In this document: positions 1 to 41,720 of the stretch, piece by piece
Position numbering within the stretch: the stretch's first letter is position 1
How the letters are laid out: each line of letters begins with the position of its first letter
Source of the DNA: a virus
DNA length: 41,720 nt
Reading direction: 5' to 3' (one strand)
IMG/VR virus record: IMGVR_UViG_3300030406_000983
Span: 1 to 41,720 of that record
Position numbers and translations under genes: made by a program
Notes under the pieces: model-generated
Database searches by the model: none
The model's input: the letters and a program-made list of their open reading frames with translations, nothing else
Told to the model about the DNA's origin: nothing

Positions 1-163
1 AAAGCCATTGCGAATCGGCATTTCTGTATCAGTTGTAGCCGTAACTAAGTCATATCAGATAGAATGGAGTAACTATCAGAGTGAGCGACCTTGCTCTTTA
101 TATTGTCATCGTGCAGTTTTATTAGAGGGAAAACTACACTACATTAAAAACCTAAGAACCAAC
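1..163. other. Left edge, no supported gene
   Basis: I see no convincing gene here. One plus-strand frame stays open from the edge to 250, but it runs through a terminator-like hairpin and opposes a better-supported minus-strand gene with a good ribosome binding site. I treat it as chance. The stretch may be the downstream side of the minus-strand gene that ends at 164. Confidence 0.4.
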
Positions 164-185
164 CTAGCTAAGAAGGTTCTTTTTG
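154..185. terminator. Candidate bidirectional terminator hairpin
   Basis: AAGAACC (154-160) can pair with GGTTCTT (175-181) across a 14-base loop. The plus strand continues into a short T-run. Read on the minus strand the same stem is followed by AGGTTTTTA. It overlaps the stop codon of the minus-strand gene at 164-322, so it most likely ends that transcript. The long loop and 7-bp stem make it moderate in strength. An alternative AACCT/AGGTT pairing competes with it. Confidence 0.45.
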
Positions 186-322
186 TTTCGCCTAGGCTTG
201 CGATGCTCTGGCATTATTTTAACTCTGCCATGAGGAATATCTATAACTAGCACATTACCCTCTTTATAAGCATCAACAATTAAGTCAGGCATATTTTCTT
301 CAAACCACTTGTATGTGACCAT
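164..322 (-). CDS. Small hypothetical protein, 52 aa
   Basis: This short minus-strand frame starts at 322 behind a good ribosome binding site (AAAGGAG seven bases before ATG) and ends at a TAG inside a terminator-like hairpin. The protein begins MVTYKWFEENMPDLIVDAYK and ends in a strongly basic tail rich in Arg, Lys and Asn (residues 40-49). I do not recognise it. The start signal and the hairpin at its end are the main evidence that it is expressed. It heads in the same direction as the other tiny genes up to 1247, which suggests an early or accessory phage gene group. No membrane segment or metal-binding motif is visible. Confidence 0.55.
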   Translation of the reverse strand: MVTYKWFEENMPDLIVDAYKEGNVLVIDIPHGRVKIMPEHRKPRRNKKNLLS

Positions 323-385
323 TTACTTCTCCTTTATTAAAAATTTTGTGGGTTTAACCTATACAACCCAAAAGGTATGTTGATG

Positions 386-574
386 CTACGACAACGGAGG
401 AATAGTTGCCAATGCTTTATGACTGTTTAGCCATTGAAGCATATAGCTCATCCACTCATGAAACGATATAGTTCCAGAGTCGTTGCCATTCTCGATGTAC
501 CAGTTCCTATCATCTTCTTGACAAAGAGTTAGGTACTGTCCATCAACATCAACAAAAGTGATTTCATTGTACAT
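386..574 (-). CDS. Small acidic hypothetical protein, 62 aa
   Basis: The start at 574 sits behind a near-perfect ribosome binding site (AAGGAGGT). The protein is short, acidic and aromatic, with three Trp. Its opening MYNEITFVDVDGQYLTL could form beta strands, and FHEWMSYMLQWLNSH looks like an amphipathic helix. No known domain is recognised and no catalytic motif stands out. It lies among other tiny minus-strand genes, the part of a phage genome that often holds host-takeover proteins. That role is only an inference from position. Confidence 0.6.
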   Translation of the reverse strand: MYNEITFVDVDGQYLTLCQEDDRNWYIENGNDSGTISFHEWMSYMLQWLNSHKALATIPPLS

Positions 575-642
575 GAAACACCTCCTTATGTTGGTGAGAG
601 AAAAGACTATTGTTTTGTTATTTACATTTCCCTACCAACACT

Positions 643-756
643 TCATACACATAATATATATATAACTGTTGCAGCTCCTACAACCACAGATGTGAAGAGG
701 AAACTACACAATACCACAACTGTTAAGTCATGGATGAGGTTAACAAATTTAACCAT
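643..756 (-). CDS. Tiny single-pass membrane protein, 37 aa
   Basis: A 37-residue frame on the minus strand starts at 756, preceded by TAGGAGTG as ribosome binding site. Residues 11-37 are almost entirely hydrophobic (LTVVVLCSFLFTSVVVGAAT and on), so nearly the whole protein would be one membrane helix, with a short N-terminus carrying Lys3, His9 and Asp10. The function is unknown. Small phage membrane proteins of this kind can act as holin-like, superinfection-exclusion or host-modifying factors, and nothing here separates these. The frame is too short for most gene finders, but the start signal and composition support it. Confidence 0.5.
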   Translation of the reverse strand: MVKFVNLIHDLTVVVLCSFLFTSVVVGAATVIYILCV

Positions 757-765
757 ATTACACTC

Positions 766-858
766 CTATAAGTTTATACCCAAGTTATGGCAGAAACAGA
801 AGTTAATATCCCTGTTCATAGTTTGTGACTTCGGTGGATGCGCCTCTATTGCTACCAT
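766..858 (-). CDS. Possible 30-aa peptide, weak
   Basis: This frame starts at ATG 858 and its TAG stop directly abuts the ribosome binding site of the membrane peptide at 643-756. That spacing would suit translational coupling. It encodes two Cys close together (CFC) but has no Shine-Dalgarno sequence of its own. It may be nothing more than the leader of the 643-756 transcript. Confidence 0.2.
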   Translation of the reverse strand: MVAIEAHPPKSQTMNRDINFCFCHNLGINL

Positions 859-895
859 ACTTGAGTAGTTATGTACTTACTCACATATATACATA

Positions 896-958
896 ATAAT
901 AATAAATAAAAATAAAAATAAAAGAGAGGTTGTGGGGACTGAAGAGCCCCCATCCTCT
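896..958 (-). terminator. Strong rho-independent terminator (minus strand)
   Basis: Read on the minus strand just after the stop of the 969-1247 gene: an outer stem AGAGG/CCTCT (954-958 with 925-929 in plus coordinates) and an inner seven-pair stem GGGGGCT/AGTCCCC (one G-T pair) capped by CTTC. A U-rich run, TTTTATTTTTATTTTTATTT, follows. GC stem, small loop and U-tract are the standard parts of an intrinsic terminator. It separates the 969-1247 gene from the smaller minus-strand genes downstream, so those probably have their own promoter between about 760 and 900. Confidence 0.8.
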
Positions 959-968
959 TAGCTGTTGA

Positions 969-1247
969 TTAAGCCTTGATTTGTGTAGACAAACTCCAAG
1001 CTATGGCGTTCCACTTCTTTGAGTCATACCTGTTACCATTCATCTGAGCTTGAGTCTCGTACAACTTTGCATCAGCTGCTATACTCTTAGCCTTCCGTCT
1101 CTTTGTAGCAAGAGGCAGACCTTGTAAGGCTACAATAGCCTTGGCCAAAAATATGTCAGGGTCGCAGTGCATCACTTCAGAAACAGCATCATGCTCTTCA
1201 TTGGATTCAACTTCAACAACTTCTTCTTTTTCTTTGATTTCTACCAT
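969..1247 (-). CDS. Hypothetical protein with acidic N-terminus, 92 aa
   Basis: The start at 1247 follows a strong ribosome binding site (AGGAGGT) and the gene ends just before an intrinsic terminator, so it is very likely real. Residues 1-30 are highly acidic (Glu-rich) and are followed by a mostly helical segment with a basic patch, LATKRRKAKSIAADAKLYE (about residues 46-64). The C-terminal part, KKWNAIAWSLSTQIKA, is again helical. I do not recognise the family. It is transcribed divergently from the packaging operon and shares its upstream region, so it could be an early-expressed or regulatory protein. No helix-turn-helix or zinc motif is evident. Confidence 0.6.
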   Translation of the reverse strand: MVEIKEKEEVVEVESNEEHDAVSEVMHCDPDIFLAKAIVALQGLPLATKRRKAKSIAADAKLYETQAQMNGNRYDSKKWNAIAWSLSTQIKA

Positions 1248-1481
1248 CTTGGATAGACCTCCTTTGTTTAAGATTCAATAATTATATAATATATAAAAAT
1301 CGAAAATAACGAAAATTCTATTTTGGGAATCCCCCCGATAGGGGGTACATAGCATAAATAAGAGTCTCTATCAAAATCCTACAATTTTTCTACTAATAAT
1401 AACTGGGGTTTTACTTGTATAGTATTGACTAATAGTTTAATTTAATGGGTGGTTGGGTCGGGATAAAATAAAAGGTGTAAA
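1248..1481. promoter_or_regulatory. Divergent intergenic region with GC hairpin
   Basis: This 234-base gap separates a minus-strand gene from the start of the 39-kb plus-strand block, so it should hold divergent promoters. It is very AT-rich. Minus-strand TATAAT-like sequences lie around 1278-1292, and a TTGACT at about 1425 could be a plus-strand -35 box, but I find no well-spaced partner. In the middle sits CCCCC(CGATA)GGGGG (1331-1345), preceded by GGGAATCCC, with no T-run after it. That makes a terminator unlikely. A protein-binding site or packaging site ahead of the terminase genes are alternatives. Confidence 0.45.
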
Positions 1482-1700
1482 ATGTCACAGTTAATAGAAG
1501 GACTATCAAACTTATCCTTAACGGAACAAGAAAAGATTTTAAAGAGATTATCTAAGGATTTAATGCCTTTAGAGATAGATGACGAGGTGTTTTTTGTACC
1601 ATCTGAAGTAGTAGACTTAATTGATAATTTATCTGCACAAGTATTGTTATTAACAAAATCAACATTAGAATGGCGGAAAAAAGAAAAATTAAAGACGTAG
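1482..1700 (+). CDS. Small protein upstream of terminase, 72 aa
   Basis: This is the first gene of the plus-strand block. It has a plausible AAAGGTG ribosome binding site and overlaps the next gene by 31 bases. The sequence is helical and Leu-rich, with an opening LTEQEKILKRLSKDLMPLE and a second helix around residues 45-62. The family is not recognised. Immediately upstream of the small terminase it could be a packaging accessory or a regulator, but there is no motif to decide. Length and helical character alone would also suit an oligomerising protein. Confidence 0.55.
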   Translation: MSQLIEGLSNLSLTEQEKILKRLSKDLMPLEIDDEVFFVPSEVVDLIDNLSAQVLLLTKSTLEWRKKEKLKT

Positions 1701-2461
1701 AACATTATGTCTACGAAGATATAGACGAGTTTAGAGAGACTTATCCAAATACAGTAGTGCATCCAGATTGGCGAAAAGCTAATGAAGGTGATTGGGTGTA
1801 TAGTGACGATGATAGAATAGTTCAATTATTAAAAGTAAAGAACGGAGTAAGTCATCATAATGATACAAAAAATTATAATTACGCTAAAGGATGGGTTAGG
1901 ACTATTGTTGGAAGTTTTATTAATAAGGAATCTACCAAAATGGATACGGACTTTGATAATCATCCAAATAGGTATACATTCTCTACTAAGATAAAAAATA
2001 CATCGGAACAAATACACAAAAGAAAAAAAGTAACAAACAAAGAAAGACAATTTGCTACAAATGTCGTTGTCGGTATGGGAGCCGTAGAAGCATATAAAAA
2101 TGCATACAAAGAAGCAAACGACCAAAAAGCAAGAAAGAAAGCAACCGTATTATTAAAACAGGAAAGGGTAATGGAAGAAATACAAAAGTCTGTATTAGAT
2201 GTCGCAAAAGGATTAGGAATAGACCATGAGTATATTCTTAGTAAACTCAAACACCTTGCTGATTATAGTGAGGATGACAATATAACATTGCAATCTGTTA
2301 AAGAATTAGGTAAGATTGTTGGAACATCGGGTAACAATGTTAAACAAAAAGAAGTAGGTCTTCTGGGAGTATTTGAAGGTTTTTCACAAGAACAATTAGA
2401 AGGCGCTTCTAGAAAACAAATATCAGAGGGCGGAAATGGGGAACTCAAACACGACAATTAA
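1670..2461 (+). CDS. terS: Probable terminase small subunit, 263 aa
   Basis: The small terminase recognises viral DNA and hands it to the large subunit for packaging. The middle part (about residues 118-165) contains TNKERQFATNVVVGMGAVEA followed by YKNAY and KKATVLLKQERV, the usual layout of the terminase small-subunit helix-turn-helix family (search for new DNA, 'A..AY..AG', then 'A..LL....V'). A helical oligomerisation stretch follows (about 170-225). The first 115 residues form an extra, charged domain that I do not recognise and that is not usual for this family, so the protein is longer than a typical small terminase. The large terminase lies 1.4 kb downstream in the same operon, which supports the call. 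The start at 1670 lies inside the previous gene without a clear ribosome binding site. A later start would remove only part of the extra domain. Confidence 0.65.
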   Translation: MAEKRKIKDVEHYVYEDIDEFRETYPNTVVHPDWRKANEGDWVYSDDDRIVQLLKVKNGVSHHNDTKNYNYAKGWVRTIVGSFINKESTKMDTDFDNHPNRYTFSTKIKNTSEQIHKRKKVTNKERQFATNVVVGMGAVEAYKNAYKEANDQKARKKATVLLKQERVMEEIQKSVLDVAKGLGIDHEYILSKLKHLADYSEDDNITLQSVKELGKIVGTSGNNVKQKEVGLLGVFEGFSQEQLEGASRKQISEGGNGELKHDN

Positions 2462-3509
2462 ACAAACAGTTGATGAATTTAGAAAAGATGACGATGGTAA
2501 TATTATAGGATGTCCTAAGTGCGGTGCTAGAAATATAAGAAAAGATGGATTCCATTATAGAAAAGATATAAAAAAACAACAATGGCAATGTAATTCTTGT
2601 GGTAGAAAAACATTGAATCCTGTTGTAATCGAACCTTCTCCGTTCAAAGTTGCAGATAGAGACCCAGAGTTAATGCCTATAGAAGATATTATAGATTTTA
2701 GAAAAAAGGCATACAGACAAAAAAAGAAATCAAAAGAAAGTAGAAGACTTGTAGATATAAGAATAAATATTGACGGTCCAATCGGTATTGCACATTTTGG
2801 AGACCCTCATGTAGATGACGATGGTACAGACTTGTCTCAAATATTAATGTATATAGACTTGATTAATGATACTGAAGGAATGTTTGCTGGTAACTTAGGA
2901 GACATACAAAATAATTGGATAGGCAGGTTACAAGCATTGTATGGGCAACAATCTACGTCTGCAAAAGAATCATGGAAACTTACTGAATACTTTGTCAATA
3001 AATTAAATTGGTTATATCTAGTAGCTGGTAATCATGATGTATGGAGTGGTGATGGAGACCCTCTAGAATTTATTATGAGAGACCATAAGGGATTATATGA
3101 GAGATGGGGAGCGAGAATGAATCTTATATTTCCAAATGGTAAAGAGATTAGAATAAATGCTAGGCATACATTTAAGGGTAATTCAATGTGGAATACTGCT
3201 CATGGTGTTGCGAAAGCTGCTCAGATGGGATGGAAAGACCATATACTTACTTGTGGACATACTCATGTTTCTGGATACCAAGTATTAAAAGACCCAGCAT
3301 CTGGACTTATATCTCATGCATTGCAAGTAGCATCATTTAAAATAATGGATAACTATGCAGACAAACTAGGACTAGATGATAAAAATATATTTAATTGTCC
3401 AGTTACAATCATAGACCCTAGATATGATGATGACGACAATAGACTTGTTACTACAATATTTAATCCAGAAGTTGCTTGTGAGTATTTAAAATTTTTAAGA
3501 AAATCATGA
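2436..3509 (+). CDS. Zinc-ribbon plus calcineurin-like phosphoesterase
   Basis: This is a two-part protein. Residues 26-55 hold CPKC and CNSC pairs (Cys26, Cys29, Cys52, Cys55), a zinc ribbon like those at the start of some transposases and nucleic-acid binding proteins. Residues 115-300 carry every motif of the calcineurin-like metallophosphoesterase fold: GDPH (Asp123, His125), GDIQN (Asp156), GNHD (199-201) and GHTH (274-277). Such enzymes use two metal ions to cleave phosphoester bonds, and many phage members act on DNA ends or nucleotides. The ribbon suggests a nucleic-acid substrate. A good ribosome binding site (GAGGGCGGA) precedes the start, which overlaps the small terminase by 26 bases. 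Position between the two terminase genes suggests a role in packaging or end trimming. That role is inferred. Confidence 0.8.
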   Translation: MGNSNTTIKQTVDEFRKDDDGNIIGCPKCGARNIRKDGFHYRKDIKKQQWQCNSCGRKTLNPVVIEPSPFKVADRDPELMPIEDIIDFRKKAYRQKKKSKESRRLVDIRINIDGPIGIAHFGDPHVDDDGTDLSQILMYIDLINDTEGMFAGNLGDIQNNWIGRLQALYGQQSTSAKESWKLTEYFVNKLNWLYLVAGNHDVWSGDGDPLEFIMRDHKGLYERWGARMNLIFPNGKEIRINARHTFKGNSMWNTAHGVAKAAQMGWKDHILTCGHTHVSGYQVLKDPASGLISHALQVASFKIMDNYADKLGLDDKNIFNCPVTIIDPRYDDDDNRLVTTIFNPEVACEYLKFLRKS

Positions 3510-3715
3510 ATAGAGAAAAATGGGCAGATGCATTAGATGATATTCCAAATGAAATGGAACTAGACGAAGCTATTGTTTTATTAAAAAAACTAAACAACAA
3601 TGTAAAACAAGAATACATACTGTACGATATGTCATCTAAAACATATTACGACATACTTAGGATTCGCAAGATAATAGATATGTTACCAGTGCCTGAGAAG
3701 ATGGAGACAACATGA
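3506..3715 (+). CDS. Small helical hypothetical protein, 69 aa
   Basis: This small gene overlaps both neighbours by four bases (ATGA), a sign of translational coupling inside the packaging operon. The sequence is helical, with an acidic first half (DDIPNEMELDEAIVLLKKL) and a second helix, YYDILRIRKIIDMLP. The family is not recognised. Its position between the phosphoesterase and the large terminase suggests a small accessory packaging protein, but no motif shows this. Confidence 0.6.
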   Translation: MNREKWADALDDIPNEMELDEAIVLLKKLNNNVKQEYILYDMSSKTYYDILRIRKIIDMLPVPEKMETT

Positions 3716-3912
3716 AAAAGAAAAATACAATTACTAAACACGACATAAGACGTTCTATACAAAGTCTTTATGCTAGATTAGAATTTGCTACAGAAAGACT
3801 TAGGTTAACTGAAACTTTATTTAATGATTTTATTGAAATGCAGAAATTAGAAGATAAGTTTAGTAAGTTCTTAGATGGCAAATATAAACAGTCAGAACGT
3901 AAACAAAGCTGA
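3712..3912 (+). CDS. Small coiled-coil protein before TerL, 66 aa
   Basis: The start overlaps the previous stop (ATGA) and is preceded by GGAGA. The protein is basic at its N-terminus (KKKNTITKHDIRRS) and then forms one long heptad-like helix (about residues 15-55), including LRLTETLFNDFIEMQKLEDK, so a coiled-coil oligomer is likely. The last 38 bases overlap the start of the large terminase in another frame. I do not recognise it. A short DNA-binding or assembly factor would fit the charge pattern and place, but this is a guess. Confidence 0.55.
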   Translation: MKKKNTITKHDIRRSIQSLYARLEFATERLRLTETLFNDFIEMQKLEDKFSKFLDGKYKQSERKQS

Positions 3913-5443
3913 AGAAGCTTTACGATTAGCATATAAAGACCTTATATCTTTTGGTAAATTATTTTTACCAGATGATTTTATGAGGTCTGAAACTCCATTC
4001 TTTCATTATGAAATTGCAGATGCTATAGATGATAAAAATGTAAAACAAACTGCAATCATTGTTCCTAGAGGTCATGGTAAAACAGTTCTTACAAAAGCAT
4101 CTATTATAAAAGACTTTGTATTTGCTACAAAAGAAAACTTCCTATTTTATGCATGGGTATCTGCTACTCAGAAACTTAGTGTAGGAAATATGGATTATAT
4201 TAAATATCACTTAGAAAACAATGATTCCATAAAATATTACTTTGGACAAATGAAAGGAAAGAAATGGACAGAAGAAGATATAGAGTTATCAAATGGGTGT
4301 AAGCTTATTAGTAAAAGCAATGTGGCGGGAATTAGAGGAGGTGCGAAGTTACATAAAAGATATGACCTTATCGTACTCGATGACTTCGAGCATGAGGCCA
4401 ACACTATTACGAAGGAAGCCAGAGATAAGAACGCTAACCTTGTTACTGCTGTTGTTTATCCTGCTATCGAACCTCATACTGGTCGGTTGCGTGTTAATGG
4501 TACTCCAGTACATTATGACTCATTTATAAATAATTTATTAAGTAAATATGCAAAAGCTAAAAAAGAAAATAAAGACTTTGCTTGGAAGGTAATTACATAC
4601 AAAGCATTATTAGATGATAAGACTCCATTATGGGAAGGATGGTTTCCGTATTCTAAAATACAAGAAAAGAAAAAGTTTTATTCAGATTCTGGTCAACCAC
4701 AAAAATTCTATCAAGAGTACATGATGGAAGTACAATCAGAAGAAGATGCAATATGGAGAAGAGAACATATAAGATACTGGGAGGGATATTTTAAAAATGA
4801 AGATGGCATTAATTATATTGTCAAAGATGGCGATGATATACCTGTTAATACATTTATTGGTTGTGACCCCGCTACAGATATTGACACAAAGCATAGTGAC
4901 TTTTCTGTTATTACTGTCATAGCTATTGATGCAAATAATGAATTATATGTGCTTGAATATGAAAGACATCGTAGTATTCCTACTATTGGTTCTAAAAATC
5001 CAGAGACAGGAGATATTATAGGAAAGAAAGGTGTAGTAGATATTATACTAGAATTACATCAAAAATACAATTGTACTTCATCTACTGTAGAAGACGTAGC
5101 AATGAATAGAAGTATATTTCAAGCATTAAATGACGAAAGAAGAAGGTTAAATAAGTTCGATATTGCAGTAATTCCAGAAAAACCTGGCGGAGTACAGAAA
5201 AGAAATCGCATTTATTCTGGTCTTTCGGCTCGTTTTAGTACAGGAACAGTACATTTAAGAAGAAATATGTTTGATTTAATTAACGAAATCCTTACTTTCG
5301 GCCCGAAAATGGCTCACGATGATACAATTGAGAGTCTTTATTATTCACAAATACACGCTTTTCCTCCAAATATGAAAAAAGACAAGGAGAAAAAAAGTTG
5401 GTTTAAACCAAAACGTAAAGCGAAAAGTTGGTTAGTTGCATAG
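3875..5443 (+). CDS. terL: Terminase large subunit
   Basis: This is the ATP-driven motor and nuclease that packages DNA through the portal and cuts it to length. The ATPase half shows a Walker A motif, PRGHGKT (residues 64-70), and a Walker B motif, LIVLDDFE (165-172), the latter followed by Glu. The C-terminal RNase H-like nuclease half shows Asp331 in FIGCDPATD, Glu406 in STVEDVAMN and the last acidic cluster HDD (481-483) before TIESLYY. Its 522 residues are usual for the family. The gene overlaps the preceding small gene by 38 bases and lacks a clear ribosome binding site, so coupling is likely. Codons around the Walker B motif (about 4365-4505) are clearly more GC-rich than the rest, with CTC, ATC, CGG and CGT instead of the usual AT-ending choices. 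Confidence 0.93.
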   Translation: MANINSQNVNKAEEALRLAYKDLISFGKLFLPDDFMRSETPFFHYEIADAIDDKNVKQTAIIVPRGHGKTVLTKASIIKDFVFATKENFLFYAWVSATQKLSVGNMDYIKYHLENNDSIKYYFGQMKGKKWTEEDIELSNGCKLISKSNVAGIRGGAKLHKRYDLIVLDDFEHEANTITKEARDKNANLVTAVVYPAIEPHTGRLRVNGTPVHYDSFINNLLSKYAKAKKENKDFAWKVITYKALLDDKTPLWEGWFPYSKIQEKKKFYSDSGQPQKFYQEYMMEVQSEEDAIWRREHIRYWEGYFKNEDGINYIVKDGDDIPVNTFIGCDPATDIDTKHSDFSVITVIAIDANNELYVLEYERHRSIPTIGSKNPETGDIIGKKGVVDIILELHQKYNCTSSTVEDVAMNRSIFQALNDERRRLNKFDIAVIPEKPGGVQKRNRIYSGLSARFSTGTVHLRRNMFDLINEILTFGPKMAHDDTIESLYYSQIHAFPPNMKKDKEKKSWFKPKRKAKSWLVA

Positions 5444-5451
5444 GAGGAAAA

Positions 5452-5919
5452 ATGCTAAAAAAACTAAAAGAAAGAAGAAAGAAAAGAATCGCTAGTGGCA
5501 AATATGTTGTTGGCGAAAAACTTACAAAAGCTGGTAGAGAAAGAGCTCGTGCAAGAAAAATGTCCAAAACAATGAAGGGCAAAATCAAAACAGTAAAAGG
5601 CATGAAAGAAGGTGGTAAAGCTGGAAGCTCTGGAACAGTAGCTGCTAAGAGAAAAGCAATGGGCATCAAATCAAAAGTAAAGAAAAAAGACCTAGCAGAT
5701 AAAGGTTCTAAACTTACAAAAGCTGGTGTTTACCCAAAATACAAAGCAAAATCCAAATCAGCAGGTTCTTTTAGGTCAGCTTTCAAATCAAATTGCGCAG
5801 GTAAAGGAGCTAGTTCCACTTTTACTTGGCAAGGTCGTTCTTACAGTTGTGCAAGGGCAAGTGACAAGCCAGTACAAAAAGGAAAAGACGGAAAAAGAAT
5901 AGTAACTCAGAGAAAATAA
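5452..5919 (+). CDS. Very basic protein with FTWQGRSY motif, 155 aa
   Basis: I set the start at 5452, not at the in-frame GTG 24 bases earlier, because AGGAGGA lies exactly upstream of this ATG. The protein is extremely rich in Lys and Arg throughout and ends with a compact module (about residues 103-134): SFRSAFKSNC, a short gap, STFTWQGRSYSCA. The pattern 'F..AF...R..G..tFtWnGr.Y' is one I know from small basic proteins of marine phages. Here two Cys flank it and could form a disulfide or bind metal. The function is not established. The charge suggests nucleic-acid binding or packaging with the genome. Position between the large terminase and the endolysin gives no firmer clue. Confidence 0.7.
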   Translation: MLKKLKERRKKRIASGKYVVGEKLTKAGRERARARKMSKTMKGKIKTVKGMKEGGKAGSSGTVAAKRKAMGIKSKVKKKDLADKGSKLTKAGVYPKYKAKSKSAGSFRSAFKSNCAGKGASSTFTWQGRSYSCARASDKPVQKGKDGKRIVTQRK

Positions 5920-5921
5920 CC

Positions 5922-6302
5922 ATGTATAAATTCGGAAAAAGAAGTAGAGAACGTCTCAAAGGCGTTGATTCTAGGTTAGTAAATGTTCTTAACGAATTGA
6001 TTAAAATAATGGATGTTACTATTATTGAAGGATTACGGAGTAAGGAGCGGCAAGAGCAATTGTTAGCACAGGGGAAAACTAAAACTAAGTATTCCAAACA
6101 CATAGAAGGAAAAGCTGTTGACCTCGCTCCTTACCCGATAGATTGGGAAGATAGAGAAATGTTTCATTATATGGGTGGAATGTTAAGAGGTATTGGTCAC
6201 TCAATGGGATTGAAGATTAGATGGGGAGGCGATTGGGATTCCGATGGTGATATTAATGATAACAAATTTGATGACTTAGTTCATGTAGAGATAAGGGATT
6301 AA
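5922..6302 (+). CDS. M15-family peptidase, probable endolysin
   Basis: This is a 126-residue single-domain peptidase of the M15 (VanY/L-Ala-D-Glu peptidase) type, which cleaves peptide cross-links of the cell wall to release progeny. The zinc-binding and catalytic residues are all visible: SKHIEGKAVD gives His60 and Asp67, and DLVHVEI gives His121. RSKERQEQLLAQGKTK (39-54) is the typical substrate-binding stretch before the metal site. There is no signal peptide and no cell-wall-binding domain, so it would need a holin or similar for export. It overlaps the portal gene by one base (TAATG). Placement between terminase and portal rather than with the likely holin genes at 17.9 kb is notable. 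A virion-associated role is possible. Confidence 0.85.
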   Translation: MYKFGKRSRERLKGVDSRLVNVLNELIKIMDVTIIEGLRSKERQEQLLAQGKTKTKYSKHIEGKAVDLAPYPIDWEDREMFHYMGGMLRGIGHSMGLKIRWGGDWDSDGDINDNKFDDLVHVEIRD

Positions 6303-8554
6303 TGGCAAGAGTAAATAACAAAACAAAAGCACAGTTAAATAAAAAGATATGGGATAGAGCAAACAATTCTCATAGACAAAGATGGCAAATCACTAGTCAA
6401 AAAGGATATGATTTTTATCTTAATGAACAATTGACTAAGGATGAAGTAACTATGTTGGAAGAATCTGGTATGCCAACATTTACGATAAATAGGATAACTC
6501 CTATTATAGAGATAATGAAATACTTTGTTACTGCCAATAATCCAAAATGGAAAGCTGTGGGAGCAACAGGAGATGATGTAGATGTAGCTCAAGTACATTC
6601 AGATGTTGCTGATTATTGTTGGTATTTATCAAATGGTAAATCTTTATATAGTCAAGTAATATTAGATTCTCTTACAAAAGGATTAGGATACTTTCTTGTA
6701 GATATAGATAAAGATGCAGATAGGGGAATGGGGGAGGTTCGATTCAATAGGATAGACCCTTATGATGTTTATGTAGACCCAGCTAGTAGAGACTTTTTAT
6801 TTAGAGACGCAGCTTTTATACAGATAAGAAAAAACATATCAAGAGCTAGGTTAATTAATATGATTCCTCAATCTGAGGCTAAAATTAAAAAAGTAACAAG
6901 AGGTACTGATGTTCAATCTTATTCACAAAGAGATACTGAATTTACAGATAGTATTCAACCAGACGATATTAAAAGTGGGGTAGGGCCTAATGGAGAAGAC
7001 GAAGATATACTAGCGTATTATGAAACATATACAAAGAAAAAGTTTAAGTATCACAATGTTTACATAAAAATTAAACCATCACCCGCTGAACTTGAAATAT
7101 TAAAAGAGGGTATACAAGAAGAATTAGAATCTTTTCAACAAGAATTAGAAGTGCAATTGATTGAAAAGCAAATGCAAATAGAACAACAAGTTCAAGAAGG
7201 TGAGATTATTCCACAAAGAGCAAAGTTGATGATTGAAAATTCTCAAAAAATGGCCGCACAGGCTATTAGAGAAAAAGAGATGGAACTCATATCAGCGGCT
7301 CAAGAACAAGCTACGATAATAAAACAACAAGTAATGAGTGATGCTGATTTTAACTTACTTAAAAATAGCGAAGAAGCTCAAAAGAATATTGTTGATTCAA
7401 TAGCGTTTTATGAAAATAGAATTGTAAAAACTTGTACTGTTGGAGATGAAACATTTTTATTTGAACAAATAATTCCTATTAGTGAATACCCTATAGTTCC
7501 GATTCCATATATGTACACAGGAACTCCATTTGTTATGAGTGCAGTTACTCCATTGATAGGTAAACAACAAGAGATAAACAAAGCACACCAAATCATGCTT
7601 CATAATGCAAACCTATCTTCTAATCTTAGATGGATGTATGAAGAAGGTTCTGTACCAGAAGATGAATGGGAAAAATACTCATCATCGCCAGGCGCATTAT
7701 TAAAGTATAGGCCAGGCTTTTCCCCTCCCACACCAATACAACCAGCTCCTATTAACAATGCATTTTTTACAGTAGTTCAGCAAGGCAAATCAGATGCAGA
7801 GTACATTAGTGGAGTGCCTTCTGCAATGATGGGATTTTCACAAGACCAAGCAGAAACATATCGTGGATTACTTGCAAACGATGAGTTTGGAACTAGAAGA
7901 TTAAAAGCTTGGATGAATAGTATTGTAGAACCTTCGTTAGAACACTTAGGTAGAGTGTTTAAAATGATGGCTCAAAAACATTACAATATTGAAAAAGTAT
8001 TTAGGATTGTACAACCAGAAGGTAATCAAGAAGAAAAAGAAGTAAGAATTAACATTAACTTATATAACGATTACGGAAAAGCAATTGGTAAATATAAAGA
8101 TTATGCTAGTGCTAGGTTTGATGTTAGAATTATAGCAGGTGCAACACTACCATTAAATAGATGGGCATTACTAGAAGAATACTTTAGGTGGTATCAAGCT
8201 GGATTAATTGACGATATTGCAATGTTAGCTGAAACAGATATTAGAAACAAAGATAAAATAGTAGAAAGAAAGTCTATGGTAGCTCAGATGCAAGGTCAAT
8301 TACAATCTATACAAGAATTAGTAAAAGAAAAAGACGGAACAATCGAAACACTCCAACGTCAATTAGTACAAGCTGGTATTAAAATGAAAGTTGGAGACGC
8401 TGGTAATGAAATACGAAAAGATGTCCTTCAAACAGAAGCTGAACAAAAACTTTTGAGAGGAATGTTAAAAGTTGAGTTCGAGAAAATGAAAGACGAAATG
8501 CAGTCTGATATGCAAGCTACGAGAGATGATGTAAGAAGAAACGAGCAATCTTAA
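6302..8554 (+). CDS. Portal protein (P22-like)
   Basis: This would be the dodecameric ring at the capsid vertex through which DNA enters and leaves. Support comes from the size (750 aa), the place after terminase and before scaffold and capsid, and family-typical stretches: FTINRITPIIEIMKYF near residue 60, then GLGYFLVDIDKD and RFNRIDPYDVYVDPASRDF around 125-165. Residues about 260-350 form a long Gln/Glu-rich coiled coil (ELEILKEGIQEELESFQQEL and on) that interrupts the fold. The C-terminal 100 residues are again helical with heptads, as expected for a barrel. The start is by TAATG overlap with the endolysin stop. The coiled-coil insertion is longer than I would expect for the family. Confidence 0.85.
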   Translation: MARVNNKTKAQLNKKIWDRANNSHRQRWQITSQKGYDFYLNEQLTKDEVTMLEESGMPTFTINRITPIIEIMKYFVTANNPKWKAVGATGDDVDVAQVHSDVADYCWYLSNGKSLYSQVILDSLTKGLGYFLVDIDKDADRGMGEVRFNRIDPYDVYVDPASRDFLFRDAAFIQIRKNISRARLINMIPQSEAKIKKVTRGTDVQSYSQRDTEFTDSIQPDDIKSGVGPNGEDEDILAYYETYTKKKFKYHNVYIKIKPSPAELEILKEGIQEELESFQQELEVQLIEKQMQIEQQVQEGEIIPQRAKLMIENSQKMAAQAIREKEMELISAAQEQATIIKQQVMSDADFNLLKNSEEAQKNIVDSIAFYENRIVKTCTVGDETFLFEQIIPISEYPIVPIPYMYTGTPFVMSAVTPLIGKQQEINKAHQIMLHNANLSSNLRWMYEEGSVPEDEWEKYSSSPGALLKYRPGFSPPTPIQPAPINNAFFTVVQQGKSDAEYISGVPSAMMGFSQDQAETYRGLLANDEFGTRRLKAWMNSIVEPSLEHLGRVFKMMAQKHYNIEKVFRIVQPEGNQEEKEVRININLYNDYGKAIGKYKDYASARFDVRIIAGATLPLNRWALLEEYFRWYQAGLIDDIAMLAETDIRNKDKIVERKSMVAQMQGQLQSIQELVKEKDGTIETLQRQLVQAGIKMKVGDAGNEIRKDVLQTEAEQKLLRGMLKVEFEKMKDEMQSDMQATRDDVRRNEQS

Positions 8555-8557
8555 CAC

Positions 8558-8587
8558 TTGCATCTTAGTTTTTCAAACTGCTAAATT
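8558..8587 (+). promoter_or_regulatory. Weak candidate promoter before scaffold gene
   Basis: TTGCAT (8558-8563) is followed after 18 bases by TAAATT (8582-8587) in the 59-base gap ahead of the scaffold and capsid genes. Spacing is right for a sigma-70 promoter but the -10 matches only four of six positions. High capsid demand makes an extra promoter here reasonable. Confidence 0.2.
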
Positions 8588-8613
8588 AAAATAACCTTAA
8601 AATAGGAGATAGT

Positions 8614-9477
8614 ATGTCAGAACAAGTAGGTAACGCCATAGAGGCCCCCGAAAGTACAAACGTACAAGATGCAGTCATGGGAATGTCATCTGAAAATTTT
8701 TTTCAAGAATTAGACAATCAAGTCAATGGCGGCATATTAGACGAACCTTCACAACCAACCTCGGAACAAAGCGGTAACACGCAGACGAGCCCCAATGTAG
8801 AAGTTCAGAACGAAGTATCTAACGAAGTTGATACTTTACAAAAAAGGTATAGCGATTCTAGTAGAGAAGCTAAAAGGTTAAATGGTAAACTAAAAGAACT
8901 TGAACCTTATATGCCTATATTAGATGCTATGCGAGAAGACCCTAATTTAATTTCTCATGTTAGGAATTACTTTGAGGGTGGAGGCCAGACCCCAGAAACA
9001 TTGAATCAAAAGTTGAATCTTGATGAAGATTTTGTTTTCGATGCCGATGAGGCTTTCTCAAAACCAGATTCTGATTCTGCAAAAGTATTGGGAGCGACAA
9101 TAGATGGAGTTGTACAACGTCGTCTTTCTAATGTATTAAAAAGTCAAAGACAAGAAAATGCAAAAATGGCTAAAGAAGCTCAATTCAAACAAAAGATGAA
9201 TATGTCTGATGAAGAATGGAGCAAATTTACCGACTTTGCAAAGTCTAAGTCTTTAGAACTTGAAGACATTTATTACTTAATGAATCGTAAGAATAGGGAT
9301 GAACAGATAGCTGATAACGCTAGACAAGAGATTCATAATAAAATGAGAGAGGTACAAAGTCAACCTAGTACCCTTGCAACACAAGGAAGTACACAAGTTG
9401 AAAAGTCTCACGATGATTCAGTATTTGACACCATTTTGGGTTCTGGTAGTGAACTAGAAAAGGCTTTCAGTATATAG
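8614..9477 (+). CDS. Probable capsid scaffolding protein, 287 aa
   Basis: This would guide coat subunits into a procapsid and then leave. The evidence is its place between portal and major capsid genes, a strong acidic and Gln/Ser-rich low-complexity N-terminus (residues 1-75), a central charged helical region (LQKRYSDSSREAKRLNGKLK, about 75-95) typical of scaffolds, and a helical C-terminus. AGGAGA serves as ribosome binding site. No protease motif is seen, so it does not look like a maturation protease. Phage scaffolds vary greatly in sequence, so the call rests mostly on composition and order. Confidence 0.75.
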   Translation: MSEQVGNAIEAPESTNVQDAVMGMSSENFFQELDNQVNGGILDEPSQPTSEQSGNTQTSPNVEVQNEVSNEVDTLQKRYSDSSREAKRLNGKLKELEPYMPILDAMREDPNLISHVRNYFEGGGQTPETLNQKLNLDEDFVFDADEAFSKPDSDSAKVLGATIDGVVQRRLSNVLKSQRQENAKMAKEAQFKQKMNMSDEEWSKFTDFAKSKSLELEDIYYLMNRKNRDEQIADNARQEIHNKMREVQSQPSTLATQGSTQVEKSHDDSVFDTILGSGSELEKAFSI

Positions 9478-9522
9478 AATAATATATTGATGGCCATTAA
9501 CTCAAAATAATGAGGTAACAAA

Positions 9523-11079
9523 ATGGCTACTGATGTATTCAGTTTAGGTACTTATTCAGACACGGCTTCGTGGAATGATGGTACTTCAAAAGACACAGGC
9601 GACCTCAGGCGGAAATACAATTTTGGGGAAAGAGTTTCCGAACTTTCAATAGCTCAAGACCCTTTTTTCCGATTCGTCTCACAAGTCGCTAAAAAACCTA
9701 CGGATGACCCAGAGTTCAAATTTACCGAGCAAAGACATTCGTATCATAAGAGATATGCATATATCATGGGATTCATCTCCAATGGAGCTAAAGAATTCGC
9801 AGATGCAGAACTCGACCAATCAGACGCAGGCGCAGCAGTATCAGGCGCTGGGCAATCTGTAGAACTATTTATGGCAACAGATTATAAATCAGCTGGTAAT
9901 ATTACTAGTATACATGGACAATCAGCTTCTAAAGTTGATGTTGGTTCTTCTGGTACAAGACCTACTTTTTTCTTACCTGGCCAAGTAGTTAAGATTCCAA
10001 TTTCAGCAGCAGGTGGCGGTGGAGCCGTCGCAGGTTATCACTTAATGAAAGTTGATAGCATTGTTGATGGTCTTTCAGAAGATGGTAAGGAATGTGTAAA
10101 GTTAGTTGGTAAGATTATCAAATTTGATAGTGCTGGTAACGAACTAGCTTCTTTCTTAAGCAATAACTTCTCTCCAGGCGGTAACGATGGAGATGGAGAC
10201 CAAGATGCTGGTGGTGAGCAAGTCTACGACCAAAACATCGCTTCTTCATTAGAAGGAAGACGTTCTTACGTTGTTGGAACTGCTCATGCACAAGGTTCTG
10301 GATACCCAGAGTCTTGGAAAGACCAACCTTACTCAACTGCTTTTGGACTAACTCAAATCTTCAAAACTGCAATGGCAATGGACAATACTACAAGAGCAAC
10401 TGTTCTTAAGTATGAACCTAACGAATTTGCAAGAATCTGGAGAACAAAGCTAATCGAGCATAAGTATGACATCGAAACTGCATTGTTGTTTGGTTCTCAA
10501 GGTGTTGTTGATGGAGTTAACTACACAGAAGGTGCAGTAAGTTTTATCACTAACTATGGAAACATCTTTGATGGTTCTACTATTGGAACAACAAAATCAC
10601 AAGATGATTTCTTAGATGATATGTCTCAGTTCTTAGACCCAAGATACAATAATGCAAATGCAACATTGTTCATGTGTTCTACTGATACTTACAATTGGAT
10701 GCACAAACTAAGTGGGTACTTCTCAGCTAACGTAGGTAAAGTCGCTAGTGGTGGTTCTGTACTAGGTCGTGCAGATTTCAGCATAGTTGGCAAGAAGCAA
10801 GTCTATGGATTAGACGTTACTCAAGTAATGACTCCTTATGGTGCAATGAATCTTGTTCGTAACATTCACTTGGATGGAACTGACATTAAGATTCTTGGTA
10901 TTAACATGGGTCATTGTGCATATAGACCATTAGTAGGTAATGGACTTAATCGTGATACTGCGGTATACGTTGGAGTTCAGACTCTTGAAAATAGTGGTGT
11001 TGACCGTAGGGTTGATTTAATTCAAACTGAGGCCGGTATGGAATGGCGTATGCCAGAAGCCCATGCGGTCTGGAAATAG
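9523..11079 (+). CDS. Major capsid protein
   Basis: This is the shell-forming protein, presumably of HK97 fold as in nearly all tailed phages. The N-terminal stretch RKYNFGERVSELSIAQDPFF (about residues 29-48), followed by FVSQVAKKPTDDPEFKFTEQ, resembles capsid proteins I associate with marine podo- and siphoviruses. The order scaffold, capsid, decoration is standard. A Gly/Ser/Asp-rich stretch (about 205-250) may be a surface loop or insertion. GAGGT serves as ribosome binding site. Codons in the middle (about 10130-10900) use more C-ending forms than the fibre genes, as expected for the most abundant protein. There is no obvious N-terminal propeptide cleavage site. Confidence 0.85.
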   Translation: MATDVFSLGTYSDTASWNDGTSKDTGDLRRKYNFGERVSELSIAQDPFFRFVSQVAKKPTDDPEFKFTEQRHSYHKRYAYIMGFISNGAKEFADAELDQSDAGAAVSGAGQSVELFMATDYKSAGNITSIHGQSASKVDVGSSGTRPTFFLPGQVVKIPISAAGGGGAVAGYHLMKVDSIVDGLSEDGKECVKLVGKIIKFDSAGNELASFLSNNFSPGGNDGDGDQDAGGEQVYDQNIASSLEGRRSYVVGTAHAQGSGYPESWKDQPYSTAFGLTQIFKTAMAMDNTTRATVLKYEPNEFARIWRTKLIEHKYDIETALLFGSQGVVDGVNYTEGAVSFITNYGNIFDGSTIGTTKSQDDFLDDMSQFLDPRYNNANATLFMCSTDTYNWMHKLSGYFSANVGKVASGGSVLGRADFSIVGKKQVYGLDVTQVMTPYGAMNLVRNIHLDGTDIKILGINMGHCAYRPLVGNGLNRDTAVYVGVQTLENSGVDRRVDLIQTEAGMEWRMPEAHAVWK

Positions 11080-11089
11080 GGGGTAAATC

Positions 11090-11404
11090 ATGGGAATACC
11101 TTTATACGGACAAAACAAAGATGGTGATAACCTTAACCTGTTTGCTGGAGCTCTTCATGGTTCTAAATCTCACGATTATGGAAGTTTAGCTGATGAAGCA
11201 GATGAAGCAACTACAGTAAATGTAGATGGAGCTGAACTAGGCGATTTCGCTTTAGCTTCTCTAAGCATAGATAACGAAGACGTTATTATGGCAGCTTCTG
11301 TTAGTGCAGCTGGGGTTGTTACAGTTAATGCTAAAAACATTGGTGGTGGAACTAAAGATTTAGGAGTCGCTACTATTAGAGTTTTAGTAATTAAAAAACC
11401 ATAG
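11090..11404 (+). CDS. Probable capsid decoration protein, 104 aa
   Basis: This small beta-rich protein directly follows the major capsid gene (10-base gap, GGGGGT ribosome binding site). The pattern GDFALASLSIDNEDVIMAAS, then VSAAGVVTVNAKN and ending in ATIRVLVIKK, is a compact beta-sandwich signature found in many phage capsid-surface or fibre-base proteins ('GD...AS.s.....v.....VsaagtVtv...N.....dl..g..rv.v'). It would bind the outside of the mature head and stabilise it. A hairpin with a UUCG loop lies just after the gene. Confidence 0.6.
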   Translation: MGIPLYGQNKDGDNLNLFAGALHGSKSHDYGSLADEADEATTVNVDGAELGDFALASLSIDNEDVIMAASVSAAGVVTVNAKNIGGGTKDLGVATIRVLVIKKP

Positions 11405-11417
11405 TTAAGTAACTATA

Positions 11418-11449
11418 ATATATGGGGGAGTTTCGGCTCCCCTGTATAT
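11418..11449 (+). terminator. UUCG-capped long hairpin after capsid genes
   Basis: A 13-pair stem, with a further U-G pair closing a UUCG tetraloop, spans 11418-11449: GGGGAG and CTCCCC at the core, extended by an ATATAT-type AT stem. It is by far the clearest hairpin in the plus-strand block. No T-run follows (GGATAATAAATGG comes next), so it is either a weak terminator/attenuator or a 3' stabiliser for the scaffold-capsid-decoration mRNA. Its downstream edge lies close to the ribosome binding site of the next gene, so it might also limit translation. Confidence 0.65.
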
Positions 11450-11459
11450 AGGATAATAA

Positions 11460-13397
11460 ATGGCAACAACAAATATAGAATTAGATATTGAAAAGATTAC
11501 TGGAGTAGCTGACGCTGATGACCAATTTATAATATCAGCCCAAAAGTATGTAGTATCAGCTATACCAAAAAATTTAATGAAATGGGCATCTAGTCAATCT
11601 GGAGTTATGACAAGCAACGCAGATAACGATGCAGTTTTAAATGTAGACACTATATTAAGTGTTAAAAGAAATGGATATGCTTGTAAGGAAATATCCTCAG
11701 ATGATTTAGTTTGGGCAGCTGATTCTAGTAGTCTAAAAAAGGCAACATTAAAACATCCTGTCTACGCAGTTTCTGGAGGTAAAATTCAAATACAACCAGA
11801 ACCACAAGCTGGACAAGAAGGTTATTATTATTATGTAGATTTTTCTAAAGTTGATGATAGTTCAGACTTGAGAAATGCAGTTATTTTTCACGCAGCTTCT
11901 AAAGAGTTTGATAGACTGTCTTCGTCAAAGATTCTGGATTGGAGTGATTCTATTGAACCAGTAGCTCCAGACTCTCCTTCGTTTGGAGCGGATTTAAGTA
12001 TTACATCTTCACTCCCTGTCGCGCCTAGCATAGCATCTTCAGTTGCGACACTTACTGGAACCGCTCCATCTTATATCTCTCCAACTGTGAGTCTTTCTGT
12101 ATCTCCTACTGTTGGAGCATTAAACATATCATCTTCTTTACCAGTTTTTCCAAGTTTATCTGATAACTCTATAAGTTTTAGTGCAAGTGTTCCTACTTAT
12201 ACTAAACCAGTAATTTCTATTAATGCATTTCCTTCGTTAAGTTGGAGTTTACCATCTCCTCCAGTACCGCCATCAATTAATGCAAATGTATCTTCAAGTG
12301 GTGGAGCTGAAGTTGACTTATCAAAATTAGGAACTGCTCCTAGTTATACGCCTCCTGTTATGCAAGCGCCTAATTGGAGTGATGTTGAAAATTGGATTCT
12401 TGCAGAAGAAGATTCTGAGATGTTGTCCGCTAGAGTCAATGCAATACAATCTCAAATAAGTGAATACCAAGCAAAATTAAATGAATCTCAATCTTCTTTT
12501 AATCAAGAGAATATAGAGTATCAAGCAAAGTTGCAAATTGCATTGCAAGATGCCCAACAAGCTAGTAGTGGAGATTCTGTAGTTATAAATAAATTTAGTT
12601 CTGAAGTTCAAGTGTATACATCCGAAGTAAATAACATTATACAAAACAACAATGCACAGGTCCAAGAATGGCAGAATGAAAATAGTATTAGTCTTCAAAA
12701 GTACAATATAGATATTTCAAACGAACTAAATAAGTTCAATAAAGAAAATGCAGAATACCAAGCTCAATTACAAATAAGCATAGAAAACTCTAGATTATCT
12801 TCAACTGATGACAGTCAAAAGATTCAAAAGTTTTCAAGTGAAGTAAGTGCATATCAAGCTGAAGTTGAAAAAGAGGTACAAGATTATCAAGTTCAATTAC
12901 AGAATGAAATAGCAGTATGGCAAACTAAAAGACAAACAGAATTGCAACAGTATGCATCTGATATACAAAATAATTTAAATAAATTTAATGAACAAAGTGT
13001 TGTGTATGAATCTACAGTAAGAAAAGATTTGCAAGATGCACAATTAGTAGACGCTAATGAATCAAGAAAGATTCAAAGGTACACATCAGAAATACAATCA
13101 TATCAACAAGATGTGAATAGAATTATTCAAGAATACAGTAATACTTTAGAAAAAGAAATTCAAGAATATCAAAATAAGTTAGCTTTATATACTTCTGAAT
13201 TGCAGAAATATCAAACCAAAGTAACTGAACAAACCCAAAAGGTAACATCAGCTACTCAAAACGCAGCTTATTATAGTCAAGAATCAAGAAAATATTACGA
13301 TTGGGCAGCTCAAGAGATAACTTTATACATACAAAATAATAGCAGAATTATTTCAACAGCCATAGCTTCTCAATCTCAACAACAAGCTAGGAGATAG
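11460..13397 (+). CDS. Virion protein with long coiled-coil repeats, 645 aa
   Basis: The protein has three parts. Residues 1-160 form a compact alpha/beta domain (DIEKITGVADADDQFIISAQ, DLVWAADSSSLKKATLKHPV, YYYYVDFS) of a kind I associate with neck or tail-associated proteins of marine phages. Residues 160-310 are Ser/Pro-rich, with short recurring units (SPTVSLSVSPTVG). Residues 320-620 form a Gln/Glu/Asn-rich coiled coil with three copies of a roughly 80-residue unit. The last 20 residues are again Gln-rich. A long fibrous trimer attached near the neck or collar is the likely form. It lies between the capsid and adaptor genes. AGGAT serves as ribosome binding site and lies just after the hairpin at 11418. 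Confidence 0.6.
   Translation: MATTNIELDIEKITGVADADDQFIISAQKYVVSAIPKNLMKWASSQSGVMTSNADNDAVLNVDTILSVKRNGYACKEISSDDLVWAADSSSLKKATLKHPVYAVSGGKIQIQPEPQAGQEGYYYYVDFSKVDDSSDLRNAVIFHAASKEFDRLSSSKILDWSDSIEPVAPDSPSFGADLSITSSLPVAPSIASSVATLTGTAPSYISPTVSLSVSPTVGALNISSSLPVFPSLSDNSISFSASVPTYTKPVISINAFPSLSWSLPSPPVPPSINANVSSSGGAEVDLSKLGTAPSYTPPVMQAPNWSDVENWILAEEDSEMLSARVNAIQSQISEYQAKLNESQSSFNQENIEYQAKLQIALQDAQQASSGDSVVINKFSSEVQVYTSEVNNIIQNNNAQVQEWQNENSISLQKYNIDISNELNKFNKENAEYQAQLQISIENSRLSSTDDSQKIQKFSSEVSAYQAEVEKEVQDYQVQLQNEIAVWQTKRQTELQQYASDIQNNLNKFNEQSVVYESTVRKDLQDAQLVDANESRKIQRYTSEIQSYQQDVNRIIQEYSNTLEKEIQEYQNKLALYTSELQKYQTKVTEQTQKVTSATQNAAYYSQESRKYYDWAAQEITLYIQNNSRIISTAIASQSQQQARR
12501..13230 (+). repeat. 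Three ~80-residue coiled-coil repeats
   Basis: Within the 645-aa protein the units begin near residues 348, 427 and 510. Each runs through Asn-x-x-x-(x)-x-Tyr, a Gln-rich helix, a short polar break with Asp/Ser, then FSSEV or YTSEI and a second helix. The recurring core is KFSSEVQVYTSEV / KFSSEVSAYQAEV / RYTSEIQSYQQDV. The DNA copies have diverged, so the repeat is old and kept at the protein level. Confidence 0.7.
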
Positions 13398-13400
13398 ATT

Positions 13401-13898
13401 ATGGCAGACAAAGTAACATATGCAATTTCTTGTACTCCCCAAGAAGAATTAACAAATGAAAATGGTGGAACTCAATATGTGATTGCAAGTGAAGTAAACA
13501 AAGGATTAGGAGGTAGTGGAGAATCCGTAGTAGCTGATTACGCTGGAACCGCATCTAATCAAGGGTATTTAAATGCAACTGTTAATTATTTAGAAGCTAT
13601 TGATAGTGCTAACACAACTGATATAAGTGCAGAATCTACTGCAAGTTTTGTCTTTATAAAAAATACTGGTTATGCATATGGAACTGCAACTACTTTGGGG
13701 GCAGCTTTAGACAAGGCATTAAAGGTTATGTCTGGAACTACTTTATTATCAGTTTTAGATAAAGGCGAAGCAATAGTTTTAAAAGATGATAATAGAGGAA
13801 TAGATTGCACAGGAATCCATGTTAGAACAGTTGATTTAAATGGTGGAGACAATGGAAGTGCTGGTCACTTAGCAGTAGAATATTTGGTGGTAGACTAG
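13401..13898 (+). CDS. Probable virion protein, 165 aa
   Basis: A good ribosome binding site (AGGAGA) precedes the start. The protein is beta-rich and Gly/Thr/Ser-rich with few charges, as in small structural proteins. A recognisable piece is SFVFIKNTGYAYGTAT near residues 83-98, and a long beta C-terminus (KGEAIVLKDDNRGIDCTGIH) follows. I do not know the family. It overlaps the following adaptor-like gene by one base (TAGTG). Surrounded by neck and adaptor genes, it could be a capsid-fibre or tail-completion protein. Confidence 0.5.
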   Translation: MADKVTYAISCTPQEELTNENGGTQYVIASEVNKGLGGSGESVVADYAGTASNQGYLNATVNYLEAIDSANTTDISAESTASFVFIKNTGYAYGTATTLGAALDKALKVMSGTTLLSVLDKGEAIVLKDDNRGIDCTGIHVRTVDLNGGDNGSAGHLAVEYLVVD

Positions 13899-14176
13899 TG
13901 ACTGTCCTAGAAATAATGGAAAGATGTGGAAGTAGAGATGCAAATCTAACTATTGCTTTTATAAAAGATGCTATTCATCTAATAAACTCTAATACTTCTG
14001 AAAACATATCAACTTGGAAAACAGATATTGTTGATGGAATAAGGGAGTATCCAATACCAGCAAATATGTTAGAAATACGTTCTATATCTGTTCTAGATAC
14101 CACAGATAGTAAATACAAAAGAATAAGGAGATTAAGTCATCCACCAATAGTCTCCGAAGATACAGACCCAGAATAA
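13898..14176 (+). CDS. Adaptor-like protein, N-terminal part, 92 aa
   Basis: The GTG start at 13898 overlaps the previous stop (TAGTG), and the TAA stop overlaps the next start (TAATG). The N-terminal helices (VLEIMERCGSRDANLTIAFI) and the strand IREYPIPANMLEIRSISVLD match the first half of head-tail adaptor (gp4-like) proteins that sit below the portal. The second half of such a fold seems to be encoded by the next gene. So the two genes may form a split adaptor or work as a stable pair. The protein ends early, at VSEDTDPE, in the linker between these parts. Confidence 0.5.
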   Translation: MTVLEIMERCGSRDANLTIAFIKDAIHLINSNTSENISTWKTDIVDGIREYPIPANMLEIRSISVLDTTDSKYKRIRRLSHPPIVSEDTDPE

Positions 14177-14655
14177 TGAGCATAGATACAAATAAAAACT
14201 TTTTTTATGAGGTAGTAGGTAGAAACATATACTTGTATCAGTATTCTATGTCTGGAACATATCAAGTATTAGCTGGATTCAGAATACAATTACCAAATGA
14301 TTATTATGGAAACGACTTAATATATCCAGATGAATCAATACCGAATGGTCTTATGTTTGAAGGTACTGCATTTATTTATCCTTTTGTAGATAAAGACCCA
14401 AATGAATTAACTGGTGGAGCAAATCCAACTTTGGTTAATCAAACATCTCCAGATGAAGACGACCATGTAAACTTAACTAGGATGTTAACATTAGCAGTTA
14501 TTGATTATGTAAAGGCAATGATAGCAGATGCTAATGGTCAATTGGAAAAGAAAGAATATTACATGAGGGAGTTTTGGAAGAAGGTTGGAGACCATAATAG
14601 TAACAAAGTTAAACGAGGACATATTAGCCCAGCTAGTCCTTATGCATTGAGGTAG
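14176..14655 (+). CDS. Adaptor-like protein, C-terminal part, 159 aa
   Basis: It starts by TAATG overlap with the preceding adaptor-like gene, in the -1 frame relative to it. FFYEVVGRNIYLYQYSMSGT opens with the beta strands usually found in the middle of adaptor proteins. MLTLAVIDYVKAMIADANGQ and KKEYYMREFWKKVGDHNSNK are the closing helices, and the tail, VKRGHISPASPYALR, is basic. Together with the 92-aa neighbour it would cover a complete adaptor domain of about 250 residues. Function: joining portal and nozzle. This is inferred from order and from the pattern of strands and helices. Confidence 0.5.
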   Translation: MSIDTNKNFFYEVVGRNIYLYQYSMSGTYQVLAGFRIQLPNDYYGNDLIYPDESIPNGLMFEGTAFIYPFVDKDPNELTGGANPTLVNQTSPDEDDHVNLTRMLTLAVIDYVKAMIADANGQLEKKEYYMREFWKKVGDHNSNKVKRGHISPASPYALR

Positions 14656-14657
14656 AC

Positions 14658-14792
14658 ATGGCTTACGTTCAAGATTTATTAATAAAAGCTGGCACTTGGC
14701 AAAGAGAAATATTCGATACTTGGAATCATTGGAGAAATGTTACTGATGTATGGGATGCAACAGATAGAACATATGAAAGTTATGGAGCATAA
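14658..14792 (+). CDS. Tiny Trp-rich protein, 44 aa
   Basis: This 44-residue frame fills the gap exactly between the adaptor and fibre genes. GAGGT lies before its ATG and its stop touches the next start. It contains four Trp (positions 14, 22, 25, 32) in a helical sequence, GTWQREIFDTWNHWRNVTDV. It is too short for most gene callers, but spacing and start signal are convincing. The role is unknown. A small tail or neck peptide is possible. Confidence 0.6.
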   Translation: MAYVQDLLIKAGTWQREIFDTWNHWRNVTDVWDATDRTYESYGA

Positions 14793-16505
14793 ATGGCTAG
14801 TTTAGCAGGAAAAACAATACAAAGCACATATAAAGATTTATTACAAGTATCAAACTCCAATAGTGGAGTAGACGGTTCATTAAGAATAGTAGAGGATGGA
14901 GAAGGAACTTCTTCTGCATTGCAAATAAGCACTAGTGGTGTAAAATCATCTGGAACATTAGCAGTTACTGGAGTTAGTACATTATCAAATAATTTAATAG
15001 TGAATGGCAATATAGATTTAAGTGGGGATATTGACGTAGATGGAACTTTAGAAGCTGATGCGATTACTGTAAATGGAGCTACATTAGCTAGTGTTATACA
15101 GGGAACAACAGTAACCAATGCTGTTAATGCTACTAATTCTACAAATGCAACTACAGCAGCTAATGTTACTACAAATGCTAATCTTACAGGGCATATAACA
15201 TCAGTAGGAAACGCAGCTGTATTAGGTTCATTCACACTTGCACAATTAAATACTGCTTTATCTGATGCTACTTTAGGCGGAAGTGTAACTATTGCAGAAG
15301 GCGATGTTCCAAATCTTCCAGCTAGTAAAATAACATCTGGCACTTTCGCTGATGCGAGGATAGCTGCTAGCAATGTTACCCAACACCAAGCATCCCTTTC
15401 AATAGGTGCTAGTCAAGTGGGTAGTGGTACTTTTGCAAATGCAAGAATATCCGCTTCAAATGTGACTCAACACGCAGTTGCTAAAACTGGAGGTACATTT
15501 ACAGGCAACGTAAGAATAGGAAGTTCTTTTGGTACTGATACAACTCCTTATGATTCTAATAGTGATTCTGCAAATGCTGACTTTCTAACAATAAAAGGAA
15601 AATCTTCAACAGACGATAAAGCAATATTAGAATTAGCAAGTGGTAATGTATCAGTGAGTGATATAATTGCAGAAATACATTTTGTAAATAGGTCTTCATT
15701 TGCAGACTTTAATCCTAAACAAAGAATAGTAGGTCATTATGGTCAAGGATTACAGATTTATACAAAAAACTCAAATAACGCTGAAGTTTTAGGTTTGCAA
15801 GTTAACAACCTTGCTCAAGTAAAATTAGGAGCTTATGGTTCTGGAACTTATACTGGTACTACCTCAAGGTTGTTAGCAGTTAATTCTTCTGGTGATATTA
15901 TTGAAAAACCCCAACATCTTGAAATTAATCATACTACTTACACACCTACTGGATATTATAAAGTATTACATAGAGGTGAATTTATTCAATGTTTTAATCA
16001 TAACATTCCAGATGGAGGTGCTACAGGTATTAATAATTGGTATCGTATGCCGTGGAATAGTAGAGATGATACAGGAAGCGAAGGAACTAACGGGTATCAT
16101 TCTAGTGATGACCCTCAAGGTAGATATAGATTTCTCTGTCCTTATAGTAGTATGCGATTAGTAAGGTTTATTATAAAGCCAACTCAAAACACTTTTAATA
16201 GTTACGCAGGAAACCCGACTATAACTGTGCAGTTTAATTACAAGTCACCTATTGATGCAACAACAGGAAGTCCAAACATTACTCAATCTTCTACGTTTAC
16301 TCTTCAAGCGGGAACAACTGCTCCTACTGGTGTAGGAGAACAACCAGCTTTAGTCTACAATAGAGATATAGACAATAATTCAGAAATGACTGCTTTGCAA
16401 TCTTTTAATTTAGGATGGGAAATACTTTTAACTTTTAAATTTGATACTCTACTGAGTGGGAATAACAGTTGGCTAGCTACTAGTGTTTGGTCTTGTTCAT
16501 TTTAG
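14793..16505 (+). CDS. Tail-fibre-like protein, 570 aa
   Basis: The N-terminal residues 1-50 (GKTIQSTYKDLLQVSNSNSG then RIVEDGEGTSSALQIS) are a widespread attachment motif of phage fibre proteins. Residues 55-250 are Thr/Ser/Asn/Gly-rich beta repeats (NLIVNGNIDLSGDIDVDGTL; ITSGTFADARIAASNVTQH occurs twice in variant form near 175-225), as in beta-helical shafts. Residues 370-570 form a separate globular end domain, GYYKVLHRGEFIQCFNHNIP to the C-terminus, that recurs in the next protein. It would be a trimeric fibre or spike in which the end domain touches the host surface. Confidence 0.75.
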   Translation: MASLAGKTIQSTYKDLLQVSNSNSGVDGSLRIVEDGEGTSSALQISTSGVKSSGTLAVTGVSTLSNNLIVNGNIDLSGDIDVDGTLEADAITVNGATLASVIQGTTVTNAVNATNSTNATTAANVTTNANLTGHITSVGNAAVLGSFTLAQLNTALSDATLGGSVTIAEGDVPNLPASKITSGTFADARIAASNVTQHQASLSIGASQVGSGTFANARISASNVTQHAVAKTGGTFTGNVRIGSSFGTDTTPYDSNSDSANADFLTIKGKSSTDDKAILELASGNVSVSDIIAEIHFVNRSSFADFNPKQRIVGHYGQGLQIYTKNSNNAEVLGLQVNNLAQVKLGAYGSGTYTGTTSRLLAVNSSGDIIEKPQHLEINHTTYTPTGYYKVLHRGEFIQCFNHNIPDGGATGINNWYRMPWNSRDDTGSEGTNGYHSSDDPQGRYRFLCPYSSMRLVRFIIKPTQNTFNSYAGNPTITVQFNYKSPIDATTGSPNITQSSTFTLQAGTTAPTGVGEQPALVYNRDIDNNSEMTALQSFNLGWEILLTFKFDTLLSGNNSWLATSVWSCSF

Positions 16506-16562
16506 GTTTAAAAATTTAATAATGCTTAATTGCGGTGGTGGTGGAAAATAAAGGAATAAACA

Positions 16563-17159
16563 ATGGGATTATTTGATTACACAACAAAAGAAATATTAAA
16601 CAAAGTTTTTGTAGGTGAGGCGCCTCATGGACCGGCATTAAATATACAAAGCTCAACTACCCAATCAAGACTAAACGCAGTATTTGATGAACAAAATAGT
16701 GCTTTAAGGGTAAATGTGTCTGGGAATACAACTATGCATATGGTTTTTTGTCACAATTTTGGAGATGTATTACAGGCAAATGACAATGTTTACTTGCCGT
16801 GGTCTGATAGTACAGAATCGGCTAGTGCTAATACTAAAAATTATTTAATAGCTCCCTATGATATGACATTTGTAAAGGCTCAAGTAATACAAGAAAATAT
16901 TACTCAAAACCATTCTTTAACACTTGCTATTGGGAAAAGACATAATGCTAGTGATACTGTTTTAGGTACTCAATCACAATCGGTTACCTCTAATGATGAT
17001 GGAGTTGTATTTACTTATACAGCAGCGGCTATTACAGGAACAAAGACAGTACCGAAAGGGCAATCTTGTTATCTTACTTTAGAAGCGAGTGTAACTGCTC
17101 AAGGTGGTACAACAGACCATTATGTTACTTCAGTATGGACAATGGACACATCAACTTAA
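16563..17159 (+). CDS. Fibre-tip-like protein, paralogue of 570-aa C-domain
   Basis: After a short N-terminus (MGLFDYTTKEILNKVFVGEA), residues 55-198 follow the same order of elements as the last 200 residues of the preceding fibre: His-Asn near the start (FCHNFGD vs CFNHNIPD), then VYLPWSDST vs WYRMPWNSRDD, then YLIAPYDMTFVKAQVI vs RFLCPYSSMRLVRFII, and a closing SVWTMDTS vs SVWSCSF. So it is a stand-alone copy of that end domain, perhaps a fibre tip, a second receptor-binding protein or a capsid-surface protein. AAGGAA serves as ribosome binding site. Confidence 0.6.
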   Translation: MGLFDYTTKEILNKVFVGEAPHGPALNIQSSTTQSRLNAVFDEQNSALRVNVSGNTTMHMVFCHNFGDVLQANDNVYLPWSDSTESASANTKNYLIAPYDMTFVKAQVIQENITQNHSLTLAIGKRHNASDTVLGTQSQSVTSNDDGVVFTYTAAAITGTKTVPKGQSCYLTLEASVTAQGGTTDHYVTSVWTMDTST

Positions 17160-17173
17160 ACAAGGAGAAAACA

Positions 17174-17377
17174 ATGGCTAAAAAAGAAAAAAAGCAAGTC
17201 ATTACAATAAATGATAAACAATATGACGTAAAAGATTTATCTGAGGAACAACTTATGATGGTAAATCATGTACATGACTTAGATAATAAATTAAGAACTG
17301 CTCAATTTAATGTTGACCAAATGCAAGGTGGTCGTAATTATTTTATGAGTTTGTTAGAAAAGACATTAGATGAATAA
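17174..17377 (+). CDS. DUF6447-like small protein, 67 aa
   Basis: I chose the ATG at 17174, which follows AAGGAG. An earlier in-frame start would run through the end of the previous gene. The pattern ITINDKQYDVKDLSEEQL, then a helical VNHVHDLDNKLRTAQFNV and a closing RNYFMSLLEKTLDE matches the small phage family I know as DUF6447 (short hydrophilic beta hairpin plus two-helix coiled coil). Its role is unknown. In other phages it also lies near fibre or lysis genes. Confidence 0.6.
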   Translation: MAKKEKKQVITINDKQYDVKDLSEEQLMMVNHVHDLDNKLRTAQFNVDQMQGGRNYFMSLLEKTLDE

Positions 17378-17397
17378 AACAATAAAGAAACTTAAAA

Positions 17398-17640
17398 GTG
17401 GAGGATTTGAAGTTGTTAGTACGAGTTATGACTTGCCTGTTCGTTATGAATCTAACAGGGTGCAGTCAAGGTTGGAGCGTAGGGGGGATACAGATAACTC
17501 CTCAAGACACAGTGGTAAACACAGTATTCATAGAAATAATAGCACACGATAGCGTAGAACATTGGTATGCAAACAAAATATACAATGGTGAAAATTGGTG
17601 TCATTTGCATGACGAATGGGAGCATGTTGAGGTTAGATGA
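17398..17640 (+). CDS. Putative small lipoprotein, spanin-like, 80 aa
   Basis: The GTG start at 17398 gives a signal sequence ending in the lipobox L-T-G-C: a short N-terminus with Lys5 and Arg9, a hydrophobic stretch VMTCLFVMNLTG, then Cys22. That is the mark of a lipid-anchored outer-membrane protein. Small phage lipoproteins next to a membrane-anchored coiled-coil gene are typical o-spanins of the Rz/Rz1 pair, which fuse inner and outer membranes at lysis. The mature part (about 58 residues, W- and H-rich, not Pro-rich) is not the classic Rz1 type. No strong ribosome binding site is seen. It overlaps the next gene by four bases. Confidence 0.5.
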   Translation: MEDLKLLVRVMTCLFVMNLTGCSQGWSVGGIQITPQDTVVNTVFIEIIAHDSVEHWYANKIYNGENWCHLHDEWEHVEVR

Positions 17641-17957
17641 GTGGAAAACCTAATACCGCTAGAAGCTATCGCACTACCATTCTTGATGATAACGCCATTG
17701 TTAGCATTAATCTCAAGTGGTTGGCTCAGGGACTTGTATTGGTTGCAGGGCTGGTATATGGATACTTACAAATTGAAGGTAGGATTAAGGCGCTTGAGAA
17801 TAAAGTGGCAACTGCTGATGAACAAATTGAAAATTTACTTAGCAAACATATTGCAGAGGAAAAAATAGAAAGGGAAGAGCTAGCTCAAAAGGTAGCCTTC
17901 TATGAAAAGGAATTAAACTTAAACCCATTTAGTTGGGGAAAAAAGAAGCGGAAGTAG
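17637..17957 (+). CDS. Membrane-anchored coiled-coil protein, spanin-like, 106 aa
   Basis: Residues 26-46 (WLAQGLVLVAGLVYGYL) form one transmembrane helix, followed by a charged coiled coil (IEGRIKALENKVATADEQIE and on to about residue 92) and a basic tail, KKKRK. GAGGT lies before the start, which overlaps the lipoprotein gene (ATGA). One membrane helix plus periplasmic coiled coil next to a lipoprotein gene is the arrangement of i-spanin and o-spanin. The alternative is a plain structural membrane protein. The 25-residue soluble N-terminus is longer than in a typical Rz. Confidence 0.5.
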   Translation: MSGKPNTARSYRTTILDDNAIVSINLKWLAQGLVLVAGLVYGYLQIEGRIKALENKVATADEQIENLLSKHIAEEKIEREELAQKVAFYEKELNLNPFSWGKKKRK

Positions 17958-17958
17958 T

Positions 17959-18276
17959 ATGGATTTTATAGCATTGTATGGCGAAGCAGGAATGATAGGA
18001 GTAGTGGGTGCTATGTTTGTATATTTGGTTGTGTCTATGTCGAATAAATCAGCTAGACAACAAGAAGAATTAGAAGCATTGAAGGTAGAAAACAGAGGTC
18101 AATCAGAAACATTAGAAAACATGGAAGGAATGATTATAAAGTTAATTGCTAGATGGAATCAATCTGATGATAAGCTTGACAGAAAGTTTGATGCCCTTAC
18201 AAAAGAAATAAACGACCTTGATAATCAAGTGTCGAGAATAGATGGTTCATTAAGCAGAATAAATGGTAAGCACTAA
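17959..18276 (+). CDS. Holin-like membrane protein, 105 aa
   Basis: The protein has one hydrophobic helix near the N-terminus (GMIGVVGAMFVYLVVSMS, about residues 11-28), then a basic short loop and a long coiled coil (about 34-100). This resembles the BhlA/UviB class of small phage/bacteriocin holin-like proteins (short N-terminus, one helix, charged coiled tail). A GGAAG sequence precedes the start. Grouped with another single-helix protein and a possible spanin pair, it is a good candidate to let the M15 endolysin reach the cell wall. Its true role has not been shown. Confidence 0.45.
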   Translation: MDFIALYGEAGMIGVVGAMFVYLVVSMSNKSARQQEELEALKVENRGQSETLENMEGMIIKLIARWNQSDDKLDRKFDALTKEINDLDNQVSRIDGSLSRINGKH

Positions 18277-18488
18277 TGGATAATAAAGATATATATCAAG
18301 TATTAGTAAAACATGATGAAAGATTAAAGAATATATATTCTGCATTAGGAAGAATAGAAAAACACTTGGATAAGTTAAATGGAAGAGTTACAAGCAATGA
18401 AAAAGAGATTGTTAAGTTTCAAGTATGGGGTGGTGTAGCACTTGTTACTTTTCCAATAATCGTAAACATAATAATGAGGTTAATATAA
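18276..18488 (+). CDS. XhlA-like holin-associated protein, 70 aa
   Basis: The layout is coiled coil first (DERLKNIYSALGRIEKHLDK and NGRVTSNEKEIVKF, residues 14-49), then one C-terminal membrane helix (VWGGVALVTFPIIVNIIM, about 50-67). This is the layout of the XhlA (hemolysin) family, small proteins that work with holins in lysis. Overlaps by one base (TAATG) on both sides tie it to its neighbours. The match rests on layout only. Confidence 0.5.
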   Translation: MDNKDIYQVLVKHDERLKNIYSALGRIEKHLDKLNGRVTSNEKEIVKFQVWGGVALVTFPIIVNIIMRLI

Positions 18489-18664
18489 TGTTAATGAAAA
18501 TGATAGCAGACGAGTTATTGTCTGATAAAACAGGCGATGAGATAATTGATGAAATCAACAAAGCAGTTGATATACCTATCATCTCTGAGAAAACAGAAAA
18601 AGCTATTCTTGAAGCACTTTGGAAAGTAATCAAAGGTGTATTACTCAAGAAGATTGGTGTATAA
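18488..18664 (+). CDS. Small hypothetical protein, 58 aa
   Basis: The start at 18488 (GAGGT upstream, TAATG overlap) is better than the longer in-frame alternative that would run through the previous gene. The protein is helical: an acidic first half (DKTGDEIIDEINKAVDIPII) and an amphipathic C-terminal helix, ILEALWKVIKGVLLKKIG, which could lie on a membrane. The family is not recognised. It sits at the end of the probable lysis group, so a lysis accessory role is possible. Confidence 0.55.
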   Translation: MLMKMIADELLSDKTGDEIIDEINKAVDIPIISEKTEKAILEALWKVIKGVLLKKIGV

Positions 18665-18807
18665 TGCCAGCAGCTAAAAAAGAAAAAGCATCTCCGAAGA
18701 AAGAAGCTAAACAGCCAGAATGGCAACAACATATAGCATATCTTTATGACGAGGTGGAAGAACTAAAAGAAAAACTTGAAAAAGTTTTAGGAAGAATGGG
18801 TTTGTAA
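18664..18807 (+). CDS. Small Lys/Ala-rich coiled-coil protein, 47 aa
   Basis: I set the start at 18664 (TAATG overlap). A longer frame from 18619 would overlap the previous gene by 46 bases. The first 18 residues are basic and unstructured (PAAKKEKASPKKEAKQPEW) and the rest is one heptad helix, AYLYDEVEELKEKLEKVLGR. It may be a small trimeric or dimeric protein with a nucleic-acid-binding tail. It opens the cluster of tiny basic genes up to 20078. Confidence 0.55.
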   Translation: MPAAKKEKASPKKEAKQPEWQQHIAYLYDEVEELKEKLEKVLGRMGL

Positions 18808-18808
18808 A

Positions 18809-19090
18809 ATGTCTAAAGGTAAGATGCCAGCAAGAAATAAGAAAAACTTTCGGTCCACTAAATCTGGAGCGGGAATGACTCGTGCTGGTGTGGCTGCTTA
18901 TAGAAGAATGAATCCCGGTTCTAAATTGAAAACCGCTGTAACAGGAAAGGTAAAGCCTGGTAGTAAGTCTGCAAAAAGAAGAAAGTCTTATTGTAGTAGG
19001 TCTGCAGGTCAAATGAGGATGCATGGAATTAATTGTTCCAAGACGCCTAAGAAAAGAATCTGTGCAGCTAGAAGAAGGTGGAAGTGTTAA
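18809..19090 (+). CDS. DUF6321-like basic protein, 93 aa
   Basis: The run GMTRAGVAAYRRMNPGSKLK, then TAVTGKVKPGSKSAKRRKSY and CSRSAGQM, ending in ICAARRRWKC, is the family DUF6321 known to me from marine T4-like and other phages ('GltraGvaaYrranPGSkLktAVtgkvkpGskaakRRkSfcaRsaGqM...RRRWkC'). It is strongly cationic with four Cys (Cys62, Cys76, Cys85, Cys93), which could bind a metal. Its function is unknown. A role in genome condensation, packaging or ejection fits the charge. It opens one base after the previous stop. Confidence 0.75.
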   Translation: MSKGKMPARNKKNFRSTKSGAGMTRAGVAAYRRMNPGSKLKTAVTGKVKPGSKSAKRRKSYCSRSAGQMRMHGINCSKTPKKRICAARRRWKC

Positions 19091-19234
19091 ATGTCTAAGA
19101 AAGATGCGTGTTATCACAAAGTAAAAGCAAGATACAAAGTGTGGCCATCAGCTTATGCTTCTGGAGCATTAGTTAAGTGTCGCAAAGTAGGAGCTGCTAA
19201 TTGGGGTAACTCAAGTAAAAAGAAAAAGAAGTAA
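19091..19234 (+). CDS. Tiny Cys-containing basic protein, 47 aa
   Basis: The 47-residue sequence begins MSKKDACYHKVKARYKVWPS and continues with AYASGALVKCRKVGAANWGN and a Lys tail. I recognise this pattern ('aCyrKVKsrYkVWPSAYASGaLvkCRkvGA.nWGn') as a small marine-phage family that in some phages is fused to, or neighbours, DUF5872-type proteins. Two Cys, one His and three aromatic residues are conserved. The gene follows its neighbour directly and overlaps the next by one base. The function is unknown. Confidence 0.7.
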   Translation: MSKKDACYHKVKARYKVWPSAYASGALVKCRKVGAANWGNSSKKKKK

Positions 19235-19431
19235 TGGCCAAAGAAGGATTGAAAAAATGGTTTTCGAGAAATCAAGGCAAAGGCTGGGTTGATTGCAAGA
19301 CAGGAAAGCCCTGTGGGAGACGTAAAGGTGAGAAGAGAAAGGGTTACCCAGCCTGCAGGCCTACAATGGCACAATGCACATCAGCTATGAAAAAGAAAAC
19401 TAGTAGTAAAAGGATTAGTTGGAAGTCATGA
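19234..19431 (+). CDS. DUF5872-like basic protein, 65 aa
   Basis: The sequence GLKKWFSRNQGKGWVDCKTG, then CGRRKGEKRKGYPACRP and MAQCTS is the signature I know as DUF5872 ('L.eWF...gk.WVDcktGkPCGR..g.kRkgYPaCRPt..qC'). Four Cys (Cys22, Cys28, Cys41, Cys49) and many Lys/Arg residues suggest a small metal-binding, nucleic-acid-associated protein. The family is shared between marine phages and some large eukaryotic viruses. Its biochemical role is not established. Confidence 0.75.
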   Translation: MAKEGLKKWFSRNQGKGWVDCKTGKPCGRRKGEKRKGYPACRPTMAQCTSAMKKKTSSKRISWKS

Positions 19432-19673
19432 ATAAAGTAATAGGAATGTCTGATGTATCATCTCCAGATACAGGCAGAGGTAGTGTACTTAAAACTGGAG
19501 GAAGGAAGAAGTATAATATGAAAGCAATGAAATGCAAAGTAGGTCAAGTCTACGATATGAAACTTAAAAAGTGTGTAACTAAAAAAGCAGACTTAAATAA
19601 AGATGGCAAACTATCTGGTTACGAAAGTAAAAGGTCAGCTGCAATTCAAAAATCAATGAAAGGAGGCATGTAA
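19428..19673 (+). CDS. Small protein with one EF-hand-like loop, 81 aa
   Basis: I chose the ATG at 19428 (ATGA overlap with the previous gene) and not the TTG at 19419. After a basic first part with Cys36 and Cys49 (MKCKVGQVYDMKLKKCV), residues 55-66 read DLNKDGKLSGYE. This fits the EF-hand/dockerin calcium-loop rule D-x-N-x-D-G-x-L-x-x-x-E at every position. The rest is a short basic helix. Calcium or another metal may stabilise the protein. I infer a virion-associated role from the neighbours. Confidence 0.65.
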   Translation: MNKVIGMSDVSSPDTGRGSVLKTGGRKKYNMKAMKCKVGQVYDMKLKKCVTKKADLNKDGKLSGYESKRSAAIQKSMKGGM

Positions 19674-19903
19674 TGCCAAGTAAAGCAAAGTGTAAAATGG
19701 GATGGAAAAAGATGGGGTATACGAGTATGGCTGATTGTATGAGTTATGGAGATAAGAAAATGGGCAAACCACAACAAGCTGGAACTTCTGCAAAAGCAGA
19801 ACAGAACATGGTACAGATGGCTAAAGGTAAATCCCAAAATGTTAGAATGAGAAACAAACTCAAAAGACAAGCAATGAGCGGGCCTAAGGGTTACGGTGGG
19901 TAA
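19673..19903 (+). CDS. Small basic hypothetical protein, 76 aa
   Basis: TAATG overlap start with GGAGG upstream. The front (KCKMGWKKMGYTSMADCMSY) has two Cys and Met/Trp residues, and the rest is Gln/Lys/Ser-rich and probably unstructured (KPQQAGTSAKAEQNMVQMAK), ending in GPKGYGG. Unusual for its high Met content (about a dozen). Not recognised. It shares charge and Cys content with its neighbours. Confidence 0.55.
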   Translation: MPSKAKCKMGWKKMGYTSMADCMSYGDKKMGKPQQAGTSAKAEQNMVQMAKGKSQNVRMRNKLKRQAMSGPKGYGG

Positions 19904-20078
19904 GAAAATAAACATAGACCTTTTCTCTAATGATGTAGGTTTTGGAGATACAGTTAGTAGAGCAATCAAGACTGTTACTAGAGGAAAGATAAAGGAGTGT
20001 GGTAAATGCAAAAAGCGTCGAGATATATTGAACAAGATGATTCCGTACAGGAATTCAACGACTCGGAGTTACGAGTAA
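19896..20078 (+). CDS. Small CxxC protein, 60 aa
   Basis: A GTG start at 19896 with AAGGG upstream overlaps the previous gene by eight bases. The main feature is FGDTVSRAIKTVTRGKIKEC then GKCKKRRDILNKMIPY: the pattern 'G.G.tv.r.ik..t.GkikeCggCkkRr..LNk..p' is widespread among small phage proteins, with one CxxC pair (Cys36, Cys39). It may bind metal together with another protein. The last 73 bases overlap the next gene in a different frame. Confidence 0.6.
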   Translation: MGKKINIDLFSNDVGFGDTVSRAIKTVTRGKIKECGKCKKRRDILNKMIPYRNSTTRSYE

Positions 20079-20251
20079 GAAACGGAGGAGCTATACAAGG
20101 CTCCGAAGGTGGTCTTAGGCTAGATGTATTTGACCATGATGCAAACTCTGAAGTAGACTTTAGTGAAGATACTTGCACTCTTTGTGAGTTGCCAGAGCAT
20201 GCCCAGAATCTAATTATACAAGACATAGAGTACGACCAATCCAATGCCTAA
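20006..20251 (+). CDS. Small acidic protein with CxxC, 81 aa
   Basis: AAGGAG sits inside the previous gene at the correct distance from ATG 20006. The protein is acidic, unlike the cluster before it, and has one CTLC pair (Cys58, Cys61) near VDFSEDTCTLCELPEHAQNL. Family unknown. It overlaps the nozzle-like gene by eight bases, so it may be coupled to it and could be a tail-assembly helper. Confidence 0.55.
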   Translation: MQKASRYIEQDDSVQEFNDSELRVRNGGAIQGSEGGLRLDVFDHDANSEVDFSEDTCTLCELPEHAQNLIIQDIEYDQSNA

Positions 20252-23246
20252 ACAATCTCTAGTCATCAATAATTTTCATGGTGGATTAAATGACAATGCT
20301 GACCCTAGAGATATTAGAGATGACCAAGCTTCAGATATTCAAGATTTTAAAATATCAAAACTAGGACAGTTAAAACTTTTAGGAACATTTAGTTCTGCAA
20401 ACTATGGAAACAATACAGAATCATTAGTTAATCGTGGATTATTTGTTGTTGGTTCAGATAGAAAAGTAACTTTTCCTCATGCAGAATCTGAAGAAACTTT
20501 AGTATTTGCTTACGATGTTCTTGACAATAAAATAGACATAAAAGATAGCGGTGGTTGGAATCAAAATCAAATAAATTTAAATACAACTCATCCTGTTTTT
20601 TATTCTTCTGATGGTGTTGTAAGAATCGGTGATGGTAGTTTTACAAATCAAGGAAGATGGTTTGGATATAAAGAATCAAGTCTTTTTTCTTCTTCTGCAC
20701 AAGCGGATATATCTTTAAGTGGGTGGATTGAGACTAGTCAATCAATATTAAGTCCTACTGAGGGTATATGTTTAGTTTCAACTCCCCATATTGGAAGTGA
20801 TACGAATGGAGTTAATTCTCCTAATGCTGAGTATATAGGAAATAGAGTAGATGGAAGCGGTTCCCCTTTTGATGTTGCTGTTGATGAAGCTATAAACTTA
20901 AGAGTTGGTTTGCAATTTGCTGTTGATAGAAGTGGCCCTGCCTCTGGTCATATTCTCCAAAGTGGAGTTGCATCTTGTACTGATTCTGGACTTGTTTATT
21001 CATTATTTGATGGCAATAATGTTAAAGTAGTAGGAAACGCATCTACTGTAGAAATAAGAAAGAATACTGGTCTTACTTTAACTGAAGATAAAAATATATT
21101 GTTTGGATTTTTTCAAAGACAAAGTGAATACGATAAGTTAGAAAGTGTAAAATTTACATATACTGAAAACGCTAGTACAGACACTTTATCTTGGGAGTTT
21201 CCAAGAGAGTTAATAAAACCAGAATGTTGGAATGTTCTTTCTATGTCAATGACAAATATTACAGAAGGAGATGCTGATGGAGTAGGATTAGATACTTGGA
21301 AGTTTGAGGTCTTTGGAACAGCTAGTTTAGAATATTTTTTTAATGGTATAGTAATAGCAAATAATCCAACTCTGCAAGGTTATCCAGAGGGTATGTATAC
21401 TTTTCATCATTCGTATTTATATGATGAATCGAAACAAGAATCTATTCCTTTTCAATTTGCAGATACAGATACTAGTTATAATTATAATAAGATTAATATT
21501 GTAGGCAATTCTGTTCTTTTTAATTTTGATATTTATTGTTGCCCTTACATTTATAATGTACCAGATAGAATAGATGCTAGTGACCATCAGATAGATGACA
21601 CTAATCATGGATTGCCAGTAGGCACTCCTGTTTATATTTCTGGAGCAACTAATGCAGTTTGGACTAATGCTAATACTGATTTATTTTTTGTGTCTAGTGA
21701 AAGTTATTCTGTTGATTCATTTAGGCTTTCAACAAGCAAAGCAAATGCAATAGCTGGTACAAGTATAAGCATGACTGGTACTGATGATACAAGTGGTGTT
21801 CATTATTATACTTATGGAATAGATAGAAGGGTGTCTGGTTCTAGGATATATTACAAAAAGGAAGAGAATGATAATTTCTTTTTAATAGGTGAATTAGATT
21901 TTGACAATACAAATACTTTGGCTCAAGGATTTAAATGGTTTCCAGAGAGTTCTACTGCATCATATTCATTTGAAGATACTGGAAATACAGCAGGCCCTAT
22001 TTTAAATAAAACTGCAATAATTAAATCTATTACTCCAGATTCTGCTAATACTGTAGATACTTTTACATCTATAAATGGATATGGTTCTGGTGTTCGCACA
22101 GTAGAAGCTAGATACAAAACAGCAGTTGTTCATGGTAGAAGAGCTTATATAGGCAATATAAAACAAGATGGAGTTATTCATTCTGATAGAATGATAAAAA
22201 GTAGAGTCAACAAATTTGATACGTTTCCTTCTAATATTGGAGTAGTAGATGTAGCTATAAGAGATGGTGAAAGCATTGTAAAGTTAGAAGCGTTTGCAGA
22301 TAGAATATTACAATTCAAACAAAAAAGTTTATACGTTATAAATGTTTCTGAAAATGTAGACTTCTTAGAAGATGTTTATAGAAACAAAGGATGCGAATTT
22401 GATTACCATGTATTTAAAACAGACTATGGAGTAACATGGTTTAATAAGTTTGGAGTTTATTTATTTGATGGAAAAACTGTTGCAAACCTTTTAGAAAAAG
22501 ATGGAGTGCGATTAATAAGTGAATCTTCTTGGGAATCTTTTATAACATCAAATGACCCAGATACTTCAGAATGTCATATGGGTTACATTCCATCAAGAAG
22601 ACAAATCATAATTAAGAATAGCGATACAAAATGTTTTATTTATGATTTAGTTTTAAGAGCTTGGACAGTAGGTGGTACTGGTACAGTAACTGTTACAGGA
22701 GGTTCAAGTGGAATGACTAATTTTGCATTAGATGAAAATCAAAATTTGTTTTATTTGAATGATTTTAATCCAGCCGCTAATCAAGGTGGGCCTGGAGACC
22801 CTAATGAAATAAAAAAATGGACTTGGGATAACACATCAGCTCAACAAGTTGGGACTACATATATTAGTAAAGATATTGATTTTGGACATCCTTCAATTAG
22901 AAAAAAAGTTTACAGAGTAAGGATTTCATATAAAGGACGTGCTGATAACATACAAGTTAGATACCTTATAAATGGTGATACTGATACATATTATAATTTT
23001 TTTGGAACAAATGCTGATGGTACTACAACAGGAGCCTTAGCTGCGGATGCTTCAAAGCCATTGCTTGATAAAAGTGCAGACACATCGCTATGGTGGCATG
23101 CTGATTTAAAACCAGCAACGTCTTCTGTAGCAAATAATATTTATAGTTTTAAACTTGCTATAACATTTCAAGGAGGACTTGCGGTAGGTTCTACTTTTGC
23201 AATCAATGATATAACTTTTATATATAGATTAAAGAATGTTAAGTAA
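20244..23246 (+). CDS. Probable tail nozzle/tubular protein, 1000 aa
   Basis: The first residues (SLVINNFHGGLNDNADPRDI, then RDDQASDIQDFKISKLGQLK) are the signature of podovirus tail nozzle proteins (T7 gp12-like): 'F.GGlnt..dP..i.d.qa....n..i...G.L....'. The central part is an irregular beta-rich region. Residues about 690-830, with GCEFDYHVFKTDYGVTWFNK, GVYLFDGKTVANLLEKDGVR and YIPSRRQIII, look like the propeller blades of these proteins. The C-terminus is again beta-rich. The gene overlaps the preceding one by eight bases and the next by one (TAATG). It is longer than the T7 protein, perhaps due to added surface domains (about 130-520). Confidence 0.7.
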   Translation: MPKQSLVINNFHGGLNDNADPRDIRDDQASDIQDFKISKLGQLKLLGTFSSANYGNNTESLVNRGLFVVGSDRKVTFPHAESEETLVFAYDVLDNKIDIKDSGGWNQNQINLNTTHPVFYSSDGVVRIGDGSFTNQGRWFGYKESSLFSSSAQADISLSGWIETSQSILSPTEGICLVSTPHIGSDTNGVNSPNAEYIGNRVDGSGSPFDVAVDEAINLRVGLQFAVDRSGPASGHILQSGVASCTDSGLVYSLFDGNNVKVVGNASTVEIRKNTGLTLTEDKNILFGFFQRQSEYDKLESVKFTYTENASTDTLSWEFPRELIKPECWNVLSMSMTNITEGDADGVGLDTWKFEVFGTASLEYFFNGIVIANNPTLQGYPEGMYTFHHSYLYDESKQESIPFQFADTDTSYNYNKINIVGNSVLFNFDIYCCPYIYNVPDRIDASDHQIDDTNHGLPVGTPVYISGATNAVWTNANTDLFFVSSESYSVDSFRLSTSKANAIAGTSISMTGTDDTSGVHYYTYGIDRRVSGSRIYYKKEENDNFFLIGELDFDNTNTLAQGFKWFPESSTASYSFEDTGNTAGPILNKTAIIKSITPDSANTVDTFTSINGYGSGVRTVEARYKTAVVHGRRAYIGNIKQDGVIHSDRMIKSRVNKFDTFPSNIGVVDVAIRDGESIVKLEAFADRILQFKQKSLYVINVSENVDFLEDVYRNKGCEFDYHVFKTDYGVTWFNKFGVYLFDGKTVANLLEKDGVRLISESSWESFITSNDPDTSECHMGYIPSRRQIIIKNSDTKCFIYDLVLRAWTVGGTGTVTVTGGSSGMTNFALDENQNLFYLNDFNPAANQGGPGDPNEIKKWTWDNTSAQQVGTTYISKDIDFGHPSIRKKVYRVRISYKGRADNIQVRYLINGDTDTYYNFFGTNADGTTTGALAADASKPLLDKSADTSLWWHADLKPATSSVANNIYSFKLAITFQGGLAVGSTFAINDITFIYRLKNVK

Positions 23247-25684
23247 TGCCATTAACTAGAGAAGAAAGAAAACTACTACACCAAAAAAGTAAACAACCTA
23301 CATTCGGTTCTGGTAAACCAGATAAAACTTTTGGAGAAGAAGGAGATGTAGCATACAGAAAAGTATCGGATTCTGGAACTGTTCAATATATAAAACAAGA
23401 TGGTGATTGGGTAGCCTTGTCTTCTTCTGGGGATAAACCAGAATCAAGAACTCAGACAGTAACTAGAACTATAATATCTGGAGGTGGCGGAGGAGGAGTT
23501 ACAAATCATGGAAACCTCAATGGACTATCAGATGATGACCATTCTCAATATGTTCTTGTAAATGGAACTAGAGCATTTGGTGGCAACTGGACAAACGCAG
23601 GTCATACAATTGCAGACTTAGGAACAGTAAATGATGCTAACATAACAATTGGTTCTGGTAAAACATTAGATGTAAGTGCTGGAACATTAACATTAGGTGC
23701 TAACCAAATAAGTGGAGATAGTATTAATAATGGTACTATTGATTCAATTACTATTGACCAATTAGCAGGGCCATTAGATGCTAATAGTCAAGCTATAACA
23801 AATATAAATGTAGATAGTGGAGCAATTGACGGAGTTACTATAGGAGCTAACTCAGCTAATACTGGAGTCTTTACAACTTTAACTGCTACAACTTTAGGAG
23901 GTGCTTTAAATGTTAATAATGAAAACCTTACTAATGTAGATATTGATAGCGGTACTATTGATAATACTGATATAACAGTTGGAGCTGGTAAAACTCTAAA
24001 CGTAAGCGCAGGTACTTTTACTACATCAGCAGCTCAAAACAAAGTTATAATAGAAGGAGCGGCTTCTAATTTAGATATAGGAAATTTTAATTTTACAGCA
24101 GGCACTCTTATTGCAGATGACCTTACTGCTGGAAGAGTTGTCTTTTCAACAGGTTCTGGACAACTTACAGATGATAGTGATTTTACATTTGCTACGGATA
24201 CTCTGACAGTTACCAAAATAGGAGCATTTGAATTAACAGGTAAGATTACCGCTGGTTCTTCTGAAATAGAAGGTAGTGCATTTGATATTAACGGAGGAAC
24301 AGTTGATGGTATAACATCTTTAACTGTTGCGAATGATGTAGATATAGGTAATTTTAAACTTACTTCAAAAGCATTAGAAGCTTCTGATTTAACTGATACT
24401 AGAGTTACATTCGCAGGAGCAAATGGATTATTAACAGATAGTGCTAATTTAACATTTGTTACTGATACATTAACATCAACAAAGATAGCAGCTTATACAC
24501 TAACAGGAAAACTAACTGGAGGTGCTAGTGAGATAGAAGGTTCAAACTTTGATATTAATGGAGGCGAAATAGATGCAGTAACCATTGGTACAAATAGTGT
24601 TGCTACCCGAATCAAAGTAGACAATTTAGATTTAAATGGTTATACAATAGAGTCTACTAGCACTAATGGATTACAACTTATTGCCAGTGGTACAGGCGGT
24701 AATCTTGAAATGGATATTATTACTGGTAAGTTTATATTAATTGAAGACACTGATAATTCAGCTCAAACTGAATTCCATAATGATGGTGGAAATTTTTCAA
24801 TAAAAACTATTTCTGGAGACATAACACTAAAACCATCAGCTGGTCATGTTTATGTACATGATGGAACTAACAATATTATTGAACTTGATGGAGCCAATCC
24901 TTCTATTACAATAAAAGACGATTCTACACCCGCTGATAATTTTAAAATAGATGTTGGAGCTAAAGCCGCTACAACAATATCAACAGTAGATTCTACTGGA
25001 GCACTTGGTCATTTAACATTTGACGTAGATGGGAATATTATATTAGATGCATCTGCTGGTAATACTAAACTTGAGTTAAACGGAACTTCATATGGTGGTT
25101 TTAAATTAAATAGTAATATTGTTGAGTTTGATTCTCTTCTTGGTGATTTCATATTAGACTCTGAAGGAGATATTATTCTAGATGCAAACGATGGTATCAT
25201 TGAATTAAAAAAGAATGGGACTTCATATGGTTCGTTTCATTTAGATGCTGCTGGCCCAGATATTGAATTAGATTTGCCATCTGGAAGTTTTACTATAGAC
25301 GCTGCTGGTGATATTATTTTAGATGCCGCTGGTGATGATATATATTTTAAAGATGGTGGAACAGAAAGATTTAGAATGGATTTAGAAACCGCTCCTGTTC
25401 TTGCAGTAACTGGTGATTTTACATTAGATGGTTCTGGTAGTATTACAATAGACAGCACAAGTGGAGTAATGATAAAGGAAAATGGTCAAGAAGTAATTCA
25501 TGTAGATACAAATAGGATAATTCATTTTAACGATTACACTCAAACAGGCATTTACAATATGTATGGTTGGAATAATCAAGCAGACAAATATCATTTTACA
25601 AGTGGTAAAAATGATTTCGAACAAAACTATTCTGCAATAAGTATGTTTGAACAAAATACAAATAGTGTAACTTATCCAGTATAA
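23246..25684 (+). CDS. Long repeat-rich tail fibre, 812 aa
   Basis: A basic N-terminal anchor (residues 1-75) is followed by SGGGGGGV and NHGNLNGLSDDDHSQYVLVN (about 85-110), the LSDDDHxQY motif common in phage fibres. Residues 110-720 are Gly/Asn/Asp/Thr-rich beta-helix repeats: a roughly 90-residue unit occurs twice (SSEIEGSAFDINGGTVDGIT near 335, ASEIEGSNFDINGGEIDAVT near 430), then a shorter unit with GDIILDA recurs at least four times (about 590-700). The end (740-812) is a different domain. A trimeric side fibre for host recognition is the likely role. There is no autocleavage or chaperone motif visible. Confidence 0.75.
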   Translation: MPLTREERKLLHQKSKQPTFGSGKPDKTFGEEGDVAYRKVSDSGTVQYIKQDGDWVALSSSGDKPESRTQTVTRTIISGGGGGGVTNHGNLNGLSDDDHSQYVLVNGTRAFGGNWTNAGHTIADLGTVNDANITIGSGKTLDVSAGTLTLGANQISGDSINNGTIDSITIDQLAGPLDANSQAITNINVDSGAIDGVTIGANSANTGVFTTLTATTLGGALNVNNENLTNVDIDSGTIDNTDITVGAGKTLNVSAGTFTTSAAQNKVIIEGAASNLDIGNFNFTAGTLIADDLTAGRVVFSTGSGQLTDDSDFTFATDTLTVTKIGAFELTGKITAGSSEIEGSAFDINGGTVDGITSLTVANDVDIGNFKLTSKALEASDLTDTRVTFAGANGLLTDSANLTFVTDTLTSTKIAAYTLTGKLTGGASEIEGSNFDINGGEIDAVTIGTNSVATRIKVDNLDLNGYTIESTSTNGLQLIASGTGGNLEMDIITGKFILIEDTDNSAQTEFHNDGGNFSIKTISGDITLKPSAGHVYVHDGTNNIIELDGANPSITIKDDSTPADNFKIDVGAKAATTISTVDSTGALGHLTFDVDGNIILDASAGNTKLELNGTSYGGFKLNSNIVEFDSLLGDFILDSEGDIILDANDGIIELKKNGTSYGSFHLDAAGPDIELDLPSGSFTIDAAGDIILDAAGDDIYFKDGGTERFRMDLETAPVLAVTGDFTLDGSGSITIDSTSGVMIKENGQEVIHVDTNRIIHFNDYTQTGIYNMYGWNNQADKYHFTSGKNDFEQNYSAISMFEQNTNSVTYPV

Positions 25685-25686
25685 TT

Positions 25687-26955
25687 ATGGGCGTAAACTC
25701 AGATAATAAAGCAGTTCTTCAAGAATATAGGTATATTAAAATACCAGACAGGAGATTAATATCTGGTCTTTTATATATTAATGTTGTAAGTCATAATCAA
25801 AACGATGATAAAAATGATTTTAACCAACAAGTTCATAAAGTAAACAGTGCTGGTAGTTTAGATAATGAAATAAAATATTCTGATACATTTACTGGAGATG
25901 ATAATACGCAGCCGCCTGCCCCACCCCCATTTCCAAAATTTCAAGGTACTAAAGATAGAGGTAGAGAAGGAATGAAACATTCATTTGCTGATTATGATTG
26001 TTTTGTTTTTCATGTAGCAGGTGGAATGAGTTTGTCTGGAGGTATAAGTCTTCCATCGTCTGGAGCAACTCAGTATAGTGGAGTAGCAGCTTTAAAAGCA
26101 GCTGGGTATGTAACTGGTACTGGTACTCTTGGAGACCCTTACATATGGGCTGTTGGTTCTCAACCATTATCAACAAGCAGTCCTAATGAATTAACATCTA
26201 GATGGTGGGAAGATTCTGGAGGGCAAAGCAATCCTATAGGTGACTCTTGTTCTCATTTTGTAAAATATCATTTATTATCTAGAATTAACAATGCTTCTGG
26301 TCATGGATTAGCAGGTGAAACTTATACAAATGGAGGGTCAACAACGGAACATCCATTTTATGCAAAGCATAGACCAATTATACAACAAACATATATTAAT
26401 CCAGATGGTGACAAAAATAGAATTAGCCCAGCGCAAATAACCAATTTGGCTGTACTGTCTCATGGATTATATGCTGATACAGATTCTATAGGAAATGATT
26501 TAGGCACTCAGTCTTATGCTACTGTAGGAAAAGGAAAAGATTCAACAGGTGGAACTAATGAAGGTTTTACAAGAATAGATGGTTCGGTCACAAGGTCAAC
26601 AGGTGAAGTTCAAGCACAAGATGAAGATGGAACTTTAAGCCCTACAGATGGTAATACATATTTTAGTCCTGTAGACACTATAAAAATTTATGGTCAACAT
26701 AGACTTGTATTTGATAGGCACGTTCATCCTACTAGTGGTAATAGAATATTTTCACACGAAGGAAAAAACTCTATTCATGTACAAGACTTTTGGGATTTAG
26801 TAATAGATATTGGATTAAGAGGAAATAATCCTAGTGGAGCATCTTCTTTTGGAACTCCAGACAAATCTCTTGTAAAACCTCAAATAAATATAATGTTTCA
26901 ACCTTTTGGTGAGACTGCTGAGTTTGATGTATCGGAAACTGCACATACATCATAA
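25687..26955 (+). CDS. Unknown protein in tail-fibre region, 422 aa
   Basis: The gene starts two bases after the fibre stop without a ribosome binding site, so it is probably translated by re-initiation. Residues 1-60 are charged (YRYIKIPDRRLISGLLYINV), a Pro-rich patch (QPPAPPPFPKFQG) is near 74-86, and the rest is beta-rich with many aromatic and His residues (WWEDSGGQSN, HRLVFDRHVHPTSGNRIF). It ends with a stretch that looks like a strand-rich core (KPQINIMFQPFGETAEFDVS). I do not recognise it. Place after a long fibre suggests a receptor-binding tip, a fibre chaperone or a capsular depolymerase-like part. Confidence 0.5.
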   Translation: MGVNSDNKAVLQEYRYIKIPDRRLISGLLYINVVSHNQNDDKNDFNQQVHKVNSAGSLDNEIKYSDTFTGDDNTQPPAPPPFPKFQGTKDRGREGMKHSFADYDCFVFHVAGGMSLSGGISLPSSGATQYSGVAALKAAGYVTGTGTLGDPYIWAVGSQPLSTSSPNELTSRWWEDSGGQSNPIGDSCSHFVKYHLLSRINNASGHGLAGETYTNGGSTTEHPFYAKHRPIIQQTYINPDGDKNRISPAQITNLAVLSHGLYADTDSIGNDLGTQSYATVGKGKDSTGGTNEGFTRIDGSVTRSTGEVQAQDEDGTLSPTDGNTYFSPVDTIKIYGQHRLVFDRHVHPTSGNRIFSHEGKNSIHVQDFWDLVIDIGLRGNNPSGASSFGTPDKSLVKPQINIMFQPFGETAEFDVSETAHTS

Positions 26956-27013
26956 TGCTATTGGATAAGAATAATATGTTAATTAAATTAAATAGTAAAA
27001 CTATATAGTCAAT

Positions 27014-27625
27014 ATGGCAAGAAATATTTATAAATCAGCAATGTCCTCTTCTTTGGGAGCTGGTAAGTTAAGGGCAAATATGTATGACATTAGTTCTCTT
27101 GATACCCAAAAAGAAATAGAAGGCATGGAACTTAGAGTTGAATCCGAGAAATTAAATAAAACAATATCTACTTTATCTGATGCTCTAGCTTTATCTTCTA
27201 CTATTGCTGGTAGATATGGAGACATATCAGATGATATTGAAACATTAGAAGGCGAGTTTGGCGAAATGGAAAAACCAGATACTATGCTTGGAAAACTATT
27301 GCAATCTGCAAAAGTTGGTTTTGGAGTAGGTGAGTTTAAATTTGGAGATGAAACAATATCTGGTAGAGACATCGCACCTCAAGCTGCTAAGATTACTCAA
27401 CAAAATATGTATGAAGAAGCTCTTTCAAACATGACTAAATCTGATAGTGTCGTACCAAATCAAGATGTTATAAATAGGCAAAGGGAACAATTGGCAAATG
27501 CACAAGCATTGCAAACTGATAATGAAAGTTTTGATATGGATATGGATTATGAAGACGACATAAATGACTTTGATGATAGTCCAGAAGTTCAATCATACTT
27601 ACAACAAAGATATAGAATGAGATGA
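27014..27625 (+). CDS. Probable internal virion protein, 203 aa
   Basis: A 58-base gap without a clear ribosome binding site precedes it. The protein is helical and charged, with one short Gly/Ser region (TIAGRYGDISDD) and a very acidic C-terminal part (DMDMDYEDDINDFDDSPE, about 178-195). It heads the run of five genes up to 40804 that I read as the internal or ejection proteins. The family is not recognised. It could be a small core protein or an assembly factor of the inner virion. Confidence 0.5.
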   Translation: MARNIYKSAMSSSLGAGKLRANMYDISSLDTQKEIEGMELRVESEKLNKTISTLSDALALSSTIAGRYGDISDDIETLEGEFGEMEKPDTMLGKLLQSAKVGFGVGEFKFGDETISGRDIAPQAAKITQQNMYEEALSNMTKSDSVVPNQDVINRQREQLANAQALQTDNESFDMDMDYEDDINDFDDSPEVQSYLQQRYRMR

Positions 27626-28290
27626 CAATAGCAGAAAAACATTTATCAAAACATGGAAGATTCGGAGATACCGAAATAGTCAGTACATCTAGTGGTGAAC
27701 TGTGGCACGTTAATAAGTTTGAAAAAAAGTTAATGGATGATTATGGAGTTGTAGGAGAGAGGTTAGTTGATATATACGGAGCTGGTACAATTAATCCAGA
27801 AACAGGATTAAAAGAACAATATATACAAGCTATAGCAGCTGTAGGAAGTTTAGCTCTAGGAGCATATCAAGCATCTAAACAATCAAAGATGGAAAAAGCA
27901 GCTGCCAAAGAAAAGAAAAAACTAGCTCAACAACAATTAAGTAAACTTGATGAAACCGAATCTTTGTTAAGTGAACAAGTTCAATCGCAAATGAATCTAT
28001 TAGAAGAAGAATCTGAAATGCAAAAAGAACAATTAACAGAGCAATTAGAAGAAATAAACGAAGGAATATCTAATACAAAAGGGAAAGTTGGATTTGCATA
28101 TTCTGGAGATATTGAAAACCAAGAGAAGGATGCTATTGAAGGAGTTAGAGATAGGGAAGAAAGTTTAATGGCAACTTACGGAAATAAAGTCGGTGAGGTT
28201 ATGGGTATGTTTAATTCTGAAAAAGCAAGGATTAAAGCAGAAAGAGCAAGACTTGATGCTGAAATAGATTTATATAATAAGATGGTATAA
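27622..28290 (+). CDS. Probable ejection protein, gp14-like, 222 aa
   Basis: Starts by ATGA overlap. A hydrophobic segment, YIQAIAAVGSLALGAYQAS (about residues 67-85), precedes a long coiled coil rich in Glu, Gln and Lys (about 88-220). One helix that can insert in a membrane plus a coiled coil, near the tail and just before the giant internal protein, is the profile of T7 gp14, an ejected protein that makes a channel in the outer membrane. Size is also close. The relation is by layout and place, not by clear sequence identity. Confidence 0.55.
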   Translation: MTIAEKHLSKHGRFGDTEIVSTSSGELWHVNKFEKKLMDDYGVVGERLVDIYGAGTINPETGLKEQYIQAIAAVGSLALGAYQASKQSKMEKAAAKEKKKLAQQQLSKLDETESLLSEQVQSQMNLLEEESEMQKEQLTEQLEEINEGISNTKGKVGFAYSGDIENQEKDAIEGVRDREESLMATYGNKVGEVMGMFNSEKARIKAERARLDAEIDLYNKMV

Positions 28291-29372
28291 TGGCTACACC
28301 TTTACAAGCACTAGAAAGAATGTTGCTATCTCAAGAAAGAAGAGAGCAATCAAGAGTTCAAGAAACACTAGGCATGATGCAATTAGCACAACAAGCTGCT
28401 AACCAGAAAAGACAATTAGATATAGCCGAAGCTAAACAAGATATAGAAATGTTTGGAACTAACCTTGAGTTAATCCAAAAATCTAATGAAACAATGAAGT
28501 TAAGAAGTGCTGAAAACTTTCTACAACAAACTGGACTAGCTACTTTATATGCAAAACATGAAGAAAAAGAAGATGGTCTAAAAGATTTTGCAAATGATTT
28601 ACAAGAGGACTTTGATATAGACTCGACCATAGCTGGTAGTTTAGCAACCGCTACTTGGTCTGCATATAAACAAAATAATCCAAATGCTATAGTTTCTATA
28701 GGTTCTAAGTTACATTATCTCGACCAACCAGATGTAATACCAACTGCATATGATAAAAAACTATCAAAGGCTTTTACTCAATTAGGTTATATACAACAAA
28801 CATCTGCCGCTACGCAAGGAGACTTTCTTGATTTAAATAGAGATGCTATAAATACATTTAAAACAATGAGAAAAACTTTAGATAACGAAGTTAATCTAGC
28901 AAAAGAAGTATCACAGTTTGCTACTGGCGATTTTAAAATTCAAACTGAGTTTGATATTATAGATGAAAGTTTAAAGAAAATTGAATTAGATAAGACTTCT
29001 ACTACTCCAGTAGATAAGTCGTTTATTGGTTATGAAACAACTATTCCACTAGATAAGTCAATTCAATTACTACAAAAAGAAGCTAAGTCAATGAATGACA
29101 TAGTAAAAACAAAAGAGTTAGAATTAAGAGAATATAAAAATGCTCTAAATAATTTTAGAATTTTACAGAGAGCTGGAGTTGAAACTTCTCAGAAAGACAA
29201 AGAATTGTATAGTGACAATAGTGCTTCATTAATATTACAAGAATTGCAAAATGAAATAAACAGTGCTAAAAAAGATGCCTTTGAAGCTAGGAAAGTTGAG
29301 ACTAGAGTTTCTGATGCTTTTAGGGAAGAAACAGATGAAAGACTTGGCACTATAGATATGTTTGGTTTTTAA
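28290..29372 (+). CDS. Probable internal virion protein, coiled coil, 360 aa
   Basis: Starts by TAATG overlap. The sequence is nearly all alpha-helical and Gln/Glu/Lys-rich, beginning LQALERMLLSQERREQSRVQ and continuing with QQAANQKRQLDIAEAKQDIE. There is no membrane helix or catalytic motif. A second coiled coil lies at about 250-345. By position between gp14-like and giant genes it resembles the middle member of podovirus ejection sets (gp15-like), but only by place and helical character. Confidence 0.5.
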   Translation: MATPLQALERMLLSQERREQSRVQETLGMMQLAQQAANQKRQLDIAEAKQDIEMFGTNLELIQKSNETMKLRSAENFLQQTGLATLYAKHEEKEDGLKDFANDLQEDFDIDSTIAGSLATATWSAYKQNNPNAIVSIGSKLHYLDQPDVIPTAYDKKLSKAFTQLGYIQQTSAATQGDFLDLNRDAINTFKTMRKTLDNEVNLAKEVSQFATGDFKIQTEFDIIDESLKKIELDKTSTTPVDKSFIGYETTIPLDKSIQLLQKEAKSMNDIVKTKELELREYKNALNNFRILQRAGVETSQKDKELYSDNSASLILQELQNEINSAKKDAFEARKVETRVSDAFREETDERLGTIDMFGF

Positions 29373-29378
29373 TAATTA

Positions 29379-32300
29379 ATGAGCGAATATACAAAAAAGT
29401 TACTAGAAGATTTTAGGAAAGAACTATATTCTAATAGAACAACTCCTGCTAGTCCTACATTACCTACCGCTCCAAGAAGTCAACCTTCTCCGTTAGGCAC
29501 TCTTAGACAAGAAAAATCCCTGTATGATATGCTATCTACAGGAGTATCTCCAGATGATGATGGTGAAAAAGTATCTGGTGTATTGAATGGTATAGGTGCT
29601 TTACTGTGGAACGCTGCTGATAGTGCAGCTTTGGGTATACCAAGTATAGTGTTTGAACAAACAACTGGTAGAAAGAGTGATTATGATATAATGAACAACA
29701 AAACTGAAGGTATGGCAACCTTTGGTAAAGTAGTTGGTCAAGGAATAGGTTTCCTTGCTCCAATGAAATATGTTGGTCTGGGTATAAAAGCTGGTGTTTC
29801 AGCTATTAATAAATTAGGAACTACTAGAATTATTGGGGAAGCATCTGAAGCAGCTGCTAAGTTTGCAAGTAAAAGTAAATTTGGTTTAGAAAGAGAATTA
29901 GTAGAGGATTCTGTAAGAAGTGGATTAAAATCTAAATCATTGAAGGGTCCTCAAGGTGCTATATCTAAATACGAAATAAGTATGGATGAAATTAAAAAAG
30001 TAGAAGGGGAGGTCCGAGGTAGTGTTTTTAATTCACTTAAAAGAGACTTTCCAGAAGCTGCTGATGACACTCTATTACGAATATCTGATGAAGCTACTAA
30101 ACTTTTAAAACAACCGGGTATACATATAAATAATCTTACTGACATTATTGGTAAATCTTTAAATGCTACATTCAGAGCTAGTGATTCCAATAAGATTACA
30201 AGATACTTTGCAAGAGCAGCTGACCAAGCTGTTTTATTTAGTGTATACAATTTAATGCAAGATGGTGTTTATTCTATTGCTGGCCAGAAAGAATTTGACC
30301 CAGCTAAAGATGTTGGTGATGCTATGTTATTTTCTGTTGCTCTACCTTTTATTGATATGATAGGTGGAGGTGGTAAAGTTCCAGTTATGAGAACTGCTAA
30401 TCAATTAAGAAAAGCATTAAGAAAAACAAAAACAAGAAACTATGATGACCTAACAGAAGCCCAAGCAAATGGATTACTTAGAGTATTAACAAGGGATAAT
30501 TATTTACAAGATAGTGTAATAGGCCAATTAGCTGGTAAATATAGATTTAAAACTATTGAGAAAGAAAAAGCTGTTGGTGCTATTAAAGAAATAATGAAAG
30601 AAGTAAAACCAGAAGTTGTCTGGAAAAGTTTCTACAAGGAAGCCAAAGAAGACGTTACTGCATCTTTAGGTAGAATGTTACTTGGTGGTTTATACTTTGA
30701 TTTTCATACTCTACTTGATACTGATTTATTATTGGCAATGGAAGGCGAGGAACTAGCAGCTCATTTTATTACTGGAGCATTTTTCTCTAGAATGAAAAGA
30801 CCTTTGTTTGAAGAAAATTACAAACAAATAAATAGTGACTTTACAGATAGGATAAAAGCTCTTAACTACTTAGGACTTGATGCTAAAGCATTGGAACATT
30901 ATGGCAGGGCGTTTAATGATGATATACATTTTGCAGCTGCTTATTCTGGAATAATTAAAGACCCAGTAGTTAGGCAAATAGAACAAATATTTGAAACTGA
31001 TAATCATAGAAAACAAACAAAAACTAAAGATGGTAAGGGAGTTCCTAGAAAAGCAGGTAGCGTTCCTAACTCTAGAATGGCTTTATATGCATTTGATTTG
31101 TATAAGATAGCAGCTTTACAAAAAAACTTAACAGACTCTAGAGTTGGAGAAAATTTTGTTGATATAGACAATCTTACGGCATCTCAAATATCTGATATTG
31201 CATCTAAGGTTCAGAATATAGAAATAACACAAGGGCCATTAAAAGGTGAAAAGTTAACGATAGAAAACTTTGAGACTTGGAAAAATGGATTAATGGATGA
31301 TGCATTAACAAATGTTGGAAAACTACATATAGATACAATAAGAAGTATAGCAAAAGAACTAGGTATACAACATGATGCTGATTATGAGTTTAACTTTGAC
31401 AAACCATTTAAGATTGCAGATATATCAATGGGTGATACAATAATTAATACTGATAGTGACTACCATGAAATATCTCAGTTTCTAAAGTTAAGAGCTGAGT
31501 TAGAAGCTGCTGGCCTTGTAGAAACTATGAATGTTCCAGAAAGTGCTAAATTGAAATTAGAACTATTAAAGAACACTAGTGAAACAAAAGAAAAAATAAC
31601 TGGAAACATTAAGGCAATGCTAGATACTCTGAGGTATGAAAACTATGGAGAAAATTATCCAGAAGAGATTCTTCCAAACTCTAATGCTTTTATATATGCA
31701 TTACAAAGACATAAGTATGCTAAGAAAAGGGATGCCTTATTTAACATAGCCGAAGGTAACACAAAGAATTTATCAGAAGCAGATAAAAATTTATATGGTA
31801 TACTTCAAAATACATTTGGAAATAAAGTTCCACTTATAAATAATACAGATAGACTTGAGTTTAAATTTGAAAATAAAGATGAAAAACAGATTGATGATAT
31901 AAAAAAGAGTGATGAATATGATAGAATTGAATATCAAATAAATCTTATTGCTCAAATATGGGGTCAAGGAAGTGGCAAATCTAAGGGTGTATTAAAGCCA
32001 GGCGAGCAAAATGCAATTGATTATGACAAAGCAAAACAACTTGTAGATGTTTTTCAAAAACAAGGATACTCAATAAACCAAGACTTTGTAAGAGAACAAA
32101 AAAGATGGCATTATGCTAAAATATTAAACTCTCCAAACATAACTCCTAATCACATATCTATTATAGAAAATATACAAGTGAACGATTTTGCTAAAATAGA
32201 AGATGTCAATGGAAGAAAAATTTTAAGTATACCATCATATCAACAAGTAGAAGCATTTTTAAATGATTCAGAAAGGTCTGGTCTTAGTAGGGAAGAAGCA

Positions 32301-35300
32301 GTTGTTTATGCAGATAGATATGAAAAATCATTACAGGCATTAGCAGTTGTAACTGGTGACTTTGTACAAATAAAACCACAGATTGCTCTAGACCAAAGTC
32401 AGAATACTGTATCAGCTATAGATGAAATGTATAGATTGACTACAGATTTTAATAGAGAAGTATTTTCTGAATACAAACAAATTATAGATGGACTAGACCA
32501 ACAAACTCAAAAGTTAGATGACGTTACAGATTTAATAAATAAACTATACATTAGTGATGAAGAAGGTGGTATCATTGGTGATAGGAAACAAATAACAGAC
32601 CAAGACGAACTTACACAACTTAATAATCAATTAGAAAAAATATTAGATAATGAAACAGGTTTATTGTCTAGTGAGTTTTTAGTAAAGATAAATTCTTTAA
32701 GAGATAATATTAATCAAGAGTATGAAAATGACCAAGTGTCTCGTCAAGTAGATAGTTTAGCAAAAGAAATAGAAAGAACTATTATATCAAATGCTAATAT
32801 AAATAAAAAACAATCAATGGTTTTAGATACATTTTTATTAGATGCTTCAACTAATGCAGATGATAGTATGCAATTTAAAAGAAGAACAGATAGAATAACT
32901 TCTAAGTTTGCAACTTATCTAAGAAACAAACATGGTAATGATTTACAACTTCCAGAAGCTCCTACTTTTAATGATGTGATAAGGGAAGCTAATAGAAGAG
33001 GTGATTCTAATTATATATTAAAAAGACTAACTCAATATCTTGAGGTGTTTAGAAGAGGATATAACGAAGAAAAATATTTTGAAATACAAGCTGCTGAAGC
33101 TCAGACAATAGCAGACTTTTCTACATTGAATATTCAACCATCCGATGCTATATCTCCTACTACAATATCTGTAAAGTATGAAAGATTTAATCCCATGTTA
33201 AAACAAGATTCACTTAGGGAGATGATTGAAAATGTTAGTTTGTCTTTAAGTGAGTCTGGTTTATCTGGTTTTAAAACTGCTTTTAAAGATATAAGAAGCG
33301 AAGTTGAAAGAGCATTGATAACAAAACATACCTATGAAGATGATGAAGGTCTTCAGCAATTTAATCCAGAATCTTATAATCAAGAACTAAATCAATTTAA
33401 TAAAGAGGTACTGCCTCAATTGTATAATAATGTACTAGGTAGAGATTATATAAAATCAGTTACTCTTTCTCAATCTGATGGAACTGGTGTATTTGAAATA
33501 TCAAAAAGACCTGTTGGTAAAGGAGTTTTATCTGAATTTGCTAGGGAACTTAGAGATACAAATGACCCAGATAATAACATTGATTTACTTATTATAGATG
33601 CAACTGCTACTTGGGGAGGTAGAAAGACTGACTTATTAGAAGTTCCAGATATGGTTCGTGTTATTGAAGAAGCTCAAATGTTTTCTAGGGGAACTGAAGA
33701 TATTAGAGACATGATAAAAGGTGAGGAAAGTTCTAGGCAAGAACAAGATATTCAACCAATGTCTGATTTTATTCCTATTATTATTAGTCAAAACACAGTT
33801 ATAGCAATACCTAGAAGTCAAATTATAGATGGTCAATTATCTAAAAGATTTAAATCTTGGTATGATTCTAAACTTGAATCTCTTGATTCTAAAAGTAAAA
33901 CATATAGGAATTATACTAAAATATATGGAGACTTTGTTAAGGATACTGAATCTGCTGTTTCCAAATCTGACGCTAGGCAGATGATTAGAGCAATGTACTT
34001 TGATAAAATAAATTCAAGTGAGTTCAACAATATAGTTACAGAAGCTAATACTCCATCTAGAGCAAATGAAATGGCAGCTAGTTTCTTCAAATATGTTACT
34101 CTTGGAGAAGCTACTGGTGCAAAAGTTCAAGCTAATAAACAATTGCTTGAGTTGTTAAAGGGTGAAGACTTTCTATCTGAAGACCAAAATAAATACATAG
34201 ATGAGTATTTAAATGATGAGGGATTTAACATTGTTACCATTGCAGATGAAACTGCAGCTCTATCAAACCCACTTACTGCTTCTAATCTTTACAAAGATAT
34301 AATAAAGAAAAGTGGTTACGATAAGGATTTAATAAAAGAAAATGTTGATGCAGTAGGAGAAGATAAAATATTTAAAAGTATAGTTAGTTCTTCTATGAAC
34401 GCTCAATCTTATTTGTCTCACAAAGCTGCTAGTATATTATACCTTCACAAAGGAAGAGATGCTACAGATAGTGAAAATAAACACAGTACGGCAGGTGTTA
34501 AACCAACTGTTCACTACAATGAGGGAATGAATAGTATACTGATGAAAACTAATTTTGTTTATGACCCTAAAATTGCAGACCTAATGGAAGCAAAGGGTGT
34601 AGACATATTAACAACTGAATCTGCAACTAAGGCATTTTATAAGGATAAGGTATCATTGAGTTCTGATGATATAAAAGGAATGGATGTAGTTAACGATGTT
34701 AATATTAGTCGTAGTGTATTAGACAAAGCAGGGGATGATAATAAAGCAAAGATAACATTAGAAAATATATTTTTAGGTAAAGTTGAGGATAGAAAGAAAG
34801 TTGCAAATATAACTTATGCAATTACTGATTTTTTAGATAGGAGTGGTTATGAATCTTTTAGAGATGATTTTGTAAACTACCAAGAAAAACTAAAAGCATA
34901 CTTTAGTATTATTGGACAGGTCTCAAAACAGAATGGCAATAGGCAAGCAGCTGCTGAATATTTTTATAGAATATTAAGAGAAGACAATGCATTATTTGAA
35001 GACTCTACTAATGGAATAAATCAAAAACTTTTATCTTTAGGATTAGACCCTAACTCTGAATTTATTAGGTCTGGATTAAGAAATGTTGCTACACAAGCTT
35101 TAATTAATGGAGTAAGAAGTCCTAAGACTGCTGGAGCATCATACTCTATACTAATACCATATTTAGAAGGTTCAGTACCAATGTATCAAAATGTTGGAGA
35201 TGCTAACAAGAGAGTACAAATAGCTATTGGCGGAAAGAAACTATCATACTCAGATAGATTTACAACTATGCAAGATGTTGAAAAAATACAATATGTATTA

Positions 35301-38105
35301 GAAGTTAATAGGAACAATAAAAAAAGAGATGTTCAAGTAAGTAGAATTGGTAAAAAGTTTATAGTAAATGACCCATACAAAGAACTAACTGTTAATGATT
35401 TAAAAAAAGAAATAGCACAAATACAAAGAGTTGAAGAAGGTCTTGGTGACAAAAGAACTATGAAAACATTGTTTGACCAGTTTAATGATATAAACAAGAG
35501 GTCCGATACAAAATACTTTTTGGAAAGTTTGTCTTTAAGGATGCCTAATCTTGGAGGCGATGTTGCAATACATAAGGTAGAAGGATTTTATGATAAAGAA
35601 CAGGGTAATGTTGTTGGTGTAAACATATATGATATAGCGCAAACACATCAAGCTGACTTCGATGTTGATGCTATGTTTAACTACAATAGGAAACCTACAA
35701 AGTTTACTAACTCTATATGGAAAGACTTAGGTTCATCTGTAGATGCTTATATATTTCCTACTGATTTATCTTCTATGGATATTTTTGGTTTTGGAAATGC
35801 AGCTGATGGTGAAGTAGTGAAAGCTGGTAAGGGTACTGGATATACTGACAATTTATTTGTACATATGCAAGATTATCAACAATCAAAAAGAAATTTTGGA
35901 GTTGCTAAAAAGTTATCTAATGAGTTATCTTTTTTCTTAAGAGAACCAGATTTAATAAACATGGATAACTTAGGTGTCGAAATTATTAAAAAAGGCACAA
36001 AAGAATACAAAGACTTTTTACAAGCATATAAAAATACATTACAATCTATTATTGATGCAGCTAAAAAACCAAATTGGGCAAGTAGAGCAAAGCAAGGTCA
36101 AATACAAGATTATATATTGTTTGGAGATAAACCAACTGATTATAATTTAGATAATGAAATTTCAAACTTTGGGCAAGAAACTTTTAAAGGATTCTTCCAA
36201 CTAAAAGGAGACAATTTAGAAATTAAAAAAGACATTATAAAAGAAATGTTAAGAGTTAAATCTAAATCTCAAAGAATACTTACGGATGTTTTTGATGCAG
36301 CTGGAAGAAGGCCACCAGATGCTAATGAAATAGGAATGGCTAGAGCTGAAATAAATTCTTTTTATTCTAATCCTTCTAAATTTTTATATGATAGATTGCA
36401 ATTTAAATATAGGTCTATGGGTCAAAGTGGAGCATCGCTTCTTTCAAGATTGAATAATCAGTTTTTTGGTGAGTCATTGAGAAGTATTAAAGATTACAAA
36501 TCTTTATTTCAAAAAAGTGTTGGTAAAACATTGCAACCAACTAACGAACCTATAGTTATAGAAAAAAATAATATTAAAGATATTAAAGATTCTACAATAT
36601 CTGGTTTCTTATTAGACCAAATGACTCAAGATAAATTAAGTATTGAATCTTATTCTGATAAAAGCACTAAACAAGGAAGACTAGCTACAAAAGATTTAGA
36701 ATCTATTATGGATAGATTAAATGCTTTTAGGTCAATATCTCCAGATGCTGATTATCGAGAGTTTGCAAAACAATTAGATGATGAAAATGGTATTATAGCC
36801 GATACTAATTTAAGAATATATTTAAATAAGTATAGTTCTAATAGCGTTTCCGAGCAAGATATTAAACAATACTCTTTATTGCACTCAGCGTTAACCAAGC
36901 AAAGGTCTTCATTGCAAAGATTTATTAGAAGAGCTGATAGAAATCAAAGCGATTCTCTATTAAGAGCAAAAGATAAATTAAAATCAATTCATCAATTGTT
37001 AGATTATTTACACGAAAAAGAATCAGAGGTTATTAAGAATAATATTACAGACCCAAAAGGTTTTTATAAAGTAAGAACTAAAAATATAACAATGGGAACT
37101 AGGGGTACTATATATAATAATAATAAAAGTAAACCTTCATATGTATACAAAGAAATTAAAAGTGATGATGGTAGAACATTTTTTAAAGAAGCTGGTTTTA
37201 TATCCCCATCTAGTAAGTATACATTCGAGGGTGGTAATTATTATATAATAGACAATCCAATAAGATATGTTGATTTAAATAAAAAAGAATATATAGATGC
37301 TATTTCAATGTTGATGATAACTGGAAATGTTGAAGTAAGGCATTTAGGTATAGACCCAGCAAGAGAAGAATCGTTCATAGCTGATTTCCAAAAGCTAAAT
37401 AAAATGCTCGGTGGTCTTGTTCAAACAACTTACAATGAAAGTAGAAACTCTCCTTTTGCTAAAGAAAATTGGCAAATATCAAGAGACATAGAGGATAGAC
37501 TTGTTTCTGATTTTATAACAAAATATTCAGATGGAGAGAAACTTAATGCATCCGAATCTCAATCTGCTTTTAATAATTTAATTAGATATATGTTAAAACC
37601 TCAATTGCAATTTGGAGACATAGCATTTGCAAAAAATACTAATGTTAAAATGCCTGGCCTTAAACAAAATAAAAGATTGGGCAATGCAGTATTTAGACAT
37701 CTAAGCAATAATAATAAGGATGACATACTAGAAGATATAGTAAGAAACTATGGAGCTGAATTTAGAAGAAGGTATGATGGTGTTCATAGTGAGCAAGAAT
37801 CAAAGTTTTACAGAAGTGATTTATATGCAATGGACAATAGTTTTTATAGGACATATAGTGACCCAGCATTAGAATATGCTATAACAAATAGATTGTTGTA
37901 TGATAGCCCTGCTTTAGCAGCTCATTTTAGACATTCTATTGGTAGATTAGGTAACACATCTAAAACCTTTTATGATAAAGAAGGTAATTATAATGTACTG
38001 TTTAAGTATGGGAATTATAAAGATATAGATGTTCAAACAAGACTTAATGTTGATGACAAAGAAAGAATAATTGAAAATAAAGATTTATTGGAGTGTTATA
38101 GATAA
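29379..38105 (+). CDS. Giant virion protein with RNA-polymerase-like active site
   Basis: 2908 residues. The N-terminus has a Pro-rich part (21-38) and hydrophobic patches (66-92, 112-144), then long helical regions. The key block is residues 2054-2097: R2054-M-P-N, 39 residues on QADFDVDAMF with Asp2093, Asp2095 and Asp2097. In cellular RNA polymerase beta-prime the same order is R-A-P-T ... NADFDGDQM, 35 residues apart, where the aspartates bind catalytic magnesium. Virion RNA polymerases of crAss-like phages use a DxDxD version. Other supporting parts are GVDILTTESATKAF (1740-1753) with Lys1751, where a beta-type lysine barrel might lie, and SIIDAAKKPNW around 2226. It could be a single-chain polymerase ejected into the host to transcribe early genes. 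No T7- or N4-type polymerase motif was seen. It overlaps the next gene by one base. Confidence 0.75.
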   Translation: MSEYTKKLLEDFRKELYSNRTTPASPTLPTAPRSQPSPLGTLRQEKSLYDMLSTGVSPDDDGEKVSGVLNGIGALLWNAADSAALGIPSIVFEQTTGRKSDYDIMNNKTEGMATFGKVVGQGIGFLAPMKYVGLGIKAGVSAINKLGTTRIIGEASEAAAKFASKSKFGLERELVEDSVRSGLKSKSLKGPQGAISKYEISMDEIKKVEGEVRGSVFNSLKRDFPEAADDTLLRISDEATKLLKQPGIHINNLTDIIGKSLNATFRASDSNKITRYFARAADQAVLFSVYNLMQDGVYSIAGQKEFDPAKDVGDAMLFSVALPFIDMIGGGGKVPVMRTANQLRKALRKTKTRNYDDLTEAQANGLLRVLTRDNYLQDSVIGQLAGKYRFKTIEKEKAVGAIKEIMKEVKPEVVWKSFYKEAKEDVTASLGRMLLGGLYFDFHTLLDTDLLLAMEGEELAAHFITGAFFSRMKRPLFEENYKQINSDFTDRIKALNYLGLDAKALEHYGRAFNDDIHFAAAYSGIIKDPVVRQIEQIFETDNHRKQTKTKDGKGVPRKAGSVPNSRMALYAFDLYKIAALQKNLTDSRVGENFVDIDNLTASQISDIASKVQNIEITQGPLKGEKLTIENFETWKNGLMDDALTNVGKLHIDTIRSIAKELGIQHDADYEFNFDKPFKIADISMGDTIINTDSDYHEISQFLKLRAELEAAGLVETMNVPESAKLKLELLKNTSETKEKITGNIKAMLDTLRYENYGENYPEEILPNSNAFIYALQRHKYAKKRDALFNIAEGNTKNLSEADKNLYGILQNTFGNKVPLINNTDRLEFKFENKDEKQIDDIKKSDEYDRIEYQINLIAQIWGQGSGKSKGVLKPGEQNAIDYDKAKQLVDVFQKQGYSINQDFVREQKRWHYAKILNSPNITPNHISIIENIQVNDFAKIEDVNGRKILSIPSYQQVEAFLNDSERSGLSREEAVVYADRYEKSLQALAVVTGDFVQIKPQIALDQSQNTVSAIDEMYRLTTDFNREVFSEYKQIIDGLDQQTQKLDDVTDLINKLYISDEEGGIIGDRKQITDQDELTQLNNQLEKILDNETGLLSSEFLVKINSLRDNINQEYENDQVSRQVDSLAKEIERTIISNANINKKQSMVLDTFLLDASTNADDSMQFKRRTDRITSKFATYLRNKHGNDLQLPEAPTFNDVIREANRRGDSNYILKRLTQYLEVFRRGYNEEKYFEIQAAEAQTIADFSTLNIQPSDAISPTTISVKYERFNPMLKQDSLREMIENVSLSLSESGLSGFKTAFKDIRSEVERALITKHTYEDDEGLQQFNPESYNQELNQFNKEVLPQLYNNVLGRDYIKSVTLSQSDGTGVFEISKRPVGKGVLSEFARELRDTNDPDNNIDLLIIDATATWGGRKTDLLEVPDMVRVIEEAQMFSRGTEDIRDMIKGEESSRQEQDIQPMSDFIPIIISQNTVIAIPRSQIIDGQLSKRFKSWYDSKLESLDSKSKTYRNYTKIYGDFVKDTESAVSKSDARQMIRAMYFDKINSSEFNNIVTEANTPSRANEMAASFFKYVTLGEATGAKVQANKQLLELLKGEDFLSEDQNKYIDEYLNDEGFNIVTIADETAALSNPLTASNLYKDIIKKSGYDKDLIKENVDAVGEDKIFKSIVSSSMNAQSYLSHKAASILYLHKGRDATDSENKHSTAGVKPTVHYNEGMNSILMKTNFVYDPKIADLMEAKGVDILTTESATKAFYKDKVSLSSDDIKGMDVVNDVNISRSVLDKAGDDNKAKITLENIFLGKVEDRKKVANITYAITDFLDRSGYESFRDDFVNYQEKLKAYFSIIGQVSKQNGNRQAAAEYFYRILREDNALFEDSTNGINQKLLSLGLDPNSEFIRSGLRNVATQALINGVRSPKTAGASYSILIPYLEGSVPMYQNVGDANKRVQIAIGGKKLSYSDRFTTMQDVEKIQYVLEVNRNNKKRDVQVSRIGKKFIVNDPYKELTVNDLKKEIAQIQRVEEGLGDKRTMKTLFDQFNDINKRSDTKYFLESLSLRMPNLGGDVAIHKVEGFYDKEQGNVVGVNIYDIAQTHQADFDVDAMFNYNRKPTKFTNSIWKDLGSSVDAYIFPTDLSSMDIFGFGNAADGEVVKAGKGTGYTDNLFVHMQDYQQSKRNFGVAKKLSNELSFFLREPDLINMDNLGVEIIKKGTKEYKDFLQAYKNTLQSIIDAAKKPNWASRAKQGQIQDYILFGDKPTDYNLDNEISNFGQETFKGFFQLKGDNLEIKKDIIKEMLRVKSKSQRILTDVFDAAGRRPPDANEIGMARAEINSFYSNPSKFLYDRLQFKYRSMGQSGASLLSRLNNQFFGESLRSIKDYKSLFQKSVGKTLQPTNEPIVIEKNNIKDIKDSTISGFLLDQMTQDKLSIESYSDKSTKQGRLATKDLESIMDRLNAFRSISPDADYREFAKQLDDENGIIADTNLRIYLNKYSSNSVSEQDIKQYSLLHSALTKQRSSLQRFIRRADRNQSDSLLRAKDKLKSIHQLLDYLHEKESEVIKNNITDPKGFYKVRTKNITMGTRGTIYNNNKSKPSYVYKEIKSDDGRTFFKEAGFISPSSKYTFEGGNYYIIDNPIRYVDLNKKEYIDAISMLMITGNVEVRHLGIDPAREESFIADFQKLNKMLGGLVQTTYNESRNSPFAKENWQISRDIEDRLVSDFITKYSDGEKLNASESQSAFNNLIRYMLKPQLQFGDIAFAKNTNVKMPGLKQNKRLGNAVFRHLSNNNKDDILEDIVRNYGAEFRRRYDGVHSEQESKFYRSDLYAMDNSFYRTYSDPALEYAITNRLLYDSPALAAHFRHSIGRLGNTSKTFYDKEGNYNVLFKYGNYKDIDVQTRLNVDDKERIIENKDLLECYR

Positions 38106-40804
38106 TGTCTCAAATCGCACAATGTACAACAATAGAAGAAAAGCAATTAGTAACAAAGCAAAATCTAGATTTACTTAGAAGACTTTACAATGGTGAAAAT
38201 GCTACTATAGAAGGAACTAAATATAATCTTGGAGATACTTTAAAAACACAATACGGTGATATAGATTCCGAAAGTGGTAGAAGAATGTTTGAAATTATTG
38301 TAGATAGGGGAACTTATAAACCAGCGATTGATTCTTTTACTGGATTTACTGATGGAGATTTTAGAAGAATTAAAAATGAATTAATTAGAGAAGCTAGAAA
38401 TTTAAAGAATCCTAAAATTAGTGTATTGGAAAAGAATTTATTTGTAAGGCGTGGTGTTATGAATAAATATGCTATAACAAAATACATCAATGGAGAGATA
38501 AATAATGCAGCTAACTACGAGAGAACACAGTTTTCTACATTTCTTAAAGCAAACCAAGAGATAATGAAGCTATTAAAAGCTGATGCTATTATGAATAGAG
38601 GTGATACAAGATTTAGGTTGGGTGTAAAATCAGTAAGTGATTTAGAAAAACTAGAAAACGATTTAACTATAGCTGCTAACAATCCACAATCTCCAGAACA
38701 AGCACAAAGAGTAATGGAAATATCTAATCAAATGGCAGAGATATTTAAGTCTGATGGAGGCATGCCCCTTCAAGAACTTCGTATGTTTTTAGAAGGTGAG
38801 TTAGAACAAAAAAATGGTGCTTATTTTAAATACTTAGATGATGGTACAAGAGTTCAAATAGCTGATGAGGTTGTCAAAGCTGGTAAGATAGGAAGAAGAT
38901 TATTAAACGATATGGGTGATGTTCTTATAAATGGATTAAAACAACATAAGAAAGTAATAAGACAATCATATCTTAATAGTACCAAAGACTCCGCTTTATT
39001 GCTTCCTAATGGGGATAAAGTTAAAAGGTATGAGGAAACTATAGACAGTCAAATAAAAGCAGTGCAAGAGGGAGTTAAGGGTGGTAATTATTTTCCTCAT
39101 TATTTAATAGAATCATTTCTAAATGTAGAAAAGATAATGGATAATGCAGAAAAAAATAAATATCAAGATATTGATTCAGACTTAAATGACCTTACCAATA
39201 TATTTACAAAAATGTCTAATGAAATAGGAACACCAAAGAGTGCTTTGTTTAGAGGTGATATAGCATTTGAAAACTACCAGAAAAATCCTATGGCAGTATT
39301 AAGAAAGTATTCACTAGATGCTATTGCTTTTAATAAAACTAATTACTTGAAGAATATAATGTTTGAAGGACTAAGAGGTTTGCCAAAAGATTCTGACGTT
39401 GCTCAAGGATTAGGTGATTACATACTAGATACATATACAGTTGCAGAAAAAGGATATTCAGATAGACCTTCTTGGGTTAATAAGACAGTAAGAACATTAA
39501 CAGGCGTTCAGTTCTTGAGTAAGTTAGGTTTCGGTATAGGTACTGCTGCTAGAAATACATTATCTGGTATGTACTATTTACAAGGAGTTGGTAATAGAGC
39601 ATTTGTTAAGTATCTAAGAGAGTATGAATTATCTAAAGACCAGAAGATATATGGTGAGGAAGGTAAGGAAAAGTCTCTTGCAGACATAATTACTGCTGTA
39701 GAAAAAGAACAAGGTTTTAAGTTTGAAGATATGGCATCTCCGTTATTCACAGAAGGACTTGTTCAAACTGAAGGTGTAAGACAAAAAGACATAGAAGTAA
39801 AACAAGATGGTGATGGAAACTTTAAACTTCAATACAAAGATGGTAAGAACTGGAGAGCATTTGATTCTGTAATGACATCAGCAGCTGGTAAGGGTGCGAT
39901 ATTCCAAAGGGTAACAGAGAATTTTTTAAGAAAACATATGTTTAGATACAGTTTTATTTCAAAGTTTAAAGAGATGAAATCTGGAGGATTAAAGAATCAA
40001 CAATCTATAAACATAGCAAAGAAACACGCTTTGGATATGGTTAATAAATATGCATTTGAATATTCTCCATCTCAGAAAGCACCAATAATAGGTGGAACTA
40101 AAAGTGGATTAGGTGCATTTGGGCAAGTAGCATTTCAGTTTATGCATTACCCAATGTCTTTTTTACAATTACAATCTGAAGTATTAAGAAAATCTAAAGA
40201 CGCTGTTATAGCTGGTCAATGGGATTCTCCAGACCTTCATGTTCCATTAAGATTCGCAGGTTTATATTTATTTACAGAAATGATGAGTGGTGTATTGAAT
40301 CTTGATTTACAAAGACTAATGGAAAATGATACAGTAGAAAGAATTAAAACACTTAAACAAGGATTGGAAGGGGAAGACGTTAAAGGTAGAGGTTTTCTTG
40401 GACCGACAGTTGGTGAATTATTTTACTATTCAACATTGTTTGATTGGGTAAAAACACCAGACAACCTAGCTGCTCAAATGATTGTAGGTTATAATGATGC
40501 TTATGGTTTAACTGATGAGCAGAAACGTGCTAGGTTATTATCTTCATTAAATGTACAGGCATCTAAGTTTATAAACAAAGATTATAAAGCACTAAGAACT
40601 GGTAATGGATGGGATTTGTTAATGCATGAGTTTGGATTGTATCCAAATAAAAGAACCAGAGAAATGAGAAGAGCAGAACCATTGAGAACATTGCTACCTC
40701 CAGTAAAGAAGAAAAAGAAATCTAAAAAGAATCAACCTGTAATAGATAGTAAGAAGAATCCTCAAGAGGAACTTACTAAACTCTACAGAGCGATGGGGAT
40801 TTAA
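38105..40804 (+). CDS. Probable second large ejection protein, 899 aa
   Basis: Starts by TAATG overlap with the giant gene, so both are made in a fixed ratio. In some relatives the two could be one protein. The sequence is helical and charged for 450 residues, then has hydrophobic parts: FGIGTAARNTLSGMYYLQGV (around 475) and FQFMHYPMSFLQLQSE (around 677), then LRFAGLYLFTEMMSGVLNL (around 720). Such segments suit a protein that enters or crosses the cell envelope. The C-terminus has a Lys-run (PPVKKKKKSKKNQP, about 858-871). No lytic transglycosylase or polymerase motif was found. It is the last gene of the late block and probably builds the ejection channel with the giant protein. Confidence 0.6.
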   Translation: MSQIAQCTTIEEKQLVTKQNLDLLRRLYNGENATIEGTKYNLGDTLKTQYGDIDSESGRRMFEIIVDRGTYKPAIDSFTGFTDGDFRRIKNELIREARNLKNPKISVLEKNLFVRRGVMNKYAITKYINGEINNAANYERTQFSTFLKANQEIMKLLKADAIMNRGDTRFRLGVKSVSDLEKLENDLTIAANNPQSPEQAQRVMEISNQMAEIFKSDGGMPLQELRMFLEGELEQKNGAYFKYLDDGTRVQIADEVVKAGKIGRRLLNDMGDVLINGLKQHKKVIRQSYLNSTKDSALLLPNGDKVKRYEETIDSQIKAVQEGVKGGNYFPHYLIESFLNVEKIMDNAEKNKYQDIDSDLNDLTNIFTKMSNEIGTPKSALFRGDIAFENYQKNPMAVLRKYSLDAIAFNKTNYLKNIMFEGLRGLPKDSDVAQGLGDYILDTYTVAEKGYSDRPSWVNKTVRTLTGVQFLSKLGFGIGTAARNTLSGMYYLQGVGNRAFVKYLREYELSKDQKIYGEEGKEKSLADIITAVEKEQGFKFEDMASPLFTEGLVQTEGVRQKDIEVKQDGDGNFKLQYKDGKNWRAFDSVMTSAAGKGAIFQRVTENFLRKHMFRYSFISKFKEMKSGGLKNQQSINIAKKHALDMVNKYAFEYSPSQKAPIIGGTKSGLGAFGQVAFQFMHYPMSFLQLQSEVLRKSKDAVIAGQWDSPDLHVPLRFAGLYLFTEMMSGVLNLDLQRLMENDTVERIKTLKQGLEGEDVKGRGFLGPTVGELFYYSTLFDWVKTPDNLAAQMIVGYNDAYGLTDEQKRARLLSSLNVQASKFINKDYKALRTGNGWDLLMHEFGLYPNKRTREMRRAEPLRTLLPPVKKKKKSKKNQPVIDSKKNPQEELTKLYRAMGI

Positions 40805-40832
40805 ACTTAACAAAGGAGGCTCCCCACCGCCC

Positions 40833-40850
40833 GTAAAGTAATCTACTTAC
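40833..40850. terminator. Weak hairpin between convergent genes
   Basis: The plus-strand block and the right minus-strand group end 38 bases apart. GTAAAGTA and TACTTAC (40833-40850) can pair with one bulge and a three-base loop. This is AT-rich and has no clear T-run, so it is a poor intrinsic terminator. It is listed because convergent ends normally need one and nothing better is present. Confidence 0.2.
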
Positions 40851-41034
40851 TTACATATAATCCAATTGTGTATTTTTGTAATAGAATTATTTTAAACTCT
40901 AAAACATCATCATCATAATGTCTTTCAAAACATATTGATATTGGAAACATATTTAACTTTACAATATAACAATCCATTTCATTATCATTAAATTTATGTG
41001 ATACCAACCCAATTAAATCATCACCTATTATCAT
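40843..41034 (-). CDS. Small hypothetical protein, 63 aa
   Basis: The start at 41034 is preceded by AAAGGAG at proper spacing and lies 14 bases inside the end of the resolvase gene, a coupled arrangement. The protein seems to be a small beta-rich fold (MIIGDDLIGLVSHKFNDNEM, then CYIVKLNMFPISICFERHYD). Not recognised. As the last gene of the right minus-strand operon it may be an accessory to nucleic-acid metabolism, by association only. Confidence 0.55.
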   Translation of the reverse strand: MIIGDDLIGLVSHKFNDNEMDCYIVKLNMFPISICFERHYDDDVLEFKIILLQKYTIGLYVSK

Positions 41035-41515
41035 TGTTAACTCCTTTCTCTTGATACCTTCCGTACATTGCTATAAGAATACTATCAGCACTCCATAGCG
41101 TTGCTTTCTCTGGTTTGATAAACACAGAAGCTATGTCTTTCAGTACATTCTTTCTTTCTTTTTTATCTTTTGGTAAAGTTAATCCTAGATGTTCTTGCCA
41201 CCAATTCATCCATTTTTGTGGTGATACTTCTATTATTTTTTCTATTCCTTGTATGGAGTTTAGTATTCCTAACCATGCTCCGTAATTAACTCCAAATTTA
41301 AATAAAGAACTTCTACCATCGTGAGGCATTGCATGAACTTTCTCTATGTATGCTACTGCTTTTTTATTTTCATATGCATTCAAAGCCATAGAAACAGTTA
41401 ACCTTCTACCAGATATTTGTTCATGACATTTGTGATAATATACTTTTTCTTTTTCTGTATTAGTAAAACTTAAAGCTCCACTAGCGCCAGGGTCTATACC
41501 TATTATTGTTTTCAT
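41021..41515 (-). CDS. RuvC-like Holliday junction resolvase
   Basis: Phage RuvC-type enzymes cut branched DNA before packaging. The RNase H-like pattern is clear: IIGIDPGASGALSF with Asp8, AYIEKVHAMP with Glu58, SLFKFGVNYGAWLGIL (70-85), then a V-x-P-x-x-W stretch (EVSPQKWMNWW), and the last acidic residue Asp144 in SADSILIAMYG. The residue three before it, normally His or Asp in this family, is Trp141, so one catalytic position is altered. The length, 164 aa, is normal. The start overlaps the end of the upstream gene (ATGA). It belongs to a minus-strand module that probably holds replication and recombination genes beyond the edge. Confidence 0.8.
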   Translation of the reverse strand: MKTIIGIDPGASGALSFTNTEKEKVYYHKCHEQISGRRLTVSMALNAYENKKAVAYIEKVHAMPHDGRSSLFKFGVNYGAWLGILNSIQGIEKIIEVSPQKWMNWWQEHLGLTLPKDKKERKNVLKDIASVFIKPEKATLWSADSILIAMYGRYQEKGVNNDNR

Positions 41516-41720
41516 TGTGCATCCTTTCTATATGAATAGTTATGTGCGCTCTTAACGTACTTTCTTTTGTAAGGTTTGTAAGTTTTCTTGTATTTGTATA
41601 CTTCATACTTATCGCTAAGTATCTCTCCATCAAACTTATCTAATATAATCTTCAAATCTTCAGATTCTGAGTCTACTAGATTAGTATTCTTGTAATGCTT
41701 ACAACCTTTATCTTCTATAG
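41512..41720 (-). CDS. C-terminal part of a gene cut by the right edge
   Basis: The minus-strand frame is open from the window edge to a TGA at 41512-41514, overlapping the resolvase start (ATGA). The 68 visible residues are acidic at first (NLVDSESEDLKIILDKFDGE), then very Lys/Tyr-rich (YKYKKTYKPYKRKYVKS). The start lies outside the window. The coupled overlap with the resolvase gene supports that it is real. No function can be read from this part. Confidence 0.5.
   Translation of the reverse strand, partial: IEDKGCKHYKNTNLVDSESEDLKIILDKFDGEILSDKYEVYKYKKTYKPYKRKYVKSAHNYSYRKDAQ

Follow-up and report, generated by a model that had tools for sequence, protein, structure and literature searches.

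A giant phage protein, very likely a single-chain two-barrel RNA polymerase, with one cysteine near its C-terminus

Probable polymerase gene, neighbouring genes and relatives

The window, meaning the whole stretch of DNA analysed here, covers bases 1–41,720 of a virus record that is 51,698 bases long. The lysine segment under study lies inside an open reading frame (ORF) of 2,908 residues, which is followed by a second large gene, here called the companion. The locus contains the following features:

29379..38105, + strand: giant ORF of 2908 aa, very likely a polymerase, ending in its sole cysteine
Residues 1–1430, + strand: N-terminal module of unknown fold, part of the 2908-aa ORF
Residues about 1440–2600, + strand: predicted two-barrel RNA polymerase core, part of the 2908-aa ORF
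38105..40804, + strand: companion gene, 899 aa, whose only cysteine is residue 7

The TerS, TerL and portal genes lie upstream on the same strand, in a co-directed series of genes that the polymerase gene and its companion close. Among the signature structural genes, only these three were assigned, through matches to broad PHROGs. Three co-directed genes (203, 222 and 360 aa; 27014–29372) immediately precede the polymerase gene and have neither a PHROG match nor a cysteine; they may encode further cargo or tail proteins. ORF translations of locus L002 contain X residues near 3,720–3,730 (about 41,720 of the record), which implies a short N run in the record just beyond the end of the window, likely a scaffold join.

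No significant Pfam or PHROG family was found for the 2908-aa protein (best two PHROG matches, E = 0.14 and 0.2), and tblastn against 50,697 phage records (INPHARED) returned no significant relative. A direct scan of IMG/VR with a 901-aa piece of the giant protein found no relatives. Pfam/PHROG hits of single family members appear to be chance. Relatives were recovered from IMG/VR mostly via the neighbouring companion gene, which is better conserved than the polymerase: a search with this gene gave 13 IMG/VR loci, and the companion used as a profile gave 46. The Asp motif taken from the first alignment gave 20 loci. A DNA pattern for ADFDxDAM returned a mixed set of loci from viral contigs; tblastn identified only L022 and L074 among them as relatives, and both contigs were also found by other means. 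Searching bacterial genomes with the companion profile revealed no relative.

In relatives with enough flanking sequence, the companion adjoins a giant ORF upstream, of about 2,700–3,070 aa unless cut by a contig end. After removal of duplicates, 32 giant proteins including that of the window were aligned, with a pairwise identity of 17% (median) and 14% (minimum). For 14 of the 32, the companion gene was the only route of discovery, and no polymerase motif entered the search. Two unnamed entries of a viral structure library, A0A516L9L2 (E = 4.6e-30) and A0A516M3R5 (E = 4.6e-22), match our model and likely belong to the same polymerase family. A marine origin of these phages is inferred from the source of related contigs and remains untested. 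Some distant relatives (L011, L014, L143, L144, L146, L148 and L153) bear a conserved reverse-strand protein of 582–603 aa downstream, containing MI[KR]E[FY]AF, which was not seen in the window.

Invariant lysines and the DxDxD motif

According to the original prediction, the Asp barrel is preceded by a first barrel of the QDE-1/crAss type that carries invariant lysines. The two peptides on which it was based were correctly located, NSILMKTNFVYDPKIADLM at residues 1718–1736 (34530–34586) and GVDILTTESATKAFYKDK at residues 1740–1757 (34596–34649), and its numbering of K1723, K1751, K1755, K1757 and D2093 held. So did the stated distance of about 340 residues to D2093 (342 from K1751). The conserved residues of this region are:

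34089..34091, + strand: K1571, invariant in 32/32; in a predicted helix ahead of the lysine barrel in both models
34500..34502, + strand: K1708, invariant in 32/32; in predicted strand 1707–1715, 15 residues before K1723
34545..34547, + strand: K1723, invariant in 32/32; at the end of predicted strand 1718–1723
34629..34631, + strand: K1751 of SAxK, invariant in 32/32; in predicted strand 1750–1752, aligned by hhalign to the crAss K1065 segment
35655..35669, + strand: DFDVD (D2093, D2095, D2097), putative metal-binding DxDxD; all three Asp in 32/32

The window protein contains 251 lysines. Only four of them, K1571, K1708, K1723 and K1751, are invariant in all 32 proteins, and these span 181 residues (1571–1751). 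With a median identity of 17%, such a concentration exceeds chance. D2093, D2095, D2097 and Q2091 are likewise kept in 32/32, and S1748 is Ser in 30 proteins and Thr in the other two. Altogether about 15 of the 2908 residues are invariant across the alignment, nearly all of them within the predicted active centre. All 14 relatives found through the companion alone retain the lysines and Asp residues; as they were collected without any polymerase motif, they constitute a held-out and fair test of the prediction.

Conservation of the lysines thus removes one of the outcomes that would have refuted the lysine barrel. Of the candidates put forward, K1723 and K1751 held as barrel lysines, while K1755 and K1757 vary freely across the 32 relatives and are ruled out. 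K1708 had been overlooked; the interval originally proposed opens exactly at its codon. The proposed motif D.....SA.K also held: K1751 is the last residue of SAxK and aligns with the crAss segment whose final residue is gp66 K1065. The lysines had been considered a weaker motif than the Asp block, which was not borne out, both being invariant in 32/32.

It could be argued that the protein has a structural or ejection role and no longer polymerises, with these Lys and Asp residues left over. In favour of this, DxDxD tolerates different residues between its Asp positions (DFDVD, DNDGD, DGDGD), and there are no activity data. Against it, the catalytic Asp and the four lysines are kept in every protein at about 17% median identity while nearly all else drifts, and selection for catalysis is the simple reading of this retention. 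We therefore regard the remnant explanation as very unlikely and retain the polymerase reading.

An aromatic residue does not always occupy the second position of DxDxD, as seen in DHDGD, DMDGD, DGDGD and DNDGD (L177, L178, L181, L184, L185 and L186). Motif searches of the DFDGD type therefore miss such members.

Predicted fold and comparison with known polymerases

Two AlphaFold2 models were calculated. The core model (residues 1440–2600, 18 sequences) reached a pLDDT of 75.8 and a pTM of 0.74, and the focused model (residues 1555–2200, 32 sequences) a pLDDT of 81.8 and a pTM of 0.81. The following elements were assigned:

34176..34775, + strand: predicted lysine barrel (DPBB-B like), residues 1600–1799, from strand pattern and structural matches; edges approximate
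35124..35693, + strand: predicted Asp barrel (DPBB-A like), residues 1916–2105, from the models and VIA-align; hhalign to the crAss Asp barrel 86–91%
35850..35942, + strand: candidate bridge helix, residues 2158–2188, a 31-residue helix after the Asp barrel; identity inferred from position

The lysine region is predicted as strand-strand-helix-strand, with helix 1730–1738 between the K1723 and K1751 strands in the focused model. A simple helical bundle, the other outcome that would have refuted the lysine barrel, is hence rejected by the AlphaFold model. Local confidence in the focused model is moderate at K1708 and K1723 (block means 67 and 72). In the core model, helix 2158–2188 is followed by further helices in an order that would fit a bridge helix and trigger loop, as judged without superposition. 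The helix carrying K1571 is possibly a duplex-binding helix; this role is inferred from the domain order of known enzymes, in which such a helix precedes the lysine barrel (PMC10770324).

The top PDB match in Foldseek was 6vr4, the gp66 polymerase of crAss-type phage phi14:2, for both the core model (E = 9.6e-8) and the focused model (E = 6.7e-12); two QDE-1 enzymes came next for the focused model (E = 1.4e-5 and 9.9e-5). VIA-align gave QDE-1 (Z = 15.5, 397 aligned residues, r.m.s.d. 5.2), RDR2 (Z = 13.2), gp66 (Z = 11.3, 488 aligned) and P23-45 gp96 (Z = 10.8, 249 aligned, r.m.s.d. 3.6). The matched spans in Foldseek and VIA-align take in both barrels. All listed top matches are two-barrel enzymes; the absence of a T7-type match among them falls short of proof. 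Three features of a two-barrel (DPBB) RNA polymerase are seen: both barrels are present, in predicted models only, DxDxD lies in the second barrel, and paired invariant lysines (32/32) lie in the other.

A comparison set of 12 crAss-type phages, in phi14:2 numbering, was used to examine the correspondence with gp66 (KC821624 gp077). K1012, K1027, K1065 and three Asp of gp66 are invariant in 12/12 crAss phages. The spacing of 15 between K1012 and K1027 equals that between K1708 and K1723, and the distance to the first Asp is 296 residues from K1065 in gp66 and 342 from K1751. In hhalign, the lysine segments of the two families matched at 86% probability (E = 4.9e-6) and the Asp segments at 86% (E = 4.8e-6), whereas swapped controls, pairing lysine with Asp segments, gave 0.07 and 0.17%. 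An earlier, smaller crAss set had given 60% for the lysine and 91% for the Asp segments. The lysine alignment is limited to 24 columns around K1751, so the matching of K1708 and K1723 with gp66 rests on order and spacing. K1708, K1723 and K1751 are thus taken to correspond to K1012, K1027 and K1065 by order and partly by alignment, without a lysine-to-lysine superposition.

The reading of this region as a first barrel is supported because conservation, profile–profile alignment and the two structure models agree. Invariance, predicted fold and correspondence with the crAss enzyme are shown by these data. Beyond the motif segments, hhalign of the whole core to crAss was weak (17%), and the family profile found no sequence-level match to any solved structure among PDB chains, 6vr4 included. 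As tblastn and the family profile detect no full-protein similarity, we do not file the protein in the gp66 family; the link to the crAss enzyme rests on motifs and predicted fold. The polymerase forms a new family of the known two-barrel kind, and a search of the two-barrel RNA polymerase literature retrieved no paper whose title or opening abstract describes it.

The likeness to gp66 includes a single chain, a lysine barrel before the Asp barrel, a lysine triplet with equal first spacing, the best fold match and a cysteine at the boundary with the next giant protein. As for differences, there is no detectable full-length sequence similarity, the window protein bears an N-terminal module of about 1430 aa on the same chain, its Asp motif reads HQADFDVDAM as opposed to GSDFDIDKM in gp66, the companion is shorter (about 900 aa), and the record of 51.7 kb, possibly incomplete, compares with about 100 kb in crAss phages. 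Neither the N-terminal module compared with crAss gp47-like proteins (hhalign 0.84%) nor the companion compared with crAss gp49-like proteins (0.25%) gave a significant match, and a single three-module chain common to both groups is hence not shown.

The RNA-interference polymerases QDE-1 and RDR2 share the two-barrel single-chain core, and QDE-1 gave the highest Z of the focused model, but these enzymes are eukaryotic, have no virion context and are only about 10–13% identical over the aligned residues. The P23-45 RNA polymerases, gp96 and the gp64-type non-virion enzyme, are single-chain two-barrel enzymes of phages (VIA-align Z = 10.8 and 11.2). P23-45 gp96 is part of a giant virion protein (PMC10770324), in which the N-terminal polymerase is fused to the tape measure; in contrast, the polymerase of the window follows a large N-terminal module, and its gene looks like a cargo gene. 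N4 gp50 is a giant ejected polymerase with an N-terminal module, an RNA polymerase and a C-terminal module (PMC12633501). It resembles the window protein in being giant, modular and free of internal cysteine, but lacks a terminal cysteine, as do its partners gp51 and gp52, which are also cysteine-free. The N4 gp50 fold is of the T7 type, not two-barrel.

Taken together, the giant protein is very likely a single-chain two-barrel DNA-dependent RNA polymerase, with its activity and the roles of its residues inferred. In the second barrel, the catalytic Mg2+ would be held by the Asp residues of D2093-x-D-x-D2097. K1723 and K1751, with K1708 and perhaps K1571, would point into the active site from the first barrel and bind template or hybrid, like the paired lysines of cellular enzymes. 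In two-barrel polymerases, DPBB-B provides two DNA-binding lysines directed at the active site (PMC4996933). For these enzymes it is established that Mg2+ catalysis takes place at DxDxD and that lysines sit on the barrel opposite; here this is inferred by analogy. The protein would represent a single-chain two-barrel RNA polymerase family that had not been assigned before, for which 32 diverged sequences provide a near-minimal invariant set of active-centre residues.

Terminal cysteines and proposed cargo ejection

The giant protein and its companion each contain a single cysteine, located on either side of the break between the two genes:

38094..38096, + strand: C2906, the only cysteine of the giant protein, third from the C-terminus
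38123..38125, + strand: companion C7, proposed partner of C2906; pairing inferred

Judging from the mean of 85 other ORFs at the same loci, a protein of 2,908 residues should hold about 22 cysteines. In 31/31 aligned giant proteins with a C-terminus there is a single cysteine, and it falls within the last four residues; the 32nd is cut by a contig end and was excluded. A separate count by locus, which omits three of the 34 companion loci for want of upstream flank, found the sole cysteine within the last five residues in 31/31 giant proteins. The companions of 32 of the 34 non-duplicate loci have a single cysteine 3–12 residues from a start codon, as determined by a script with a 15-codon limit. 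Of the two misses, L184 fits if its start is MPVGC, in which case its other cysteine falls in the leader, and L178 remains a miss with an N-terminus that seems broken or shifted. In the 85 control ORFs, a cysteine occurred in the last four residues in none and in the first 12 in three. Companions in this control analysis were partly chosen by their early cysteine, and the 34-locus count is the fair one.

It is likely that the polymerase is packaged in the virion and ejected; this is inferred, and there is no evidence of transcription or of its presence in particles. The protein would be packed in the head, ejected with the DNA and transcribe early genes. The inference draws on gene position, the polymerase gene closing the structural run next to the gene of another large conserved protein; on the size and modular build of the protein, which recall N4 gp50 and crAss cargo; and on the complete lack of internal cysteine. 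An N4-like virion RNA polymerase is devoid of cysteine, and this absence has been suggested as a requirement for its entry into the cell (PMC3715699).

Alternatively, the protein could be a two-barrel polymerase acting in the infected cell, or a PolD-like replicative polymerase. Archaeal PolD has the same two-barrel core (PMC4996933), P23-45 and similar phages also possess non-virion two-barrel RNA polymerases (PMC10770324), and no direct virion proteomics exists for this virus. However, the nearest folds of the model are RNA polymerases, with the virion enzyme gp66 first; the gene ends the co-directed terminase/portal run beside a companion conserved in relatives with enough flank; and internal cysteine is absent in 31/31, parallel to the cysteine-free N4-like enzyme. 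This alternative appears unlikely, and a virion RNA polymerase remains our preferred reading.

Terminal cysteines also occur at cargo breaks in crAss phages. In phi14:2, three consecutive giant proteins carry cysteines at −1 and 3 across one break and at −2 and 3 across the other (negative positions counted from the C-terminus), and none elsewhere. In crAss001, gp47 has a cysteine at −3, gp50 at 5 and −9 with one more inside, and gp49 at 5; gp47 retains its C-terminal cysteine even though its gene and that of gp50 lie on different strands. DAC15, LMMB, cr55, Fpv1 and cr118 obey the same rule. Where modules are fused, the outer cysteine is missing: cr55, Fpv1 and cr118 have the first module fused to the polymerase and lack the N-terminal cysteine of the polymerase chain, and LMMB has the last module fused and lacks the C-terminal one. 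Five further phages (cr50, cr126, cr109, cr11 and cr8) all match a prediction written before they were read. In total, a cysteine pair is present at 14/14 breaks between giant cargo genes in 12 phages.

This count covers breaks of which both sides were read, and one of them, gp47/gp50 of crAss001, separates genes that are not neighbours. The RNA polymerases of DAC15 and cr126 have the N-terminal cysteine, and their upstream partners are not among the proteins read. Only cr55 and Fpv1, both nearly cysteine-free overall, demonstrate a fused junction without cysteine; the exact junction was not located in cr118, cr50 and cr109. With 15 cysteines in the cr8 polymerase, crAss proteins are not always cysteine-poor. 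N4 gp50, gp51 and gp52 contain no cysteine at all.

The simplest account of these data is a disulfide link between consecutive ejected proteins. The C-terminal cysteine of the polymerase would pair with the N-terminal cysteine of the companion, and both would travel as one chain. This is inferred without biochemical evidence; we see it as equally capable of proving right or wrong, and it is the least certain step of the proposed explanation. A bolder reading, on which the evidence leaves us evenly divided, is that disulfides at each cargo break staple the giant ejected proteins of phages together in head-to-tail order. A cysteine in the last 1–9 residues of one cargo protein would pair with one in the first 3–12 of the next, and the stapled cargo would thread through the tail as one continuous chain. 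The reducing cytosol would then open the disulfide and free the RNA polymerase, and natural gene fusions would substitute for the staple. As part of this reading, the rule would be common to two very distant phage groups, the crAss phages and the window family, a notion for which the balance of support is similarly level. In crAss001 particles, disulfide bonds are present between tail proteins and vertex proteins (PMC10172136).

The terminal cysteines may instead bind metal or lipid, or serve as an anchor to some other protein of the virion or host, without pairing with each other. Pairing has not been observed, the N-terminal cysteine could be modified, and the ends may be flexible. On the other hand, two distant phage groups have the two cysteines together where one giant cargo protein ends and the next begins, the cargo chain lacks them at its outer ends, and other ORFs of the same loci rarely have cysteines at these positions. 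The cysteine retained by crAss001 gp47 on the other strand argues against an effect of translation or gene overlap. We consider non-pairing roles slightly the weaker explanation and keep the disulfide staple as our working model.

We found no description of the terminal-cysteine pattern in the literature searched, which did not cover the main gp66 paper (10.1038/s41586-020-2921-5). In crAss001, the order of ejection is likely controlled by packing and by the way cargo proteins interact with one another (PMC10172136), and the relevant sections of that study do not name the interaction controlling it. The cysteine pattern bears on how several giant proteins leave the phage head in order through a narrow tail. 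It makes this question cheaply testable, crAss phages being cultivable, and we judge it more important than the new polymerase family. The crAss loci showing cysteines at cargo breaks are L155, L156, L199–L205 and L207–L211, with the cysteine missing at the outer ends of fused chains.

Follow-up and report, generated by a model that had tools for sequence, protein, structure and literature searches.

A putative virion RNA polymerase of the two-barrel kind in an uncultured podovirus outside Crassvirales, with single cysteines at proposed cargo junctions

The virion RNA polymerase (vRNAP) of phage N4 has a T7-like right-hand fold and not double-psi barrels. The crAss-like phage phi14:2 carries the virion RNA polymerase gp66, which is gp077 in KC821624 (PDB 6VR4); in this enzyme and in other Crassvirales RNA polymerases (RNAPs) a single chain holds a lysine barrel before a barrel with the DxDxD motif, an arrangement that recurs in the protein described here. 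The phi14:2 gp077 protein has been detected in virions by MS/MS, and ejection of the crassvirus cargo via partial unfolding has been proposed (PMC10172136).

The stretch of DNA analysed in this work (the window) spans bases 1-41720 of a virus record that is 51,698 bases long and of which a single gene occupies about 17%. Its product, a giant protein of 2,908 residues, is in our judgement very probably a DNA-dependent RNA polymerase that has both barrels in a single chain and is packaged in the virion (Table 1). Homology to the two-barrel polymerases is close to certain, and enzymatic activity, packaging and ejection are likely; the polymerase is of a known kind, but its lineage is new and lies outside Crassvirales. 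The original prediction started from an R2054-M-P motif and an ADFDVD motif 39 residues on, both of which are present in the open reading frame exactly as described, and set them beside a spacing of 35 residues in cellular beta-prime, the distance that separates R425 from D460 in E. coli RpoC. A comparable RxP...D[FYH]DxD motif appeared in 10 of 20,000 shuffles of the giant protein (about 1 in 2,000), so that the motif alone is only suggestive and conservation is the real test.

Table 1. Positions in the window of the putative polymerase, its proposed partner and the head genes
Feature	Position	Strand	Remarks
Terminase large subunit	3875..5443	+	phrog_38
P22-type portal	6302..8554	+	P22_portal (Pfam) / phrog_156
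SU10-type major capsid protein	9523..11079	+	SU10_MCP (Pfam); not the crassvirus capsid
Giant protein, 2,908 aa	29379..38105	+	Putative two-barrel RNA polymerase in a single chain; probably carried in the virion
DPBB-B region, aa 1708-1800	34500..34778	+	K1708, K1723 and K1751 invariant; strands inferred from homologue model
K1708	34500..34502	+	Invariant, 36/36; aligns with phi14:2 K1012
K1723	34545..34547	+	Invariant, 36/36; K1708 + 15 residues
K1751	34629..34631	+	Invariant, 36/36; aligns with phi14:2 K1065
DPBB-A region, aa 2046-2104	35514..35690	+	Order: strands, helix, DxDxD, strand
R2054-M-P2056	35538..35546	+	39 residues upstream of the first predicted catalytic Asp (D2093)
D2093-F-D2095-V-D2097	35655..35669	+	Predicted Mg2+-binding catalytic triad; invariant, 36/36
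C2906	38094..38096	+	Only Cys in the giant protein, at the third-last position
899-aa downstream protein	38105..40804	+	Proposed partner cargo
C7 of the 899-aa protein	38123..38125	+	Only Cys of the downstream protein

Direct searches with the giant protein matched two contigs, and none of the annotated phages. Single-sequence searches of PHROGs, Pfam, PDB sequences and phage records gave no match, a Pfam search across 37 family members matched no RNAP family, and PDB profile searches with the family were equally empty. Uncultured viral contigs often carry related terminases and portals, and the records that hold them encode similar proteins of about 2,880-2,980 residues at the same genome position; the giant protein was present in all eight searched records longer than 40 kb, one copy being cut by the contig end. 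After a further scan the set comprised 62 relatives and the window, and conservation was counted over 36 representatives less than 90% identical to one another. The small clade of the window includes L001 and L002 (69% identical) and L235 (39%), and most other relatives are 15-18% identical to the window protein. The proposed check of Asp conservation in homologues found D2093, D2095 and D2097 invariant in 36 of the 36 representatives, together with P2056; R2054 is kept in 34, with Ala in the other two, and D2061, D2085, D1742, G1919, Y2102, Q2222 and D2226 likewise never vary.

Profile comparison relates this family to known polymerases. The HHalign target was a profile of eight crAss-like RNAP cores, and 40 column shuffles served as controls in each comparison. 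The DxDxD region matched it with Prob 94.2, E 1.1e-7 and a score of 77.6 (shuffle maximum 21.7), and the lysine-barrel region, in a homologue-anchored profile, over 194 columns with Prob 93.3, E 2.8e-7 and a score of 73.0 (shuffle maximum 22.9). The split halves of the window-anchored profile gave separate matches in the same order (scores 42.8 and 41.3), and a six-sequence profile made from the clade of the window and the more distant L232 and L234 scored 42.3 across both barrel regions. The single-chain architecture of the QDE-1/gp66 type that had been claimed is thus borne out, as a lysine-bearing barrel region lies before the DxDxD barrel and each half matches the crAss-like profile. The region C-terminal to DPBB-A scored 14.3 against the same target, which is no signal, and neither a bridge helix nor a trigger loop was matched by sequence there; the invariant Q2222 and D2226 do lie on or beside a predicted helix, in the order expected for these elements. 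The family profile gave no signal with the single sequences of P23-45 gp96 and gp64, YonO, or E. coli RpoB and RpoC.

The predicted fold points the same way. The AlphaFold2 model of the window core is of moderate to low confidence (pLDDT 62.4), and its first and only credible Foldseek match in the PDB is 6VR4, the phi14:2 vRNAP (E 1.1e-7), with the next match at E 1.6. A model of a homologue core (pLDDT 85.9, pTM 0.86) also retrieved 6VR4 first (E 2.6e-9), then QDE-1 (E 6.6e-4) and, further down, RDR2, the PhiKZ RNAP and cellular RNAPs. The fold prediction suggested as a check therefore led to the two-barrel RNA polymerases, with the phi14:2 virion enzyme ahead of QDE-1 and of phage and cellular RNAP subunits, and it speaks against an N4-type (T7-like) fold, since 50 of 50 among the matches listed for the homologue model are two-barrel polymerases. 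Against 6VR4 the two models reach TM-scores of only 0.27 and 0.29, and the rmsd is large, so that the match covers the local fold and the order of elements only. The barrel topology rests on the succession of DSSP elements and not on coordinates: four strands, a helix and another two strands at the lysines, and strands, helix, DxDxD and strand at the putative active site, each compatible with a double-psi barrel. Searches of predicted viral structures matched crAss-like and unnamed proteins with TM-scores up to 0.74, which indicates that some relatives have already been deposited.

The head genes of this phage are of another kind than those of the crassviruses. A non-crassviral head gene set had been claimed and is upheld by the Pfam matches to P22_portal and SU10_MCP, whereas the labels 'nozzle' and 'pelagic-type' were not confirmed. 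The corresponding families in phi14:2 are Crass_capsid, phrog_6547 (portal) and phrog_6681 (TerL), and placement of the phage in Crassvirales was rejected, as the capsid, portal and terminase families all differ. Among annotated phages the nearest portals belong to phiA008 and ctwe8250, whose giant proteins lack the DxDxD polymerase motif. The giant gene stands at the end of the late head/tail gene run; from this position and from its relatives, the product is probably a virion protein. The rest of the record, on the opposite strand, encodes a DnaB helicase, a methyltransferase, a Cas4-like exonuclease and a resolvase, and no second RNA polymerase was seen there. In the replication-gene region sigma-70-like promoters did not exceed their frequency in shuffles, no phage promoter was found, and a host search in GTDB contigs found no host.

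A feature that may be of more weight than the polymerase itself is the placing of its cysteine. In each of the 44 full-length alignment members, the window included, a single Cys is present, 0-4 residues before the C-terminal end. An open reading frame of similar size follows the polymerase in all 49 relatives with enough downstream sequence, and in each of the 49 its only Cys comes 4-6 residues after a start codon. In phi14:2, crAss001 and DAC15, terminal cysteines are found at the C-terminus of the gp47-like protein, at both ends of the RNAP and at the N-terminus of the gp49-like protein. In Fpv1 and cr1_1 the preceding protein and the RNAP form one fused chain, which has a terminal Cys at its C-terminal end only; in Carjivirus and Rudgehvirus the RNAP is instead fused with the protein that follows, and the N-terminal end alone has one. 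When a Cys within 10 residues of an end was counted over the RNAP cargo set of seven crAss-like phages and the window, it was present at 22 of 22 junction ends versus none of 16 outer ends (Fisher P 4e-11, only a guide because the counted phages are related), and Dulem41, outside the count, agrees. Some crassviral RNAPs have internal cysteines too (0-7), so that these bodies are Cys-poor and not always Cys-free; T7 gp15 and gp16, N4 vRNAP, P23-45 gp96 and two podovirus giant proteins have none at all. Under the junction rule, the window protein falls with the fused Fpv1/cr1_1 type, and the 899-residue protein with gp49. No profile homology was detected between the 899-residue protein and crassvirus gp49, and a reading of the N-terminal 700 residues of the polymerase as gp47/gp078-type cargo was not accepted at a score of 22.9 against a shuffle maximum of 21.6. 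Open-licence literature yielded nothing relevant on terminal cysteines in ejected phage proteins.

The pattern of C-terminal and N-terminal cysteines, which this group shares with crAss-like phages, suggests that the polymerase and the next protein are coupled for injection. The polymerase would be stored in the particle, thread the tail largely unfolded, ahead of or together with the DNA, refold inside the host and transcribe the early genes of the phage, the host polymerase being recruited only later. The 899-residue protein may travel with it, C2906 and C7 joining the two head to tail, probably through a disulfide that the host cytoplasm would reduce; the cargo could then leave the particle in a fixed sequence and come apart once reduced in the host. 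We lean slightly towards the general form of this proposal, in which phage cargo proteins, poor in Cys elsewhere, are coupled head to tail by a single Cys on each side of a junction into a threadable train with ordered exit and separation on host reduction. The rule would then be common to this uncultured podovirus group and Crassvirales despite their different capsids.

Ejection of the polymerase is argued for by its late head/tail gene position, by the virion-borne phi14:2 relative and by a near-absence of cysteine like that of ejected proteins. The enzyme might instead be made in the cell and act unpackaged on middle or late genes, as do P23-45 gp64 and the PhiKZ non-virion RNAP, and non-virion two-barrel RNAPs such as gp64 are indeed known in phages (PMC10770324). 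We regard this as improbable, as the gene lies inside the late head/tail run and has the size of ejected cargo, the closest structural relative is a virion protein, paired terminal cysteines occur in crassvirus cargo as well, and the 2,908 residues hold one Cys where about 17 would be expected from the other proteins of the record, which resembles the ejected T7 and N4 proteins. It is very improbable that a degenerate polymerase fold has been retained in a non-catalytic role, by a structural or an ejection protein: great divergence from all known RNAPs would suit such a protein, but three Asp and three Lys are invariant in 36 members, whereas the remaining chain has diverged to about 17% identity. 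The fold might also serve a different template or yield a different product, for instance in RNA-dependent or DNA synthesis (RDR/QDE-1-like or PolD-like), which we likewise consider highly unlikely; the homologue model does have QDE-1 and RDR2 among its best PDB matches, including QDE-1 structures with either an RNA or a DNA template, yet the DNA-dependent phi14:2 vRNAP is the best match in both structure searches and the context is that of a dsDNA phage. That the motif is fortuitous and the giant injection protein unrelated, a reading for which one might cite the shuffles, the failure of single-sequence searches and the giant Cys-free injection proteins of other podoviruses that lack the DxDxD motif, is next to impossible given the invariance of the site, two independent profile matches and the fold matches.

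A packaged two-barrel polymerase in this phage would extend the single-chain, cellular-type virion polymerases from Crassvirales to diverse uncultured podoviruses with different capsids, through a gene that Pfam, PHROGs and BLAST against annotated phages all miss, and bears on whether the set of polymerase plus partner cargo is ancient or is passed between phages. Of the two questions, the junction-cysteine rule is the more novel. It offers a testable answer to how several very large proteins are ejected in order through a narrow, short tail, and a sequence signature by which ejected proteins may be recognised.

Among described systems, N4 vRNAP (gp50) is likewise a giant single-chain podovirus enzyme and is free of Cys; it differs in its T7-like fold and in the absence of paired terminal cysteines. 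QDE-1 and the RDR enzymes share the single-chain two-barrel fold, but they serve eukaryotic cells in RNA silencing and match less well than phi14:2. P23-45 gp96 and gp64 are phage two-barrel RNAPs with DFDGD/DYDGD motifs, and gp96 resembles the window protein in that the RNAP lies within a giant protein, Cys-free and virion-borne in gp96; it is fused to the tape measure of a siphovirus, unlike podovirus cargo, and the P23-45 proteins gave no HHalign signal. The phi14:2 enzyme stands closest. Its R-to-D spacing is 39 (R1322 to D1361), as in the window and unlike the 35 of E. coli, its K-to-K spacing is 15 (K1012-K1027 versus K1708-K1723), and Crassvirales share with the window the terminal cysteines at cargo junctions. 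The two nevertheless show no direct BLAST or HMMER similarity; the phi14:2 RNAP has 2,180 residues versus 2,908, and phi14:2 has two genes where the window has one, homology of the N-terminal half of the window protein to gp078 not being accepted from the profile score. The window phage, moreover, is about half the size of phi14:2 and has non-crassviral capsid, portal and terminase families.

The putative single-chain RNA polymerase, the giant protein of 2,908 residues, contains only one cysteine, which lies at its C-terminus, and the next protein, its proposed partner cargo, likewise contains only one, at its N-terminus; both residues are kept in all relatives. The N-terminal ~400 residues of the polymerase contain moderately hydrophobic Gly-rich stretches with conserved glycines (G73, G86, G120, G124 and G133), resembling channel-forming ejection domains, with no homology established for this region.

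In the distant member L164 the active-site motif varies naturally: it reads DHDGD, and Ala replaces the RxP arginine. In genome G013, the giant protein is encoded in two overlapping ORFs (1,126 and 1,761 residues), owing to an apparent frameshift that is perhaps a sequencing error.

For the terminase and portal, close uncultured relatives number in the hundreds, while 50,697 annotated phage records contained only distant matches (<60% identity). The group is apparently common and has no cultured member.

Coordinates of the features and sequences compared
Feature	Sequence	Positions
Sole polymerase Cys	window	38094-38096
Sole next-protein Cys	window	38123-38125
Polymerase N-terminal region	window	29379-30600
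Terminase large subunit gene	window	3875-5443 (+)
Portal gene	window	6302-8554 (+)
Giant-protein gene, distant member	L164	4388-13216
Split giant-protein gene, G013	L165	6095-14732
Thioredoxin-like gene	L258	46-324
Thioredoxin-like gene	L262	32142-32417
Cys-free giant proteins	L263, L264, L246, L247, L248	

The same terminal-cysteine rule is obeyed at the RNA polymerase cargo junctions of seven crAss-like phages, where it tracks gene fusions. In Carjivirus and Rudgehvirus, thioredoxin-like genes are annotated close to such cargo genes and may have a bearing on the reduction of cargo cysteines. Giant proteins known or likely to be ejected, namely N4 vRNAP and gp51, T7 gp15 and gp16, those of phiA008 and ctwe8250, and P23-45 gp96, have no cysteine at all, and its absence may be a general signature of threaded phage proteins.
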